Shown piece by piece: positions 1-64,000 of a DNA stretch of 64,000 bases (position 1 is the first letter of the stretch; each line of letters opens with the position of its first letter). This DNA is from Sphingomonas sp. HMP9 (GTDB taxonomy: Bacteria > Pseudomonadota > Alphaproteobacteria > Sphingomonadales > Sphingomonadaceae). Location: the NCBI RefSeq assembly GCF_013374115.1, contig NZ_AP022673.1, forward strand, positions 1,578,501-1,642,500, written 5' to 3'. Under the pieces are notes generated by a model. That model was not told the DNA's origin, did not search any database, and saw nothing but the letters and a program-made list of their open reading frames with translations. Both the position numbers and the translations under genes were made by a program.

Positions 1-347
1 TGGCGCAACAGCGCGTCGTCGATGCCGCCGATGCCGTCGATCCGCCAGACGTAGCGGCTCTCGGCATTGGCATCGACGGCAGCGATGGTGGCCGCCGGGT
101 CCATCGGCGATGCCGCGAGATCGGGCCAGGCGACGCCGATATCTGGCAGCGCAGCGAGCGGGGAATTGGGATCGAGCGATATCGGCGTGTCGGCGGTCGC
201 TTCCGCTTGCGAATTGGCGGGGATCTGGGCGGGAGCAGGCGCGGCTTGTGCGCCTGCGGCTGGCACGCCCGCACCCGATACCGCACCGGCTGTCGTCAAA
301 ACGAAAAAGGCGGCGGCCGGCCCGGCTCGCCCGACGCGGAATACCAT
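1..347 (-). CDS. TamA-like outer membrane assembly protein, N-terminal part (cut by window edge)
   Basis: An open frame starts at the ATG at 345-347 and runs off the left edge, giving about 115 residues. A hydrophobic Ala-rich signal-like segment covers roughly residues 8-35. It is followed by a low-complexity linker, an acidic stretch (PLAALPDIGVAWPDL) and the start of a folded domain (SRYVWRIDGIGGIDDALL). This arrangement resembles sphingomonad TamA/BamA-family proteins, whose first POTRA domain follows such a linker. TamA inserts autotransporters and other barrel proteins into the outer membrane. The barrel and most POTRA domains lie outside the window, so the call rests on the N-terminus only. 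Confidence 0.5.
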   Translation of the reverse strand, partial: MVFRVGRAGPAAAFFVLTTAGAVSGAGVPAAGAQAAPAPAQIPANSQAEATADTPISLDPNSPLAALPDIGVAWPDLAASPMDPAATIAAVDANAESRYVWRIDGIGGIDDALLR

Positions 348-479
348 GTTCGGCTCCTAGCCGGGCTTGTCGTTCCGGAACAGTATCTAACGCCGTATTT
401 CTGCCACGTTTCATCCGGGTACGGGAACAGCCCTTGCGTGTGGCTGGCGTCCAGCGGCGGCGCATGGCAAGGCATGATC

Positions 480-680
480 ATGCCCGACCCGAATTCCCGC
501 GACACCCTGCCCCCCCCCCACAAGGATCCGAGCGCTGCGGGCGGGTTCCTCGTTGCGCTTGGCATGCTCGGCGGCGCGGGAATCGGCTTTGCGATCGGGC
601 AGGCGACGCCGGGGTTTCTGATCGGGACCGGCGTCGGCGTGCTGGCCGCGGTGTTGGTTTGGGTGCGGGACCGGCGGTAA
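480..680 (+). CDS. small two-helix membrane protein, unknown function
   Basis: A 66-residue protein with a Pro-rich hydrophilic N-terminus and two hydrophobic helices (about residues 20-38 and 41-60) joined by a short Gln-Ala-Thr turn. It ends in a basic tail, WVRDRR. The ATG at 480 is preferred over the one at 474 because an AAGG lies 7 bases upstream of it. Similar short proteins are common in sphingomonads with no assigned role. It is divergent from the TamA-like gene. The general shape recalls AtpI/AtpZ-type peptides, but I see no diagnostic motif. Confidence 0.55.
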   Translation: MPDPNSRDTLPPPHKDPSAAGGFLVALGMLGGAGIGFAIGQATPGFLIGTGVGVLAAVLVWVRDRR

Positions 681-842
681 CCGACGCTCACCCACCTATC
701 CGCAGGCCTATCCGCCCGCCTTTCCGCAAGCCTTCCTTCTAACTTCCGTCCGCCTTTCGGCAGACCTTCCGCCAGCCTTCCGCTCGTCCCGAGCAGCTGT
801 CGGGTAGCTGTCGAGTAGCTCCAACGGAGCGTATCGGGACGG

Positions 843-892
843 CGTATCGAAGGACGGGTTGTCGCAAGTCTATACGCGCCCTCGATACGCTT
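843..892. repeat. intergenic palindrome around GTATCGAGG
   Basis: CGTATCGAAGG (about 844) is mirrored by CCTCGATACG (about 881), forming an imperfect hairpin between the convergent genes ending at 680 and 969. The rest of 681-968 contains degenerate CCTATCCGC/CCTTCCGC-type iterations (about 690-780) and a duplicated GTCG(G/A)GTAGCT (about 800-820). I see no gene there. Confidence 0.45.
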
Positions 893-968
893 CCCGCGGC
901 TCTACCCGGTCGCTACTCGGCACGAACGGGTCTCGGTGAAGGGTCTTGTTACGCCAATCCCGTACCGA

Positions 969-1694
969 CTACCGGCTCCCGCGCCAGATCTGAAGCGGCG
1001 CGCTCGGGTTCAGCCCCCCCTGATGCACCGGGCAGCGGCGGTAGCGAAAGCGGCGGTCGAGACAGATCCAGACCTCGTCGAGCCAACCCTGCTTCGACGC
1101 AGTGACTCGCATCATCTCCGCCTTCAGGCCGGGATTGACGCCCGCCATCGCCGCAGCGAACCGCCCTGCCGTCAACGGCGCGCGCGACAAGGCATCCATG
1201 TCGGGATAGCGGAGCTTGCCGTACAGCCCGGCCGACTGGTTGAAATACTTGGCGGGACGGTAGCCGGGCATGCAGGTGCCGTGCTTGGCCCATTCGTGCT
1301 GGAGTAGTTGCGCGGACGGCGTCGTGCACAGATGCGCGCGGATCACCGTCGGCGGCACGAACTGCGCCGCACGACAATATTGTGGCCAGTCCTTGTCGAC
1401 GCCGTCTGGCCAGAGCCCGTGGAGCGTGAACCCGAACCGGTTGCCCGAACCGCACTGGAAGGCCGATCCTGCGCGGTCGCCATTGTCGCGGCAATATTGC
1501 GGCGCCCAGGTGATCGCGAGCGTGTAGCTGCCGATCGGGATATCGCGCTTCGGCTGGCTTTCGGACGGCAGGTCCGGGCGGACGCGCTCGACCGAGGCCG
1601 GGGTCGAGCATTGATAGGCCTGCGCCTGCACGACGCTCGGTACCGCGATCGCCATCGCCAGCGCAACAGGGCCCAGGGTCAGTCTGGAGATCAT
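969..1694 (-). CDS. ribonuclease T2 family protein
   Basis: A 241-residue secreted endoribonuclease. The N-terminus is a signal peptide ending near VVQAQA (residue 26). Both catalytic boxes of the T2 family are present: CAS I as FTLHGLWPDG with His92, and CAS II as HEWAKHGTC with His133 and His138. Several cysteines suit a disulfide-bonded periplasmic enzyme. T2 enzymes cleave single-stranded RNA through 2',3'-cyclic phosphates and probably help scavenge nucleotides. Its start overlaps the stop of the upstream membrane gene by four bases (ATGA), so the two are probably translated together. Confidence 0.9.
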   Translation of the reverse strand: MISRLTLGPVALAMAIAVPSVVQAQAYQCSTPASVERVRPDLPSESQPKRDIPIGSYTLAITWAPQYCRDNGDRAGSAFQCGSGNRFGFTLHGLWPDGVDKDWPQYCRAAQFVPPTVIRAHLCTTPSAQLLQHEWAKHGTCMPGYRPAKYFNQSAGLYGKLRYPDMDALSRAPLTAGRFAAAMAGVNPGLKAEMMRVTASKQGWLDEVWICLDRRFRYRRCPVHQGGLNPSAPLQIWRGSR

Positions 1695-2125
1695 GCGACG
1701 GCTCCTTCGTCGGTATCCGTATCAAACCAGGCTTTGCTGGCAGGCAGGAAGAGGTGGACGGTGGCCGCGACGTAGAGCGCGTTTGCGATCAGCGCGAGGA
1801 CCGTCGCGGTGCCGAGAATGGCGCTTCCGGTGGCGAGCGCGCCCAGTGACTGGACGGCGGCGTACGCCGACAAGGCGGCAAGGACGACCACCACCCATTT
1901 GGCGACGACGCTCGGCGCGCGCGCGGTGAAATACCAGAGCAGGACCGTCACCGCGATCCCGATGGCCTGGAACGTCGGCAATATCCACGTCGCCTTGGCC
2001 AGGATCGGAGTGGCGGTGACGATCGTCTCGCGCTCCGTCCAGGTCATCGCCGTGACGACCGAATCCAGTATGAACGCCGCCCAGTAGAGCCGTTCGTAGC
2101 GAACGATGGCAACCGGCCTGATCAT
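1691..2125 (-). CDS. integral membrane protein, unknown function
   Basis: A 144-residue protein with four probable transmembrane helices (about residues 12-28, 42-66, 75-97 and 103-127) and an acidic C-terminus. I do not recognise a family. It begins 52 bases after nadC ends and overlaps the RNase T2 start by four bases, so it is probably co-transcribed with both. The ATG at 2125 follows a short AGGAC-type ribosome site. Confidence 0.6.
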   Translation of the reverse strand: MIRPVAIVRYERLYWAAFILDSVVTAMTWTERETIVTATPILAKATWILPTFQAIGIAVTVLLWYFTARAPSVVAKWVVVVLAALSAYAAVQSLGALATGSAILGTATVLALIANALYVAATVHLFLPASKAWFDTDTDEGAVA

Positions 2126-2177
2126 GGTCCTACTCCCTGACCTGGCCAGCCGAAGACCCGCGCCGGATATGGCGGAG

Positions 2178-3029
2178 CTATTCGGCGGTCGCGAAGTCCA
2201 ACCCTATATCTGCCGCAGGCGCCGACTGCGTCAAGCGGCCGACCGACACATAGGTGACGCCTGACTCTGCAATTCCGCGGATCGTATCGAGGTTGACGCC
2301 GCCCGATCCCTCTGTCGGAACGCGACCGGCGACGCGTGCCACGCCCTCGCGCAACGTCGCCGGCGGCATGTTGTCGAGCAGCAGGTGCGTCGCCCCCGCT
2401 ACGAGTGCCGGCTCGATCTGGTCGATCCGGTCGACCTCGACGATGATCTGCGCGATGCCCGCAGCCTTGGCCCGCCGGACCGCTTCGGCGACACCACCGG
2501 CGACCGCGACGTGATTGTCCTTGATCATGGCCGCATCCCACAGCCCCATGCGGTGGTTCTGCGCACCGCCCATCCGGGTCGCGTATTTTTCCAGCAGGCG
2601 CAGGCCGGGAATCGTTTTGCGGGTGTCGAGCAGGATCGTGCCCGTGCCCGCGATCGCATCGACATAGGTCCGCGTCATCGTCGCGATGCCTGACAGATGC
2701 TGGACGGTGTTGAGCGCCGACCGCTCAGCCGTCAGCATCGCACGCCCTGCCCCTTCGAGCCGCATGAGTTCGGTGCCGGCCGCGACCTGCTGACCGTCGG
2801 CCACGAGGCGTTCGATCCGCACGTCCGGGTCCAGCGCGCGAAAGAACGCCTCGGCGAGATCGAGGCCGGCGACGACGATCGGATCGCGGCTGTCCATGAC
2901 GCCGGTGAACCGCGCATCGGCGGGAATGACCGCGGCGGAGGTGATGTCGCCGATCGTACCGAGATCCTCAGCGAGCGTCGCTGCGACGAAGGCGTCGATA
3001 TCGAACGACTCGGGCAATGCTGTCTTCAC
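2178..3029 (-). CDS. nadC: nicotinate-nucleotide pyrophosphorylase (carboxylating)
   Basis: QPRTase converts quinolinate and PRPP to nicotinate mononucleotide, the last step of de novo NAD precursor synthesis. Family features are clear: LNTVQHLSGIAT in the N-terminal half, LDTRKTIPGLR, the basic active-site stretch GGAQNHRMGLWDAAMIKDNH, and a C-terminal barrel with VEVDRIDQ and LDNMPP. I chose the GTG at 3029 (283 residues) because GGAGA stands 6 bases upstream of it. The ATG at 3047 would add six residues but lacks a good ribosome site. It lies downstream of nadA on the same strand, separated by a small opposite-strand gene; nadB is not in the window. Confidence 0.95.
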   Translation of the reverse strand: MKTALPESFDIDAFVAATLAEDLGTIGDITSAAVIPADARFTGVMDSRDPIVVAGLDLAEAFFRALDPDVRIERLVADGQQVAAGTELMRLEGAGRAMLTAERSALNTVQHLSGIATMTRTYVDAIAGTGTILLDTRKTIPGLRLLEKYATRMGGAQNHRMGLWDAAMIKDNHVAVAGGVAEAVRRAKAAGIAQIIVEVDRIDQIEPALVAGATHLLLDNMPPATLREGVARVAGRVPTEGSGGVNLDTIRGIAESGVTYVSVGRLTQSAPAADIGLDFATAE

Positions 3030-3194
3030 CTGTCGTCTCCGGATCATGCGTCGAGATATGCTCGGGGCGCGGTGCCAAAAAACGCGCGGCGCGACCAGTG
3101 ACTTCACACGTCATTCGCCTGAACGAATTATTTTCCGCGATTGGAACAATTCGAAACGTCGTGGGTTGGCCGGTCACTACCCGAGGATATTTTG

Positions 3195-3347
3195 ATGCCC
3201 ACCACGACGATGGCCGATACCGCACGCCTGCACGCCCTGCTCGACGAAGCGCTTGCTTTGGCCGACGCGCTCAACATGCCGCTTGCTGCCATCCACATCG
3301 ACGAGGCACTCGCCCAGTTGAACGCGGCCGACGAAACGGCGCTTTGA
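3195..3347 (+). CDS. small conserved-looking protein between nadA and nadC
   Basis: A 50-residue acidic, helical protein (HALLDEALALADALN, then HIDEALAQLN). The ATG at 3195 has GAGG 8 bases upstream. No signal or membrane segment is visible. It is encoded opposite to the flanking nad genes. Short proteins of this Ala/Leu/Asp-rich helical kind occur in sphingomonads, but I cannot assign a function. The heptad-like Leu/Ala spacing would allow an amphipathic helix or dimer. Confidence 0.5.
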   Translation: MPTTTMADTARLHALLDEALALADALNMPLAAIHIDEALAQLNAADETAL

Positions 3348-3416
3348 GCCTGTCGTGAGATGACCGTGTCGGGCCGGGATCATCCAGCCCGATCGACGAC
3401 CGTCCGGGCTCAGCCG

Positions 3417-4400
3417 TTATTGCGGCCCGAGATCACCTTTCCCGACCGTGTTTGACGCCATCGACAACATGCGGTCGAGGCTCTTCTTCGCCTGTAGCCG
3501 AAGCCCCTCCTCGATCTCGATCCGCGGCGCCAGATCGCGCAACGCGACGTACAGCTTTTCCAGCGTGTTGAGCGCCATGTACGGACAGATGTTGCAGTTG
3601 CAGTTGCCGTCAGCCCCCGGCGCACCGATGAAGCGCTTGTTCGGCAACGCCTTTTCCATCTGGTGGATGATATGCGGCTCGGTCGCGACGATCAGCGTGT
3701 CGCCCGGCATCGCCAGTGCGTAATCGAGGATACCGCGGGTCGACCCGACATAATCGGCGTGATCGAGGATGATTGGCGGGCATTCGGGATGCGCCACCAC
3801 AGGCGCACCGGGATGCTGCGCCTTGAGCTTCATAAGCTCGGTTTCGCTGAACGCCTCGTGGACGATGCAGACGCCCGGCCACAGCAGCATGTCGCGGCCG
3901 GTTTTGCGCGCGAGATAGCCGCCGAGATTGCGGTCGGGGCCGAAGATGATCTTCTGCTCGGGCGGGATCTGCGCGAGGATCGTGTCCGCCGACGACGACG
4001 TGACGATGATGTCGGAGAGCGCCTTCACCTCGGTCGAGCAGTTGATGTAGGTCAGCGCGATGTGATCCGGATGCTTGGCGCGGAACGCGGCGAACTGCTC
4101 AGGCGGGCAGCTATCCTCCAGGCTGCACCCGGCGTCCATGTCGGGAAGCACGACGATCTTGTCGGGCGACAGGATCTTGGCGGTCTCGGCCATGAACCGC
4201 ACGCCGCAGAACGCGATTACGTCGGCGTCGGTGGCAGCGGCCTTGCGCGACAGATCAAGGCTGTCGCCGACGAAATCAGCCAGATCCTGAAGCTCGGGCT
4301 TCTGGTAGTAATGCGCGAGGATGACCGCGTTCTTTTCCTTGCGGAGGCGCTCGATCTCGGCGCGAATGTCGATGCCGGCGAAGTTCTGGTTCAATTCCAT
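3417..4400 (-). CDS. nadA: quinolinate synthase
   Basis: A 327-residue [4Fe-4S] enzyme that condenses iminoaspartate with dihydroxyacetone phosphate to quinolinate. Visible family signatures are ILAHYYQ near the N-terminus, DMDAGCSLEDSCP, TYINCSTEVKA, GPDRNLGGY, and GNCNCNICPYM near the C-terminus. These cover the conserved cysteines expected to hold the cluster. Length matches the family. It starts 15 bases after the DUF4230 gene ends, on the same strand, and nadC follows further downstream, so the pathway genes are loosely clustered. Confidence 0.96.
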   Translation of the reverse strand: MELNQNFAGIDIRAEIERLRKEKNAVILAHYYQKPELQDLADFVGDSLDLSRKAAATDADVIAFCGVRFMAETAKILSPDKIVVLPDMDAGCSLEDSCPPEQFAAFRAKHPDHIALTYINCSTEVKALSDIIVTSSSADTILAQIPPEQKIIFGPDRNLGGYLARKTGRDMLLWPGVCIVHEAFSETELMKLKAQHPGAPVVAHPECPPIILDHADYVGSTRGILDYALAMPGDTLIVATEPHIIHQMEKALPNKRFIGAPGADGNCNCNICPYMALNTLEKLYVALRDLAPRIEIEEGLRLQAKKSLDRMLSMASNTVGKGDLGPQ

Positions 4401-4415
4401 GATCGTATCCCGAGT

Positions 4416-5141
4416 TTAACGCCTATTCCCTAGCACGTCCTGCAACGAGCGCGAGGTATCCCAGCGTTCGGTGTTCGCGACCGGCTCGTCGGCAAAGCGC
4501 ACCGCGACGCTCGCATCGATCCCGGCGGCGCGCAGCGGCATCGCGAAACTGCGCTCGACCGCACGGCGCGTCGCGTCGCGCGCGAGCTTGATCATCGCGG
4601 GCTCGCGCGCCTGGCGGATCAGCTCGATCTGGCCGGCGCGGCGGTTGGCGGCATCGAGGCGCTTCTCGGCGTCGGTGAACGTATTCAGCACGCCGCCCGA
4701 GCCATATTCACGGACCGCGTTGAGATCGACCTGCGGGCCATCGGCTTCGACCGCGGGAAGGCGCACGGACAGCGTCTTGGTCTTGCCGTCCCACGCGACG
4801 TCCGACTGGGTGAGCTTGGCCATGTCGACTTCGTAGCGCACCATGCCGGGCATGATCAGCGTCTTCTCGGTCGTGAAGCCCAGCTGCGACTGTTTCGAGG
4901 TAACGACGGCGACGTAGCGCGCGGCAAACGCCGATAGCCGGTTCTGTTCGCGCAGACCTTCGAGACTGGCGCTTGCGATCGTCGTCGGATCGGGCGTGAG
5001 GCGGTCGCTGACGTAGCGCTGTACGCCCCAGAGCACGAGGAGGCCCGCGAGTACCAGGATCAGGACGACGCCCACGGCCTTGGCCAGAAACGACGCCACG
5101 CCGCTCTTGCGTACGGGTTCGGTCACGCTGTCGTTCGCCAT
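4416..5141 (-). CDS. DUF4230 domain-containing membrane-anchored protein
   Basis: A 241-residue protein with a short cytoplasmic tail, one transmembrane helix (about residues 22-42) and a soluble domain resembling DUF4230 (KTLIMPGMVRYEVDMAKL, then a beta-rich section and a charged helix rich in Arg/Ala). The function of DUF4230 is unknown; the topology puts the domain in the periplasm. Its start lies 19 bases inside the end of the MBL hydrolase gene and its stop is 15 bases before nadA, so it sits in the middle of a co-directional run. Confidence 0.7.
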   Translation of the reverse strand: MANDSVTEPVRKSGVASFLAKAVGVVLILVLAGLLVLWGVQRYVSDRLTPDPTTIASASLEGLREQNRLSAFAARYVAVVTSKQSQLGFTTEKTLIMPGMVRYEVDMAKLTQSDVAWDGKTKTLSVRLPAVEADGPQVDLNAVREYGSGGVLNTFTDAEKRLDAANRRAGQIELIRQAREPAMIKLARDATRRAVERSFAMPLRAAGIDASVAVRFADEPVANTERWDTSRSLQDVLGNRR

Positions 5142-5980
5142 GTCTCGCCTTCCTCGATAACCAGTCCACGGGTTTGTAGATCGTAGAGGTGCGCCAGCAC
5201 CGAACGCGCGGCCGCGGGCACGAGCTGTGGGCCGAGACCGACATACATGCGCTCGACCATCGCCGGGATCGCCATCGCGCCTTCGCGGAGAAGACGCAGG
5301 ATCTGCCCCTCACGTTGCTTGCGGTGGCCCAGCATGCCACGGACGAGGCGTTGCGGCTTGTCGATCGCCTCGCCGTGACCGGGGTAATAGACTCGGTCGT
5401 CGCGCGCCATGAGCTTTTCGAGGCTCGCCATGTACGCCGTCATGTTGCCATCGGGTGGCGAGACGATCGTCGTCGACCATCCCATCACGTGATCGCCGGA
5501 GAACAGCGCCTTCGTCTCGGGGAGCGCGAAGGCGAGGTGGTTCGAGGTGTGGCCAGGCGTCGCGATCGTCTCCAGCGTCCAGCCCTCGCCAGTCACCATA
5601 TCGCCCTCTGCAAGAACGCGATCGGGCGCATAGGCGGCATCGAACGACGCGTCGGCCCTCGCGCCGCCATCGGCAAGGTCGAACGGCGCGGCGCCGACGA
5701 TCGGCGCGCGCGTGATAGCCTGGAGCGGACGCGTCGCAGGACTATGGTCGCGGTGGTGATGCGTGACGACGATCGCCGACACGGTACGCCCATCGATCGC
5801 TCGCACCAGCGCAGCGATATGGTCGGGATCGTCGGGACCGGGATCGATCACGACAAGGTCGGTCCTGCCGACGATATGGGTCTGCGTTCCCGTATAGGTA
5901 TAAGGGGAGGCGTTGGGCGCGAGCACGCGTACCACGAGCGGCTCGAGCTGGATCGGGATACCGGTCGGATGCTCAGCCAT
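5123..5980 (-). CDS. MBL-fold metallo-hydrolase (LACTB2-like)
   Basis: A 285-residue metallo-beta-lactamase-fold protein. The metal-binding motif THHHRDHS is present, followed by a later GHTSNHLAF histidine, a GDHVMG aspartate and a C-terminal YPGHGEAI histidine. The C-terminal helical region (GMLGHRKQREGQILRLL) matches the LACTB2/beta-lactamase-like 2 subgroup, which includes RNA endonucleases and thioester hydrolases, so the substrate cannot be fixed. The ATG at 5980 is used; an upstream TTG at 6001 is less likely. The region 5981-6225 upstream has no convincing gene. Confidence 0.85.
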   Translation of the reverse strand: MAEHPTGIPIQLEPLVVRVLAPNASPYTYTGTQTHIVGRTDLVVIDPGPDDPDHIAALVRAIDGRTVSAIVVTHHHRDHSPATRPLQAITRAPIVGAAPFDLADGGARADASFDAAYAPDRVLAEGDMVTGEGWTLETIATPGHTSNHLAFALPETKALFSGDHVMGWSTTIVSPPDGNMTAYMASLEKLMARDDRVYYPGHGEAIDKPQRLVRGMLGHRKQREGQILRLLREGAMAIPAMVERMYVGLGPQLVPAAARSVLAHLYDLQTRGLVIEEGETWRTTA

Positions 5981-6225
5981 GTATGCGAAATGGCGGCTCA
6001 ACGCGGCGATGGCAAGGTCTCGATTGGAGGTGAGCCTGTCGGAAACTCTTACAGATCGGGGCCGAGCAGATCCGCGATTAACTATCGGACGTCAGCAAAC
6101 CAGCGAACGGGCGTTTCTGGCATGGACCCTGCAGATCTTGCCCTGTCACCGAACGCAACCGCGTTCACAGGGTGGATCGGTCGCTTCCCCTCCGGTCTCG
6201 CGACGATCCACCCACCCGGCTCCGA

Positions 6226-6549
6226 TCAGTTGGCCTTCTGCGTCTCGAACAATTGCGCCAGTTCGCCGCTCTCGTACATTTCCATCATGATATCTGAGCC
6301 GCCGACGAATTCGCCGTCGACGTAAAGTTGCGGGATCGTCGGCCAATCCGAATAGCTCTTGATACCCTGGCGGATACCCTGGTCCTGCAAGACGTCGACG
6401 CTTTCGAACTCGACCTCGAGGTGGTTCAGGATCGCGATCGCGCGGCTGGAAAAGCCGCACTGCGGGAACAGCGGGCTGCCCTTCATGAACAGGACGACGG
6501 GGCTGGCTTTGACCAGGGCGTCGATACGGGCGTTGGAATCGTCGGTCAT
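6226..6549 (-). CDS. grxD: monothiol glutaredoxin, Grx4 type
   Basis: A 107-residue CGFS glutaredoxin: the active site CGFSSRA has Cys31, and the glutathione-binding TIPQLYVDGEFVGGSD is intact. Such proteins carry a glutathione-ligated [2Fe-2S] cluster and pair with BolA proteins in iron-sulfur trafficking and iron sensing. The bolA gene lies 11 bases upstream on the same strand, which supports a Grx4-BolA complex here. Start ATG and length match the family. Confidence 0.95.
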   Translation of the reverse strand: MTDDSNARIDALVKASPVVLFMKGSPLFPQCGFSSRAIAILNHLEVEFESVDVLQDQGIRQGIKSYSDWPTIPQLYVDGEFVGGSDIMMEMYESGELAQLFETQKAN

Positions 6550-6560
6550 GTCTTCGGTCC

Positions 6561-6791
6561 TCAGGAAATTGCAGTCGTAAGCTGAAGTGCGTGCAGGACG
6601 CCGCCCATCCGACCGCCGAGCGCGGCATAGACGGCCTGGTGCTGCTTTACCCGGCTCATCCCGGCAAAGCTGGCAGCGGTGACCTTGGCCGCGTAATGAT
6701 CGCCGTCACCCGCGAGATCGGTGATCTCGACCTGGGCATCGGGGATCGCGTCCTTGATCATCGTGGCGATATCGTCGGCAGCCATCGGCAT
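6561..6791 (-). CDS. BolA family protein
   Basis: A 76-residue BolA/YrbA-type protein. The core LAGDGDHYAAKVTAASFAG and the helix-turn segment SRVKQHQAVYAALGGRMGG match the family, including the conserved His in VKQHQ. It starts 1 base after the DUF1476 gene ends and is followed after 11 bases by the monothiol glutaredoxin. These proteins form a [2Fe-2S]-bridged heterocomplex with CGFS glutaredoxins. Two ATG codons two residues apart are possible starts. Confidence 0.93.
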   Translation of the reverse strand: MPMAADDIATMIKDAIPDAQVEITDLAGDGDHYAAKVTAASFAGMSRVKQHQAVYAALGGRMGGVLHALQLTTAIS

Positions 6792-6792
6792 A

Positions 6793-7116
6793 TCAATGCG
6801 CCTCCAGCAATTGGCGACGGGCCTCGATCATCTGCTGCGCAAGCGCGCGACGAACGGTGGCCTCGTCATGATCGAGACCGGCGGCGGTCAGGTCGCCGAC
6901 GAGCTTGCGCACGACATCGTCGTCGCCCCCACCTTCCATATCGGCGTGCACGAGCGCGGTGGCATAGGCGTCGGTCTCTTCGGGGGTGAGCTGCATCTCA
7001 TGCGCCGCCCAGCCGCCGAGCAGGCGATTGCGACGCGCCGTAATCCGGAAGGCCATCTCTTCCTCGCGCGCGAAATGCGCCTCGCTGGCGCGTTCGCGGT
7101 CGTCGAAGTTGGTCAT
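6793..7116 (-). CDS. DUF1476 family protein, F1-ATPase zeta-type inhibitor
   Basis: A 107-residue helical protein with the DUF1476 hallmarks: FDDRERASEAHFAREEEMAFRI at the start (residues about 4-25), ARRNRLLGGWAA, and a C-terminal four-helix region rich in Asp/Ala. In alphaproteobacteria this family is the zeta subunit that inhibits F1-ATPase; the N-terminal acidic segment is the inhibitory part in Paracoccus. It is the first gene of the DUF1476-bolA-grxD run. Potency varies among alphaproteobacterial members, so inhibition is inferred from family only. Confidence 0.88.
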   Translation of the reverse strand: MTNFDDRERASEAHFAREEEMAFRITARRNRLLGGWAAHEMQLTPEETDAYATALVHADMEGGGDDDVVRKLVGDLTAAGLDHDEATVRRALAQQMIEARRQLLEAH

Positions 7117-7277
7117 TGCGCGGGTCCCCGTTCAGCCGTGTCGTCGACCCCGAGATAGGTCGCACGAGCCCCCTGCGCAACAATCGACGGAAACGTGCAA
7201 AAACTGCTGGAACAATGCCGGGGTTGTAACGATATATAAGTCAGTCACGTGACACAGTGCACGGACAGGAGAGTGAT

Positions 7278-7421
7278 ATGTCGACCCTATCCCAGCTGCC
7301 TTCCGTTCCCCTGACCAGAGCGCGTGCCACGCCGCCGGTCGTGCACGGTCTCGCCTACGGGATTTTCGCGTCGATGGCGATGTGGGGCGCGATCGCCGCC
7401 ATCGCGTACAACGTCTTTTGA
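7278..7421 (+). CDS. 47-residue single-helix membrane peptide
   Basis: A small frame with ATG at 7278 and a good ribosome site (GGAGAG, 5-6 bases upstream). The product has a polar N-terminus (MSTLSQLPSVPLTRARATPP) and one hydrophobic helix from about residue 24 to 46 ending at VF. I do not recognise it. It stands alone, divergent from the DUF1476 operon and convergent with the oxidoreductase gene 23 bases away. A TATATAAG stretch about 45 bases upstream of the start could be part of its promoter. Confidence 0.5.
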   Translation: MSTLSQLPSVPLTRARATPPVVHGLAYGIFASMAMWGAIAAIAYNVF

Positions 7422-7444
7422 CCCTCTGGTAGAGGCGGCTGCGC

Positions 7445-8443
7445 TTAGCCGACCTCTACGACGAGCTTCCCGATAGCATTACGTGCCGCCATCTTCGCAA
7501 TGGCCTTGCCGCCGTCCTCGAACGCGAATGTTTCGGTAACGCGCGGCGCGATCTTTCCTGCTTCCCACAGGTCGAACAGCGTCCCGATATGTGCCTGGTT
7601 CGCCTTCGGATCGCGAGCTGCGAACGCCCCCCAAAAGACCCCGCAGACGTCACAGCTTTTCAGCAACGTAAGGTTGAGCGGAAGTTTCGGGATACCGGCG
7701 GGGAAGCCTACCACGAGGTACTTGCCCTCCCAGGCAATCGAACGCAGAGCGGGCTCCGCATAGTCGCCGCCGACCGGATCGTAGATCACGTGAGCGCCAT
7801 CGCGACCGACCGCTGCCTTGAACTGCTCGGCAAGCGCCTTCGACTGGTTCTTGTCGAACGGGGCACGCGCGTAGATCAACGTCTCGTCGGCCCCCGCGGA
7901 CTTGGCAGCGGCCGCCTTCTCCTCGGACGAAACCGCGGCGACGACCTTTGCGCCGAACGCCTTGCCGAGCTCGATCGCCGCGAGCCCCACGCCGCCGGCT
8001 GCACCGAGAACGAGCAACGTCTGTCCCGCCTTGATGTGGCCGCGGTCGAGCAGTGCGTGGATCGTCGTGCCGTAGGTGAGGATCAGCGATGCTCCCTCGG
8101 CGAAGCTGCGGCCTTCGGGGAGGCGGTAGAGCTTGGCGGGGTCGGCGATGACCTGCTCGCACAGGCCGCCATGGCCGAGCATCGCGATGACGCGGTCGCC
8201 AACCGCCCAGCCGGCAACGCCTTCGCCGATCGACGCGATCGTGCCGGCGATCTCGCCGCCCGGCGCGAACGGGCGCTCGGGCTTGAACTGGTATTTGTCC
8301 TCGATGATAAGGACGTCGGGGAAGTTGATCGCGCAGGCTTTGACCGCGACGACGACCTGTCCTGGGCCGGCCACCAAATCGGGCAGCTCGACCATTTCCA
8401 GAGTTTCAGGTCCGCCGACTGCCTTCGACACCAATGCTCGCAT
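7445..8443 (-). CDS. NADPH:quinone oxidoreductase family (MDR) protein
   Basis: A 332-residue medium-chain dehydrogenase/reductase without zinc ligands, of the quinone oxidoreductase group. The N-terminal GroES-like part has [17 protein letters not shown]; the nucleotide-binding motif is [21 protein letters not shown]. The C-terminus ([10 protein letters not shown]) is typical. Likely role is NADPH-dependent reduction of quinones or enones in the cytoplasm. Its ATG lies 38 bases inside the end of leuD, so it is probably the last gene of the leuC-ORF39-leuD operon, although its link to leucine synthesis is unclear. Confidence 0.88.
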
Positions 8444-9035
8444 ACCCGCTCTCCACCGTCGTCCAGGGGCGATTCGATGCGACCGCCTCCTCGAATTTCG
8501 AAATCTGGGTATCCCTTGCCAGCGTCAGGCCGACCTCGTCCAGCCCTTCCATGAGGCATTGACGACGGAATGCGTCGAGTTCGAAGGTGAAGCGATCCTG
8601 GAACGGCGTGGTGACGGTCATCGTCTCGAGATCGACCGTGACAATCTGGTCCTGCGCGACCTCAATCAGGCGGTCGATCGCCTCCTGGGGCAGCACGACG
8701 GGGACGATGCCGTTCTTGAACGCGTTGCCCGAGAAGATGTCCGAGAAGCTCGGCGCGATCACCGCGGTGATACCCATGTCGGCGAGCGCCCAAGCGGCGT
8801 GCTCGCGGCTCGACCCGCAGCCGAAATTATCGCCCGCGATCAGGATCGGCGACCCGGCATAGCGCGGGTCGTCGAAGATATTGCCGGGTTGCGCCCGAAC
8901 CGTCTCGAACGCGCCGCGGCCGAGGCCGGTGCGCGTGATCGTCTTCAGCCAATGCGCGGGAATGATGACATCGGTGTCGATGTTCTTCGCGCCCCACGGA
9001 TAGGCGCGGCCCGAGACGGTGGTGACGGGAGTCAT
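8406..9035 (-). CDS. leuD: 3-isopropylmalate dehydratase small subunit
   Basis: A 209-residue swivelling-domain subunit that with LeuC isomerises 2- to 3-isopropylmalate in leucine synthesis. Recognised segments are [33 protein letters not shown] and [10 protein letters not shown]. The core ends at about ASNRPW, followed by roughly 18 extra residues whose coding sequence overlaps the start of the oxidoreductase gene. Its ATG overlaps the stop of the 39-residue ORF by two bases. Confidence 0.96.
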
Positions 9036-9151
9036 CGCTGTTCCGTGCGCTCCGGCCCCGTATGATCCGGAGTCGTGCGTGCCGATGCGACATAGGCCGC
9101 GACGCCGCTGAGCATTGCGCCCGCCGCCAGCAATACGAAAACCTTCTTCAC
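9032..9151 (-). CDS. 39-residue membrane peptide between leuC and leuD
   Basis: A small frame begins with GTG at 9151-9149 and ends with TGA at 9034-9032. The GTG overlaps the leuC stop (GTGA), and the stop overlaps the leuD start, so all three frames interlock. The product starts [20 protein letters not shown], a hydrophobic segment of signal-anchor type, followed by a polar tail [19 protein letters not shown]. There is no lipobox cysteine. The perfect coupling argues that it is translated. I do not know a function; it could tie LeuC-LeuD translation together or be a membrane peptide in its own right. Confidence 0.55.
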
Positions 9152-10584
9152 GCTATTTCCCCCATCAACTCTCTGACGTCGCTCAGCTTGCCGGTCACTG
9201 CCGCCGCTGCCGCCATCGCGGGTGATACCAGATGCGTGCGCGCTCCGGGACCCTGTCTGCCAACGAAATTACGGTTCGACGTGGAAGCGCAACGCTCCCC
9301 CGCAGGGACTTTGTCCGGGTTCATGGCCAGACACATCGAACAGCCCGGCTCGCGCCATTCGAACCCTGCCGTGATGAAGATCCGATCGAGCCCCTCGGCT
9401 TCCGCCTGCCGCTTGACCAGCCCCGATCCGGGGACGACGAGTGCGCGCACCCCGTCGGCGACATGGCGCCCGTCGGCGATCGCCGCGGCGGCGCGCAGGT
9501 CCTCGATCCGGCTGTTGGTGCAGCTGCCGATGAAGACGTGCTGGATCGTAACGTCGCGCATCGCGGTGCCCGCGGTCAGCCCCATGTAATCGAGCGACTT
9601 CTGCGCCGCCGCCTGCTTGGCGGGGTCGGCGAAGCTCGACGGTTCGGGAACGACACCAGTGATCGGGACGACGTCCTCGGGGCTGGTGCCCCATGTCAGG
9701 CCGGGCGCGATGTCGGCGGCGTCGAGCACGACGGACTTGTCGTAGCGCGCGCCGGGATCGGTCGCGAGGCTGCGCCACCAAGCGACGGCCTTGTCCCAGT
9801 TCTCGCCGGTCGGCGCCATCGGGCGGCCTTTGAGATAGGCGAACGTCGTATCGTCGGGCGCGATCAGGCCCGCGCGCGCGCCCGCCTCGATCGACATGTT
9901 GGCGATCGTCAGGCGGCCCTCGATCGACATCGCGCGAATGACGCTGCCGGTGAATTCGATGACGTGGCCGGTGCCGCCCGCTGCGCCGATCTTGCCGATG
10001 ATCGCGAGGATGACATCCTTCGGGCTGACCCCGAAGCCGAGTTCGCCATCGACGCGGACTTCCATCGTCTTGGCCTGCGACAGCAGCAGCGTCTGCGTGG
10101 CGAGGACGTGCTCGACCTCGCTGGTGCCGATCCCGAACGCAAGCGCGCCGAGCGCACCATGCGCGGAGGTATGGCTGTCGCCGCAGACCAACGTCGCGCC
10201 GGGAAGCGTAAAGCCTTGCTCGGGGCCGACAACGTGGACAATGCCCTGCTCGGCGGCGGTCGCATCAATATAGTCGATGCCGAACTCGGTCGTATTGCGG
10301 CGCAGCGCGTCGAGCTGTTGCGCGCTTTCGGGATCGGCGATCGGCAGGACACGCCCGGCGGCGTCCTTGCGCGGCGTCGTCGGCAGGTTGTGATCGGGGA
10401 CGGCAAGCGTCAGGTCGGGACGGCGGACTGTCCGCCCAGCGACGCGGAGGCCTTCGAACGCCTGCGGACTGGTGACTTCGTGGACGAGGTGACGGTCGAT
10501 ATAGATCAGGCAGGTGCCATCGTCGCGGCGTTCGACGACGTGCGCGGCCCAGATCTTTTCGTACAGGGTTTGTGGAGTTGCCAT
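9148..10584 (-). CDS. leuC: 3-isopropylmalate dehydratase large subunit
   Basis: A 478-residue aconitase-fold enzyme carrying a [4Fe-4S] cluster. Typical stretches are [18 protein letters not shown] near the start, [32 protein letters not shown], and two cluster-ligand motifs, [16 protein letters not shown] and [11 protein letters not shown]. It catalyses the second step of leucine synthesis together with LeuD. It is the first gene of the run; a palindromic element and 95 bases without a gene lie between it and the upstream esterase gene's end. Confidence 0.97.
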
Positions 10585-10679
10585 GATGGGGGCGCGGTAA
10601 CCGAAAAGGGGTGCAAGGCCAAGGTTCGATGTAATTTTCGGTCGTAAGAATGCGGCGGTAGGGCGTATGTCGGCCTTGA

Positions 10680-10765
10680 TCCGTCATCCTGGCGAAAGTC
10701 AGAATCCAGTGTTACAGGCGCCGTCTTTCGCGGCTCTGGTTCCTGACTTTCGTCAGGATGACGGA
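10680..10765. repeat. family A palindromic element (copy A1)
   Basis: About 86 bp with outer arms TCCGTCATCCTGGCGAAAGT and its near-complement ending CAGGATGACGGA. The inner loop is unrelated to other copies. It lies between leuC and the esterase gene. Other members are at 28493, 40282 and 54255, with half copies at 27431 and a related form at 23711. Confidence 0.85.
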
Positions 10766-10775
10766 GGGGGCGCGA

Positions 10776-11657
10776 CTAGCGGGCAGGCATCGCCGCGTTC
10801 AGGAACGCCACGCTGTCCGCCAGCACTGGCGCCTTCCCGCGAAACGGCTTCGACAGCGCCATCGCGACGTTCTCGTGGCTCAAACCCGGGTAGTCGATGT
10901 GCGTAACCGGCGCCCCAAGCGCCTTCAGCCGCGCGGTGAGGTTGATCGCGTTGTGCGGCTTGACTTGCGTGTCATTACCGGCGGTGATCAACAGCATCGG
11001 CGGGGCGTCGGCGCGCGCAAAGTGGATCGGCTGAGTCATCACCGGGTCGGCCGCGCCCTGCATCGCGTCGATCGCGCGTTTGGCGGTGAAGGGGTAGAAG
11101 TCGTACGGGCCGCACAAACCGACCGCGGCCTTAATGATATGCGGGTCGACGCCCTCCGCCTTCAGCCAGCGCTCGTCGAGCGTCAGCATGGCGACGGTAT
11201 ACGCGCCTGCGGAGTGGCCGGCGACGGCGATGCGAGTGGGGTCGCCGCCCGACTGCGCGATGTGGTCGCGCGTCCACTTCACCGCTTCGGCGCCGTCCTG
11301 GAGGAAGGCGGGGAAGCGCACGTCGGGGACCTTGCGGTAATCGGGCATGACGACGACGTAGCCCGCCTTCGCATAAGCGCGCGCCGCGAACGCATAGGCG
11401 CCACGCGAGCCGTGGACCCAGCCGCCGCCATACCAGAAGATCAGCACGGGCAGGCCGGTCTTCGTACCACCAGACGGCCGCCAGACATCGAGCGTCTGGC
11501 CATGCGTGCCGAAGGGAACGCCTTCGCGAACGCGCGCTGTTCCGCGCCCGCCACCCATCACGCCGTCGAGCACGCTGAGCGTGCCCGGCCCCGCGGTGAA
11601 CGCCGTGCCTGCGATCAGGATCACGATGAGCACCAGTACGATTGCGGCGCGCTTCAT
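10776..11657 (-). CDS. alpha/beta hydrolase, probable exported or anchored esterase
   Basis: A 293-residue hydrolase with an N-terminal hydrophobic anchor or signal (about residues 4-22). Catalytic elements are visible: oxyanion motif FWYGGGWVHGS, nucleophile elbow GHSAGA, acid near AGNDTQV and the His in GLSHENVA. This is the BD-FAE/acetyl-esterase type of fold, acting on small esters; the substrate is not predictable. The ATG at 11657 overlaps the stop of the GST frame (TGATG), placing it last in the CoA-transferase operon. Confidence 0.8.
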   Translation of the reverse strand: MKRAAIVLVLIVILIAGTAFTAGPGTLSVLDGVMGGGRGTARVREGVPFGTHGQTLDVWRPSGGTKTGLPVLIFWYGGGWVHGSRGAYAFAARAYAKAGYVVVMPDYRKVPDVRFPAFLQDGAEAVKWTRDHIAQSGGDPTRIAVAGHSAGAYTVAMLTLDERWLKAEGVDPHIIKAAVGLCGPYDFYPFTAKRAIDAMQGAADPVMTQPIHFARADAPPMLLITAGNDTQVKPHNAINLTARLKALGAPVTHIDYPGLSHENVAMALSKPFRGKAPVLADSVAFLNAAMPAR

Positions 11658-12338
11658 CAGCGGCGGAAATCCGCGGTGATCGATCCGCATGTGGCAAGAT
11701 CAGCCTCGTGGCTCTCCTCGCGCCAGGTTTCAGCGAGCGCGGTCGCCTCCCATTCGCGCATCGCCGGATGAGCGATGATCCGCTCGACCCAGGCCAGACC
11801 GGCGGGGCCGACATCGATCCCGTACGTCCGCACGCGGAACGCGACGGGGGCGAAGAAGGCGTCGACCGCGGTGAAGTCGGTGCCGGCGAGCCATGGCCCG
11901 CCGAACCGGTCGAGCCCCTGCGCCCAGAGTTCGGTAATCCGCGCGACGTCGTGATCGAGCGCTTCGCTGCCGGGAGCGGCGTCGACGCGGACGCCGACGT
12001 TCATCGTCCGCTCGTTGCGGAGCGCGGAGAAGCCGCCATGCATCTCCGCAGTCGCGCAGATCGCCCACGCGCGCGCCTCGGCATCGGCTGGCCACACGCC
12101 GTCATGGCGCTCGGCGAGGTAAAGGACAACGCCGAGCGAGTCCCACACCGTCCGCGTGCCGTCGATCAGCACTGGCACTTGTCCCGTTGGCGAGAAGGCG
12201 GAATGCGTCGTAATTGACCGGCGCCAGGAACGGCTCGATCCGATCCTCGAACGGGATGTTGAGTGCGGTCATCAGCAGCCAAGGCCGCAGCGACCAGCTT
12301 GAATAATTCCGGTTCGCGGTGATGAGGGTATAGGTCAT
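11657..12338 (-). pseudogene. glutathione S-transferase, frameshifted
   Basis: The N-terminal part begins at ATG 12338 (TLITANRNYSSWSLRPWLLM, then PVNYDAFR) in one frame. The rest (FSPTGQVPVLIDGTRTVWDS through the C-terminal helical domain) continues in another frame. The shift is at about 12198, where one extra C, or two missing bases, interrupts the typical DAFR-x-FSPTGQVPVL junction. Apart from that junction both halves look intact, so this is a recent pseudogene or a sequencing error. Start and stop both make TGATG overlaps with neighbours, as expected for a functioning operon member. Confidence 0.8.
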
Positions 12339-12973
12339 CAAGCGGTGTAGCGCGCCGTGGTCTTCGCTGCGACCTCGTCCGCAGTTACGCCCGGCGCGAG
12401 TTCGACCAGCGTGAACGGGCTGTCGTGGTCGGGGCGCTGGAACACCGCAAGATCGGTGACGACCATGTCGACCACGTTCTTGCCCGTCAGCGGCAGCGTG
12501 CACGAGGGGATGAACTTCGGCGTGCCGTCCTTGGCGGTGTGGTCCATGACGACGATGATCTGCTTGACGCCCGCGACCAGATCCATCGCGCCGCCCATGC
12601 CCTTGATCATCTTGCCCGGGATCATCCAGTTGGCGATGTCGCCGCCCTCGCTGACCTCCATTGCGCCAAGCACCGTCAGGTCGATATGCCCGCCGCGGAT
12701 CATCGCGAAGCTGTCGGACGAGCTGAAATACACCGACGAGGGTAGTTCGCTGATCGTCTGCTTGCCGGCGTTGATCAGGTCGGCGTCCTCTTCACCCGCA
12801 TAAGGAAACGGACCGATCCCGAGCATCCCGTTCTCCGACTGGAGCGTGACGGTCATGCCCTCGGGGATATTGTTCGCGACCAACGTCGGGATGCCGATCC
12901 CGAGATTGACGTAATAGCCGTCCTTCAGTTCCCTGGCGGCGCGCGCGGCCATCTGGTTGCGATCCCACGGCAT
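12338..12973 (-). CDS. scoB: 3-oxoacid CoA-transferase, subunit B
   Basis: A 211-residue beta subunit of the succinyl-CoA/acetoacetyl-CoA transferase type. Family marks are [16 protein letters not shown], the catalytic glutamate in [10 protein letters not shown] (Glu47), [19 protein letters not shown] and [11 protein letters not shown]. The enzyme moves CoA between succinate or acetate and 3-oxoacids. Subunit A (scoA) is about 1.2 kb upstream on the same strand, separated by two other genes, which is unusual because the pair is usually adjacent. Start at ATG 12973 overlaps the DUF5076 stop (TGATG). Confidence 0.93.
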
Positions 12974-13284
12974 CAGTTGATCGTTCCTTCCTGGATGGTT
13001 GAGATGGTCGTGAATTGTTCGCGCAACTCCGTACCGACGCCGTCGACGATCGCCTGCAACGCGGCATCCTCGTCGATGCCCCAGGTGGCCGCATAGGCGC
13101 GCGCGGCGTGGCGGATCGTGTCGGCGAGGAGATAGCCGAACACCGTCGGATCCTCGAGGATACCCGCGTCGATCAGCACGTTGCTGCCCGCATTGTTGGT
13201 GATCCAGATGCGCGCGACCTCGACCGATTCGTCGGTCAGCGCGGCGCCTGCATCGAGTTTGATCGCATTGGCGTGATCGGCCAT
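12973..13284 (-). CDS. DUF5076 domain-containing protein
   Basis: A 103-residue cytoplasmic protein. It begins with a strand-rich region ([18 protein letters not shown]) and continues with helices ([20 protein letters not shown], then [21 protein letters not shown]). It matches the sphingomonad DUF5076 family, which has no known function. It sits between the acid phosphatase and scoB with one-base TGATG overlaps at both ends, so it is translated with them. Confidence 0.75.
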
Positions 13285-14219
13285 CAGCGCATACCTCCAC
13301 TCGGTGCCCATTGGACGTTGGGCGGGAACACATCGTCACGCGAGCCTTTCAGCGCGGTGCCGTAGACGGGGTTGGGCAGCACGAACCACCCTGCCCCCCA
13401 TTTGGCGGTGATCCCGGCCGACTGCACCACGGCGCGACGCGCGGCGGGGGTCTGGCCTGCGTTGAACAGGTCGCTGAAATCGCCGAGCTGGTCGCCGCCC
13501 ATCGCGACGACGCAGTATTTCGCGGCGATCGTCGCGCGGCGGCCGTCCTTCTTCGCACCGGTCGCATCGTCGCCCGACAGGAACAGCGTTTCGCCGTGGC
13601 GCGCGGGGCCGAGCCCTGCACCCTCGATCGCGGCTTGCGTCTGTGCGGCGTTGGCGGCGGAGCGGTTGGTGTTGAAGACGACGGTCACGCCCATCGCGCG
13701 GAGTTGCGTCAGCGCCGCCAGCGCGCCGGGGACGGGCGCGACCTGTTTGATGCCGGTCCGCTCCCACGCCTGCCAGCGCGCATCCGACCACAGCTGGCCT
13801 GACGCGGCGTCAAATTCGAAGCCGAGGTTGAGCAGGACGGTCTCGTCGACGTCGAACACGGCCGCTTTCGGCTTAGTGCCGCACGCGGTCCAGCTGGGCG
13901 CGGCGATCGACGCGCCGGGTGCGAGGACGACCGATACCGGCGTACGCTGCGCGCGGACGTACCCGACGAGCGCGTTCCACGCCTGGATGCTGACCGCGGC
14001 GGCCTCGCCCGAGGCGTAGAGATACTGCATCCCCGCGGGGACGCCGTCGACCGTCACGGGCACCGCGGCGGTCGGTGTCGCGGCGATCGATGTCGGCGCG
14101 GACACGCTGACGCAGCCCTGCAACACCAGTGCCCCTGCGAACGCAGGGGCCCAGGATACCAGCCGCAACGCCCGCGACCCTGGACTCCTGCGTACGCAGG
14201 AGAACCGAGAGTGTATCAC
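13284..14219 (-). CDS. HAD-type acid phosphatase lipoprotein, e(P4)/class C-like
   Basis: A 311-residue protein with the HAD motif [15 protein letters not shown], a following FNTNRS segment and a C-terminal GDQLGDFSD aspartate motif, as in class C acid phosphatases. These are periplasmic or outer membrane phosphomonoesterases. The start is GTG at 14219, overlapping the scoA stop (GTGA). The first 36 residues form a signal peptide with lipobox-like LQGC; almost all of this signal sequence is translated from a family C palindromic element (14130-14206). No other start between the element and the lipobox is evident. The enzyme class is well supported; lipidation is inferred. Confidence 0.85.
14130..14206. 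repeat. family C palindromic element inside a signal peptide (copy C1)
   Basis: Arms CCCCTGCGAACGCAGGGGCC and, about 45 bp on, ACTCCTGCGTACGCAGGAGA. It resembles the copies at 17990, 42031 and 56818 in design and spacing. On the minus strand it is read in frame as the hydrophobic signal region of the acid phosphatase lipoprotein. Confidence 0.75.
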
Positions 14220-14926
14220 GCCGAAACCCGTTCGCGGACGGTGCGGAATTCGATCTGCTTGTCGTAGGGCGCGCCGACGATCATCCGCTTCACATAGATG
14301 CCCGGCAGGTGGATCGTGTCGGGATCGAGGCTGCCTGTAGGAACGATCTCCTCGACCTCGGCGACGCAGATCTTGCCCGCGGTGGCCATCGGCTGGTTGA
14401 AGTTGCGCGCGGTCTTGCGGAAGATCAGGTTGCCGCTCTCGTCCGCTTTCCAGCCCTTGATGATGCTCAGGTCCGCGCGGATGCCGCGTTCGAGGATATA
14501 GTCCTGCCCATCGAAGCTCTTCACTTCCTTGCCTTCGGCGACCAGCGTGCCGACGCCGGTCTTGGTATAGAAGCCGGGGATGCCCGCGCCGCCGGCCCGG
14601 CAGCGTTCGGCTAGCGTGCCCTGCGGACAGAACTCGACCTCGAGTTCGCCGCTCAGATATTGCCGCTCGAACTCCTTGTTCTCACCGACATAGGACGAGA
14701 TCATCTTCTTCACCTTGCGCGAGCGGAGCAGTTTACCCAGCCCCTGCCCGTCGATCCCGGCATTGTTGCTGGCGATCGTCAGGTCCTTGACCCCCGAGGT
14801 CTCGATCGCGTCGATCAGCCGCTCGGGAATGCCGCACAGCCCGAAACCGCCCGCGCAGATCGTCATGCCGTCGAACAACAGGCCTTCGAGAGCCGTCGCC
14901 GCATCGGTGTAGCGCTTGTTCGCCAT
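14216..14926 (-). CDS. scoA: 3-oxoacid CoA-transferase, subunit A
   Basis: A 236-residue alpha subunit. Recognised segments are [19 protein letters not shown] at the N-terminus, [42 protein letters not shown] and [10 protein letters not shown]. Together with the B subunit it transfers CoA between succinyl-CoA and 3-oxoacids, for ketone body or polyhydroxybutyrate breakdown. It heads a six-gene run whose members overlap by one to four bases. Confidence 0.93.
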
Positions 14927-15008
14927 GCATCCTCCTCAGGTATTTCGCCTCGCATAAGCCGGTGGTTCGCGCTCGGCAACGGGCGTCGGAGGACATCGGC
15001 GCTGATCG

Positions 15009-15132
15009 ATCCTCCCCCGCCAGGGGGAGGTGGCGCCAAAGGCGTCGGAGGGGGAGGACACGGAACAGCGGCTTCCCTTTCCTCCCCCTCCGTCAGGCAG
15101 GCGCCTGCCACCTCCCCCTGGCGGGGGAGGAT
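15009..15132. repeat. family D long inverted repeat (copy D1)
   Basis: The left arm CCTCCCCCGCCAGGGGGAGG plus a further GGCGTCGGAGGGGGAGGA is mirrored by TCCTCCCCCTCCG, then CCACCTCCCCCTGGCGGGGGAGG. The whole 124 bp can fold into one long stem. It lies between the scoA promoter side and the end of the SMP-30 gene. Confidence 0.85.
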
Positions 15133-15142
15133 TGAACCGTTC

Positions 15143-16042
15143 TCAATACGCGAGCTTCAACCCCGGCCGCTTCCACCGCGTCTTCACCAGCCGGCCGCTG
15201 CCCGAACAGGTGATGTACGCGTCCATTCCATCCGCGCCGCCCCAGCAGATGTTGGTGGTGAACGCATCGTCGGTGGCGACGAACTCGACCAGCTCGCCCG
15301 CCGGCGAGATCACGCTGATCCCGCAGTCGCCGATCGTCGCGACGCAGATGTTGCCGCCATCCTCGACACCGAGCGAGTCGAAGAACTTGTAGCCGGCGGG
15401 GCGGTAGAGCGGCGTTCCCGCGGCGCTGGCGACCTTGCCCGGCGCGACGATGTCGAACGCCATCAGCCGGCACGTGAAGGTTTCCGCCGCGTACAACCGC
15501 GTCCCGTCGGGCGAGAGGCCGATGCCGTTGGGATTTTCGCTGGGGAAGATCACTTCCTCCAGATGGCTGCCGTCGGCCTTCGCGTAGAAGATGCCGGTAA
15601 TATCGCGCGCGCGATCGCGCGATTTGCCGTGATCGGTGAACCAGAAGCCACCGTGCGAATCGAAGACGATGTCGTTCGGACCGCGCAGCGAGCAACCGAA
15701 GTCGCCGTCCTTGTAGAGCGTCTCGACCGCGCCGGTGGCGATATCGATCCGTTCGATGCGGCCGCCCGAATAGTCGTGCGGCTGGCCGTGCGGAGTCAGG
15801 AAGCCGTTCGCCTCGCGCCACGCGAAGCCGCCGTTGTTGCAGCAATACAGCTTGCGGTCGGGACCGATCGCGAGCCCGTTGGGGCCGCCACTGGGTTCGG
15901 CGACCGTCGTCTTGGTGCCATCGGACGCGACGCGGGTGATGCGACCGGCGGCGATCTCGACGAGGATGACGCTGCCATCGGGCATCGCGACCGGGCCCTC
16001 CGGAAAGCGCAAGCCGCTGGCGACGGTGATGAAGTCGGTCAT
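15143..16042 (-). CDS. SMP-30/gluconolactonase/LRE family protein
   Basis: A 299-residue six-bladed beta-propeller. Expected metal and active-site positions are present: Glu in RFPEGP near residue 15, Asn in the GGPNGLAIGPD and NPNGIGLSPDGT strands, and Asp in the latter. Such enzymes hydrolyse sugar or other lactones with a divalent metal; the exact lactone is unknown. No signal peptide is seen. It is divergent from the TPP enzyme gene 122 bases away, and the two could share a regulator. Confidence 0.88.
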   Translation of the reverse strand: MTDFITVASGLRFPEGPVAMPDGSVILVEIAAGRITRVASDGTKTTVAEPSGGPNGLAIGPDRKLYCCNNGGFAWREANGFLTPHGQPHDYSGGRIERIDIATGAVETLYKDGDFGCSLRGPNDIVFDSHGGFWFTDHGKSRDRARDITGIFYAKADGSHLEEVIFPSENPNGIGLSPDGTRLYAAETFTCRLMAFDIVAPGKVASAAGTPLYRPAGYKFFDSLGVEDGGNICVATIGDCGISVISPAGELVEFVATDDAFTTNICWGGADGMDAYITCSGSGRLVKTRWKRPGLKLAY

Positions 16043-16164
16043 GATCCTCTCCTGGCACGAGTCGGGTTCGGCCCCGGCTTCGTGAACGCGGCGAGAGTAA
16101 GCGAGATCGTCGCCAGCGCACGACGTTTCTCGACTTCGCGCGAAACGGACGGCAGAATGCCGCG

Positions 16165-17811
16165 ATGATCACACCACGCACCGGCGGCCGCATCCTGGTC
16201 GACCAACTCGTCGCACAGGGATGCGACCGGATCTTCACCGTACCGGGAGAAAGCTTCCTCGCCGTCCTCGATGCGCTGCACGACACGCCGGCGATCGACC
16301 TGGTGGTGTGCCGGCAGGAGGGCGGCGTGGCCTATATGGCGTGCGCGGACGGGACGCTGACGCACCGGCCGGGCGTGGCGTTCGTGACGCGCGGACCGGG
16401 CGCGACCAACGCGTCGATCGGCGTGCATGTCGCGATGCAGGATTCGCAGCCGATGATCCTGTTCGTGGGCGATATCGACCGCGGCACGCGCGACCGCGAG
16501 GCATTTCAGGAGATCGATTTCCAGGCGATGTTCGGAGCCGTCGCCAAATGGGCGGCGCGGATCGATGATGCGCGGCGCATCCCGGAATATGTCGCACGCG
16601 CCTATGCCACCGCGATGTCGGGGCGGCCGGGACCGGTGGTGCTCGCGCTGCCCGAGGATATGCTGCTCGACGTGGTGGAGGCGGTCGATCGGCCGCGCGT
16701 CGAGCGCGTGGCGCAAGGCTGCGACGCCGATACGATGGATCTGCTCGCGGATCTGCTGACGACGGCGGAGCGCCCGGTCGCGATCGTCGGCGGCGCGGGC
16801 TGGGACGTCGCCGCGTCGGGCGCGTTCTCGACCTGGGCGGACCGTAACGGCGTGCCCGTCGCAGCGGCGTTCCGGCGGCAGGATGCTATTCCCAACGATT
16901 GCCCGGTGTGGGCGGGCAATCTCGGCTATGGCCCCAATCCGAAGCTGGTCGAGCGGGTAAAGGCGGCTGACCTCTTGCTCGTGGTCGGCCCGCGGTTGGG
17001 CGAGGCGACGACCGATGGCTATGCGCTGATCACGCCCGATCATCCGGGCCAGCGGATCGTCCATGTCCATCCCGATCCGGACGAATTGCAGCGTGCCTAC
17101 CATGCGGACGTAGCGGTGTGCGCGGGGATGGCGGAGTTCGCCGAGGCGTTGCTGCTGCTCGACCTGCCGCCGCGCACGGCCGGGCAGGAGGCGCATGCCG
17201 AGTGGCTGGACTGGTCGACGCCGCGCCCGCGCGATCTGGCGATGGATCTGGGGCCGTGCGTGACCGCGATGCGCGAGCGGCTGCCCGCGGATGCGATCCT
17301 CTGCAACGGCGCGGGGAATTATTCGGGCTGGTGGCATCGCTACTGGGCCTATGCCGGGCCGGGAACGCAGCTCGCGCCGACCGCTGGGGCGATGGGGTAT
17401 GGCGTGCCGGCAGCAGTCGCCGCATCGCTGCGGCATCCCGAGCGGACGGTCGTCGCGCTCGCGGGCGATGGGTGTTTCCTCATGAACGGGCAGGAACTGG
17501 CGACGGCGGTGGCGCACGGGGCGGACATGCTGGTGCTCGTCGTCGACAATGGTGGGTACGGCACGATCCGGATGCACCAGGAGCGCGAATATCCGGGGCG
17601 TGTGTCCGGGACGGCGCTGCGCAATCCGGACTTTGCCGCGCTCGGGCGGGCTTATGGGTGCTGGGCGGAGACGGTGACGCAGACGGGCGATTTCGTCGGG
17701 GCGCTGGACCGGGCAATGGCGCGCGGCGGGGTGCGGATGCTGCACCTGGTGACGGATATCGAGGCGATTACCGCTGGAACGACGCTGGCCAAGGTGCGCG
17801 GGGCGGGGTGA
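16165..17811 (+). CDS. thiamine pyrophosphate-binding enzyme, acetolactate synthase-like
   Basis: A 548-residue ThDP-dependent enzyme with the usual order: N-terminal PYR domain with the catalytic Glu in CRQEGGVAYM, a central domain, and a C-terminal PP domain with GDGCFLMNGQELATAV followed by VVDNGGYGTI. It resembles acetolactate synthase large subunits and benzoylformate decarboxylase relatives, but lacks a nearby small subunit. The isolated position next to a lactonase suggests catabolism rather than branched amino acid synthesis. The exact reaction cannot be read from sequence. Confidence 0.82.
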   Translation: MITPRTGGRILVDQLVAQGCDRIFTVPGESFLAVLDALHDTPAIDLVVCRQEGGVAYMACADGTLTHRPGVAFVTRGPGATNASIGVHVAMQDSQPMILFVGDIDRGTRDREAFQEIDFQAMFGAVAKWAARIDDARRIPEYVARAYATAMSGRPGPVVLALPEDMLLDVVEAVDRPRVERVAQGCDADTMDLLADLLTTAERPVAIVGGAGWDVAASGAFSTWADRNGVPVAAAFRRQDAIPNDCPVWAGNLGYGPNPKLVERVKAADLLLVVGPRLGEATTDGYALITPDHPGQRIVHVHPDPDELQRAYHADVAVCAGMAEFAEALLLLDLPPRTAGQEAHAEWLDWSTPRPRDLAMDLGPCVTAMRERLPADAILCNGAGNYSGWWHRYWAYAGPGTQLAPTAGAMGYGVPAAVAASLRHPERTVVALAGDGCFLMNGQELATAVAHGADMLVLVVDNGGYGTIRMHQEREYPGRVSGTALRNPDFAALGRAYGCWAETVTQTGDFVGALDRAMARGGVRMLHLVTDIEAITAGTTLAKVRGAG

Positions 17812-17851
17812 TCCTAGGCTGGTGATACCGCCACTACCCCACCCCAAAGCT

Positions 17852-17956
17852 CCACCCCGGCGAAGGCCGGGGCCCAATTGGGGGGACGGCAGTAACGACG
17901 GACGGCCCTCCGGTACATCGACCTTCCCAATTGGGCCCCGGCCTTCGCCGGGGTGG
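17852..17956. repeat. family B palindromic element (copy B1)
   Basis: Arms CCACCCCGGCGAAGGCCGGG and CGGCCTTCGCCGGGGTGG enclose CCAATTGGG-type inner arms (GGCCCAATTGGG and CCCAATTGGGCC). It lies in the gap between the convergent TPP enzyme and alaS genes. Related copies are at 20851 and 56950, with a half copy in ispE. Confidence 0.9.
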
Positions 17957-17989
17957 TGGTGGTGCTAGTGCAGCGGTTTATCATCACTG

Positions 17990-18065
17990 TTCCCCCGCGA
18001 AGGCGGGGGCCCAGGGTACCAGGCGCTATCGGTACTTAGCTGGGCCCCCGCGTCCGCGGGGGAAC
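17990..18065. repeat. family C palindromic element (copy C2)
   Basis: Arms GTTCCCCCGCGAAGGCGGGG and CCCCCGCGTCCGCGGGGGAAC with a central AGCTGGGCC-type segment. It follows copy B1 after 33 bp and completes the alaS-side gap. Its right half is nearly identical to the copy at 56818. Confidence 0.9.
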
Positions 18066-18099
18066 GGCACGGAGCAGAAAGCCCGTCAGCCGTCAGCCG

Positions 18100-20742
18100 T
18101 CAGCCCGCCAGCGCCGCCCGCACCGCGGCCACCGCATCCGCCGCCTTGTCCCCATCAGGGCCACCGCCCTGCGCCATGTCGGGCCGGCCACCGCCGCCCT
18201 GCCCGCCGAGTGTCGCGACCGCGATCTTCAGCAGGTCCACCGCATTGTGGCTCGCGACCAGATCCGCGGTCACGCCAACCGCGACCGAAGCGCGATCGTC
18301 GTTGATCGCAACGAGCATCGCTATCCCCGACCCCAGCCGCTGCTTGGCCTCGTCGACCGCGCCGCGCAGGCCCTTCGCCTCGAAGTCGTTGAGCACCTGG
18401 CCGATGAACGCCACACCGCCGACCTCTTCGGGGCCCGCAGCCTCACCAGCGCTGCCGCCGCTAAGCGCCAGCGCCTTCTTCGCATCGGCGAGCTCGCGTT
18501 CGAGGCGGCGGCGGTCTTCGAGCAACGACGCGACGCGCGCCGGCACCTCATCCGGAGTCGACTTCAACACGGCCGCCGCCTCGCGCAGGCGATCGTCGCG
18601 GCCGGTCAGATAGGCGCGCGCCGCCTCGCCGGTCAGCGCCTCGACGCGACGCACGCCGCTCGACACAGCACCCTCGCCAACCACCTTGAACAGCCCGATA
18701 TCGCCGAGCGCGGTCACGTGCGTGCCGCCGCACAACTCGATCGAATAGCTGCCCTCGTCGGTCGACCCCATCGACACGACGCGGACCTCGTCGCCGTATT
18801 TTTCGCCGAACAGCGCCATCGCGCCCATCGCGATCGCGTCGTCGGGGGTCATCAGCAGCGTCGTCACCGCGCCGTTGCCGCGGACCTGCGCGTTCACGTC
18901 GGCCTCGACCTGCGCGATGTCGGCGGGGGTCATCGCGACCGGCTGCGAGAAGTCGAAGCGCAGGCGGTCGGGCGCGACGAGGCTCCCCTTCTGCGCGACG
19001 TGCGTACCGAGGCGCTCGCGAAGAGCCTCGTGCAGCAGATGCGTCGCCGAATGGTTGGCGCGGATCTGCGCGCGGCGCGCGACGTCGATCTGGAGCTTGA
19101 CGGACTCGCCGACCTTGATGCCGCCCGCATCGACGATCGCATGATGAACGAACACGCGGCCAAGCTGCTTCGACGTCTCGGTAACCGTCGCGCGCAGGCC
19201 AGCGTCGGTGGAGATATGCCCGGCATCGCCGACCTGCCCGCCGCTCTCGCCGTAGAAGGGCGTCTGGTTGACGACGATAGACACCGTATCACCCGTCGTC
19301 GCATGGTCGACGCGCGCACCGTCCTTGACCAGCGCGACGACCTCGCCCTCGCCGGTGTCCGACGCATAGCCGAGGAATTCGGTGCCGCCGGTCTGCTCGA
19401 CGATGTCGAACCAGATATCGTCCGACGCCTTGGCGCCCGAGCCCTTCCAGGCGGCCCGCGCGGCGCGCTTCTGCTCGGCCATCGCGGTGTCGAAACCGTC
19501 CCGATCGACCGAAATGTTGCGTTCGCGCAGCGCGTCCTCGGTCAGGTCGTAGGGAAAACCGAACGTGTCGTAGAGCTTGAACGCGACGTCGCCGGCCAGC
19601 GTGCCGCCGGTCATCTCCGCGGTCGCCTCGTCGAGCAGCTTCAGCCCCTTGTCGAGCGTCTGGCGGAAGCGCGTCTCCTCCTGCTGCAACGTAGCCTCGA
19701 TCAGCGGGCGGGCACGCGACAATTCGGGATAGGCGGCGCCCATCTCGGTGACGAGCGCGGGGACCAGCCGGTGCATCAACGGCTCCTTCGCGCCGAGGAT
19801 ATGCGCGTGGCGCATCGCGCGGCGCATGATCCGGCGCAGCACGTACCCGCGGCCTTCGTTCGCGGGCAGCACGCCGTCCGCGACCAGGAAACCCGCGGTG
19901 CGCAGATGGTCGGCGATCACGCGGTGGCTGGCGGTGTTCGCGCCGTCGGTCGCGGTATGCGTCAGCGCGCCCGACGCTGCGATCAGCGCCTTGAACGTAT
20001 CGGTGTCGTAATTGTCGGTGACGCCCTGCATCACCGCGGCGATGCGCTCGAGCCCCATGCCGGTGTCGATCGAGGGCTTTGGCAGGTTGCCGACGATCTC
20101 GGCATTTTCCTGCTCGTACTGCATGAACACGAGGTTCCATATCTCGACGAAGCGGTCGCCGTCCTCGTTGGGGCTACCGGGAGGGCCGCCGAAGATATGG
20201 TCGCCGTGATCGTAGAAGATTTCCGAGCATGGCCCGCACGGCCCGTTGTCGCCCATCGACCAGAAATTGTCCTTGGTCGGGATGCGAATGATGCGGTGCT
20301 CGGGGAGCCCCGCGATCTTCTTCCAGAGATCGAACGCCTCGTCGTCGGTGTGATAGACGGTCGCGGTCAGCTTATCCGGCGACAGGCCCCATTCCTTGGT
20401 CAACAACGTCCAGGCGTGGGTGATCGCCTGTTCCTTGAAATAATCGCCAAACGAGAAATTGCCGAGCATTTCGAAGAACGTATGGTGCCGCGCGGTGTAG
20501 CCGACATTGTCGAGATCGTTGTGCTTGCCGCCCGCGCGAACGCACTTCTGCGACGAGGTGGCGGTGCTGTACGGCCGCGATTCGAGCCCGGTGAAGACGT
20601 TCTTGAACGGCACCATCCCCGCATTGACGAACATCAGCGTCGGGTCGTTCTGCGGCACGAGCGGCGCGGAGGGCACGATCTGGTGCCCCTGCGAACCGAA
20701 ATAGTCGAGGAAGCCGCGGCGGATGTCGTTGGTCGATGTCAT
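18100..20742 (-). CDS. alaS: alanyl-tRNA synthetase
   Basis: An 880-residue class II synthetase that charges tRNA-Ala. N-terminal catalytic motifs include [13 protein letters not shown] and [13 protein letters not shown], and [12 protein letters not shown]. The editing domain has the zinc-binding NHSATHLLH and CGGTHV. The C-terminal coiled-coil and Gly-rich oligomerisation region ends in [13 protein letters not shown] and DKAADAV. All expected parts are intact and length matches the family. It is monocistronic here; palindromic elements flank it on both sides. Confidence 0.98.
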
Positions 20743-20850
20743 CGCCGGGACTTAGGCGAGCGCGGCGGTTCGCTCAAGTAGAGGTGTGTGGGGGGCGTGA
20801 GCGCCCGCCGTCGCGGGAGAACAGGGAAGTGCTGCCGTTCGGTAGAGGCC

Positions 20851-20955
20851 CCCACCCCGGCGAAGGCCGGGGCCCAGTTGGGGGACGGCACTAACGAAGG
20901 ATCGCGATCCGTTATTTCCACCTTTCCAACTGGACCCCGGCCTTCGCCGGGGTGG
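20851..20955. repeat. family B palindromic element (copy B2)
   Basis: Arms CCCACCCCGGCGAAGGCCGG and CCGGCCTTCGCCGGGGTGG with inner GGCCCAGTTGGG and CCAACTGGACC. It lies just upstream of alaS and downstream of the M24 peptidase gene. The rest of 20743-21009 shows no gene. Confidence 0.9.
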
Positions 20956-21009
20956 TGGCGTTGGTGGGGTGGCGGCGGTAGTGGCGGTGGCGCTGTTCAT
21001 GGGGCGTGC

Positions 21010-22278
21010 CTAGCCCATCGGCGCGTCGATCGATCTAGGCGGTTCGCTGAACCACCGCGGCCCGGCGTCGGTCATGTGGAAGCAGTCCTCGATCCGGACG
21101 CCGTACTTGCCCGGCGTGTAGATCCCCGGTTCGTCCGAGAAGCACATCCCCGCCGCCAGCCTAGTCGTCTCGCCGTGGACGAAGTTGACGGGTTCGTGGC
21201 CGTCCATGCCGATCCCGTGCCCGGTGCGGTGCGACAGGCCGGGGAGTGTGTAGCCCGGACCATAGCCGAGCGTATCGTAATACCGCCGGACCGCATCATC
21301 GACGCTGCCCGCGGTCGCGCCGATCCGGGCAGCGGCGAAGGCGACCTGCTGGCCGCGCGCAACCTGATCCCAGGTCTTGCGCTGGTCGGCGGTCGCGGCG
21401 CCGTGCACCCAGGTGCGCGAGACGTCGGACTGATAGCCCTGCACGGTGCAGCCGCAGTCCATCAGCACGACCTGCCCATCGGCCACGCGGTGGATCTCGC
21501 GGCTGCCGTGCGGATAGGCGGACGCTTCGCCGACCAGCGCCATCGAGAATTCGGGCGCGCCGCCCAGTGCTTTCGTCGCGGCGGTCATCAGCGCGCCGAT
21601 CTGCGGGCCGGTCATGCCCTTCTCGACGCGTGCGTGCGTCCAGCGATACGCGGCGAGCGTGACGTCGGTCGCCGTCTGCATCAGCGCGATCTCGGCGGCC
21701 GTCTTGATCATCCGGCTGGCGCGGACAACGGGATCGGGCGACACGATCCTCGCCCCCGGCAGCACGCGCGCGAGACCGGCATAGGCGAAATAGCGGACGT
21801 CGGCCTCCAGCCCGATCGGCAACGCGGCGAGTTTGCGGTCGCGCAAGAACCCGGCCACGACGCGCAGCGGATCCTCGTCCTCCTGCCACACGCGCACGTC
21901 GGCGGGGACGGCGAGCGTCTCGCGCACCGAGGGCTCCTCGAAGAAGGGCGTGACGATGCACGGCGTTCCCTCGACCGGAATCACCGCCAGCGTCAGCCGC
22001 TCGCTGGTGTGCCAGCGGACGCCGGTGAAGTAGATCATCGACGATCCGGGCTCGATCAGCACCGCACCGATCCCCGCCGCCTTCATCAACGACTGCGCGC
22101 GGACCAGCCGCGCGGCGCGCTCGGTAGCATCGATCGGCTTAGCCGTCCGGGTGATGTCGGACAGCGCGGAAAGGTCTGGTTCGGCGGCGCGCAGGAGTGC
22201 GCTAATGGACAGCAAAGGCGCCGCGGCGGCGAGGCCGAGCAGCGTGCGGCGCGAAGGCGTAAAGGCGGTCATCGACAT
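21010..22278 (-). CDS. M24 family metallopeptidase, Xaa-Pro aminopeptidase-like, Tat-exported
   Basis: A 422-residue protein with an N-terminal SRRTLLGLAAAAPLL twin-arginine type signal, a creatinase-like N domain and a pita-bread catalytic domain. The five metal ligands are recognisable: Asp in VLMDCGC, Asp in YQSDVSRTW, His in TGHGIGMDGHEP, Glu in SDEPGIY and Glu in RIEDCF. Such enzymes remove N-terminal residues before proline; some family members cut other substrates. Two ATG codons at 22278 and 22272 are possible starts. It is divergent from the symporter gene. Confidence 0.85.
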   Translation of the reverse strand: MSMTAFTPSRRTLLGLAAAAPLLSISALLRAAEPDLSALSDITRTAKPIDATERAARLVRAQSLMKAAGIGAVLIEPGSSMIYFTGVRWHTSERLTLAVIPVEGTPCIVTPFFEEPSVRETLAVPADVRVWQEDEDPLRVVAGFLRDRKLAALPIGLEADVRYFAYAGLARVLPGARIVSPDPVVRASRMIKTAAEIALMQTATDVTLAAYRWTHARVEKGMTGPQIGALMTAATKALGGAPEFSMALVGEASAYPHGSREIHRVADGQVVLMDCGCTVQGYQSDVSRTWVHGAATADQRKTWDQVARGQQVAFAAARIGATAGSVDDAVRRYYDTLGYGPGYTLPGLSHRTGHGIGMDGHEPVNFVHGETTRLAAGMCFSDEPGIYTPGKYGVRIEDCFHMTDAGPRWFSEPPRSIDAPMG

Positions 22279-22350
22279 CGCCGGACGATAGGGTGCTTGA
22301 CCCGAGCGCCGCAATCCCCTTCCCTTGCGCACGAAATTCGGGAGCGATTA

Positions 22351-23688
22351 ATGGCCAAGCGGCTAACCTATTACATCTTGCTGGGGCTGGTCGCGGGTCT
22401 GGTCGTCGGCTGGATCGTCAACGCGTCGATCGACGACGGCACCGCAGCCTCGGCCGCGCGGCTGAAGGACATTGCCGGCTATTTCTCGATCGTGACGTCG
22501 CTGTTCCTGCGGCTGATCAAGATGATCATCGCCCCCCTGGTCTTCTCGACGCTGGTCGTCGGCATCGCGCATATGGGCGACACCGGCGCGCTCGGGCGGG
22601 TGGGCTTGCGCAGTCTCGGCTGGTTCGTGTGCGCGTCGCTGTTGTCGCTGACGCTCGGCATGATCCTGGTCAATCTGCTTCACCCGGGCGTCGGCCTCGC
22701 GCTGGCGATCCCGCCGGCCACCGCGTCGAGCGGGGTCGATGCCGCGGCGTTCGATCTCGCCAAGTTCATCGCGCACATCGTACCCGATTCGATGATCGCG
22801 GCGATGGCGGACAACGAGATCCTCCAGATCGTCGTCTTCTCGGTGTTCGTCGGCGTGGCGATCACCGCGGTCGGCGAGAAGGCCGCCCCCCTGGTCAAGG
22901 CGATCGAGGCGCTGGTCGCGGTGATGCTCCAGATCACCAATTACGTGATGCGGTTCGCACCGTTCGCGGTGTTCGCCGCGGTGACCGCGACGCTTGCCGA
23001 GCGCGGCCCGAGCATCCTCGGCGATCTCGGCTATTTCATGCTGTGCTTCTATCTGGGGCTCGCGCTGCTGTGGGCGATGCTGATCGGGATCGCGTTCGTG
23101 CTGATCGGCCCGCGGACTCGGTTGCTAGTGCGCTATATCCGCGATCCGTTGATCCTCGCCTTCTCCGCCGCGTCGTCGGAGGCGGCGTATCCGCGGACGC
23201 TGGAGGCGCTCGACCGGTTCGGCGTGCCGCCGCGGATCGCCAGCTTCGTGCTGCCGCTGGGCTATTCGTTCAATCTCGACGGGTCGATGATGTACATGAC
23301 GTTCGCGTCGCTGTTCATCGCGCAGGCCTATGGCATCCACATGCCGATCGGGCAGCAGATCGCGATGCTGCTCGTGCTGATGGTGACATCGAAGGGGATT
23401 GCGGGCGTGCCGCGTGCGTCGCTGGTGGTGATCGCCGGCACGCTGTCGATGTTCAAGATCCCCGAGGCGGGGATTCTGCTGATCCTCGCGGTCGACCATT
23501 TCCTCGATATGGGGCGCTCAGCGACCAACGTGATCGGCAATGCGGTCGCGGCGACGGTCGTCGCGAAATGGGAGGGCGGGCTCGACGAGCGCGAGCCGGC
23601 CGACCGGGACTTTCCGCATGCACCGACCGGGCATGGGCCCAAGACGAATATCGACAGCTTCGACAAGATCGGGCCGGGTCAGGGTTGA
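22351..23688 (+). CDS. dicarboxylate/amino acid:cation symporter (DAACS family)
   Basis: A 445-residue inner membrane carrier of the GltP/DctA family. The first helix, the re-entrant loop region with AASSEAAYPRTLEAL, the NLDGSMMYMTFASLF motif and the VPRASLVVIAGTL segment match the conserved transport core. It should move C4-dicarboxylates or acidic amino acids with H+ or Na+. The serine-rich loop differs from the usual SSSEATLP, so substrate choice is open. The ATG at 22351 has GGAG 6 bases upstream. Divergent from the M24 peptidase, with which it might share peptide or amino acid metabolism. Confidence 0.9.
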   Translation: MAKRLTYYILLGLVAGLVVGWIVNASIDDGTAASAARLKDIAGYFSIVTSLFLRLIKMIIAPLVFSTLVVGIAHMGDTGALGRVGLRSLGWFVCASLLSLTLGMILVNLLHPGVGLALAIPPATASSGVDAAAFDLAKFIAHIVPDSMIAAMADNEILQIVVFSVFVGVAITAVGEKAAPLVKAIEALVAVMLQITNYVMRFAPFAVFAAVTATLAERGPSILGDLGYFMLCFYLGLALLWAMLIGIAFVLIGPRTRLLVRYIRDPLILAFSAASSEAAYPRTLEALDRFGVPPRIASFVLPLGYSFNLDGSMMYMTFASLFIAQAYGIHMPIGQQIAMLLVLMVTSKGIAGVPRASLVVIAGTLSMFKIPEAGILLILAVDHFLDMGRSATNVIGNAVAATVVAKWEGGLDEREPADRDFPHAPTGHGPKTNIDSFDKIGPGQG

Positions 23689-23710
23689 GGCTGCCAAAGT
23701 TTAACTAACT

Positions 23711-23797
23711 CCGTCATCCCAGCGAAGGCTGGGATCCAGAGCCACAATCGGGCGCGCTGGTGGCTCTGGATCCTGGGTCGAGCCCAGGATGACGGGA
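23711..23797. repeat. palindromic element related to family A
   Basis: Arms CCGTCATCCCAGCGAAGGCT and AGCCCAGGATGACGG, with inner GGATCCAGAGCCAC and GTGGCTCTGGATCC. It fills the gap between the convergent symporter and GST genes and could act as a two-way terminator. Confidence 0.85.
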
Positions 23798-23826
23798 GGT
23801 TAGAGGCGGAGGCGTTACCTAGTAGC

Positions 23827-24462
23827 TCACGCGTATGCGTAGGGGCCGCCCTTCTTGAGCCCGGCCTGATATGCCGGCCGCGCGTGCACCTTGGCGAGCC
23901 ACGCGATCGTTGCTGGGCGGGACTCGTTCATGCCGCCGCGGCTGCGCGCGGCTTCGAGCGGGAAGCTCATCATGATGTCGGCGGCAGTCATCTCATTGCC
24001 GGCGAACCACGGGCGCTGCGCCAGTTCGGATTCGACATAGTCGAGATGGACGTCGATCATCGGCTGGATCTTCTTGACCGCGACCTTGCCCATGATCGGG
24101 ATGCGCGCGAGGACGAGCTTGAGTAGCAGCGGCGGCATCATCGAGCCTTCGGCGTAATGCAGCCAGAAACGGTAGCGCAGCGCGTCAGCGCGGTTCGCGG
24201 GCGCACCGAGTTTGCCGTCCGCTTTGTCGACGAGATATTCGACGATCGCGCCGGTCTCGGCGATGACTTGGCCCCCTTCGACATCGGTGTCCTCGATCAC
24301 CGGCGACTTGCCGAGCGGGTGGACCTTCTTGAGTTCGGGCGGCGCAAGCATGGTCTGCGGGTTCCGCTCGTAGCGCTTGATCTCGTACGGGAGGCCGAGT
24401 TCCTCGAGCATCCACAGGATCCGCTGCGATCGCGAGTTTTCGAGGTGGTGGACGATGATCAT
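23827..24462 (-). CDS. glutathione S-transferase family protein
   Basis: A 211-residue protein with an N-terminal thioredoxin-like domain (IVHHLENSRSQRILWMLEELG, with Ser as the likely glutathione-activating residue, and LGKSPVIED) and a C-terminal all-helical domain with a NEMTAADIMMSFPLEA motif. It would conjugate or reduce electrophiles with glutathione; the substrate is not predictable. It is followed downstream by a palindromic element and is 35 bases from the methyltransferase gene end on the same strand. Confidence 0.9.
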   Translation of the reverse strand: MIIVHHLENSRSQRILWMLEELGLPYEIKRYERNPQTMLAPPELKKVHPLGKSPVIEDTDVEGGQVIAETGAIVEYLVDKADGKLGAPANRADALRYRFWLHYAEGSMMPPLLLKLVLARIPIMGKVAVKKIQPMIDVHLDYVESELAQRPWFAGNEMTAADIMMSFPLEAARSRGGMNESRPATIAWLAKVHARPAYQAGLKKGGPYAYA

Positions 24463-24497
24463 GCTGGCTCCCCTGCTCTTCTATCCCGCCGACGCGC

Positions 24498-25334
24498 TTA
24501 TCCGGCCGCGGTGCGCGCCGTCCAGATCCAGGCGACGGCGGGAAATTCCACCGTGTCGTCGATGCGGTGACGGTCACAGACTTGGGTGAGACGCGCGATG
24601 TAGTGCTCGCGTTCCTCGGGCGCCGAGTCGCGGATCGCGGATGCCGCGGGGCCGATGCGGCGGAAATAGTCGACCGCGTCGGCGACCGGGTCGGGCCCGC
24701 CGCCGGCGCGATAGGCAAAGTCGATGCGGCGCGGCGGTTCTGCATGCCAGCCCGCGTTGGCGAGGATATCGGCGACATGGCCGGGGTCGGCGAACGCGAA
24801 CGGGCCGGGCGCGGTCGTCGCCGGCGCGTCCGCGTCGCCACCGGTAGCGGCAATGGTTTCGGTGGCCCAGCGATTGGCGGCGCGCTCGGCGAAACACGAG
24901 AAGACTAGGGTCGCGTCCGGCGCGGCGGCGGCGGCGAGCGTGGCGAAGGCGGCGACGGGGTCGGCGAAGAACATGACGCCGTGGCGCGAGACGTAGAGAT
25001 CGACCGGGGCGTGGTGCGCAGCGGCGACGGTGATGTCGGCGCATTCGAACTGCGCGTTGGTTTGGTCGCCGGCGCGTTGCCGGGCGGTCTCGATCAGCGT
25101 GGGGGAGAGATCTATCCCGGTGACGGTCGCGTTCGGGAGGGCGTGCGCGGTGGCCATCGTGGTCGCGCCCGCGCCGCAGCCGATGTCGATGACGTTGGCT
25201 GTTTGGGGTGAGGCGGCAGCGAGGATCGCGGCGTTCAGATGCGGCGTGAGGGTGGCAAAGCTGCGATCGGTGCGGCGCCATTCCTCGGCCCAGACGTCGC
25301 CAATCCTGCCAGTCCAGTCAAAGCCTGTGGTCAT
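24498..25334 (-). CDS. class I SAM-dependent methyltransferase
   Basis: A 278-residue protein with the SAM-binding motif I VIDIGCGAGATTMATA, an acidic residue after TGIDLS for ribose binding, and a QFECADITVAAA segment. The rest is a Rossmann-like methyltransferase core with a C-terminal helical extension. No substrate-specific motif is recognised. It is followed 35 bases later by the GST gene on the same strand, so the two may be co-transcribed. The region upstream (25335-26042) is a repeat cluster. Confidence 0.8.
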   Translation of the reverse strand: MTTGFDWTGRIGDVWAEEWRRTDRSFATLTPHLNAAILAAASPQTANVIDIGCGAGATTMATAHALPNATVTGIDLSPTLIETARQRAGDQTNAQFECADITVAAAHHAPVDLYVSRHGVMFFADPVAAFATLAAAAAPDATLVFSCFAERAANRWATETIAATGGDADAPATTAPGPFAFADPGHVADILANAGWHAEPPRRIDFAYRAGGGPDPVADAVDYFRRIGPAASAIRDSAPEEREHYIARLTQVCDRHRIDDTVEFPAVAWIWTARTAAG

Positions 25335-25455
25335 CAGCGGGGCGCTTCATGCTTGGGGTTCGGGGGCGTTGGGGGAGTGAAGTATAGAAAGTATAGACGC
25401 TCGCGCGGGTTCTGCGTCGAGCGATTTCTGCCGCCGCGGTAGTTCGCGCATCGTT

Positions 25456-25507
25456 GTTTCCCCGCGAAGGCGGGGATCCAGTCTGAGCTCCCGCCTTCGC
25501 GGGAGAA
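25456..25507. repeat. short family C-like palindrome (copy C8)
   Basis: A compact version with arms TTCCCCGCGAAGGCGGGGAT and CTCCCGCCTTCGCGGGAGAA. It lies 49 bp before the tandem array at 25557, making a third place where family C and family B sequence are neighbours. Confidence 0.7.
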
Positions 25508-25556
25508 GATCGGAGTGGGAGCGCTGGGATATATTGGCGGTTGCAGCGCACGCCGG

Positions 25557-25911
25557 AACTTGGGTTGTCTGAGCAGTTGATTTGAGAGGCCGTGCCAATT
25601 GAGCCCGGCCTCCGTCCAGGTAGCGCGAGCTTGGAGTGTCGCGGCATTCGATTTGCGAGGCAATCCCGATTGGGCCCCGGCCTCCGCCGGGGTGGTGCGG
25701 ACTCGGGTTGTCATGGCAAGAGATTTTGTAGGCCATCTCAGCGGGGCTAGCCCTCCGCCCGGGTGGCGCGAACTTGGGTTGTCGTGGCAGTTGATTTGAA
25801 AAGCCATCCCAGTTGCGCAGGGTCTCCGCGCTGTTGGCCCGACATTGGGGTGTCGGGGGGCTCGATTTGATAGGCCTTCCCACCTGGGCCCCGGCCTTCG
25901 CCGGGGTGGGG
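25557..25911. repeat. tandem array of about five 71-bp units with family B half elements
   Basis: Units begin near 25557, 25628, 25700, 25771 and 25841. Each has a version of AACTTGGGTTGTC, then TTGATTTGA(G/A)AGGCC, then a family B half arm (CCCCGGCCTCCGCCGGGGTGG or decayed). Spacing is 70-72 bp. Units two and five keep clean B arms; one, three and four are diverged. No credible gene overlaps; apparent open frames are low-complexity repeat translations. The flanks 25335-25455 show nothing clear. Confidence 0.75.
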
Positions 25912-25953
25912 GCGGGTTTGGAGGCGGTGCCGTTCCTCGCACGCCCTCACCCT

Positions 25954-26036
25954 CCCATTGCAAGGGCAATGGGTCCCTCCCTCTCCCCCGAGGGGAGAGG
26001 GTGAAGGGGTCCCCCCGTTTCCTGTCGGGGAGACGG
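25954..26036. terminator. hairpin cluster downstream of recA
   Basis: Three stems lie side by side: CCCATTGC/GCAATGGG at 25954-25973, CCCTCTCCCC/GGGGAGAGGG at 25979-26001, and a CCCGT/ACGGG-based stem near 26012-26036. They directly follow the recA stop (minus strand). They could end recA transcription, though no long T tract follows. Confidence 0.5.
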
Positions 26037-26042
26037 GTGGAC

Positions 26043-27116
<1,074 letters not shown>

Positions 27117-27193
27117 TGATAAGCTCCCATCGCTAAAGCAAGCGCGCGTGCCATTCAACGCGTCAAACGCCATGTATTCTCTTTGTTCTCCTG

Positions 27194-27208
27194 GAACAAG
27201 TGCGGAAC
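27194..27208. promoter_or_regulatory. LexA (SOS) box upstream of recA
   Basis: GAAC, seven bases AAGTGCG, then GAAC on the plus strand, that is GTTC-N7-GTTC reading towards recA. This is the established alphaproteobacterial LexA operator pattern. It is 78 bases from the recA ATG. A second, weaker half-site GAAC occurs near 27187 on the minus strand. The rest of 27209-27430 shows only part of a repeat (about 27285-27316). Confidence 0.85.
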
Positions 27209-27430
27209 ATCGGGTTTGTGCAAAAAGGGCCGGGTTTCGTAGCAGCCACCGAGTTGCATACTCGACATCTGCGGATGCGCTGCATGGTGGATCCCGGAAC
27301 GAGTCCGGGATGACGCGATGGGCTGGGGAAAGTTTGGTCGAGAACGGCTCGGGTTGCTCGGGCATGGGTTCGCAGCGGTCGACTTGATCGGCGCGCTTGA
27401 GATGCGTCCAGGAGGAGCGGTTGCGATCGT

Positions 27431-27464
27431 GGCTCTGGATCCTGACTTTCGTCAGGATGACGGA
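27431..27464. repeat. family A half element overlapping the ispE stop codon
   Basis: GGCTCTGGATCCTGACTTTC followed by GTCAGGATGACGGA, matching the right arm of family A. No left arm is present nearby. On the minus strand its CCG TCA TCC TGA reads as the last codons and stop of ispE. Confidence 0.8.
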
Positions 27465-28408
27465 GCGCAGTGAGAGGTGAACCAGGCGAGCGTCGTGGCG
27501 AGCGTCCACCAGCCGCGGGCTTGTGCGGCGGTTGCGGTGGCGTCCCTGGCTTCGGCGGTCTCGAAAAGGGCGAAGCAGGTGGCGCCGGAGCCGGACATTC
27601 TGGACAGCAGGACGTCGTGCGCCGCGTCGAGCAGCGCGCGGACGTCAGCGATGACCGGGGCCGACGCCAGCGCGGAGGGCTCCAGATCGTTGCGGCCTGC
27701 CGTTGCACGCGTGAGAAGGTCGCCTTCGGGGATCGGACCGCGATCCTGCCCGTCCCAATTCTTGAAGACGGCGGCGGTCGAGACCGCGACGCCGGGATTT
27801 ACCAGGAGAAGCGGCGTGCCGGACAGGCCTTCGAGGTTTGTAAGGGTGTCGCCCTTGCCGGTGCCGAGCGTGGTGCGGTTGGCTAGGCACGCGGGGACGT
27901 CTGCGCCGAGCTTCGCGGCGATGGCGTGCAGGCGCGCATCGGTGGCGGCGATACCGTGGAGGCGCACAAGCGCGCGGAGCGTAGCGGCGGCATCGGCCGA
28001 GCCGCCGCCGATGCCCGAGGCGATGGGGAGGTGCTTTTCCAGCGTTATCGCGTGACGGGCGTTCGGGGCGAAGGCGGCGGTGAAGGCGTCGGCGGCGGCA
28101 GTCACGAGGTTGCCGTACCAAGGGGCATTGCCCACGACCGTGTGTGACGCGCGTGGCGTGTCGTCATTACCCTCCCCCAACTGGGCCCCGGCCTCCGCCG
28201 GGGTAGTGTCGGGGGGAGTCAGGAGCGCAGCGGCGAAAGGGCCGGTGATGGTGAAGCTGTTGGTCTGCGCGGCTTCGACGGTGACGGTGTCGCCATCGGT
28301 GGCGAAGGCGAAGAGCGTTTCGAGCTCGTGATAGCCGTCGGGGCGGCGGTGGCGGACGTGGAGCGCCAGGTTGATCTTCGCAGGCGCGGGTTCGGTGGTG
28401 GCGGGCAT
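27452..28408 (-). CDS. ispE: 4-diphosphocytidyl-2-C-methyl-D-erythritol kinase with in-frame repeat insertion
   Basis: A 318-residue GHMP kinase of the MEP isoprenoid pathway. Motifs: [21 protein letters not shown] at the start, the ATP-binding [15 protein letters not shown], and the C-terminal [12 protein letters not shown]. Relative to family members there is an extra stretch of about 33 residues between GPFAAAL and NLV, including [10 protein letters not shown], the translation of a family B half element. The final residues and stop come from a family A half element. The catalytic motifs are intact, so the enzyme is probably active. The ATG at 28408 is used. Confidence 0.93.
28120..28222. 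repeat. family B half element inserted inside ispE
   Basis: CCCAACTGGGCCCCGGCC and CCGCCGGGGTAGTG at 28176-28208 match the right arm of family B. The flanking bases up to about 28120 and 28222 have no counterpart in the expected IspE sequence. The length keeps the reading frame. Confidence 0.75.
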
Positions 28409-28492
28409 CGGGGGTCTCGGGGTTTGGCGGGTCGGGGACTGGCTTAGCGGACGGAGGGGCCCTGGCAACGCTGTGCGACGTAATCGCCAACA

Positions 28493-28578
28493 TCCGTCAT
28501 CCTGACGAAAGTCAGGATCCACAGCCAGGCACGGCAGCGTTCGTTACTCTGCGTCGTGACTTTCGTCAGGATGACGGA
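28493..28578. repeat. family A palindromic element (copy A2)
   Basis: Arms TCCGTCATCCTGACGAAAGT and ACTTTCGTCAGGATGACGGA are perfect complements over 20 bases. It lies upstream of ispE and downstream of the TPR gene. The remainder of 28409-28713 shows a small GC-rich hairpin around 28670 and no gene. Confidence 0.9.
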
Positions 28579-28713
28579 GGGGGGGCGCGCACATGGCGAG
28601 GTCTGGGCGAGGGGCGGGCCAAGTGCGGGCGTCGTTATGGTCACTCCCGCCGTTCGCATCGCCCTCACCCTGCGCATAGCTGCGATGCGGGCCGTTCCCG
28701 ATAAGAGAGCAGG

Positions 28714-30132
28714 TCAGCGGCGCGCTTTCGGCGGAAGGCCGTTGGCGATCTTGGCGGTCAGCCGCGCCGTGTCGCTGGGTTCGGCGGTCAGCACCGCGGC
28801 GCGCCAGGCGTAGCGGGCTTCGTAGCGTCGACCGACGCTCCAATAGGCGTCGCCCAAGTGGTCGGCGATTTCGGCGTTGGTGGGCTCGGCCTGCACGGCG
28901 GTTTCGAGCAGCGGCAGCGCGCGCGCGGTGTCGCCGGAGAGATGGTAGGCCCACCCCAGCGAATCGGTGATCGAGGCATTGGTCGGATCGAGGCGCGTGG
29001 CGCGTTCGAGCAGCCGGATCGAGGCGGGGATGTCGTCGGCATGCTCGACTTGCGCGAAGCCGAGATAGTTGAGCGCAAGCGGCTGCGCAGGGCCGCGCGC
29101 GACGGCTTTTTCGAGCGCCTCGCGGGCTTCGGGCCAGCGCCCGGCCTGATCGAGCGCGCCGCCATATTGCAGCCACGCTGCCCAGCTGCCGCCCGTGTCG
29201 CCGTCGGCGGCGATAACGCGCTGATAATACGTGGCCGCCTCGGCGGGGTTGCCGGTGGTCAGAAGCAGATCGGCATAGCGTTGCCAGTCGGCGGCTCCCG
29301 CCCCCGGCTGGTCGACGCGGTTCTTGGCGGCGGCGAGCGCTTCGCCGTCGCGGTCGGCGTTGGCGAGAATGTCGATACGCTCGGCGGCGGCGGCCACGGC
29401 GGAGGGGCCTTTCGGGTCGATCTCGTCGAGGACGGCGAGCGCGCGGTCGACGATCTTGGTGCGCGCAAGCGCGTCGGCGAGGAGCACGCGCGCGCCGTCG
29501 TAGCGCGGGTCGGCGCGCAGCGCGGCCTGCGTCAGGGCGATCGACAGCGGCGAAGGTTCGCCCGCCGCGAGGTCGCTGGCGAGGCGCGCGAGCAGACGCG
29601 AGACGCCGATCGCGAGCGGTTGTCTGGCCGGCGCCGCGGCGATCAGCGTCCGGGTTTCGGCGGCGAAGCGGCTGGCGACCGGGTCCTTCGCGGCGGTGGC
29701 AAGCGACGGTTCGGGATCGCGGCCTTCGGCGTGCGCAACCCAGGCGTAGAGCGAGGGCGCGAGGACCACGAGCGGCCCGGCGGCGAGCGTGGCGATGGCG
29801 GCACTCGCGGCCTTGGTATCGCCCTGTCGCGCGGCGTCGGCGAGCGGGAGCAGCGCGGCATCGGCGGGGGCAACGCCCGCCTTGCCGAGGACCGCGGCGG
29901 CGCGCGTGGCGAGCGCCATGTCGCCCGCCTCGAGCGCTTCGCGGTAAGCGCGGATCGCGACGACGGGATCGGCGGGCGATGCCGTCAGCACCCTGGCATA
30001 GCTGGCGGCGGCGAGGTCCGGTCGTCCCGCCGCGTCGGCAGCGCGCGCTTTCAGATACGCGGAGAGATCACTCGTCCCGGCCGTGGCGCCAGCCGTTGCG
30101 GGAGCCGCCAGGACGAGACCAAGTGCGAGCAA
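28714..30132 (-). CDS. tetratricopeptide repeat protein, probably exported
   Basis: About 472 residues. A hydrophobic signal-like start (LLALGLVLAAPATAGATAG) is followed by a long Ala-rich helical region and clear TPR units near the C-terminus: LNYLGFAQVEHAD..ASIRLLERATRLDP, ITDSLGWAYHLSGDTARALPLLETAVQAEP and IADHLGDAYWSVGRRYEA. TPR arrays mediate protein contacts; sphingomonads often carry such periplasmic proteins of unknown role. The start is uncertain because no ATG or GTG lies between the signal and the ETF-QO stop: TTG at 30132 or ATT at 30153 (GGAGG 5 bases upstream) are candidates. Confidence 0.8.
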   Translation of the reverse strand: MLALGLVLAAPATAGATAGTSDLSAYLKARAADAAGRPDLAAASYARVLTASPADPVVAIRAYREALEAGDMALATRAAAVLGKAGVAPADAALLPLADAARQGDTKAASAAIATLAAGPLVVLAPSLYAWVAHAEGRDPEPSLATAAKDPVASRFAAETRTLIAAAPARQPLAIGVSRLLARLASDLAAGEPSPLSIALTQAALRADPRYDGARVLLADALARTKIVDRALAVLDEIDPKGPSAVAAAAERIDILANADRDGEALAAAKNRVDQPGAGAADWQRYADLLLTTGNPAEAATYYQRVIAADGDTGGSWAAWLQYGGALDQAGRWPEAREALEKAVARGPAQPLALNYLGFAQVEHADDIPASIRLLERATRLDPTNASITDSLGWAYHLSGDTARALPLLETAVQAEPTNAEIADHLGDAYWSVGRRYEARYAWRAAVLTAEPSDTARLTAKIANGLPPKARR

Positions 30133-30139
30133 TACGGGC

Positions 30140-31801
30140 TTACATGTTGGGATAATTGGGGCCTCCGCCGCCCTCGGGTACGACCCAGTTGATATTCTGG
30201 GTCGGGTCCTTGATGTCGCAGGTCTTGCAGTGGACGCAGTTCTGCGCGTTGATGACGAACTTCGGATCGCCTTCTTCGACGCCCACCACCTCGTAAACGC
30301 CGGCCGGGCAATAGCGTTGCGCAGGCTCGTCATACATCGGCAGGTTGTAGGTGATCGGCACCGCCGGATCCTTGAGCGTCAGGTGGACCGGCTGATCCTC
30401 CTCGTGATTGGTGTTCGAGATGAACACCGACGAGAGGCGATCGAAGGTGAGGACGCCGTCGGCCTTGGGATACGCGATCGGCTTGACCAGATCCTTGCGC
30501 CACAGGCTTTCATGATCGGGATGATGGTGCATCGTGAAAGGCACCTTGATCCCCAGATGCTCGAGCCACATCGTCACGCCGGCAAGCCCCGAACCGACCA
30601 GATCGCCGAACTTCTTGACCAGCGGCACGACGTTGCGGACGACCGACAGCTCCTTCTTCACCCACGATTTTTCGAACGCCGCTGGATAGGCGGCGAGTTC
30701 GTCATGGCCGCGCTGCGAGACGATCGCCTCGACCGCGGCCTCGGCGGCCATCATGCCCGACTTCATCGCGGTATGCGTACCCTTGATCCGCGGCACGTTT
30801 AGGAAACCGGCGCTGTCGCCGATTAGTGCCGCGCCGGGCATCACGAGCTTGGGGATCGACTGCAGCCCGCCATCGCTGATCGCGCGTGCGCCGTAGCTGA
30901 CTCGCTTGGCGCCCTTGAGCAGCGCGGCGATCTCGGGGTGCGTCTTCCAGCGCTGCATCTCGTGGAACGGCGAGAGATGCGGGTTGGTGTAGTTGAGCCA
31001 TGTGACGAAGCCGATCGAGACCTGACCGTTCGCCTGATGATAGATCCAGCCGCCGCCGTTCGAACCGTCGGTCTCGGTCAGCGGCCAGCCCTGCGTGTGG
31101 ATGACGCGGCCGGGGCTGTGGAGCGCGGGATCGATGTCCCAGAGTTCCTTGATGCCGAGGCCGTAGACCTGCGGATCGCTGTCCTTGGCGAGGTCGAATG
31201 TCCGGATCAGTTCCTTGGTCAGGTGGCCGCGGCAGCCTTCCGAGAAGAAGGTGTATTTGGCGTGGAGTTCGAGGCCGGGGGTATAGTCGCCCTTGTGCGT
31301 GCCATCGCGCGCAACGCCCATGTCGCCGGTCGCGACGCCCTTGACCGAGCCGTCGTCGTTGAACAGGATTTCGGCGGCGGCAAACCCCGGGAAGATCTCG
31401 ACGCCGAGCTCTTCCGCCTTGCCCGCGAGCCAGCGGCACAGATTGCCGAGGCTGCCGGTGTAGGTGCCCTTGTTGTGCATGAACGACGGCGTGACGAAGT
31501 GCGGCATCTCGCTCTTCTTCGTCTTGCTGAGGATCCAGTGATGGTTCTCGGTCACCGGCACTTCGGCGAGCGGGCAGCCATCCTCGCGCCAATTGGGCAG
31601 CAGCTCGTCGAGGCTCTTCGGATCGATGACCGCGCCCGACAGGATATGCGCGCCGACTTCGGAACCCTTTTCGAGCACGCAGACGCTGATCTCCGCGTCC
31701 TTTTCGGCTGCCATCTGTTTGAGACGGATCGCTGCCGAGAGCCCCGCCGGGCCTGCGCCGACGATCACCACATCATAGGGCATCGATTCACGTGTCGTCA
31801 T
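30140..31801 (-). CDS. electron transfer flavoprotein-ubiquinone oxidoreductase
   Basis: A 553-residue flavoprotein passing electrons from ETF, reduced by acyl-CoA and amino acid dehydrogenases, to ubiquinone. The FAD motif is VVIVGAGPAGLSAAIRL near the N-terminus, with GDSAGFLNVPRIKGTHTAM further on. The C-terminal [4Fe-4S] ligands are in RYCPAGVY and NCVHCKTCDIKDPTQNI. The second of two adjacent ATG codons has the better GGGAG spacing (6 bases). The gene directly precedes the TPR protein. Membrane association is peripheral. Confidence 0.95.
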   Translation of the reverse strand: MTTRESMPYDVVIVGAGPAGLSAAIRLKQMAAEKDAEISVCVLEKGSEVGAHILSGAVIDPKSLDELLPNWREDGCPLAEVPVTENHHWILSKTKKSEMPHFVTPSFMHNKGTYTGSLGNLCRWLAGKAEELGVEIFPGFAAAEILFNDDGSVKGVATGDMGVARDGTHKGDYTPGLELHAKYTFFSEGCRGHLTKELIRTFDLAKDSDPQVYGLGIKELWDIDPALHSPGRVIHTQGWPLTETDGSNGGGWIYHQANGQVSIGFVTWLNYTNPHLSPFHEMQRWKTHPEIAALLKGAKRVSYGARAISDGGLQSIPKLVMPGAALIGDSAGFLNVPRIKGTHTAMKSGMMAAEAAVEAIVSQRGHDELAAYPAAFEKSWVKKELSVVRNVVPLVKKFGDLVGSGLAGVTMWLEHLGIKVPFTMHHHPDHESLWRKDLVKPIAYPKADGVLTFDRLSSVFISNTNHEEDQPVHLTLKDPAVPITYNLPMYDEPAQRYCPAGVYEVVGVEEGDPKFVINAQNCVHCKTCDIKDPTQNINWVVPEGGGGPNYPNM

Positions 31802-31941
31802 CATCGTCTCCCGGGGGATGTCCCCTATAGCCCAGTCTATCCGCCCCTGCCCTTCGTTCGGGCTCGGGCCGGCACCGTCTTGTCCAATATGGCGATTGCG
31901 CGAGTTGACCGCCACGTCAACCGTGCAGCATAGGTTACCTT

Positions 31942-32712
31942 GTGGGGGCGGACCAAACCATCGACTGGCGAAACGCCGCGGCGAGCGCGCTCGACTGGTG
32001 GCACGAGGCTGGCGTCGACACGCTGGTCGGCGACGTCCCGCGCGACTGGTTTGCCGCGCCGGAGCCGTTGGTCGTGCCTGCGACTACGCCTGCCGCGCCG
32101 GTCGTCGCGCCGTCCGCGATGCCGCTCCTGCTGGCGGATTTCCTCGCGTGGCGAAGCGGCGCGCAGGTCCCCGAGGCGGACTGGAGCGGGGTTTCGCTGG
32201 CGGCGATCGGGCCCGCTGACGCTACGGTCATGGTGCTTGTCGATTGCCCGGACCGGGATGACGGCGATGCGGGCGCATTACTCAGCGGCGCATCGGGGCG
32301 GTTGCTCGACCGGATGCTCGCCGCGATCGGTCTGACGCGCGACGAAGTCCACCTTGCGGCGGTCTGCGCAAAGCGGCCGACGGCGGGGCGGATCCAGAGC
32401 GAGGTCGAGGAGCGGCTCGCGGAAATCGCCAAGCATCACATCGGCTTGGTCGCGCCGCAGCGGTTGCTGATCCTCGGCAATGCGGCGAGCCGTGCGATCC
32501 TCGGGACGGAATTACAGGCAGCGCGTGGGCGTTTGCACGGGTTTAACCATAAGACTGCACAAACGAAGGCCGGTGACGCGTCGGATATGACGAGCGTGGT
32601 CGCGAGCTATCATCCGCGGTTTCTGATCGAGAAGCCCGCGGCCAAGGCTGAGGCCTGGAAGGATTTGCAGATGCTGATGGGCGAACAGATGTCGCAAAAG
32701 GGCGCACGATGA
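31942..32712 (+). CDS. uracil-DNA glycosylase-like protein, degenerate active site
   Basis: A 256-residue protein with the C-terminal half of a family 4 uracil-DNA glycosylase fold (SGRLLDRMLAAIGLTRDEVHL, LVAPQRLLILGNAASRAILG, and motif 2 SYHPRFLIEKP). Aligned without gaps, motif 1, usually GEAPGxxED, reads VDCPDRDDGD, so the catalytic Gly-Glu is lost. The cysteines that bind the [4Fe-4S] cluster are not evident. The N-terminal region is long and Ala/Pro-rich. It may bind DNA without excising uracil. GTG start at 31942; its stop overlaps the transglycosylase start by four bases. Confidence 0.72.
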   Translation: MGADQTIDWRNAAASALDWWHEAGVDTLVGDVPRDWFAAPEPLVVPATTPAAPVVAPSAMPLLLADFLAWRSGAQVPEADWSGVSLAAIGPADATVMVLVDCPDRDDGDAGALLSGASGRLLDRMLAAIGLTRDEVHLAAVCAKRPTAGRIQSEVEERLAEIAKHHIGLVAPQRLLILGNAASRAILGTELQAARGRLHGFNHKTAQTKAGDASDMTSVVASYHPRFLIEKPAAKAEAWKDLQMLMGEQMSQKGAR

Positions 32713-34580
32713 TTCGGACTCTTGCTATCGTTCTCGGGCTGAGCGCCCTCCGCCTCCCGGCGCTGGCTGCGACCGTCGCGAATGAGCCTGCCGGCGATGC
32801 GAGGCTTGGCTCGACGCAGTTGGTAGGCGCGCCGACGCTGGAGCAGATCCCGGACCAGCTCGATGCCGGCCAGCGCGAGGCGTACAAGACGGTGTTCGCG
32901 GCGATCCGCGACGGCAAGTGGACCGACGCGCAGATCGGGCTCGACACGATGAAGCCCGGCCCGCTGCACGCAATCGCGCGCGCCGAGATGTACACGGCCA
33001 AGGGCTCGCCCAAGGTCGAAATGGAACCGCTCGTCGCGTTGCTCAACGAAGCGCCCGAGTTGCCCGAAGCCGAGCAGATCTCGCGTCTCGCGGCGCTGCG
33101 CGGTGCGGTCGGCCTGCCCCCGCTACCGGTCGCGCAGCGGCTGATCTGGCAGGACGGCGCGCCGCGTCGCGTCCGCGCGAAGAGCCTCAAGGGCGACATG
33201 ATCGCCGCGGATCTGGCGATCAAGATGCAGCCTTACGTCAAGGCGGACATGGGCCGCGAGGCGCAGTCGCTGCTCGAAAGCACGCCCGGCCTCACCCCCG
33301 AGGCGCTGACCGAGTGGCAGCAGAAGATCGCCTGGATCTATTTCCTCCAGGGCGACGATTCGAACGCGCGCATGATGGCCGCGAAGGCGCAGGACGGCGT
33401 CGGCGACTGGGCGGTCCAGGGTCGCTGGGTCGGCGCGCTGTCGGCATGGCGGCAGAACGATTGCGCTAATGCGGAGACCGGGTTCGAGGGCGTCGCAGCG
33501 CGGGCGGGCGACGTCGACCTTCGCGCAGCGGCGCTGTACTGGGCGTCGCGCGCGGACATGGTGTGCTCGCGCCCCGACAAGATCGAGGGTCGGCTGAAGG
33601 CGGCGGCGCAGTTCAGCGAGAGCTTCTACGGCCAGCTCGCACGCCAGCAACTGGCGATGAAGGACAAGGGGACGTCGGTCGGCGGGCTCGTCGCCAGCGA
33701 CTGGAAGGTCGTCGGCAAGCGCCCGAACGTGCGCGTCGCCGCAGCGCTGGTCGAGGTTGGCGAGACCGATCTGGCCGATACGGTCATCCGCCAGCAGGCC
33801 AAGATCGGCGACCCGCGCGAATTCAGCAACCTGGTCCGCGTCGCCGAGGCGCTGAGCCTGCCCGCGACCACCGTGTTCCTCGCGCATAACTGCCCGCAGG
33901 GCGTCACGTCGACCGCCGAGGCGCGCTATCCGACGCCGAACTGGACGCCCGACAGCGGCTGGCACATCGACAAGGCGCTGGTCTATGCGCACACGCTCGA
34001 GGAATCGCGATTCCGCAATACCGTGAAGAGCCCCGCCGGCGCTTACGGCCTGATGCAGATCATGCCCGCGGCGGCGACCGACTTCGCACGTGAGCGCGGC
34101 ACCGCGATCGACATGAAGGCGCTGACCAAGCCGTCGACCAACATGGCGATCGGCCAGCGCCATCTGGAGCGACTGCGCGACATGGCCGGCGTTACCGGCG
34201 GGCTGCTGCCCAAGGTGATCGCGGCGTATAATGCGGGGCCGCGTCCGGTCGGCGACTGGAACGCGATCGTCCACGATAATGGCGATCCGCTGCTGTATAT
34301 CGAGAGCATCCCGTACTGGGAGACGCGCGGCTACGTGACCACCGTGCTGCGCAATTACTGGATGTACGAGGCGCAGGGCGGCAAGAAGGCATCGACCAGC
34401 CGCAATGCGCTGGCGCAGGGCATGTGGCCGCGCTTCCCCGGCCTGCCGGGGGCGACCGCGGTGCGGATGGCCGCCAAGCCGTACACCCAATATCACCCGA
34501 ACGTGACGCCGCTACAGGCGACGGTTGCGGTCAATGCGAGCATCGGACCGCAGTCCACCACCGTTACGCGCGCGGACTAG
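32709..34580 (+). CDS. soluble lytic murein transglycosylase
   Basis: A 623-residue periplasmic enzyme. A signal peptide ends near LPALAA; a large helical, superhelical ring domain follows, and the C-terminal SLT domain has the catalytic glutamate in [20 protein letters not shown], and [12 protein letters not shown]. It cleaves the glycan of peptidoglycan to 1,6-anhydromuropeptides, in cell wall growth or recycling. The size and domain order match Slt70-type proteins. The start overlaps the UDG-like gene's stop, so both come from one transcript. Confidence 0.93.
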
Positions 34581-34584
34581 GGTC

Positions 34585-35112
34585 ATGCCGATCGATGAGA
34601 GCCGGACGTTCCTGCCAGTCCGCATTGCCGTGCTGACGGTGTCGGACACGCGCGGCCTGGCCGAGGATCGCTCGGGCGATACCTTGGTCGCACGGCTGAC
34701 CGAGGCCGGCCACCTGCTCGCCGACCGTCGGATCGAGAAGGATGACGTCGAGACGATCGTCGCGCGACTGCATGCCTGGATCGACGATCCCGAGGTCGAC
34801 TGCGTGATCACCACCGGCGGCACCGGCGTGACGGGGCGCGACGTGACCCCCGAGGCGATCGAGCAGGTCGCCGAGAAGATGATCCCCGGCTTCGGCGAAC
34901 TCTTCCGCATGCTCAGCTACCAGACGATCGGCACCTCGACCGTCCAGTCGCGGGCGTGCGCCTGCGTGTCGAAGGGCACGTATATCTTCGCGTTGCCGGG
35001 CTCGACCGGCGCGGTGAAGGACGGCTGGGACGGCATCCTGCGCGACCAGCTCGACAGCCGTCACCGCCCCTGCAACTTCGTCGAACTGATGCCGCGACTG
35101 CTGGAACGCTGA
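34585..35112 (+). CDS. moaB: molybdenum cofactor biosynthesis protein B
   Basis: A 175-residue MoaB/MogA-type protein. The core motif [16 protein letters not shown], a [13 protein letters not shown] loop and an SDTR segment ([16 protein letters not shown]) match molybdopterin-binding proteins that adenylylate or handle molybdopterin. The ATG at 34585 comes 4 bases after the transglycosylase stop. Whether it acts as MoaB or MogA cannot be decided from sequence; the N-terminal 10 residues are variable. Confidence 0.93.
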
Positions 35113-35177
35113 CGATTCCGCAGCGTGCGCGGATGTCTTCTGCCCGCCCTGCATGAGCCGATCCCACGATCAGCTAG

Positions 35178-35214
35178 GGTTGCGCCCGTCCTCGTTTAAC
35201 GAGAAACGGCAACC
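35178..35214. terminator. imperfect hairpin after moaB
   Basis: GGTTGC at 35178 pairs with GCAACC at 35209, and inside it CTCGTT with AACGAG. No T tract follows, so a role as terminator is tentative. The rest of 35113-35441, upstream of the small secreted gene, shows no gene. Confidence 0.4.
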
Positions 35215-35441
35215 GGGCCGCGAGGCGACTTCACCTTCCCCAAGTTTTCGCGGTTTTCACCAACTAATAGTGTGAGTTTCGCCCGGTCATACCCGAGCTC
35301 TACCAATACGACCTGGCGGAAAACCAGGCAATTCGAACGGCTTCATCGCGGTGTGGCACTGTATTATGCAACTGGCATGGTCGGTGCATTGGTCAAGATG
35401 CCGCCCAACCGGGTGCGCCTACACCAGTGAAGGACGCCGAA

Positions 35442-35690
35442 ATGACCTCGATCATCCTGAAGAGCTTCGCGCTTGCTACCGTTCTCGTGGCCAGTGCACC
35501 CGCCTTCGCGGCACCAGCCTCGTCGCCGCAGAAGACCGCGCTGAAATACGACGCGAAGACGCAGAAATATTGCCTGACCGAAGTCGCAGCGACCGGCAGC
35601 ATTATCGGTCGCACGACGTGTCAGACCGCCAAGCAATGGTCGGCCCTCGGACTCAATATGCCGAACACGACCTTGCTCGCACAGAAGTGA
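35442..35690 (+). CDS. small secreted protein with two conserved-looking cysteines
   Basis: An 82-residue protein with a clear Sec signal (residues about 1-23, ending APAFAA). The mature part contains YCLTEVAATGS and TTCQTAKQWSALG, a Cys-x(15)-Cys spacing followed by Gln-Trp. I recall similar short secreted sphingomonad proteins with a C-K/Q-T-x-x-x-W motif, all without known function. The ATG at 35442 has GGA 7 bases upstream. The two cysteines may form a disulfide in the periplasm. Confidence 0.6.
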   Translation: MTSIILKSFALATVLVASAPAFAAPASSPQKTALKYDAKTQKYCLTEVAATGSIIGRTTCQTAKQWSALGLNMPNTTLLAQK

Positions 35691-35698
35691 CCAGCACT

Positions 35699-35727
35699 GC
35701 GCGGCTCGTCGGGATGGCGGGCCGCGC
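35699..35727. terminator. GC-rich hairpin between convergent small genes
   Basis: GCGCGGC at 35699-35705 pairs with GCCGCGC at 35721-35727. It sits 9 bases after the small secreted gene and before the convergent hypothetical gene, a likely place for bidirectional termination. No T tract. Confidence 0.5.
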
Positions 35728-35761
35728 GCGGCACACCGCAGCGCATCATTGCCGGGAGCCG

Positions 35762-35944
35762 TCAGCCCTTGGCGGCGTGGATCAGGTCGACGAGCTGCTT
35801 GTTGATCGATGCGCCGTGCAGGTGGAGATGCACCGCATCATATCCCTCGCGTCGCAGCCGTTGCCGCAAGTCGTTGACCGAGTTGCAGGCGCCCGATCTC
35901 GCCAGTTCGAATGCCCGCTCCACCGTGGTGATCTGTCCCGTCAT
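35762..35944 (-). CDS. 60-residue conserved sphingomonad protein, unknown function
   Basis: A small cytoplasmic protein beginning MTGQITTVERAFELARSG and continuing with two helices (SVNDLRQRLRREGYDAVHLHL, then INKQLVDLIHAAKG). I recall very similar short proteins in many sphingomonads; none has a known role. The ATG at 35944 is preceded by weak ribosome-site sequence. The helical, basic character would fit a DNA- or RNA-associated helper, but nothing specific shows this. Confidence 0.65.
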   Translation of the reverse strand: MTGQITTVERAFELARSGACNSVNDLRQRLRREGYDAVHLHLHGASINKQLVDLIHAAKG

Positions 35945-36116
35945 CGTTCCGCCCTAGTCGCTATCCCGAGGCGCGGCGAGCGCTCATTCTTACCTGTCGT
36001 AATTGCCTCGAAAATGGATGCAATCGGGCAATTTTAACGCGGTGGAAGGACCCCGCATCGCACAGGGGCACTGCAACGGTCCGCGAGCAGGCGCGGATCG
36101 ATCAAGGGTGGTTCAC

Positions 36117-36800
36117 ATGCGTACAGTCACGATTATCGCAGCACTTTCCGCGGCCTATGCCACGCCGGTGCTGGCACAATCCATTCCCATGCAGGACGGT
36201 GGCCCTGAATATGGCGCGGTCGAAAAGGTCAGTGGCCTGCGTATCGAGCCGCGGATCGGATACGACCGCGTCATTACCGAGCTCAATGTCGAGACCGCGA
36301 CCGACTCGGCCGGCGTGCGCGAGGGCAAGAGCGGCGTCACCTATGGCGGCGAAGTCGGCTACGACACCGTCGTCAACGCGGGCACCGTGCTCGGCATATA
36401 TGGCGGCATCGACGGGTCGAGCGCCGAACAGTGCTTCCCGGACGGGTTCGGTGCGCAGACGTGCCTGAAGCCTGGCCGCAACCTGACGGTAGGCGTGCGC
36501 GGCGGCTATCTGCTCAACCCGACGACGTTGCTGTATATCAAGGGTGGCTATTCGAACGGGCAGATCCGGTTCGATTACACGGACCCCCAGTTCCCGCAGG
36601 ACAATGTCCGCGCCTCGGACACGCTCAGCGGCTTCCACGCCGGTGCGGGCGTGCAGGCAGGGTTCGGCCGCAACTTCTACGGCAAGCTGGAATATGTCTA
36701 CACCGACTATAACGGCTATGAGGTCGTCGACGGCCGTGACAAGGTGAGCCTAGACTTCAGCCGGCATCAGGTCGTCGCGGGGCTTGGCGTTCGCTTCTGA
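36117..36800 (+). CDS. outer membrane beta-barrel protein
   Basis: A 227-residue protein with a signal peptide (cleaved near VLAQS) followed by alternating strands typical of an eight-stranded barrel (IEPRIGYDRV, VTYGGEVGYDTV, TLLYIKGGYSNG, GAGVQAGFGRNFYGKLEYVYTDY) and a C-terminal strand VVAGLGVRF ending in Phe, the usual outer membrane targeting signal. Two cysteines in EQCFPDG and TCLKPG may form a loop disulfide. It resembles the Omp25/OmpW-like group; pore function is inferred. Start ATG 36117. Confidence 0.85.
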   Translation: MRTVTIIAALSAAYATPVLAQSIPMQDGGPEYGAVEKVSGLRIEPRIGYDRVITELNVETATDSAGVREGKSGVTYGGEVGYDTVVNAGTVLGIYGGIDGSSAEQCFPDGFGAQTCLKPGRNLTVGVRGGYLLNPTTLLYIKGGYSNGQIRFDYTDPQFPQDNVRASDTLSGFHAGAGVQAGFGRNFYGKLEYVYTDYNGYEVVDGRDKVSLDFSRHQVVAGLGVRF

Positions 36801-36843
36801 TTTCGTTCTTGCTATGTTCCGTGGCGGTGCCTAGTTTCGACTG

Positions 36844-37914
36844 ATGAAACAGGCCCGTCCGGTTCGTGGTGCGACTCGCAATGACGAAAGTCGGCGGTTC
36901 AACATGCCGCAGACCGAGGCGGATGGCGACTGGCTCGACATGCGCGAAGGGATCGACGGGATCGCGCCCAAGCTGTGGACAACGGTGACCGTGGAGACAC
37001 CGCGAACGATCATCAGCCGCAACGCGTCGCCCGACGTGCCGTTCGATCGCTCGATCAATCCGTATCGGGGGTGCGAACACGGCTGCATCTATTGTTTCGC
37101 GCGACCGAGCCATGCGTTTCACGATCTGTCGCCGGGCCTCGATTTCGAGAGCAAGCTGTTTGCAAAGCCCTCCGCGGCAGCATTGTTGCGCACGGAACTG
37201 GGGAAGCCGGGCTATGCGGTCGCGCCCATGGCGCTGGGGACGAACACCGATCCGTACCAGCCGATCGAGACCGACTGGCGGATCACCCGCGGCATCATCG
37301 AGGTACTGAGCGAGACGGATCACCCGCTGACGATCACCACCAAGTCGGACCGCGTGGTGCGCGATATCGACCTGCTGGCGCCGATGGCGGCGAAGGGACT
37401 GGCGGCGGTGGCGATGTCGATCACCTCGCTCGATCCGAAGGTGGCGTCGACCGTCGAGCCGCGCGCGCCGCATCCCGAGCGCAGGCTTGCGGCGGTGCGC
37501 AAGCTCGCGGACGCAGGCGTGCCGGTCTACGTATCGATCGCGCCGGTGATCCCCGCGATCACCGATCATGAGATCGAGCATCTGATCGCGCGGGCGGCGG
37601 AGGCCGGGGCGACGCGGGCGTTCTTCATTCCGGTGCGGTTGCCGCACGAGGTCGCGCCGCTGTTCCGCGCATGGCTCGACGAGCATTTCCCGGATCGCGC
37701 GGGCAAGGTGATGGCGACGATCGCGTCGTTGCGCGGCGGCAAGGACAATGATCCGAACTTCTTCACGCGGATGCAGGGCCAAGGCCCGTGGGCGGCGCTG
37801 CTGGGGACACGATTCCGGATCGCGTGCGCGAAACATGGACTCAACCGGGAACGCGTCGCGTTGCGGAACGACCTGTTCCGCGCGCCGAGGGGACCTCAGG
37901 GGGAGCTGTTTTGA
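36844..37914 (+). CDS. PA0069 family radical SAM protein
   Basis: A 356-residue radical SAM enzyme. The [4Fe-4S] motif is RGCEHGCIYCFARP, that is Cys-x3-Cys-x2-Cys. The N-terminal RGATRNDESRRF and later ITTKSDRVVRDIDLLAPMA and FFIPVRLPHEV match the PA0069/SplB-like family. Members are distantly related to spore photoproduct lyase, but their reaction is unknown. The gene is monocistronic, between an outer membrane barrel gene and a VOC gene. Confidence 0.88.
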   Translation: MKQARPVRGATRNDESRRFNMPQTEADGDWLDMREGIDGIAPKLWTTVTVETPRTIISRNASPDVPFDRSINPYRGCEHGCIYCFARPSHAFHDLSPGLDFESKLFAKPSAAALLRTELGKPGYAVAPMALGTNTDPYQPIETDWRITRGIIEVLSETDHPLTITTKSDRVVRDIDLLAPMAAKGLAAVAMSITSLDPKVASTVEPRAPHPERRLAAVRKLADAGVPVYVSIAPVIPAITDHEIEHLIARAAEAGATRAFFIPVRLPHEVAPLFRAWLDEHFPDRAGKVMATIASLRGGKDNDPNFFTRMQGQGPWAALLGTRFRIACAKHGLNRERVALRNDLFRAPRGPQGELF

Positions 37915-38076
37915 AGGAGTGCCGGGTTCGCGCGTCGAACGCCGACCTCTGCCAGACAGGCGGAATGGCAAGCGTTCACTGGACTATTCTGGCCTAGCCC
38001 CCTCCCTGGAAGGCGTCGGGGGCGGATCGGCTTCCGCAAGGTTTGATTGCTGCGAATAACTCAGCGCCCGGCCCCT

Positions 38077-38092
38077 CCCTTTCGGGAAAGGG
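38077..38092. terminator. hairpin terminator between convergent genes
   Basis: CCCTTTC, loop GG, GAAAGGG at 38077-38092, followed by TGACAATCTTTT. It sits between the radical SAM gene and the VOC gene and would serve as a terminator for the former. A related CCCTCCCTGGAAGG segment occurs near 38000. The rest of 37915-38177 shows no gene. Confidence 0.55.
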
Positions 38093-38177
38093 TGACAATC
38101 TTTTCGCTGGTCGCGTCGAAATGGCGATATCCACCCTAGACCCGTTGCCACACACCAAACCGACGTCGAGTGCGGTG

Positions 38178-38537
38178 TCAGGCAGGATCGTCGGGTTGCC
38201 AGAGTTCGATCGGGTTGCCTTCCGGATCTTGGATGCGGGCGAAACGGCCGTAACCGGGCATGTCCCATTCCGGATCCGTTATCACCGCGACCCCCGCCGT
38301 GCGGAGCGTCGCGATGAGGCTATCGATATCGTCGACGCGCAGATTGAGCATCCAGGGGCGATCCGTCGGGAAATAGTCGGCGTCGACCGCGAACGGCGCA
38401 AAGACGCTCGGTCCGGCCTGTGTCTCCCACGATCCATACGGCACCGACCCGACGCCGAGATGCTCGACATACCACGCACGAATCGCCTCCGGGTCTCTTG
38501 CCCGGAAGAAGAAACCGCCGATCCCCGTCACGCCCAT
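38178..38537 (-). CDS. VOC superfamily (glyoxalase/bleomycin-type) protein
   Basis: A 119-residue vicinal-oxygen-chelate protein. Typical VOC elements are FFFRARDPEAIRAWYVEHLG at the N-terminus, NLRVDDIDSLIATL in the middle, and a C-terminal FARIQDPEGNPIELWQP with a metal-binding glutamate. The superfamily covers glyoxalase, dioxygenases and resistance proteins; this short form cannot be assigned. The ATG at 38537 is preceded by a purine-rich GGGGGGCAGG. It is upstream of nothing on its strand for 150 bases. Confidence 0.82.
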   Translation of the reverse strand: MGVTGIGGFFFRARDPEAIRAWYVEHLGVGSVPYGSWETQAGPSVFAPFAVDADYFPTDRPWMLNLRVDDIDSLIATLRTAGVAVITDPEWDMPGYGRFARIQDPEGNPIELWQPDDPA

Positions 38538-38691
38538 GCCTGCCCCCCTACGGTCGACTCGCCCACGCGGTTGCGACGATACCAGACGGGGAACCACATC
38601 GCAGCGGACAGACCGGTCCACTTTGGTTGCTCCGTGGCATGGCGTGTACAGGCCAATGCCAGGGCTCGGCGGACGCAACCGATCAGCGCGT

Positions 38692-40227
38692 TTAGTAGGC
38701 GCGGCCGATCAGGATCCGCTCCACCGCGGGTTCGCCGGTGAAGATGCACGCGCCGTCGTCACATCCGGTCTGACCCATCGGCGCGTTGCGGATCGTGAGC
38801 TTCAGCGCCTTCAACCGTTCGACGACCGTGTCGAGCGCGGCACCAGTGGGCTTGGACCAACGGACATCGACCCAGCCGGGGTTCTTCACGCCGTCTGCGA
38901 AATGCGCTTCGACCGCGGCGAAGTCGTTGGCGGGGACGATGTTTGCCTTCACCCGGTTCATCGATTCGACGTGGAGCGTCGCCTGGACGTCGTGCAGCAT
39001 GCCCGAGACTTCACTCACGAACGTGTCGCGCGCGACGGCATTGCTGGCGAGCTTGCCGTCCTCGCGGTAAAGCGAATCGCGGCGGATCACGGTGACGTTG
39101 CCGCCGGCGACGTCGCGGCCGCCGACTTCGATGACGATCGGGGCGCCTTTCTTGACCCAGCCCCAGCGCTTGGTCGCGGTCTTGGCAGGCTTGAGGTCGA
39201 GCAGGACGCGGACCGGTTCGCCGAGCGCGGACTGTTTGGCGAGGTCGGCCTGAAGCGCCTTGCAATAGTCGACGATCGCCGCGTCCTCGGGGACGTCGCG
39301 CAGCATCGGCACGATCACGACCTGCCACGGTGCGATCATCGGCGGCACGCGCAGGCCGTCGTCGTCGCCGTGAACCATGATGACCGCGCCGATCATCCGC
39401 GTCGACACGCCCCAGCTGGTGGTGTTGCAGAACTCGAACTCGCCGCCCGCATTCTGGAAGCGGATGTTCTGCGCGGTCGCGAAATTGGTGCCGAGAAAAT
39501 GCGAGGTGCCCGCCTGGAGCGCCTTGCCGTCCTGCATCATCGCCTCGATCGAATAGGTCGCGACGGCGCCGGGGAAGCGCTCGTTTTCAGGCTTCTCGCC
39601 GGCGATCACGTGGAGGCCGAGGCACTCCTCGGCGAAGTCGCGGTACACTTCGAGCATCTTGAGCGTCTCGTCGCGCGCCTCTTGCGGCGTGGAATGCGCG
39701 GTGTGGCCTTCCTGCCAGAGGAACTCGCTGGTGCGCAGGAACATCCGCGTGCGCATTTCCCAGCGGACGACGTTGGCCCATTGGTTGATCAGCACGGGCA
39801 GGTCGCGCCACGACTGGACCCAGCGCGCGAACGCCGCGCCGATCACCATCTCGGAGGTCGGGCGCACGACCAGCGGCTCCTCAAGCTTGGCCTCGGGATC
39901 GGGGATCAGGCGACCATAGCCGTCGGCCTTCAAGCGGTGATGCGTGACGACCGCCATTTCCTTGGCGAAGCCGTCGACGTGTTCCGCCTCCTTTTCGAAA
40001 TAGGAGAGCGGGATGAAGAGCGGGAAATAGCAATTCTCGTGGCCGGTGGCCTTGATCCGGTCGTCGAGCAGGCGCTGGATCCGCTCCCAGATGCCATAGC
40101 CCCAGGGGCGGATGACCATGCAGCCGCGGACGCCGGATTCCTCGGCGAGATCGGCCTCGGAGATGACGGCCTGGTACCAGGCGGAAAAATCCGCCTCGCG
40201 GGTGACGGGGAGTGCGCGCTTTATCAT
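38692..40227 (-). CDS. proS: prolyl-tRNA synthetase, archaeal/eukaryotic-like (type 3)
   Basis: A 511-residue class II synthetase charging tRNA-Pro. The catalytic core shows MVIRPWGYGIWERIQ, the motif 2 region RWEMRTRMFLRTSEFLWQEG, HGDDDGLRVPP, and a C-terminal domain ending RILIGRAY with the terminal Tyr typical of type 3 enzymes. It lacks the large bacterial editing insertion. Type 3 enzymes are archaeal/eukaryotic-like and occur scattered through bacteria. No second proS is in the window. ATG 40227 is the start. Confidence 0.95.
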   Translation of the reverse strand: MIKRALPVTREADFSAWYQAVISEADLAEESGVRGCMVIRPWGYGIWERIQRLLDDRIKATGHENCYFPLFIPLSYFEKEAEHVDGFAKEMAVVTHHRLKADGYGRLIPDPEAKLEEPLVVRPTSEMVIGAAFARWVQSWRDLPVLINQWANVVRWEMRTRMFLRTSEFLWQEGHTAHSTPQEARDETLKMLEVYRDFAEECLGLHVIAGEKPENERFPGAVATYSIEAMMQDGKALQAGTSHFLGTNFATAQNIRFQNAGGEFEFCNTTSWGVSTRMIGAVIMVHGDDDGLRVPPMIAPWQVVIVPMLRDVPEDAAIVDYCKALQADLAKQSALGEPVRVLLDLKPAKTATKRWGWVKKGAPIVIEVGGRDVAGGNVTVIRRDSLYREDGKLASNAVARDTFVSEVSGMLHDVQATLHVESMNRVKANIVPANDFAAVEAHFADGVKNPGWVDVRWSKPTGAALDTVVERLKALKLTIRNAPMGQTGCDDGACIFTGEPAVERILIGRAY

Positions 40228-40281
40228 GGGGTGCGCTTATCGCGAACGCGGTGCTTCGTCACCCCATGCTACCGCTCCTCC

Positions 40282-40366
40282 CCCGTCATCCTGACGAAAG
40301 TCAGGACCCAGGATACCACCCGCACCGCTTTTCGCTCTGGGTCCTGACTTTCGTCAGGATGACGGG
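40282..40366. repeat. family A palindromic element (copy A3)
   Basis: Arms CCCGTCATCCTGACGAAAGT and ACTTTCGTCAGGATGACGGG, exact complements over 20 bases. It lies in the shared upstream region of divergent proS and the EamA transporter. Confidence 0.9.
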
Positions 40367-40431
40367 CGTGTGTAGCGGGATGGCGGACGTTTGGGGTGGG
40401 AGGACGGCCGCGGTTTGCGTAGACGCCCTTG

Positions 40432-41325
40432 GTGACCACCGACCGCATCCTTCCCGCCATCGGCATGCGATTGCTGTCCGTCGTGATCTTCGCGCTGATG
40501 AACACCGCGATCAAGCTGGCCGAGCGGCACGGTGCGAGCGTGTCGGAGATCCTGTTCTTCCGCCAGTTCGGCGCGTGCGTGCTCGTGTCGGGTGTGATCT
40601 TCGCCGGCCCCGGCCTGCCCTCAATCGCGACCAAGCGCCTGCCTGCGCACATCGTTCGCGCGGTCGTCGGGCTGTCGGCGATGGCGTTCACCTTCAACGG
40701 GATCGTCGCGCTGCCGTTGGCCGAGGCGACGACGATCGGGTTCACGGTGCCGGTGTTCGCGACGATACTCGGGGCTCTCATCCTGCGCGAGCCGACCGGG
40801 TGGCATCGCTGGGCGGCGGTGGCGACGGGGTTCGCCGGCGTGCTGATCGTCGCACAACCCGGCGGCGAGCATTTCCCCTTATGGGGCGCCGGCTGCGCGC
40901 TGGCGGGCGCGTTCGGGACGGCGAGCGTGTCGATTTTGCTGCGCCAGATCGGCAAGACCGAGAGCGCGCTGACGACGGTGTTCTGGTTCTCGGCGCTGTC
41001 GCTGATCCCGCTGTCGGTGTTCTACGCGCGGGCGGCGCAATCGCATGATCTGGTGGCTTGGATCTGCCTGGCGAGCGTCGGGATCTTCGGTGGCTTGGCG
41101 CAGATCGCGATGACGACCTCGCTGCGGCTCGGGCCGGTGTCGGTGGTGGTGCCTATGGATTATTCGAGCTTGTTGTGGGCGACGGTGCTCGGCTGGCTGG
41201 TGTTCGACACGCTGCCGGCGGAGGCGACCTGGGTGGGCGCACCGATCATCGTCGCGAGCGGGCTGTATATCGTCTGGCGCGAGCATGTCCGGCGGCGCGA
41301 GGAAACCGAGCAGGTGATTGCTTGA
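40432..41325 (+). CDS. EamA family (DMT) transporter
   Basis: A 297-residue inner membrane protein with ten predicted helices in two EamA repeats (GMRLLSVVIFALMNTAIKLAE, then WGAGCALAGAFGTASVSIL). Conserved Glu/Pro patterns (LREPTGWHRWAAVATGFAGVLI) match drug/metabolite exporters. The cargo is unknown. The start is uncertain: GTG at 40432, TTG at 40429 or ATG at 40465; the GTG is chosen because it keeps the hydrophilic N-terminal residues seen in relatives. It is divergent from proS. Confidence 0.85.
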   Translation: MTTDRILPAIGMRLLSVVIFALMNTAIKLAERHGASVSEILFFRQFGACVLVSGVIFAGPGLPSIATKRLPAHIVRAVVGLSAMAFTFNGIVALPLAEATTIGFTVPVFATILGALILREPTGWHRWAAVATGFAGVLIVAQPGGEHFPLWGAGCALAGAFGTASVSILLRQIGKTESALTTVFWFSALSLIPLSVFYARAAQSHDLVAWICLASVGIFGGLAQIAMTTSLRLGPVSVVVPMDYSSLLWATVLGWLVFDTLPAEATWVGAPIIVASGLYIVWREHVRRREETEQVIA

Positions 41326-41351
41326 GGTCGTAAGCGAAACTTCATCGCACA

Positions 41352-41446
41352 GTCATTCCCGCGGAGGCGGGAACCCAGACTGGCTGACCTGTCGGGCAGA
41401 TTACCACCGCTTGCCAGTATGGGTCCCCGCCTTCGCGGGGATGACG
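41352..41446. repeat. family C-like palindromic element (copy C6)
   Basis: Arms GTCATTCCCGCGGAGGCGGG and CCCCGCCTTCGCGGGGATGAC. It fills the gap between the convergent EamA and CcdC-like genes. Confidence 0.85.
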
Positions 41447-41456
41447 ATGGTGAGCG

Positions 41457-41969
41457 CTACCCAGCCCGTGCCGTCTCGAGCAGCCGCTTCGCCCGCAGGT
41501 ACATTTCGATGCGTTGCGTGGTGAACAGGCCGAGCCCGAGCGCCACGAGCATGTCGGTGACCGCGAACGCGTCGAGGTGCAGCGCTTGCCCATCGCCGAT
41601 CACCGCGCGCGCGCCGGTGCGGACCGCGACGATCGCGACCAGGAACAGCACCGCCGCCGGCGACGAGGCGATGTTGAGCGCATGGCTGTCGGGATCGACG
41701 GTGATCCGCATCATCTTGCCGCGCTGCCAGCCGAGCGCCGCGCCCATCGCCAAGGCGATCGAGCAGAACAGCCAGGCGAGGCCCTGCGGCGGGTACATCG
41801 TGAGCATGTAGACCGCGGCCGCGGCATAGATCGCGGGAAACACCCAGAGGCGTTCGAGCTTGAGCGGCTTGACCACGCTCATCCGGCGCCAGCGCACCGC
41901 GAATACCACCGCGATGATGACGGCCGTGATCGCGTAGCTGATCCAGCCTTGTGCGTCTTGCGCCTGCAT
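41457..41969 (-). CDS. CcdC-like/DUF1453 family membrane protein
   Basis: A 170-residue protein with four or five transmembrane helices (about residues 10-25, 44-60, 64-82 and 107-125). The LKLERLWVFPAIYAAAAVYMLTMYPP and GAALGWQRGKMMRITVDPDSHAL segments match the CcdC-like family. In Bacillus the namesake is linked to cytochrome c maturation, but function is not established. It stands alone, convergent with the EamA gene, and family C elements lie on both sides. Confidence 0.7.
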   Translation of the reverse strand: MQAQDAQGWISYAITAVIIAVVFAVRWRRMSVVKPLKLERLWVFPAIYAAAAVYMLTMYPPQGLAWLFCSIALAMGAALGWQRGKMMRITVDPDSHALNIASSPAAVLFLVAIVAVRTGARAVIGDGQALHLDAFAVTDMLVALGLGLFTTQRIEMYLRAKRLLETARAG

Positions 41970-42030
41970 GTGTCTTGGCCCCCACCCTGTCCGGGCGGAG
42001 GCTAGAGCGGTTGCGGGTCGCTCGGCAATC

Positions 42031-42111
42031 CGTTTTCCTGCGCACGCAGGAATCCAGGGTTACGCAGAGCAGCGTTCGGGACCCCGGGTTACTGCGTTCG
42101 CAGGAGAACGG
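42031..42111. repeat. family C-like palindromic element (copy C7)
   Basis: Arms CGTTTTCCTGCGCACGCAGG and CTGCGTTCGCAGGAGAACGG. It directly abuts the gcvPB stop codon at 42112 and may end the glycine cleavage transcript. Confidence 0.85.
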
Positions 42112-43686
42112 TTACTCCGCCGCTTCAGCCAGCGGCGCCGGCTCCTTCCACACCAGAACCGGCTTCCGCGCCGCAAGCGTCTCGTCGAGGCGCGCGCGGG
42201 GGGCGAAATGCGGCGCGGTCTTGAGGCTCGGGTCACCGGCCTTGGCACGTTCGGCGACCGAGCGGAGCGCGGCGATGAACTGGTCCAGCGCGGCCTTCGA
42301 TTCGGTCTCGGTCGGCTCGACCAGCATCGCGCCGTGGACGACGAGCGGGAAATACATCGTCATCGGGTGGAAGCCCTCGTCGATCAGGCCCTTCGCGATG
42401 TCGATCGTCGAGAAGCCAGCGGCGAGGCCGGAATCCGAGAACAACGCCTCGTGCATGCACGGACCCGACGGACCGAACGGCGCGTCGAGCGTGTCGTCGA
42501 GGCTGCGCAGGATGTAGTTCGCGTTGAGCACCGCATCCTCGGACACCTGGCGCAGGCCGTCCGCGCCGTGGCTGAGGATGTAGGTCAGCGCGCGCGTGAA
42601 CATGCCCATCTGGCCGTGGAACGCGACCATCCGGCCGAAGCTGCCGGCGTGATGCTCGCCCGCGGTTTCCTCCTCGACCAGGACGAACTGGTCCCCCTGC
42701 TCTTCGACGAAGGGCAGCGGCGCGAACGGCGTCAACGCCGCCGAGAACACCACCGGACCCGAGCCGGGACCGCCGCCGCCATGCGGGGTCGAGAAGGTCT
42801 TGTGCAGGTTGATGTGCATCGCGTCGATGCCGAGGTCGCCCGGCCGGACGCGGCCGACGATCGCATTGAAGTTCGCACCGTCGCAATAGACGTAGCCGCC
42901 CGCCGCATGCACCGCGTCCGAAATCTCGCGCATGTCGCGCTCGAACAGGCCGCAGGTGTTGGGGTTGGTGATCATCACGCCTGCGACGTCGGGGCCGAGC
43001 CGGGCCTTGAGCGCTTCGGTGTCGACGCGGCCCTCGGCGGTGGCGGGGATATCCTCGACACTATAGCCGGCGAACGCGGCGGTGGCGGGATTGGTGCCGT
43101 GCGCGCTCTCGGGGACGAGGATGATCTTGCGCGCGCCTTCGCCCTTGGCTTCGAGCGCGGCGCGGATCGCGAGGACGCCGCACAGTTCACCGTGTGCGCC
43201 CGCCTTGGGGCTCATCGCGACCGAGGTCATGCCGGTGAGCGTGACGAGCCAGTGCGCGAGCTGGTGGATCACCTCCAGCGCGCCCTGTACCGTGTCGACC
43301 GGCTGGAGCGGGTGGACGTCGGCGAAGCCGGGCAGCCGCGCCATCTTCTCGTTGAGGCGCGGATTGTGCTTCATCGTGCAACTGCCGAGCGGGAAGAAGC
43401 CGAGGTCGATGCCGTAATTCTGACGCGACAGGCGCGTGTAGTGGCGGACGGTTTCGGGCTCGGACAGACCGGGCAGACCGATCGGTGCCTTGCGCGTCAG
43501 GGCGCCGAGCATGTCATGCGCGACATCGCCCTCGCCAAAATCGACACCCGTCGTCTTCGCGTCGCCGATCTCGAAGATCAGCGCCTCTTCCAACATCAGC
43601 GCCTTGTTGCCGGTGACGCTCGCAGGGACGCCGCCGGTGTTCGCTTCGGGCGACGTCGGACGCCATCCGCTCTGGTTGATGCTCAT
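42112..43686 (-). CDS. gcvPB: glycine dehydrogenase (decarboxylating), subunit 2
   Basis: A 524-residue half of the split P-protein, which decarboxylates glycine with pyridoxal phosphate and passes the aminomethyl group to lipoyl-GcvH. The PLP lysine lies in [41 protein letters not shown] and NPNTCGLFE also match. Its start ATGA overlaps the gcvPA stop. It is the last gene of the operon and is followed by a palindromic element. Confidence 0.97.
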
Positions 43687-45053
43687 GCCAGTATCTCCCC
43701 AAGGACGGTGGACAGTGCGGTGGCGAAGGTTTCGACGTCTTCCGCGGTGGTCGTCTCGGTCACGGCAACGACCAAGCCATTGGCCAGCGCATCCTTGCCC
43801 GGATAGAGCCGACCGAGCGATACGCCCGCCAGGATGCCGCGATCCGCCAGCGTGCGCACGACCGGGCGTGCCTCGACCGGCAGCTTCAGCGTGAATTCGT
43901 TGAAGAAGTGCGTGTTGAGCAGCTCGACCCCCGGGATTTCCGCGAGCCGCCGCGCCGCGTGGACCGCACCCGCATGGTTTACCCCTGCGAGCCGACGCAG
44001 ACCCGCTTCGCCGAGCAGCGTCATGTGGATCGAGAAGGCCAGCGCGCACAGGCCGGAATTGGTGCAGATGTTCGACGTCGCCTTTTCGCGGCGGATATGC
44101 TGCTCACGCGTCGACAGCGTGAGCACGAAGCCGCGGCGGCCATCGGCGTCGACCGTCTCGCCGCACAGGCGGCCGGGCATCTGGCGGACGTACTTATCCT
44201 TGCAGCCGAACAGGCCGACATAAGGCCCGCCGAACTGGAGACCTACGCCGAGCGACTGCCCCTCGCCGACGACGATATCCGCGTCCATCTCGCCGGGCGA
44301 GGCGATCGCGCCGAGCGCGACCGGCTCGGTGACGACCGCGATCAGCAGCGCCTTCTTGGCGTGGCACGCGTCGGCGAGCGGGCGGAGGTCGCCGATCCGG
44401 CCGAGGATATCGGGATATTGGACGACGACGCACGACGTATCGTCGTTGATCTTCGCGATCAGCCGGTCGAGGTCCATCTCGGGCACCAGCCGCGGATCGG
44501 TGGTGTCGAGCACGTCGCCGGTGAACTTGGCCATCGTCTGCGACACCGAGACGTAATGCGGGTGAAGCCCGGCCGACAGGATCGCCTTGCCGCGCTTGGT
44601 GATGCGACGCGCCATCACGATCGCCTCCCAGCACGCGGTCGAGCCGTCATACATCGAGGCGTTGGCGACGTCGGTGCCGAGCAGCCGCGCGACCTGAGTC
44701 TGGAACTCGAACAGCATCTGCAGCGTACCCTGCGCGATTTCCGGCTGGTACGGCGTGTAGGCGGTCAGGAACTCGCCGCGCTGGATCAGGTGATCGACGC
44801 TGGCGGGGACGTGATGCTTGTACGCGCCGCAACCGAGGAAGAACGGCGCTTCGCCTGCGGTGAGGTTTTTCTTCGCGAGCGCCGACATGTGGCGTTCGAC
44901 CGCCATTTCGGACGCGTGCATCGGCAGGTCGCGGACGGGGCCGTCGAGGCGGGCAGCCTCGGGGACGTCGACGAACAGCTCGTCGATCGTCGCGGCGCCG
45001 ATGACGGCGAGCATCGCCGCGCGGTCGGGCTGGGTCAGGGGAAGGTAGCGCAT
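43683..45053 (-). CDS. gcvPA: glycine dehydrogenase (decarboxylating), subunit 1
   Basis: A 456-residue first half of the split P-protein, giving the other part of the heteromeric enzyme. Conserved segments are [41 protein letters not shown] (read in parts), [15 protein letters not shown] and [16 protein letters not shown]. It catalyses glycine decarboxylation with subunit 2. It is 113 bases downstream of gcvH on the same strand and separated from it by family D repeat sequence, which might lower downstream expression. Confidence 0.97.
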
Positions 45054-45061
45054 TCTAGTCT

Positions 45062-45160
45062 CCTCCCCCCCCGTTTACGGGAGGGGTCGGGGGAGGGAAT
45101 GAGGCGGGGAACGACTGTATAAGCCCCTCCCCCGGCCCCTCCCGCAAGCGGGAGGGGAGC
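45062..45160. repeat. family D-like inverted repeat between gcvH and gcvPA
   Basis: CCTCCCCCCCCGTTTACGGGAGGGG on the left is mirrored by CCCCTCCCGCAAGCGGGAGGGG on the right, with GGGGGAGGG and CCCCTCCCCC inside. It lies within the gcv operon. Confidence 0.8.
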
Positions 45161-45166
45161 AGCGAC

Positions 45167-45538
45167 TTAAAGCCCTTCGACGAAGGTCGCGTAGGCGGCT
45201 TCGTCCATCAGGCCGTCGAGTTCGCTCGGGTCGCTGAGCGTCAGCTTGAAGAACCAACCGGCGGCTTCCGCGTCCGAGTTCACCAGGCTCGAATCGTCGG
45301 TCAAAGCCGCGTTGCCCTCGATGACGGTGCCCGAGACCGGCGAATAGACGTCCGACGCGGCCTTGACCGACTCGACGACCGCGGCTTCGTCGCCCTTGGT
45401 CAGCTGCTTGCCCGCTTCGGGAACCTCGACGAACACGACGTCGCCGAGCTGGCTCTGCGCGTATTCGCTGATACCGACGGTGCCGACAGCACCGTCGACA
45501 TCGACCCACTCATGATCCTGCGTGAAAAAACGGCTCAT
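45167..45538 (-). CDS. gcvH: glycine cleavage system H protein
   Basis: A 123-residue lipoyl carrier that shuttles the aminomethyl group from GcvP to GcvT. The lipoylated Lys59 is in [17 protein letters not shown], a canonical setting, preceded by [13 protein letters not shown]. Length is typical. It starts 1 base after the gcvT stop and precedes gcvPA. Confidence 0.97.
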
Positions 45539-45539
45539 A

Positions 45540-46772
45540 TCACTTGGCTCCTGCGCGGACGTAGCGGTGGGGAATGAAGGGCATCGCGGTGACGGTCGCG
45601 GTATGGACCTTGCCGCGCTGTGCGATCTCGATGCGGGTGCCCGGCGCGGCGAGCGCGAGCGGCACATAGGCCATCGCGATCGGCTTCCCGAGCGTCGGCG
45701 CGAAGCCGCCGCTGGTCAGGCGACCGATCGTCGCGCCGGTATCGTCGATCACCTCGGCGCCTTCGCGGGCGGGCTGGCGGCCCTCGACGATCAGGCCCAC
45801 TCGCTTGGTGGCGGGGCCATGCTCGCGCTCGGTGAGAATGCGCTCGGCACCGGGAAAATCGGCGGCTTCGCGGCGACGCTTCGACAGCGCGAAGCCGAGA
45901 TCGGCCATCACCGGCGTGATCTCGGGATCGAGATCGTGGCCGTAGAGCGGCAGGCCGGCTTCGAGACGCAGCGAATCGCGCGCGCCAAGACCGATCGGTT
46001 TGATCTCGGGGAGCGTCAGCAGCGCGTCGGCGAAGGCGACGGCGTGGTCGGCAGGGATCGAAATCTCGACGCCGTCCTCGCCGGTATAGCCCGAGCGGCT
46101 GATCCAGACCGGAACGTCGTTCCAGTGGAACGCGCCCGCGGTCATGAACACGAGGCCGTCGACACCGGGGACGATTCGCGCAACCGCCGCGACCGCTTTC
46201 GGGCCCTGCACCGCGAGCAATGCCTGGTCTTCGAGGATGTTGATGGTGACGTCGTCGGGCAGATGCTCAATCAGATAGCTGACATCGTCATATTTGGTCG
46301 CGCCATTGACGACGACGTAGAAGCTGCCGCCCGCGGTCGGCGACGGGTGGAGCGGATCGTACGCCTCGGGCTCGACGTCGGACGCGGAGAAGGGCGACGG
46401 CTGATCGTCGGGCAGCCGCGTTGCCATCAGGTCGTCGAGGATGCCGCCGTCCTGCGCGAGCAGCAGCGAATAGCGCATCTTGCCTTCGCCCAAGCCCGCG
46501 ATGTCGCCCGGCAGAACGGTTTCGAGCGCGTGCGCGACGCCTTCGCCGGAGAAGACGAGCTGGCCCATGTGGCTGACGTCGAACAGGCCGGCCGAGTCGC
46601 GCGTCCAGGCGTGTTCGGCCATGATGCCTTCATACTGGATCGGCATCTCGTAGCCGGCGAACTCGACCATACGAGCGCCCTGTGCGCGGTGCCACGCGTC
46701 GAGCGGCAGTGGCAGGATCTCGGGCTCGACGTAATCGTCGGCCTGATCGATGATGCTGGCGTAATCGCTCAT
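45540..46772 (-). CDS. gcvT: aminomethyltransferase (glycine cleavage T protein)
   Basis: A 410-residue enzyme that moves the methylene group from aminomethyl-lipoyl-GcvH to tetrahydrofolate, releasing ammonia. Conserved stretches are [30 protein letters not shown], and [13 protein letters not shown] plus [20 protein letters not shown]. The ATG at 46772 follows GGAG at 6-base spacing, whereas the upstream ATG at 46802 has none. It is the first gene after a tandem glycine riboswitch. Confidence 0.97.
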
Positions 46773-46824
46773 GCTCGTCTCCGTCGAAGGGGCGCGCGGC
46801 ACCCGGTGGTGCTGCGATCCGAAC

Positions 46825-47023
46825 CCCCTCTGTCACGGGACCTGAGAGCTTTCGCGGCGGACTTGTCCAGCGCTTACCCCTTCGGTGGCCCTCGACTTAC
46901 GTCAGGACGCTTTCCAGAGTGTCGATCAGCCCCGCGCGGTCTCTGGTGCCTGAGAGATTCCGGGGTGGTTGCTCCTTCGGCGGTTCCTTTGGTCCTCAAA
47001 GGACCGGAAACGCTCTCCCGCGC
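46825..47023 (-). promoter_or_regulatory. tandem glycine riboswitch controlling gcvT-H-PA-PB
   Basis: Two aptamers on the minus strand. The first (about 47023-46931) has GCGGGAGAGCG, GCCGAAGGAGCAA, AATCTCTCAGGCACC and a closing AGACCGC. The second (about 46920-46827) has CTCTGGAAAGCG, CACCGAAGGGGTAAG, AGCTCTCAGGTCC and closing CAGAG. These are the conserved glycine aptamer cores joined by a short linker. Downstream, GCACC and GGTGC around 46805-46818 could form an expression-platform hairpin before the gcvT ribosome site. Tandem aptamers usually activate gcv genes when glycine is high. Confidence 0.92.
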
Positions 47024-47124
47024 GGTGCCATGCCGGTTGCCCGACATCGACGCCGCGAGTTGTGACGCGGCGCACAATTTTAGTCAATCGAGCGTTTGGG
47101 GTTCGGCGAGAAATCCGGCCTTTG

Positions 47125-47206
47125 CCGTTCCCCCGCGGAGGCGGGGGTCCAGGGTCCCAAACGATATCGGTTATGACCCTGGACTCCCGCCTTCGCGGGA
47201 GAACGG
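47125..47206. repeat. family C palindromic element (copy C4)
   Basis: Arms CCGTTCCCCCGCGGAGGCGG and CCCGCCTTCGCGGGAGAACGG, with inner GGTCCAGGGTC and GACCCTGGACT. It lies between the glmS stop and the upstream end of the riboswitch. Confidence 0.85.
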
Positions 47207-47225
47207 CAAGTTAGTGCGCCGAAGT

Positions 47226-49049
47226 CTATTCCACCGTCACGCTCTTCGCCAGATTGCGCGGCTGGTCGACATCCGTCCCCTTCAGCACCGCCACATGATA
47301 CGCCAGCAACTGCACTGGTACCGCGTACACCAGCGGCGCGATCAAGGGGTGGACCTTGGGCATGGTGATCGTCGCCATGCAGCCCTCGCCCGCCGCCTGG
47401 ATGCCGTCATAGTCCGAGATCAGCACGACCTTGCCGCCGCGCGCCATGACTTCCTGCATGTTGCTGACGGTCTTGTCGAACAGCGGCCCCGACGGCGCGA
47501 TGACAATGACGGGCACGTGCTCGTCGATCAGCGCGATCGGGCCGTGCTTCATCTCGCCCGCGGCATAGCCCTCGGCGTGGATATAGCTGATTTCCTTCAG
47601 CTTCAGCGCGCCTTCGAGTGCCAGCGGGTAATCCGTCCCGCGGCCGAGATACAGCACGTCGCGCGCGCCGGCGATGTTGTGCGCCATCGCCTCGATCGCC
47701 TCGTCATAGGCGAGCGCGCCGTTGAGCGCGGCGGGTGCCTCCGACAGATGCCGAACGATCTCGCGCTCCTGCTCCTTCGACAACAGGCCCTTCGCGCGCG
47801 CCAAGTTCGCGGCCAGCGCAGCGAGCACCGCGAGCTGGCAGGTGAACGCCTTGGTCGAGGCGACGCCGATCTCGGGCCCGGCATGCGTCGGCAGCAGCAG
47901 GTCCGCCTCGCGCGCCATCGAGCTGGTCGGCACGTTGACGACGACCGCGATCTTCTGCCCCTCGGCCTTGGCGTGGCGCAGCGCCGCGAGCGTGTCCGCC
48001 GTCTCGCCCGACTGCGAGATGAACAGCGCGAGCCCGCCATCCTCCATCACCGGCGCGCGGTAGCGGAATTCGGACGCCACATCGAGGTCGACGGGCACGC
48101 GCGCGAACTGCTCGAACCAGTATTTCGCGACCATGCCGGCGTAGAAGCTCGTCCCGCATGCGACGATCGTCACGCGCTTGATGGTCGACAGGTCGAATTC
48201 GGGGATCGGCAGCGAAACCTCGCCCTCCATCCGCTTCAGGTACGAGCGGAGCGTCTGCGCGACGACGATCGGCTGCTCGTAGATCTCCTTGAGCATGTAA
48301 TGCTTGTGATTGCCCTTCGAGATCACCTCGCCGGTGATTCCCGAGATCGTAATCGCACGCTCGACGGGCGTATTGTCACGATCATAGACCTGCGCGCCGT
48401 CGCGGGTCAGCACGACCCAATCGCCTTCGTCGAGATACGCGATCCGCTGCGTCAACGGCGCGAGCGCGAGCGCGTCGGAGCCGAGATACATCTCGACCTC
48501 TCCGTGGCCGACGACCAGCGGCGAACCGAGCCGCGCGCCGATCAGCAAATCGGGATGCTGGCGGAACAGGATCGCGAGCGCGAACGCCCCGTGCAGCCGG
48601 GGCAGCACGTCGCGGACCGCCGATACCGGGTCCATCCCCGCCTCGACCTTCTCGCTGACAAGGTGCGCGACGACTTCGGTGTCGGTCTCGCTCGTAAAGG
48701 TGCGGCCGCGTGCGATCAGTTCGTCGCGCAGCGGCTTGAAGTTCTCGATGATGCCGTTGTGGACGACCGCGACCTCGCCGGTGGCGTGCGGGTGCGCATT
48801 GTTGGTGGTCGGGCCGCCGTGCGTCGCCCAACGGGTATGCGCGATACCGGTCTTGCCGGGCAGCGGATGCGTGGCGAGTTCGTTCGCCAGATTGACGAGC
48901 TTGCCCGACGCGCGCCGACGCTCGATCGCGCCGTCATGGCCGGTCGCGATCCCGGCCGAGTCATAGCCGCGATATTCGAGCCGCTTCAGTCCGTCGAGCA
49001 ACCGGCCCGCGACATCGTCGCCGCTCAGAATTCCAACGATCCCACACAT
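47226..49049 (-). CDS. glmS: glutamine-fructose-6-phosphate aminotransferase (isomerizing)
   Basis: A 607-residue enzyme making glucosamine-6-phosphate for cell wall and lipid A. The N-terminal glutaminase uses Cys2 of MCGIVGILSGD, with ARGRTFTSETDTEVVAHL. Two SIS domains follow (ACGTSFYAGMVAKYWFEQ, ISQSGETADTLAAL) and the C-terminal LAKSVTVE is the typical ending. Length matches the family. It lies 23 bases downstream of glmU on the same strand, so the two UDP-GlcNAc pathway genes are probably co-transcribed. No glmS ribozyme signature is evident. Confidence 0.97.
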   Translation of the reverse strand: MCGIVGILSGDDVAGRLLDGLKRLEYRGYDSAGIATGHDGAIERRRASGKLVNLANELATHPLPGKTGIAHTRWATHGGPTTNNAHPHATGEVAVVHNGIIENFKPLRDELIARGRTFTSETDTEVVAHLVSEKVEAGMDPVSAVRDVLPRLHGAFALAILFRQHPDLLIGARLGSPLVVGHGEVEMYLGSDALALAPLTQRIAYLDEGDWVVLTRDGAQVYDRDNTPVERAITISGITGEVISKGNHKHYMLKEIYEQPIVVAQTLRSYLKRMEGEVSLPIPEFDLSTIKRVTIVACGTSFYAGMVAKYWFEQFARVPVDLDVASEFRYRAPVMEDGGLALFISQSGETADTLAALRHAKAEGQKIAVVVNVPTSSMAREADLLLPTHAGPEIGVASTKAFTCQLAVLAALAANLARAKGLLSKEQEREIVRHLSEAPAALNGALAYDEAIEAMAHNIAGARDVLYLGRGTDYPLALEGALKLKEISYIHAEGYAAGEMKHGPIALIDEHVPVIVIAPSGPLFDKTVSNMQEVMARGGKVVLISDYDGIQAAGEGCMATITMPKVHPLIAPLVYAVPVQLLAYHVAVLKGTDVDQPRNLAKSVTVE

Positions 49050-49072
49050 TCGATCTTACTCCAGAAACGCGC

Positions 49073-50491
49073 TTATCGGGCGGCCTTGCGGGCTATCATC
49101 TTCTCACGGAACCGAGCGGCCCAACCCGACTTGGCAACCTGCAGTGGCCGGACCAGCGCCAGCGCATCGGCCTCGACATCCTCGGTCAAAACCGATCCCG
49201 CCGCGACGATCGCGCCTGCGCCGACCGTGACGGGCGCGACGAGGGCCGAGTTCGAGCCGATGAATGCGCCTGCGCCGATCACGGTGCGGTATTTGAAATA
49301 GCCGTCATAGTTGCAGGTGATCGTCCCCGCGCCGATGTTCGCGCCGGCGCCGATGTCCGCATCGCCGATATAGGTTAGGTGGCTGACCTTGGCGCCTTCG
49401 CCGACGATCGCCTTCTTGATCTCGACAAAGTTGCCGACCTTGGCGTCGGCGTGCAGGTCTGCGCCGGGGCGGAGGCGAGCGAACGGGCCGACGTTCGCGC
49501 CCTTGCCGACCGAGGCACCCTCGATGTGGCTGAACGCGTGGATCGTCGCGCCGTCTTCGATGCGAACGCCGGGCCCGAACACGACATTGGGTTCGATCAC
49601 GACGTCGCGGCCAAGTTGCGTGTCGTGCGCGAACCAGACGGTGTCGGGTGCGATCAGCGTGACTCCGTCGGCCATGGCCTGTGCGCGGCGCGTCGACTGC
49701 CATGCGCCTTCGACGCTGGCGAGTTCGCCGCGACTGTTGACGCCGGCGACCTCGTCCGCGCCGGTTTCGATGACGGCGGACGCGCGGCTGTCGGCGCCTG
49801 CCAGCCCGACGATGTCGGTAAGGTAATATTCGCCGGCCGCGTTGTCGTTGCCGAGTCGATCGAGCAGCGCGAACAGGTCGGTCGCGCGCACTGCCATCAG
49901 CCCGGAATTGCACAGCGTCACTGCCCGTTCCGCCTCCGACGCGTCCTTATACTCGACGATCCGGTCCATCCGGCCCGCGGAGTCGGCGATGACGCGACCA
50001 TAGGCGCCGGGTACTGCGGGACGAAAGCCGAGCACGACGACGGCGGGCGTGTCGTCGCCGTGCAACCGGTCGATCATCCGCTGCATCGTCGCGGCTGTGA
50101 CCAGGGGCACGTCGCCGTAGAGGATGAGGACGTCGCCCTCGAACCCTGCCAGTGCTTCGCGCGCCTGTGCCACCGCGTGGCCGGTGCCGAGCTGCTCGGC
50201 CTGGAGCGCGGTGGAAATCCCAAGCGGCGCGACCGCCGCTTCGACCTGTTCGCGCCCTGCCCCTGTCACGACGACGGTCTTCGCCGGATGCAACGCCGCT
50301 GCGCTTGCAACGAGATGAAGCAGCATCGGTCGCCCGGCGATCGGATGCAGGACCTTGTGGAGATCGGATTTCATCCGCGTACCCTTGCCCGCGGCGAGGA
50401 TCACGACTGCGATAGGATGGGCCAGGGGATGGGCCAGAGGATGGGCTGGGGGACGGGCTGGAATCGGTTGGTCGATGGAATGCGTCGTCAT
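49073..50491 (-). CDS. glmU: bifunctional UDP-GlcNAc pyrophosphorylase/GlcN-1-P acetyltransferase
   Basis: A 472-residue enzyme finishing UDP-N-acetylglucosamine. The N-terminal pyrophosphorylase has VVILAAGKGTRMKSDLHKVLH and ILYGDVPLV; the C-terminal left-handed beta-helix hexapeptide domain has YIGDADIGAGANIGAGTITCNYDGYFK. Compared with family members it has an N-terminal extension of about 25 residues with a repeated His-Pro-Leu-Ala motif, coded by four 12-bp tandem units. The ATG at 50491 is the likely start. It is divergent from gph. Confidence 0.95.
   Translation of the reverse strand: MTTHSIDQPIPARPPAHPLAHPLAHPIAVVILAAGKGTRMKSDLHKVLHPIAGRPMLLHLVASAAALHPAKTVVVTGAGREQVEAAVAPLGISTALQAEQLGTGHAVAQAREALAGFEGDVLILYGDVPLVTAATMQRMIDRLHGDDTPAVVVLGFRPAVPGAYGRVIADSAGRMDRIVEYKDASEAERAVTLCNSGLMAVRATDLFALLDRLGNDNAAGEYYLTDIVGLAGADSRASAVIETGADEVAGVNSRGELASVEGAWQSTRRAQAMADGVTLIAPDTVWFAHDTQLGRDVVIEPNVVFGPGVRIEDGATIHAFSHIEGASVGKGANVGPFARLRPGADLHADAKVGNFVEIKKAIVGEGAKVSHLTYIGDADIGAGANIGAGTITCNYDGYFKYRTVIGAGAFIGSNSALVAPVTVGAGAIVAAGSVLTEDVEADALALVRPLQVAKSGWAARFREKMIARKAAR
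50416..50463. repeat. four 12-bp tandem units in the glmU N-terminus
   Basis: GGATGGGCCAGG (50416), GGATGGGCCAGA (50428), GGATGGGCTGGG (50440), GGACGGGCTGGA (50452). Each codes four residues of the AHPL type on the minus strand, so copy number change keeps the frame. Confidence 0.85.
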
Positions 50492-50553
50492 GGAAGGATC
50501 GCTGCCACGAAAGCCTTGCCAGTTCCATAGTCTCGCTGGCAGGCCCCCACCCA

Positions 50554-51237
50554 ATGACGCATTTTTTATTCGATATCGTCGGGTTCGACCTCGACGGCAC
50601 GTTGCTCGACACCAGCGGCGACCTGGCCGCCGCGGTCAACCATGCGCTTGGTCTGGTCGATCGACCGCCCCTTGCCGTCGAGCAGGTCAAGCCGATGATC
50701 GGCGGCGGTGCACGGCACATGCTCAAGCAGGGCCTGACCGCGACCGGCGGCTATGACGAGGCGATGCTCGACACGCTGCATGCCGCGCTGCTCACCTATT
50801 ACGAGGCGAATATCTGCGTTCTGACAAAACCTTATCCGGGTGCAATCGACGCGCTGGACACGTTGGCAGCGAAAGGCGTGACGCTCGGGATCGTCACCAA
50901 CAAGATCGAGCGGTTCGCGCGGATCGTGCTGGGCGACCTCGGGCTGACCGATCGGTTTGCGTGCATCCTGGGCGGCGATACGCTTGCGGAGTCGAAGCCC
51001 TCGCCGGTGCCAATCCACGCGATGGTGACGCGGTGTCGGGAAAGCGGGGGCGGCGGAGGACGTGCCGCGTTCGTCGGCGACTCGATCTTCGACATCCAAG
51101 CCGGGCAAGCGGCAGGCCTGCCGACGATTGCGTGCAGCTTCGGTTTCCTCATGCAGCCTGTGGCCGAGCTTGGCGCCGACGCGGTGATCGACGGTTTCGA
51201 CGACCTCGTCCCGACGCTCGAAAGGCTCGGCGCATGA
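50554..51237 (+). CDS. gph: phosphoglycolate phosphatase, HAD family
   Basis: A 227-residue haloacid dehalogenase-like phosphatase. The nucleophile motif is FDLDGTLLDTSGDL near the N-terminus, a Thr in LGIVTNKIERFA (motif II), a Lys in LAESKPSP (motif III) and the acidic pair in AFVGDSIFDIQAGQAAG (motif IV). It would clear 2-phosphoglycolate produced by oxygenation or DNA repair; related HAD phosphatases cannot be excluded. The stop overlaps the VanZ-like start by four bases. Confidence 0.88.
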   Translation: MTHFLFDIVGFDLDGTLLDTSGDLAAAVNHALGLVDRPPLAVEQVKPMIGGGARHMLKQGLTATGGYDEAMLDTLHAALLTYYEANICVLTKPYPGAIDALDTLAAKGVTLGIVTNKIERFARIVLGDLGLTDRFACILGGDTLAESKPSPVPIHAMVTRCRESGGGGGRAAFVGDSIFDIQAGQAAGLPTIACSFGFLMQPVAELGADAVIDGFDDLVPTLERLGA

Positions 51238-51593
51238 ACCGGGCCGTTCTCACACGCGTCGCGCTGGTATTGGCCGTGGTGTTCGCGGTGACGATGGCGC
51301 TGCTGCCGAAGCCGCCACACATGCCGATCGACCAGTTCGGCGACAAGTTCGGGCATATGCTCGCCTTTGCGACGATGGCGTTGCTGGCGGCGCTGTCCTA
51401 TCCGACCGCGCGACTGTCCCGGATCGGCGAGCGGCTGTCGTTCCTGGGCGCGTTGATCGAGGTGCTGCAGGCGATCCCGTCGCTGCACCGGGACTGCGAC
51501 ATTTACGACTGGATCGCCGATACGGTCGCGATCACCGTCGTGTTGCTGATCGTCTGGGCCGTCCGGCGCACGCGTGGCGCGCGGCTTAACTAA
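51234..51593 (+). CDS. VanZ-like family membrane protein
   Basis: A 119-residue protein with four hydrophobic helices (about residues 6-24, 39-57, 68-82 and 94-110). The GDKFGHMLAFATMALLAAL and IEVLQAIPSLHRDCDIYDWIADTVAI segments match the VanZ-like family, including the conserved Asp-x-x-Asp-x-x-x-Asp stretch near the C-terminus. Function of the family is poorly defined beyond weak teicoplanin resistance in enterococci. The ATGA overlap with gph indicates coupling; it ends three bases into the convergent nucleotidyltransferase stop. Confidence 0.75.
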   Translation: MNRAVLTRVALVLAVVFAVTMALLPKPPHMPIDQFGDKFGHMLAFATMALLAALSYPTARLSRIGERLSFLGALIEVLQAIPSLHRDCDIYDWIADTVAITVVLLIVWAVRRTRGARLN

Positions 51594-52567
51594 GCCTTGC
51601 GCCATTTCGTCCAGAGGTGGCGGATGAGCATGGCCGGCGGCATGCGCAGCCAGTGCGAGCGGACGTAGAAGGCTAGCCGGGTGATCGGCCGGATCGGCCT
51701 GCCCCAATCGTCGCGCGCGGTGATGCGGCGCAGATACAGGCGATCCAGGCCGTGCGCAGGACGGTCGCCGAACACCGCGGCGACCAGACGAAGCGACCGC
51801 GAAACCTCGCGCTGCAAACCGTGACGACGCGCTTCGGCATCGAGGTCTTGGGTGCCGAACTCGTTGACCAGACAGTGGATATCCCAAAGGTTGCGAAGCC
51901 CGCCGGCAAGATCGCCATCGGCGAACAGGTGCGCTGCGGCATGGATCAGCATCCCGTTGGGCGAGAGCGTCCGCAGGCCCTTCTCGAGCGCCACGCTGCC
52001 CTCGATCAACGCCGCCGCATCGGGCGTGATCCGCGCGGTCAGCGGCAGGATCGTGTGGTGGACGTCGATCATCCGGTCGCGCTCGCGGTGGATCAGCGGC
52101 GGGAGCTCGTGCATCCAGCGGCGATAATAGACGTCGTCATACGGGTCGGGCTTCACCCATTCCCAGCCCGCGGCGAGCAGCGCCGTCTCGACCGCGCCGA
52201 TCGATGCACGCGGCACCAGTATGTCGAGATCGCCGATCGCGCGGCCCTGCCCCGCCGACAGACCCGCCGCGACGAACGCGGTGCCCTTCAGCAGGATGAC
52301 CGGGCAATCGACCGCAGACAGCGCACGCCGCGCCATCTCGGCTTCCCACAGCGCGGCGCGGCGGCCGTGTTCGGCAGCGGCGCGTGCGTCGGCGAGGATC
52401 GCCGTCACTGCGCCCGGCAGCGGCAAGCCATCGAGTCGCATCGCCAGCGTGCCGATCAATTGCTCCGCCCGCGCCATCGCCAGCAGCGCGGTCCAGCCGT
52501 CCCCGTCGAGCCCGACGATGCTGGCCGGATCCGTGAGCGCGCGCGCGAGGATGCGAGCATCGTTCAC
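51590..52567 (-). CDS. PF14907-type nucleotidyltransferase of the HPr-rel-A operon
   Basis: A 325-residue protein with the nucleotidyltransferase core LLKGTAFVAAGLSAGQGRAIGDLDILVPR (Gly then Asp-x-Asp), followed by HELPPLIHRERDRMIDVHHTIL with a third acidic position, and a helical C-terminal domain with LIHAAAHLFADG. This is the family of uncharacterised nucleotidyltransferases often found near peptide-modifying genes. The GTG at 52567 overlaps the kinase stop (GTGA). It is the last gene of a four-gene operon. Its substrate could be the Tat-exported protein coded at the operon's head or another small molecule. Confidence 0.8.
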   Translation of the reverse strand: MNDARILARALTDPASIVGLDGDGWTALLAMARAEQLIGTLAMRLDGLPLPGAVTAILADARAAAEHGRRAALWEAEMARRALSAVDCPVILLKGTAFVAAGLSAGQGRAIGDLDILVPRASIGAVETALLAAGWEWVKPDPYDDVYYRRWMHELPPLIHRERDRMIDVHHTILPLTARITPDAAALIEGSVALEKGLRTLSPNGMLIHAAAHLFADGDLAGGLRNLWDIHCLVNEFGTQDLDAEARRHGLQREVSRSLRLVAAVFGDRPAHGLDRLYLRRITARDDWGRPIRPITRLAFYVRSHWLRMPPAMLIRHLWTKWRKA

Positions 52568-53424
52568 AAGGCGGCCCACAAGGCCTCGACCTGCTCGATC
52601 GCGCGCGCGCCGTCCGGATAATCGATCGCGACCGAAGGAACGTCCGCGATCAAACCCGTCAGCGCACGGAAGCCCGCCTCGCCCAGCGCGACATAATTGG
52701 TCGAGGCCTGTGTCATCCGCACGAACGCCTCGGCAGGCGGGACCGGTCGCGTCTCCGCGTCGAAGCCATAGCGTGGAAACACGAGCAGCGCCGGCACAGC
52801 CGGGGTATCCATCGCCGCAATCGCGCGCGCGTCAGGGACCATATGGCGGATGTCGCCCTTCGGCGTCGCCGGCATCAGCGGCCCCATCCGCGCATCCGGC
52901 CACGCTGCCTCGGCCGCCGCGATCGCCGCGTTCTTCAGGCTGACCAGCCGGGGAAACGCGTGGATCAGCCCGGTCAGCGGATCCAGCAACGCGAACTCGT
53001 CCCCCATGAACCGCCAGCCCTTCGCGGCAAGCAAGGTCGCCAGCGTCGACTTTCCCGCCCCCGAAATCCCGGTCATCAACAGCGCCCGTCCATCGCGCTC
53101 GACCGCGGACGCGTGGAGCAGCAGATACCGCCGCGCGCCCAATGCCATCTGGAGGTTCATCGCCATTTCGGCCGCGAGCAGCCCCTGGCGCAACGGCAAC
53201 GGTGCGGCTTCGGGGAGCATATAGTCGCCACCGATCTCCACGGACGGCCGCACGATCCTGCGCCAGGGGCGGCGCGCGAACAGCCGGACGGTAAAGTCGG
53301 GCACGCCGTCCTGCGGCTTGGGATAGTCTCGATACAGCGTCTCGAGGTCCGCGATCGGCGCGCGCCAGTCCGAGCCGATACGAAAGCCGACGGGGCCTAT
53401 CCTTACCAAAAAGGCATGTCTCAT
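52564..53424 (-). CDS. HprK-related kinase A
   Basis: A 286-residue protein. Its C-terminal two thirds resemble the HPr kinase/phosphorylase core: LLLHASAVERDG, the P-loop GISGAGKST at residues 119-127, and GDEFALLDP with the acidic pair. The N-terminal part (PVGFRIGSDWRAP, then a beta-rich stretch) differs from HprK proper. NCBI has named the group HprK-related kinase A from its neighbourhood. No HPr-type PTS protein is in the window. Related HprK-like kinases phosphorylate the C-terminal residue of some lasso peptide precursors. ATGA overlap with the PqqD-like gene. Confidence 0.85.
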   Translation of the reverse strand: MRHAFLVRIGPVGFRIGSDWRAPIADLETLYRDYPKPQDGVPDFTVRLFARRPWRRIVRPSVEIGGDYMLPEAAPLPLRQGLLAAEMAMNLQMALGARRYLLLHASAVERDGRALLMTGISGAGKSTLATLLAAKGWRFMGDEFALLDPLTGLIHAFPRLVSLKNAAIAAAEAAWPDARMGPLMPATPKGDIRHMVPDARAIAAMDTPAVPALLVFPRYGFDAETRPVPPAEAFVRMTQASTNYVALGEAGFRALTGLIADVPSVAIDYPDGARAIEQVEALWAAL

Positions 53425-53696
53425 AAGCTCTCGACGAGCCCGGCTTCGATCAATTCGTCCAGCCGGGCCGTCAGGGCCGCACGATCCGCGTCTTCGAGAT
53501 CATAGTCGTGCCCGAGACGGTCCAGTAGGGCATCGAGCGACAGTCCGTCCTCGCCCAATGCTTCCAGGATCTGCGGCGCGGGCTCGGTCAACAGGTGCGT
53601 GATGCCCGATGCACGGTGATAGACCGCGGTGAAGGCATCGAGCGGCGCGATCAGCAGGCCTCCACCGGGTGGCCCTCGGAAGATCGGATCGGGCAC
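53421..53696 (-). CDS. HPr-rel-A system PqqD family peptide chaperone
   Basis: A 91-residue PqqD-like protein. It begins with PDPIFRGPPGGGLLIAPLD and continues FTAVYHRASGITHLLTEPAP, then a helical end LDALLDRLGHDYDLEDADRAALTARLDELIEAGLVE. PqqD-type folds serve as RiPP recognition elements that bind leader peptides. The GTG start at 53696 sits 5 bases after the upstream gene's stop; its own stop overlaps the kinase start (ATGA). No ATG is available in a good position, so the start is inferred. Between Tat protein and kinase, the role would be substrate delivery. Confidence 0.78.
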   Translation of the reverse strand: MPDPIFRGPPGGGLLIAPLDAFTAVYHRASGITHLLTEPAPQILEALGEDGLSLDALLDRLGHDYDLEDADRAALTARLDELIEAGLVESL

Positions 53697-53700
53697 GGCG

Positions 53701-54132
53701 TCAGCCGCGCGGCATCTGCAACGATGCGAAGCAGGTGAAGCCGCCCCGGCCACGCTGCAACCGGCGGATGTATTTGACGTAGGCGCGGCTGCGTTCGGAA
53801 TCGGTACCGGGCAGCGTGCTGCCGCTGGCCATTGCCCGCTTGACCTCTTCGCCCTTGAACGGGCGAGTCGAGGGCGGGAATGCGCCCTTGGTGCGTGCCG
53901 GGACGACCCTGCCGTCGGCGTCGATATAGCTGCCCGCGCGGCCCGGATCGGGAACGGGGATCTCGCAGTTCAGCACCGAGCCCGCGGTCTGCGCGAGCGC
54001 CGGACGGATCGACACGACCGCCCCCGCACCGACGGCGCCGAGCACCAGGATCCGGCGGCGGGTTGGCACGCTGGGGTGCGCATCGGTGTCCGGGCTTGGC
54101 GCCTGGCTCTGATTGGGTTGCGTGTCGTCCAT
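53701..54132 (-). CDS. Tat-signal small exported protein heading the HPr-rel-A operon
   Basis: A 143-residue protein of unknown function. A twin-arginine signal (SVPTRRRILVLGAVGAGAVV at about 21-40, cut near ALAQ at 48) is followed by a mature part with Cys56 in LNCEIPVPDPG, a Pro/basic middle, and a C-terminus GFTCFASLQMPRG with Cys134. The mature part is short, basic and hardly globular. It is the first gene of the run and reads directly into the PqqD-like gene, so it is the natural candidate for a modified or chaperoned substrate. ATG 54132 follows AGGGA at 4 bases. Confidence 0.65.
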   Translation of the reverse strand: MDDTQPNQSQAPSPDTDAHPSVPTRRRILVLGAVGAGAVVSIRPALAQTAGSVLNCEIPVPDPGRAGSYIDADGRVVPARTKGAFPPSTRPFKGEEVKRAMASGSTLPGTDSERSRAYVKYIRRLQRGRGGFTCFASLQMPRG

Positions 54133-54254
54133 GGTTTCCCTGCTAGACCACAGCCCTTTCACAATCCGGAAGTCCTGACAATATCGCTGTTTCGGCTGCG
54201 TCGGGAGCGTGCCGAAGCAGGACGGCTTGACGCTCCGCTCGATGCGCTACGAGA

Positions 54255-54340
54255 CCCGTCGTCCTGACGAAGGTCGGGACCTCCTGTGACGAACGTCGAA
54301 GCGTGTGGCTCTGGATCCTGACTTTCGTCAGGATGACGGA
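54255..54340. repeat. family A palindromic element (copy A4)
   Basis: Arms CCCGTCGTCCTGACGAAGGT and ACTTTCGTCAGGATGACGGA, with a GTGGCTCTGGATCC inner part. It lies between the divergent Tat-protein and phoR genes (54133-54453), which otherwise show no gene. Confidence 0.85.
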
Positions 54341-54453
54341 GAGGATGACAGTGCCGGGGGAACGGCGTGGCGCCACTCAACGGACGATACCGGTTTGTGC
54401 CGCACCACTGTATGGCGCGGTGCTGGACGTCGATTTCGTCCCAGGAGACCGCA

Positions 54454-55680
54454 ATGCTTTCCGGATTTGGCCTGCGTACGTTTTGGGCGATCGTCGTCGT
54501 CGTCATCGCTGCTGCAGCGGTGTTCGCGCTCACGCGCGATGTGCAGGGGGCGATCGTCGCGCTGGTCGGCGGGATCGCCGCGGCGCTGGTCGCCGCCGGC
54601 ACCGGCGACGAGGCGCCGGCCCCCGATGATTCGACGAGCGTTTCACCGTCGGTGCTCGACGACGTGCTCGACGCGATCGTCGCGCCGGTGATGCTGGTGC
54701 AGGACGGCCGCGTGGTGGTCGCGAACCGGGCCGCGCGAATGTTGCTGGGCGCGCATATTCTCGGCGAGGACGCGCGCGTCGCGATCCGCCATCCTGCCGC
54801 CGCCGAGCGACTGGGGACGCCCGGCCCGATCGACGGCGAGCGGCCGATCGAGCTGGTCGGGCTCGGCACCCGCGACCAGCGTTGGGAGATGCTGCTCAGC
54901 GAGACGTCGGAGGGGCAGCGCATCGTCCACTTGGTCGACCAGACCGGCAATTATGCCGCCGAGCGGATGCGAATCGATTTCGTCGCCAATGCGAGCCACG
55001 AACTGCGCACGCCGCTCGCGTCGATCCTGGGGTTCATCGAGACGCTGCGCGACGAGGCGGGCGAGGATGCCGAAGTCCGCGCGCGCTTCCTGAAAGTCAT
55101 GGACGACGAGGCGCGGCGGATGCAGCGGCTGGTCGAGGACCTGATCTCGCTGAGCCGGATCGAGGCGGAGAAATTCCGCCTGCCCGATCAGGCAGTCGAT
55201 CTCGCACAACTGGTCGAGGATACGCGTGAGGAGCTGGCCGACGCGGCGGGCGATCGCGGTCAGGATCTGGTCGCGACGATCGATCCGAATCTCGCCGCGG
55301 TATCGGGGGATCGGGTGCAGCTGTCGCAGATGCTCCACAACCTGATCGGCAATGCGATGAAATACGGGCGCGCGGGCACGCCGGTGACGATCGAACTGAA
55401 GCGCGACGATGCCGGGATGATCCGGCTTTCGATCCGCGACGAGGGCGATGGGATCGCGGCGGTGCATATCCCGCGGCTGACCGAGCGCTTCTACCGGGCC
55501 GATGCGGGGCGCAGCCGATCGCTGGGCGGCACGGGCCTGGGACTGGCGATCGTCAAGCATATCGTCGAGCGTCACCGCGGGCGGCTCGATATCGCCAGCC
55601 AGGTCGGCGTCGGGACGATTGTTTCGGTCGTCCTGCCGCCGAGCGGCGGGGCCACCAAAGCCGGTGTCATAAAAGGGTAA
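54454..55680 (+). CDS. phoR: phosphate regulon sensor kinase PhoR
   Basis: A 408-residue membrane histidine kinase. Two hydrophobic segments (about residues 8-25 and 30-46), a PAS-like region with PVMLVQDGRVVVANRAARMLLG, the H-box FVANASHELRTPLASILGF, N-box LIGNAMKYG, and G-boxes DEGDGIAAVHI and GGTGLGLAIVKHI. It senses phosphate status through PstSCAB/PhoU and phosphorylates PhoB. The ATG at 54454 follows AGGAGA. Its position ahead of pst-phoU-phoB places kinase and regulator at the two ends of the same locus. Confidence 0.92.
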   Translation: MLSGFGLRTFWAIVVVVIAAAAVFALTRDVQGAIVALVGGIAAALVAAGTGDEAPAPDDSTSVSPSVLDDVLDAIVAPVMLVQDGRVVVANRAARMLLGAHILGEDARVAIRHPAAAERLGTPGPIDGERPIELVGLGTRDQRWEMLLSETSEGQRIVHLVDQTGNYAAERMRIDFVANASHELRTPLASILGFIETLRDEAGEDAEVRARFLKVMDDEARRMQRLVEDLISLSRIEAEKFRLPDQAVDLAQLVEDTREELADAAGDRGQDLVATIDPNLAAVSGDRVQLSQMLHNLIGNAMKYGRAGTPVTIELKRDDAGMIRLSIRDEGDGIAAVHIPRLTERFYRADAGRSRSLGGTGLGLAIVKHIVERHRGRLDIASQVGVGTIVSVVLPPSGGATKAGVIKG

Positions 55681-55726
55681 CCCAACTGTCACACAGGAGC
55701 GTCTTTAGTACCGCTAAGGCCGGTGC

Positions 55727-56785
55727 ATGACGGGAATTCTGGTGCAGCGGTGTGTTCTTCTTGGCCTGGTCGGGGCCCTTGCCGCGTGCGTCGATCAGGC
55801 GAATGGCGGCGGTGCGGGCTCGCGTGACCAGATCACTGCGGTTGGGTCCTCGACCGTCTATCCGTTCACGACGATGATCGCCGAACAGCTCGTCGCGAAT
55901 GATCCCGGTGCCAAGGCGCCGGTGATCGAATCGACCGGCACCGGCGCGGGGATGAAGCTGTTCTGCGCCGGGATCGGCGCAGCGCATCCCGATATCGAGG
56001 ACGCCTCGCGCCGGATGAAGGCGAGCGAGTACGCCGCGTGCGCGAAGAACGGCGTGCGCGACGTGATCGAGATCCAGGTCGGGATCGACGGCATTGCCTT
56101 TGCCGAGGCCAAGAACGGCCCCAAGATGCAGCTGACACCGACCGATCTCTACAAGGCGCTGGCCGCCAATCCGGGCGGCAAGCCGAACACCGCCCGCGTC
56201 TGGCGCGACGTGAACCCGGCGCTGCCCGCGGTGCCGATCCAGGTGTACGGCCCGCCCGCGACCAGCGGGACGCGCGATGCGCTCGCCGAACTGATCCTGA
56301 CCAAGGGCTGCGAGGACAGCGATCCTTCGGCCAAGCCGCTCGCCAAGTCGGATCCCGATGCGCACAAGGCGCTCTGCACGCGCGTTCGCGAGGACGGCGT
56401 GTATGTCGATGCGGGCGAGAACGACAATCTGATCGTCCAGAAATTGCAGTCCAACCCGAACGCGATCGGCGTGTTCGGCTACAGCTATCTCGAAGAGAAT
56501 AAGGACGACGTGAACGGCGTGTCGATCTCGGGCGTCGCGCCGACCTACGCGTCGATCGCGGACAATGCGTATCCGGGGTCTAGGCCGCTTTATATCTATG
56601 TTAAGAAGGCGCACCTGACCGCGATCCCGGGTCTGCGGAATTTGCTGAAGCTGTATGCGGCGAACTGGGGCGTGACCGGACCGCTGGTGAAACGCGGGCT
56701 GATCGCGGCCCCGGCGGCGATCCAGGCGCGGTCGGCGGCGATCATCGCGAATGAAACGGTGCTGGATCCGGCGGTGTTGTCGTGA
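55727..56785 (+). CDS. pstS: phosphate-binding lipoprotein PstS
   Basis: A 352-residue binding protein. The N-terminal lipoprotein signal ends with the lipobox GALAAC (Cys21). The mature part starts with ITAVGSSTVYPFTTMIAEQL, the phosphate-loop type sequence, then STGTGAGMKLFCAG and GPPATSGTRDALAEL, all typical for PstS proteins of the sphingomonad form. It delivers phosphate to PstCA in the inner membrane. The palindromic elements that follow separate it from pstC by 295 bp. Confidence 0.92.
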   Translation: MTGILVQRCVLLGLVGALAACVDQANGGGAGSRDQITAVGSSTVYPFTTMIAEQLVANDPGAKAPVIESTGTGAGMKLFCAGIGAAHPDIEDASRRMKASEYAACAKNGVRDVIEIQVGIDGIAFAEAKNGPKMQLTPTDLYKALAANPGGKPNTARVWRDVNPALPAVPIQVYGPPATSGTRDALAELILTKGCEDSDPSAKPLAKSDPDAHKALCTRVREDGVYVDAGENDNLIVQKLQSNPNAIGVFGYSYLEENKDDVNGVSISGVAPTYASIADNAYPGSRPLYIYVKKAHLTAIPGLRNLLKLYAANWGVTGPLVKRGLIAAPAAIQARSAAIIANETVLDPAVLS

Positions 56786-56817
56786 TGGGTTTGTCGCGCA
56801 ACCGCGCTGCCTTCCTA

Positions 56818-56895
56818 GTTCCCCCGCGAACGCGGGGGCCCAGGGGCCAAGCAGGCTATCCGAACTTAGCTGGGCCCCCGCGTCCGCGGGGGAAC
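56818..56895. repeat. family C palindromic element in the pst operon (copy C3)
   Basis: Arms GTTCCCCCGCGAACGCGGGG and CCCCCGCGTCCGCGGGGGAAC. Its right half, AACTTAGCTGGGCCCCCGCG plus the following bases, nearly equals that of copy C2 at 17990. It sits 33 bases after the pstS stop. Confidence 0.9.
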
Positions 56896-56949
56896 GAGAG
56901 TTTTGCGGTGATCTCATCACTGCCAAACGCCACCACTTATCCCAAAGCC

Positions 56950-57055
56950 ACCACCCCGGCGAAGGCCGGGGCCCAGTTGGGCAACGCTCCATTGGCTGAT
57001 GCCGCGCTCCCCTACCTCGACCTCTCCAATTGGGCCCCGGCCTCCGCCGGGGTGG
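56950..57055. repeat. family B palindromic element in the pst operon (copy B3)
   Basis: Arms CACCACCCCGGCGAAGGCCG and CGGCCTCCGCCGGGGTGGTG with inner CCAGTTGGG and CCAATTGGG. It follows copy C3 and ends 25 bases before the pstC start. Confidence 0.9.
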
Positions 57056-57080
57056 TGCTTATGGACGGGCGAAACCTGTA

Positions 57081-58457
57081 ATGTCCGCCATCGCGCTCCT
57101 CTTCCTCGTCATCGGTCTCGGCCTGATCGGCTGGCTCACCGCGCGCGTCCGCGCCACGCGCTTTCGTGCGCTCAGCACCGCGCGGTTCAGTTCGCTCCCT
57201 GCGCACCATGGCTGGTACGTCGCGCTGTGGACCACGATCCCGCCGCTGATATTCCTCGTGGTCTGGTCGATGACCGCGCCCGCACTCGTCACCGAGGCCG
57301 TGCTCGCGACCCCGGCGGCGATCCAGCTCCCCCCGCCCGGCTTCGACCGCGCGTCGATCCTGTCGGAAGCGCGTAGTCTCGCCGAAGGTCGCAGCTTCGG
57401 CGCGTTCCACGGCCTCGCGCGCACGCTCGCGCCGTCCTACGCCGCCGCGCAGACGCGTTACGACTGGATCGCGACCGCGCTTGCGCTGCTGCTCGCCTTC
57501 GCCGGTGGGGCCTTCGCCTTCACCCGCGTCAAACCCGGTTTCGGCGCGCGCACGCAGATCGAGCGCGTCGTCATGCTGCTGCTGCTCGGCGCGTCGCTGA
57601 TCGCGATCCTGACCACGGTCGGCATCGTCGCCTCGCTGCTGTACGAATCCGCGCGGTTCTTCTCGGTCGTGCCGATCACCGACTTCCTGTTCGGCACGCA
57701 CTGGAGCCCGCAGGTGATCGACGCGCGCGATCCGGGTGCGTCGCTCGGCGCGGTGCCGCTGTTCTGGGGGACGTTCTTCATCGGCGCGGTGATCGCGATG
57801 ATCGTCGCGATCCCGTTCGGCCTGATGAGCGCGATCTACCTCACGCAATACGCCAAGCCGACCACGCGCAAGTGGATGAAGCCGATCCTCGAGATGCTCG
57901 CGGGCGTCCCGACCGTCGTCTACGGCTATTTCGCCGCGCTTACCGTCGCCCCCGCGGTGCGCGATTTCGCGGTGTCGATCGGGATCAGCTGGGCCTCGTC
58001 CGAGAGCGCGCTCGCCGCAGGGCTGGTGATGGGCATCATGATCATCCCGTTCGTGTCCTCGATGGCCGACGATTCGATCGCCGCGGTGCCCTCGTCGATG
58101 CGCGACGGCAGCCTCGCAATGGGCGCGACCTCGTCGGAGACGATCCGCCGCGTGCTGCTCCCGGCCGCGCTGCCCGGCGTCGTCGGCGGCGTGCTGCTCG
58201 CCGTATCGCGCGCGATCGGCGAGACGATGATCGTCGTGATGGCGGCGTCCGGCGTCGCCACGCTGACGCTCAACCCGTTCGCCAGCACCACCACCGTCAC
58301 CAAGCAGATCGTCGACCTGCTGACCGGCGAGGCGGAGTTCGACAGCCCCAAGACGCTCGCCGCGTTCGCGCTCGGGCTGACGTTGTTCGTCGTCACGCTC
58401 CTTCTCAACATCGTCGCGCTGCGCGTCGTCAAACGGTACCGCGAAGCCTATGACTGA
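57081..58457 (+). CDS. pstC: phosphate ABC transporter permease PstC
   Basis: A 458-residue permease with an N-terminal extension typical of the alphaproteobacterial form (two helices and a loop up to about residue 170) before the core. The core has FGLMSAIYLTQYAKP and EMLAGVPTVVYGYFAAL and the EAA-type loop SLAMGATSSETIRRVLLPAALPGVVGGV. It pairs with PstA to form the inner membrane channel. The start is ATG 57081, with no obvious stronger ribosome site. Its end overlaps pstA by 8 bases. Confidence 0.93.
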   Translation: MSAIALLFLVIGLGLIGWLTARVRATRFRALSTARFSSLPAHHGWYVALWTTIPPLIFLVVWSMTAPALVTEAVLATPAAIQLPPPGFDRASILSEARSLAEGRSFGAFHGLARTLAPSYAAAQTRYDWIATALALLLAFAGGAFAFTRVKPGFGARTQIERVVMLLLLGASLIAILTTVGIVASLLYESARFFSVVPITDFLFGTHWSPQVIDARDPGASLGAVPLFWGTFFIGAVIAMIVAIPFGLMSAIYLTQYAKPTTRKWMKPILEMLAGVPTVVYGYFAALTVAPAVRDFAVSIGISWASSESALAAGLVMGIMIIPFVSSMADDSIAAVPSSMRDGSLAMGATSSETIRRVLLPAALPGVVGGVLLAVSRAIGETMIVVMAASGVATLTLNPFASTTTVTKQIVDLLTGEAEFDSPKTLAAFALGLTLFVVTLLLNIVALRVVKRYREAYD

Positions 58458-59748
58458 CACGCTCGTGCCCTCACTGCAGACCAGCGGCGCGGAGCCGGTG
58501 CGCCGCGTGCCGACCGACTGGACGACGCAGGCGATGCAATCGCGGATCCGCCGCCGTTACGCGTCCGAGCGCCGCTTCCGCTTCGCCGGTCTCGCCGCGG
58601 TATGGCTGTCCGCCGCTTTCCTCGCCTTCCTGCTGTTCTCGATGCTGAGCCAGGGCGCGAGCGGGTTCGTCGAGACGCGCGTCGCGCTCCCGGTCGATCT
58701 CGCCGCGGCCAAGCTGCCGATCGAGCCCGCGCGGCTGGCCGGACGCGGGGCCGACCTAGCGCTCGCCGGCGCCGGTCTCGAAGGCACCGTCCTGGCCGCC
58801 GCGAGCACCGCCTACGGCAAGGATGGCGCCAACCTGCTATCCGACGGCGCGTGGGCGGTGGTCCGCGACGCGATCAAGGCCGATCCGTCGCTGCTCCAGC
58901 GCAAGACGGTGTTCGACGTCCCCGTCTCCAGCCCGATCGACGTCGCCGCCAAGGGCAACGGCACGCGCGATGCCGAGGCCGTCGTTGCGCGGCTGAAGGC
59001 GCGCGGCGTGCTGACGCGCGGGTTCAACGCGGGCTTCCTGACCGCGGCGGACTCGAACGACGCCACGCGCGTCGGCATCTGGGGGGCGTTCAAGGGATCG
59101 CTGCTGACGATGGTCGTCACGTTGCTGCTCGCCTTCCCGATCGGCGTGCTGTCCGCGCTGTATCTCGAGGAATATGCGCCCAAGAACCGCTGGACCGACC
59201 TGATCGAGGTGTCGATCAACAACCTCGCTGCGGTGCCCTCGATCATTTTCGGGCTGCTGGGCCTCGCGGTGTTCCTGGGCACGTTCGGCATGCCGCGATC
59301 GGCGCCGATCGTCGGCGGGCTCACGCTTGCGCTGATGACGATGCCGGTGATCGTTATCGCCGGGCGCAACGCGATCAAGGCGGTCCCGCCGTCGATCCGC
59401 GATGCCGCGCTCGGCGTGGGCGCATCGCCGGTCCAGGTCGTGTTCCACCACGTCCTGCCGCTCGCCCTGCCCGGCATCCTGACCGGCACGATCATCGGCA
59501 TGGCGCGCGCGCTCGGCGAGACCGCGCCGCTGCTGATGATCGGCATGCGCGCGTTCATCGCCGCGCCGCCGTCGGGCCTGAACGATCCGGCGACCGTGTT
59601 GCCCGTCCAGATCTTCCTGTGGTCCGATCAGGTCAGCCGCGGCTTCGTCGAAAAGACGTCGGCGGCGATCATCGTCCTGCTCGTCTTCCTGCTCGCGATG
59701 AACGGCGTCGCGATCTACCTCCGTAACCGATTCGAGACACGCTGGTGA
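58450..59748 (+). CDS. pstA: phosphate ABC transporter permease PstA
   Basis: A 432-residue permease. The N-terminal part ([20 protein letters not shown] and the following extracellular loop up to about 210) matches the DUF3333 domain seen in alphaproteobacterial PstA. The permease core has [37 protein letters not shown] and the EAA loop [29 protein letters not shown]. Together with PstC it moves phosphate; ATPase PstB binds the EAA loops. Overlaps pstC by 8 and pstB by 4 bases. Confidence 0.94.
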
Positions 59749-60527
59749 TGAATTCCAAACCCAAGACGCCGGTCCTGAAAATGACCGCGCGCAACGTCTC
59801 CGTCGCGTACGGAAGCAAGCTGGCGATCGATAACGTTTCGATCGACGTCGACCAGGACGAGGTCGTCGCGTTCATCGGCCCATCGGGCTGCGGCAAGTCG
59901 ACCTTCCTGCGCACGCTCAACCGCATGAACGACACCGTCGCCAGCGCGCGCGTGACCGGGGAGATCAAGCTCGACGGCCAGGATATCTACTCCCCCGACA
60001 TGGACGTGGTGCAGCTCCGCGCCCGCGTCGGCATGGTATTCCAGAAGCCGAACCCGTTCCCGAAATCGATCTACGAGAACGTCGCCTACGGCCCGCGCAT
60101 CCACGGGCTGGCGGGCGCGAAAGCCGACCTCGACAGGATCGTCGAGAAGTCGCTGCGGCGCGCCGGTCTCTGGGACGAGGTCAAGGATCGCCTCTCGGAC
60201 AGCGGCACAGCGTTGTCGGGCGGCCAGCAGCAGCGGCTGTGCATCGCGCGCGCGATCGCGGTCGATCCCGAGGTCATCCTGATGGACGAGCCGTGCAGCG
60301 CCCTCGATCCGATCGCGACCGCCAAGATCGAGGAGCTGATCCACGAACTGCGCGGCCGCTATGCGATGGTGATCGTCACGCACAACATGCAGCAGGCCGC
60401 GCGCGTCAGCCAGAAGACCGCGTTCTTCCACCTCGGCACGCTGGTCGAATACGGCAACACCTCCGACATCTTCACCAATCCCCGCGAAGAGCGGACCAAG
60501 GATTACATCACCGGCCGGTACGGCTGA
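59745..60527 (+). CDS. pstB: phosphate ABC transporter ATP-binding protein PstB
   Basis: A 260-residue ATPase with Walker [16 protein letters not shown], the Q-loop [25 protein letters not shown], the signature [16 protein letters not shown] and Walker [15 protein letters not shown]. The FPKSIYENV segment is characteristic of PstB. It powers phosphate uptake at the membrane. The ATGA overlap with pstA implies coupled translation. Confidence 0.97.
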
Positions 60528-60541
60528 GTGGAGGACCACGC

Positions 60542-61231
60542 ATGAACACGCATACGGTCAAGGCCTTCGACAACGATATCGGCGAGCTCCGCGGGTTGAT
60601 CTCGCAGATGGGCGGGCTCGCCGAGGACGCGATCGACAAGGCGATGCAGGCGCTGCAACGCAACGACATTGCGCTCGCCGAACAGGTGCGCGCCGCCGAC
60701 AAGCAGATCGACATGATCGAAGCCGAGGTCGAGCGGCTCGCGGTGCGGATCATCGCGTTGCGCGCGCCGATGGCGGTCGACCTGCGCGAAGTGGTCGCCG
60801 CGCTCAAGATCGCGGGCGTCGTCGAGCGGATCGGTGACTACGCCAAGAACATCGCCAAGCGCGTGCCGATGATCGAGAGCGAGCACCGGATCGAACCGAT
60901 CTCGATCCTGCCGGCAATGGGCCGGATGGCGAGCGAGATGGTCCACGACGTGCTCGACGCGTTCGCCGCACGCGACCCCGAGGAAGCCGTCCGCGTGGTC
61001 GAATGCGACAACGCGCTCGACGATTTCTACGACAGCATCTTCCGCACGCTCGTCACCTACATGGTCGAGAACCCCCGGACGATCGGGCAGGTCGCGCATC
61101 TGCTGTTCGTCGCCAAGAACCTCGAGCGGATCGGCGATCACGCGACCAATGTCGCGGAGATGGTGTATTTCGCCGCGACCGGCACGCAGATGGTCGATCG
61201 CGAACGCGGCATAAAGAAGGAGCAGGCATAA
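60542..61231 (+). CDS. phoU: phosphate transport regulator PhoU
   Basis: A 229-residue helical protein made of two PhoU repeats, with conserved metal-binding patterns EVERLAVRIIALRAPMAVDLREVVAALK and NLERIGDHATNVAEMVYF. It links PstSCAB to PhoR and keeps PhoR off when phosphate is plentiful. The ATG at 60542 follows GGAGGA. Its TAA stop overlaps the phoB start (TAATG). Confidence 0.95.
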   Translation: MNTHTVKAFDNDIGELRGLISQMGGLAEDAIDKAMQALQRNDIALAEQVRAADKQIDMIEAEVERLAVRIIALRAPMAVDLREVVAALKIAGVVERIGDYAKNIAKRVPMIESEHRIEPISILPAMGRMASEMVHDVLDAFAARDPEEAVRVVECDNALDDFYDSIFRTLVTYMVENPRTIGQVAHLLFVAKNLERIGDHATNVAEMVYFAATGTQMVDRERGIKKEQA

Positions 61232-61923
61232 TGGCACGCGCAAAGATGCTGCTGGTCGAGGACGATGCCGCCCTCGCCGAACTGCTGGTCTGGCATTTCA
61301 AGCGCGAAGATTTCGAGATCGCGCACACGCCGGATGGCGAGGAAGCACTCCTGCTCGCCAAGGAGAAGGTGCCCGACATCGTCCTGCTCGACTGGATGGT
61401 CGAGGGGCTGTCGGGGATCGAGGTGTGCCGCCGCCTGCGCCGCGCGCCCGAGACGCAGAACGTGCCGATCATCATGCTCACCGCGCGCGGTGAGGAAGAA
61501 GACCGCGTCCGCGGGCTCGAGACCGGCGCCGACGATTACGTGACAAAACCCTTCTCGCCCCGCGAACTCGTCGCCCGAGTCGGCGCGGTCCTGCGCCGCG
61601 TCCGCCCCGCGCTCGCCGGCGAAGCGCTGAGCTATGCGGACATCGAGATGGACACGGTCGGCCACAAGGTCCGCCGCTCGGGCGAAGTCGTCTCGCTCGG
61701 ACCGACCGAGTTCCGTTTGCTCAAGCATTTCCTCGAGCATCCCGGCTGGGTGTTCTCGCGCGAGCGGCTGCTCGATGCGGTGTGGGGCCATGACAGCGAC
61801 ATCGAAAGCCGCACCGTCGACGTGCACATCCGCCGCCTGCGCAAGGCGATCAATGTCGGCGAGCGCCCGGACATTATCCGCACCGTCCGTTCGGCAGGCT
61901 ATTCACTCGATACGGGGGGATAA
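61231..61923 (+). CDS. phoB: phosphate regulon response regulator PhoB
   Basis: A 230-residue OmpR/PhoB-type regulator. The receiver domain has LLVEDDAALAELL and the phospho-acceptor Asp in DIVLLDWMVEGLSG, with Thr/Lys in MLTARGEEEDRVRG and VTKPFSP. The C-terminal winged helix has PTEFRLLKHFLEHPGWVFSRERLLDAVWG and VDVHIRRLRKAI. It binds Pho boxes after phosphorylation by PhoR. Start is ATG 61231. Confidence 0.96.
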   Translation: MARAKMLLVEDDAALAELLVWHFKREDFEIAHTPDGEEALLLAKEKVPDIVLLDWMVEGLSGIEVCRRLRRAPETQNVPIIMLTARGEEEDRVRGLETGADDYVTKPFSPRELVARVGAVLRRVRPALAGEALSYADIEMDTVGHKVRRSGEVVSLGPTEFRLLKHFLEHPGWVFSRERLLDAVWGHDSDIESRTVDVHIRRLRKAINVGERPDIIRTVRSAGYSLDTGG

Positions 61924-61977
61924 GGACTCTGTCCCGCGGTGGGGCGAATGGAATCGGATGCGAAACGAAGGACCCAA

Positions 61978-62006
61978 GCGCGACTTAGTGCGTTCAGACG
62001 TCGCGC
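61978..62006. terminator. hairpin after phoB
   Basis: GCGCGAC at 61978-61984 pairs with GTCGCGC at 62000-62006. It lies between phoB and the next small gene and may end the phosphate operon transcript; no T tract follows. Confidence 0.4.
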
Positions 62007-62039
62007 TACCAAAATGGTGCACCCATTTAGGAGATTTCC

Positions 62040-62369
62040 ATGAAGTCCATACTTCTCGCCGCCGCCGCTCTTCTCGCGTCGCCCGTGATCGCTCAGACCA
62101 CGCCGCCGGCAGACCCCGCCGCGCAGACCGCGCCGGCCGATCCCGCGATGCAGGCGCCGCCGGCGGATGCCGCAGCACCGGCCGATCCCGCAATGGCAGC
62201 CCCGGCCGATCCGGCAGCAGCCCCTGCAGCACCCATGGCCGCTCCGGCGCCTGCCGGTGGCGTGACGTTCGGTCAGCCGACCGTGACCCCGCCGACGCCG
62301 GCACCGGCCGAGTATCCGGTGTGCTCGAAGACGGTCAAGGACGGCTGCCGCAACCGCGGCGGCAAGTAA
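62040..62369 (+). CDS. Ala/Pro-rich secreted small protein
   Basis: A 109-residue protein with a Sec signal (ending SPVIAQ, about residue 19). The mature part is almost all Ala, Pro and Asp, built on the repeated unit PADPA(M/A)xAP. A short conserved-looking tail, EYPVCSKTVKDGCRNRGGK, holds two cysteines and a basic end. I recall sphingomonad secreted proteins with similar YPVCS...C tails, function unknown. The ATG at 62040 follows AGGAG at 7 bases. It lies just downstream of the phosphate operon but has its own ribosome site and a terminator. Confidence 0.65.
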   Translation: MKSILLAAAALLASPVIAQTTPPADPAAQTAPADPAMQAPPADAAAPADPAMAAPADPAAAPAAPMAAPAPAGGVTFGQPTVTPPTPAPAEYPVCSKTVKDGCRNRGGK

Positions 62370-62379
62370 CTGACATCCA

Positions 62380-62408
62380 TGCAGGCGGCGGACCATCCGC
62401 CGCTTGCA
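62380..62408 (+). terminator. strong hairpin after the Ala/Pro-rich gene
   Basis: TGCAGGCGGCGGA at 62380 pairs with TCCGCCGCTTGCA at 62396 over 13 positions with one G-U and a three-base loop. It follows the stop codon by 10 bases. No T tract, but the stem is very stable. Confidence 0.65.
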
Positions 62409-62429
62409 CGGCCAGCTTTACGTTCTAGG

Positions 62430-62464
62430 AAAGGCGCTCCAACTATAAGAGAGGAGCGCCTTTT
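62430..62464 (+). terminator. terminator-like hairpin with T tract directly before the SDR start codon
   Basis: AAAGGCGCTCC (62430-62440) pairs perfectly with GGAGCGCCTTT (62453-62463), with a 12-base loop, and TTTT ends 3 bases before the ATG at 62467. The presumed ribosome site GAGAGGAG (62449-62456) lies in the loop and 3' stem. It could terminate transcription from upstream, or hold back translation of the SDR gene. Confidence 0.65.
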
Positions 62465-62466
62465 CC

Positions 62467-63381
62467 ATGTCCGGAAACTCTGGGTCCATTCGCTTTGACG
62501 ACAAGGTGGCGATCGTCACCGGCGCAGGCGGCGGTCTCGGTCGCGAATATGCGCTCGAACTCGCCCGGCGTGGCGCAAAGGTGGTCGTCAACGATCTCGG
62601 CGGCTCGCGTGACGGCACCGGCCATTCGGACGCTGCCCTGAAAGTCGTCGAGGAAATCGAGGCGGCCGGCGGCGACGCGATGTCGAACGGCGGCAGCGTC
62701 ACCGACTATGACCAGATGGTCGAGATGGTTGCAAAGGCGTCGGAGAAATGGGGCGGCGTCCATATCCTGATCAACAATGCCGGCGTCCTGCGCGACAAGA
62801 GCTTCGCCAAGATGGAACCCGCCGACTTCAAGTTCGTCGTCGACGTCCACCTCAACGGCTCGGCCAACGCCACCAAGGCGGTATGGGACACCATGCGCGC
62901 GCAGAATTACGGCCGCATCCTGATGACCGCGTCGTCGACCGGTCTTTACGGCAATTTCGGCCAGGCGAATTACGGCGCGGCCAAGCTCGGCCTTGCCGGC
63001 CTGACCAAGACGCTCGCGATCGAGGGCGCGAAGAACAACATCAAGGTCAATACGATCGCGCCGACCGCGGGTACGCGGATGACGCAGGACATCTTCCCCG
63101 AGGAAGCGTTCAAGGCCTTTTCGCCGGACAAGGTCGCGCCGGCGGCGGTATTCCTCGTATCGGAGGACGCGCCCACCAACATGATCGTCGGTGCCGGCGC
63201 GGGTGTGTTCCAGGCGGCGTACGTGACCCTGACGCAAGGCATGCTGCTGACCGGCGAAGACCTTTCCGTCGAAGGCGTCGCGGCGAACTGGGAGGCGATC
63301 ATCGACCGCGCCGGCGAGATCGTTCCGCAGTCTGGCTCGGAGCAGTCGATGACCATTCTGAGCAAGTTGCAGGGACGCTGA
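62467..63381 (+). CDS. SDR family oxidoreductase, (3R)-hydroxyacyl-CoA dehydrogenase-like
   Basis: A 304-residue short-chain dehydrogenase. The cofactor motif is IVTGAGGGLGREYALELARRGAKVVVNDLGG, then ILINNAGVLRD, the catalytic Ser in TASSTGLYGNF and Tyr/Lys in QANYGAAKLG. This arrangement matches the dehydrogenase part of MFE-2 type beta-oxidation enzymes, so oxidation of (3R)-hydroxyacyl-CoA with NAD is likely. The ATG at 62467 lies right after a terminator-like hairpin. Confidence 0.9.
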   Translation: MSGNSGSIRFDDKVAIVTGAGGGLGREYALELARRGAKVVVNDLGGSRDGTGHSDAALKVVEEIEAAGGDAMSNGGSVTDYDQMVEMVAKASEKWGGVHILINNAGVLRDKSFAKMEPADFKFVVDVHLNGSANATKAVWDTMRAQNYGRILMTASSTGLYGNFGQANYGAAKLGLAGLTKTLAIEGAKNNIKVNTIAPTAGTRMTQDIFPEEAFKAFSPDKVAPAAVFLVSEDAPTNMIVGAGAGVFQAAYVTLTQGMLLTGEDLSVEGVAANWEAIIDRAGEIVPQSGSEQSMTILSKLQGR

Positions 63382-63388
63382 CCATCGG

Positions 63389-63466
63389 CTCCCCGCGAAA
63401 GCGGGGGCCCAGGACCACGGACGTGATCGCCTGTAAACTTGGGCGTCCGCTTTCGCGGGAGAACGG
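63389..63466. repeat. family C palindromic element (copy C5)
   Basis: Arms GCTCCCCGCGAAAGCGGGGG and CCGCTTTCGCGGGAGAACGG. It lies between the convergent SDR and S24 genes. Confidence 0.85.
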
Positions 63467-63483
63467 AACGGGGGAGCCCCCCC

Positions 63484-64000
63484 TCAGCGCGGTTCGCGCA
63501 TCTGCCAGACTACCCTGCCAATGACCGCGATTGCTCCGTCCGGCACGACTGCCGCGTCGGGGTTGTCGCTCGTCGCAACGAACGCTCCCCGCACGAGCGC
63601 CACCCGCTTCACCATCACCGCATCGTCGATCCGGATGACGTACACGCCGCCCTTCGCGCGCGGCGTGCGGTCCGCGGTGTCGACTACGATATGATCGCCG
63701 TCGAATAGTCCCGGCTCCATCGAACTGCCACGGACGCGGATGATCGCCGCCTGCCCGTCCTTCAATCCGAGCGTCCGCGCGAGGCCGGGATCGAGCGTGT
63801 CGGTGCCGAGCACGATCTCGCCATCGACCAGCGCGCCGGGGCCGGCCGATGCCGCGACAGCGAGCCTTTGGATGCGGAACCCTGTCGGTCCGTCAGTGGG
63901 CGCGCCCAGCATTGCCTCGCTCACACCCAGATATTGCGACAGCAATCGCCGGTCGCGTTCGCCAAGTATGCGCGGCGATCCGCGGCGGACATATTGCTGG
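63484..64000 (-). CDS. S24/LexA-like peptidase or XRE-type repressor, C-terminal part (cut by window edge)
   Basis: An open frame from the right edge to the stop at 63484, about 171 residues in view. It starts with QQYVRRGSPRILGERDRRLL and SQYLGVSEAMLG, the end of a helix-turn-helix domain. The S24 peptidase domain follows: the catalytic Ser in RGSSMEPGLFDGDHIVVD and the Lys in DDAVMVKRVALV are both present. Such proteins are phage-type or stress repressors that self-cleave with RecA help, though many act as plain regulators. The N-terminus lies outside the window. Confidence 0.85.
   Translation of the reverse strand, partial: QQYVRRGSPRILGERDRRLLSQYLGVSEAMLGAPTDGPTGFRIQRLAVAASAGPGALVDGEIVLGTDTLDPGLARTLGLKDGQAAIIRVRGSSMEPGLFDGDHIVVDTADRTPRAKGGVYVIRIDDAVMVKRVALVRGAFVATSDNPDAAVVPDGAIAVIGRVVWQMREPR

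Follow-up and report, generated by a model that had tools for sequence, protein, structure and literature searches.

What would a PqqD-like protein, an HprK-related kinase and a nucleotidyltransferase do beside a gene for a small secreted protein? This question is raised by four genes, all on the minus strand from 54132 to 51590 of the 64,000-nt window (the whole stretch of DNA analysed here), which encode, from 5' to 3', a 143-aa Tat-signal protein, the PqqD-like protein, the kinase and the nucleotidyltransferase. Based on sequence comparison, we propose with a probability of about 60% that the operon serves to produce and modify a single exported protein, which would be phosphorylated at Ser137 (or Thr133), decorated by the PF14907 enzyme and exported by the Tat route.

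The tat precursor gene (53701..54132) runs from ATG 54132 to a stop at 53701, and its product, the putative substrate, contains RRRILVLGAVGAGAVVSIRPALA, the invariant C56 and C134, and the tail GFTCFASLQMPRG. The pqqD-like gene (53421..53696) most likely starts at GTG 53696, four bases past the tat stop, while a start at the alternative GTG 53753 would overlap tat. The kinase gene (52564..53424) starts at ATG 53424 and overlaps the pqqD stop as ATGA, and the nucleotidyltransferase gene (51590..52567), starting at GTG 52567 (or 52579), overlaps the hprK stop as GTGA; the first-pass annotation was therefore right in describing a four-gene operon with overlaps among its last three genes. Its family calls also held, each of these last three products scoring above a curated cut-off: 56.1 bits for the PqqD-like protein with TIGR04353 (cut-off 35) and 238.2 bits for the kinase with TIGR04352, HprK-related kinase A (cut-off 200), both NCBIfam profiles, and 169.5 bits for the nucleotidyltransferase with PF14907 (NTP_transf_5, gathering cut-off 31.2). 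In the whole genome, the operon's pqqD is the one TIGR04353 copy above cut-off and its nucleotidyltransferase the sole PF14907 match. The kinase conserves the P-loop, H104, K125, D142, E143, K164 and K189, and the nucleotidyltransferase conserves K98-G99 and D117-x-D119 (numbered from the 52579 start); these catalytic-type residues are kept in 67 and 71 diverse alignment rows, respectively. No solved relative of the nucleotidyltransferase was found by sequence up to E 1. For the kinase, the best solved match by sequence profile was the HPr(Ser) kinase/phosphatase 1ko7 (E 9e-5), although this match spans only 46 residues around the P-loop and the operon contains no HPr gene.

The first protein of the operon fell outside such assignments. 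Searches to E 0.1 in NCBIfam gave nothing for it, and those to E 0.05 in Pfam gave a single sub-threshold match, the Tat-signal model UCR_Fe-S_N at 16.6 bits (cut-off 24), so that naming it through either collection was rejected. Its Tat signal region covers residues 25-48 (53989..54060, RRRILVLGAVGAGAVVSIRPALAQ). The protein is a predicted Tat substrate, judging from a twin-arginine motif, an uncharged hydrophobic stretch and an AxA site, together with the TatC encoded in the genome (215.7 bits, cut-off 132.7). The mature protein has about 95 residues, and exactly two Cys are present in the mature part of 90/90 family members. At the other end lies the C-terminal motif GFTCFASLQM (residues 131-140, 53713..53742 as derived from the reading frame), carrying the putative phosphoacceptor Ser137 and the alternative Thr133; across the genome, the DNA pattern for GFTCFA has a single occurrence.

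Across 98 diverse sequences, 19 columns of the 143-residue protein were invariant, and the tail GFTCxAS supplied six of them (G131, F132, T133, C134, A136 and S137). Invariant residues outside the tail, including S52, C56, Y118 and G128, may matter as much. The tail was present in 80/80 near loci, which had been found by a whole-protein profile. More broadly, [ST]C[FYWLIVM]xS occurred near the C-terminus at 42/60 far loci with otherwise different precursors, compared with 7/6,617 control ORFs, and tandem precursor pairs at two loci (L184 and L202) had the motif in both copies. Outside Sphingomonadales, 12 of 28 loci had the tail motif, 15 had another kind of Tat protein and one had none. The C-terminal conservation claimed earlier thus stands, the motif being better conserved than the bulk of the protein, as the invariant columns show, and recurring among differing precursors. 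It is missing, however, at 16 of these 28 loci, which rules out a tail Ser as the universal target. The kinase itself varies with its presumed substrate, its tree tracking substrate class with 2 changes against 9-15 in 200 shuffles.

We then consider how closely the Tat protein and the kinase go together. Counts for Tat, PqqD and nucleotidyltransferase came from redone profile searches, the first iterated profiles having drawn in overlapping frames; kinase placement and orientation at the compared loci came from the iterated kinase profile of that first set. Among 196 Sphingomonadales genomes, the kinase was found in 90, and all 53 genomes with a Tat-profile match were among those 90, with 0/106 matches in the kinase-negative genomes. 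Within the window's family (113 genomes), a Tat match was seen in 32/32 cases on the kinase-positive side, one of them (G053) weak and unlinked, versus 0/81. Five genomes (G035, G080, G097, G119 and G167) retain both tat and the kinase at a split locus, in which tat adjoins a phoR-like gene (5/5) and pqqD-hprK-nucleotidyltransferase adjoins gph-, glmU- and glmS-like genes (5/5). Elsewhere in the phylum, in further orders and classes, the same position is held by different Tat proteins. The expectation of the first-pass annotation that the Tat protein accompanies the kinase was borne out, and the comparison of genomes supports its pairing with the three tailoring proteins.

The same annotation had held that no role was established for this set of genes, which needs correction. 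NCBIfam names the kinase (TIGR04352) and the TIGR04353 'PqqD family peptide chaperone' as the 'HPr-rel-A system', although its models name these two proteins only and none covers the Tat protein. Moreover, a RiPP family combining a kinase, an RRE and an NTP transferase, the linear polyphosphorylated peptides (LPPs), was published in 2026 (Popov et al. 2026, PMC13381572) and, in the accessible part of that paper, is described as restricted to Bacillota. LPPs and the phosphorylated lasso peptides are the closest published kin of the operon. We found no paper naming the Tat protein as a target in the open-access literature, which was surveyed shallowly beyond PMC9266682 and PMC13381572.

According to the accessible part of PMC13381572, LPP loci share with our operon an RRE-type protein, an HprK-like kinase, an NTP transferase, the lack of a macrolactam cyclase and, frequently, a polysaccharide-locus context; they have in addition a SipW-like leader peptidase, an MsbA-like exporter, a YxxP leader and, as target of LppK, Ser3 of a linear peptide. 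The window operon differs in its Tat signal as leader, its C-terminal motif and its four genes; no SpI-like leader peptidase or MsbA-like exporter is encoded within these four genes, and the [YW]xxP motif of lasso and LPP leaders is absent from the 143 residues of the Tat protein. For the phosphorylated lasso peptides paeninodin and pseudomycoidin, the part of PMC9266682 available to us reports an HprK-like kinase, with PadeK and ThcoK phosphorylating a Ser, and in pseudomycoidin an annotated nucleotidyltransferase, PsmN, needed for hexoses on the phospho-Ser. In contrast, our operon has no cyclase, its precursor is a secreted protein, and the Tat protein ends at Gly143, six residues after Ser137, whereas the lasso acceptor is the last residue. 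A lasso peptide locus was rejected, as no macrolactam synthetase in the genome exceeded the NF033535 cut-off and none of four sub-cut-off stretches lay in the window.

In the proposed pathway, the PqqD-like protein, probably a peptide-binding protein of the RRE type, would hold the newly made Tat protein, probably via the conserved signal region and/or the segment right after it. A docking site of the form hydrophobic-x-hydrophobic-Pro after the first mature Cys was tried and rejected: it occurred in 89/90 window-family members but in 12/19 and 0/11 of two hand-made sets of other precursors, with 11% in shuffles and the first Cys mis-set in several rows, leaving a weak lead. The HprK-related kinase would phosphorylate Ser137 of the T-C-[FY]-A-S motif, or alternatively Thr133, and the PF14907 enzyme would next act on the phosphorylated residue, adding a hexose or a nucleotide by analogy. 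We are unsure of this enzyme's role, because deletion of the NTP transferase gave no visible change in the LPP study, as far as the accessible text goes (PMC13381572). The Tat route would then export the tagged protein, in which the two Cys would probably pair and so hold the modified tail to the mature N-terminus. The earlier reading of a tail modified before Tat export is partly supported; we infer both the modification and its timing ahead of export.

Compatible with this tailoring pathway, though somewhat doubtful as a whole, is an envelope or exopolysaccharide (EPS) module that would use the tagged Tat protein as an exopolysaccharide acceptor, primer or anchor, its sugar being attached via the phosphate. 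Outside Sphingomonadales, glycosyltransferase genes and XrtA/PEP-CTERM EPS genes abound near the locus (among 140 neighbours scanned, PF13692 was matched by 10, TIGR03088 by 6 and TIGR03108 by 5), and five loci have a family-4 glycosyltransferase gene within the operon, between tat and pqqD (L105, L107, L110 and L111 by Pfam, L199 by similarity). An exosortase match at E <= 1e-20 was found in 31/61 kinase-positive versus 40/337 kinase-negative genomes (18/48 versus 32/328 without the 22 Sphingomonadales among the matches listed), and a match above the XrtA cut-off in 25/61 versus 10/337, but these genomes are not independent, the association is not a mechanism, and 30/61 kinase-positive genomes miss the exosortase match. 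LPP and paeninodin loci are often situated within capsule loci in the sources as partly available to us; in the window's genome, however, XrtA lies 373 kb from the operon, which adjoins phoR- and gph-like genes instead. Taken further, sphingomonads and further bacteria of the phylum would have an overlooked class of secreted, Tat-exported proteins. In the cytoplasm, a dedicated HPr-rel-A kinase would phosphorylate the [ST]CxxS tail, which a PF14907 enzyme would then cap with a sugar or nucleotide and a disulphide would clasp, the phosphodiester-linked tail tying the protein to envelope polysaccharide; the Tat route would be used because it carries an already modified protein. We regard this extension as rather unlikely.

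It is unlikely that the Tat protein is the partner while the kinase hits another residue or is no kinase, leaving the PF14907 enzyme to nucleotidylate the tail directly. Members of the HprK superfamily can also dephosphorylate, the PF14907 gene is found at 137/141 loci with D-x-D kept, and HPr-rel-A kinases have Asp-Glu (D142 E143) compared with the His-Lys-Asp-Asp of lasso kinases, a comparison by description from partly available sources. Against this, in each of the two characterised systems that share this gene trio, it is a Ser of the small protein that is phosphorylated, as far as the accessible parts of their reports go. Least likely is that tat is a mere neighbour under shared control, with its own periplasmic function, and the kinase-PqqD-nucleotidyltransferase set modifies something else: linkage can be inherited, as the locus is often beside phoR-like (74/112) and gph-like (87/112) genes, many loci being short, and 15 far loci bear a quite different Tat protein, but Tat presence tracks the kinase even when unlinked, the differing Tat proteins hold the same place, the kinase tree follows substrate class, and Pho regulation, considered because of the divergent phoR-like gene, was rejected when Pho-box-like sites upstream of 90 tat genes proved no better than shuffles.

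For a kinase and a 'peptide chaperone' that already form one named system, the proposed tailoring of an exported protein names a definite candidate substrate and, within it, a candidate acceptor residue. If true, the biology of phosphate-tailored peptides would reach beyond small Bacillota peptides to proteins that Gram-negative bacteria export by the Tat route, and the unsettled role of the PF14907 enzyme would become testable in a second setting.

The four genes of the operon lie on the minus strand (54132-51590, as read from the sequence) of a 4.0-Mb genome, in which the window is C1:1,578,501-1,642,500. The first gene, tat, encodes a Tat-signal protein of 143 residues, and the genes that follow on the same strand encode a PqqD-like protein (pqqD; TIGR04353, 56.1 bits), the HprK-related kinase A (hprK; TIGR04352, 238.2 bits) and a PF14907 protein (NTase; 169.5 bits). 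The start of pqqD is probably the GTG at 53696, four bases past the tat stop, and the overlaps described by the first-pass annotation among the last three genes were confirmed, an ATGA being common to pqqD and hprK and a GTGA to hprK and NTase. A divergent plus-strand gene upstream has phoR as its best NCBIfam model (295.6 bits, under the cut-off of 334.2), while a plus-strand gph-like gene (171.7 bits, under the cut-off of 225) and then glmU (694.6 bits, over its cut-off) lie downstream. The interval between tat and the phoR-like gene contains a palindrome (54240-54360, TCCTGAC...GTCAGGA) that resembles a repeated element. TatC is encoded elsewhere in the genome.

Using the kinase as query against species genomes, we obtained 104 relatives and used the best 80; among named records, the closest came from Sphingomonas. 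With a whole-protein profile that drew on 120 database homologues of the window's Tat protein, a Tat protein ending in GFTC[FY]AS was found in each of these 80 near loci. In one of them, from an assembled metagenome bin (L087:5370-5729), the precursor has an intact tail and no in-frame Tat motif, which may reflect sequencing error or decay, and a record titled Arthrobacter sp. TPD3018 (L054) holds a typical Sphingomonas locus with a 78% identical kinase, so that the title may be wrong. In wider searches, TIGR04352 was over cut-off in 88 of 196 Sphingomonadales genomes (two more, nearly full length, fell just under), in 11/385 genomes of the class and in 61/398 of the phylum. From 147 distinct kinase-positive genomes we took the flanks of 60, hand-picked for spread and size of contig, 28 outside Sphingomonadales and 32 inside. 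Upstream of the kinase, 58/60 of these far loci have an ORF that begins with a Tat-type signal; the one counted for L193 is a spurious ORF, its real tat being about 4 kb upstream, and in L180 no tat was found. In L183, tat and a pqqD-like gene stand beside a phoR-like gene on another contig (L218). Across the 60 far loci, the 80 near loci and the window, NTase was present in 137/141 (missing in L164, L178, L179 and L180) and a PqqD-like gene in 131/141, six of the other ten having, by eye, a small ORF at the expected place. Two loci, L184 and L202, encode two tandem precursors each, both with the tail motif.

The association extends to whole genomes. Profile A1, drawn from 30 Tat proteins and run against the same 196 Sphingomonadales genomes at E <= 0.001, matched 53, all among the 90 kinase-positive ones, and none of the 106 kinase-negative ones (Fisher value 8e-24, kinship ignored). 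Of these matches, 31 had E < 1e-50, one (G002) 2e-15, and the remaining 21 were weak, with E from 6e-8 to 7e-4; among the latter, a few lie on contigs other than the kinase's. Within the window's family (113 of the 196 genomes), the Tat protein was matched in 32/32 kinase-positive versus 0/81 kinase-negative genomes, and in one genus (g10) three genomes had both and three neither. Among the 37 kinase-positive genomes without an A1 match, flanks were seen for 12 (L181, L182, L185-L192, L203, L204), and in all 12 the upstream Tat protein differs in sequence but bears the tail motif. Five genomes of one genus (G035, G080, G097, G119, G167) carry tat beside a phoR-like gene, away from the kinase, and pqqD-hprK-NTase beside gph-, glmU- and glmS-like genes; the halves are at least 160 kb apart or on different contigs, and a search of the kinase halves at E 1e-5 gave no tat. 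An ancestral phoR-like/tat/pqqD-hprK-NTase/gph-glmU-glmS locus has been split between tat and pqqD, with both halves retained (L213-L217 with L219-L223).

Within the window's Tat family (54 sequences, <80% identity), the commonest residue had a mean frequency of 0.93 for residues 130-140, a figure partly built in because sequences were gathered by the GFTC[FY]AS pattern, against 0.76 for 49-70, 0.69 for 71-129 and 0.54 for 1-48. Without such gathering, the whole-protein profile search described above found the tail in 84/84 accepted loci, and it was present in 226 of the 227 best-listed database homologues (of 3,528 and 3,981 found), the remaining one reading GLTCFAS. In 98 diverse sequences (44 from pattern-gathered loci, 53 from the protein database and the window), six of 19 invariant columns fall in the tail (G131, F132, T133, C134, A136, S137), and others include R26, S52, C56 and Y118; mature parts carry exactly two Cys in 90/90. 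The expectation of a well-conserved tail was borne out within this family, where the tail is more conserved than most of the protein; outside Sphingomonadales, 16/28 loci lack the motif.

For the far loci, the motif was defined as [ST]C[FYWLIVM]xS[LIVMFYA] within 60 residues of the C-terminus of the Tat ORF. It occurred in 42/60 far loci, a count that may be slightly inflated since the motif-bearing ORF was preferred where several were Tat-like, versus 7/6,617 control ORFs (the other same-strand ORFs with 60 or more codons in all 141 loci). It was found in 30/32 Sphingomonadales loci, L183 and L193 having it elsewhere, and in 12/28 outside, with tails such as SSCWSSLAT, TSSCWASF and NGSCWTSYC. 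The Tat ORFs of the other 15 outside loci code for different proteins; by eye, several of these have an SPGxW segment as well as CxxSG following the signal. The tail of L154, NCYLS, is a near miss. A second class of Tat protein (class B, as opposed to the motif-bearing class A) precedes the kinase set outside Sphingomonadales, lacking the tail CxxS (L153, L155, L160, L162, L163, L168-L170, L172-L177). Signals in the window (53989-54060) and in the L153-L212 Tat proteins share a pattern close to RRxLLKxGAxxxPxVxTLxxxxAxA, at which the PqqD-like protein may dock.

On a tree of 61 kinases, the substrate class changes twice (three times if L154 is called class A), against 9 to 15 changes in 200 label shuffles; this was a quick tree in which 11 of the 58 inner branches had good support, and L180 had no state. 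Kinase and substrate class move together. The kinase keeps H104, G122, G124, K125, D142, E143, K164 and K189 in at least 99% of 67 diverse sequences, its best solved match by profile being HPr kinase (1ko7, E 9e-5), and the NTase keeps K98, G99, D117 and D119 in 99% of 71. Lasso peptide kinases are described with a His-Lys-Asp-Asp motif, and E143 may stand in for its last Asp.

A link to exopolysaccharide (EPS) has evidence on both sides. EPS genes abound around the loci outside Sphingomonadales (from a scan of 140 of the 154 called neighbours; the other 14 were among the longest), and exosortase matches (E <= 1e-20) are commoner with the kinase (31/61 kinase-positive versus 40/337 kinase-negative genomes); about half exceed the XrtA cut-off (25/61 versus 10/337). 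By hand comparison of tables, XrtA was above cut-off in 12/12 class-B genomes of the phylum search (L160, L162, L163, L168-L170, L172-L177) and in 0/8 class-A genomes of that search outside Sphingomonadales; Sphingomonadales class-A genomes do carry it. However, 30/61 kinase-positive genomes have no exosortase match, and a distance of 373 kb separates XrtA from the operon in the window's genome. A family-4 glycosyltransferase gene lies between tat and pqqD in L105, L107, L110 and L111 (Pfam), as does, by similarity, one in L199; another Sphingobium, L109, has no such insert. These inserts and the EPS neighbours hint at sugar.

The proposed phosphorylation of the tail finds its model in paeninodin-type lasso peptides, where an HprK-like kinase phosphorylates the precursor's C-terminal Ser (PMC9266682); Ser137 is the proposed counterpart here. 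In pseudomycoidin, hexoses on that phospho-Ser need the annotated nucleotidyltransferase PsmN, direct glycosyl transfer not being proved (PMC9266682). For linear polyphosphorylated peptides (LPP) of Bacillota, PMC13381572 reports that the residue phosphorylated by LppK is Ser3 of a linear peptide and that deletion of LppN had no visible effect. By analogy, the window kinase would most likely phosphorylate Ser137, and the PF14907 enzyme would most likely decorate the phosphate. Both LPPs and phosphorylated lasso peptides have been published, and NCBIfam already names the enzymes as the HPr-rel-A system. In searches of an open-access library we found no paper tying the gene set to a Tat-exported protein; the new points are the candidate HPr-rel-A target and the tail motif.
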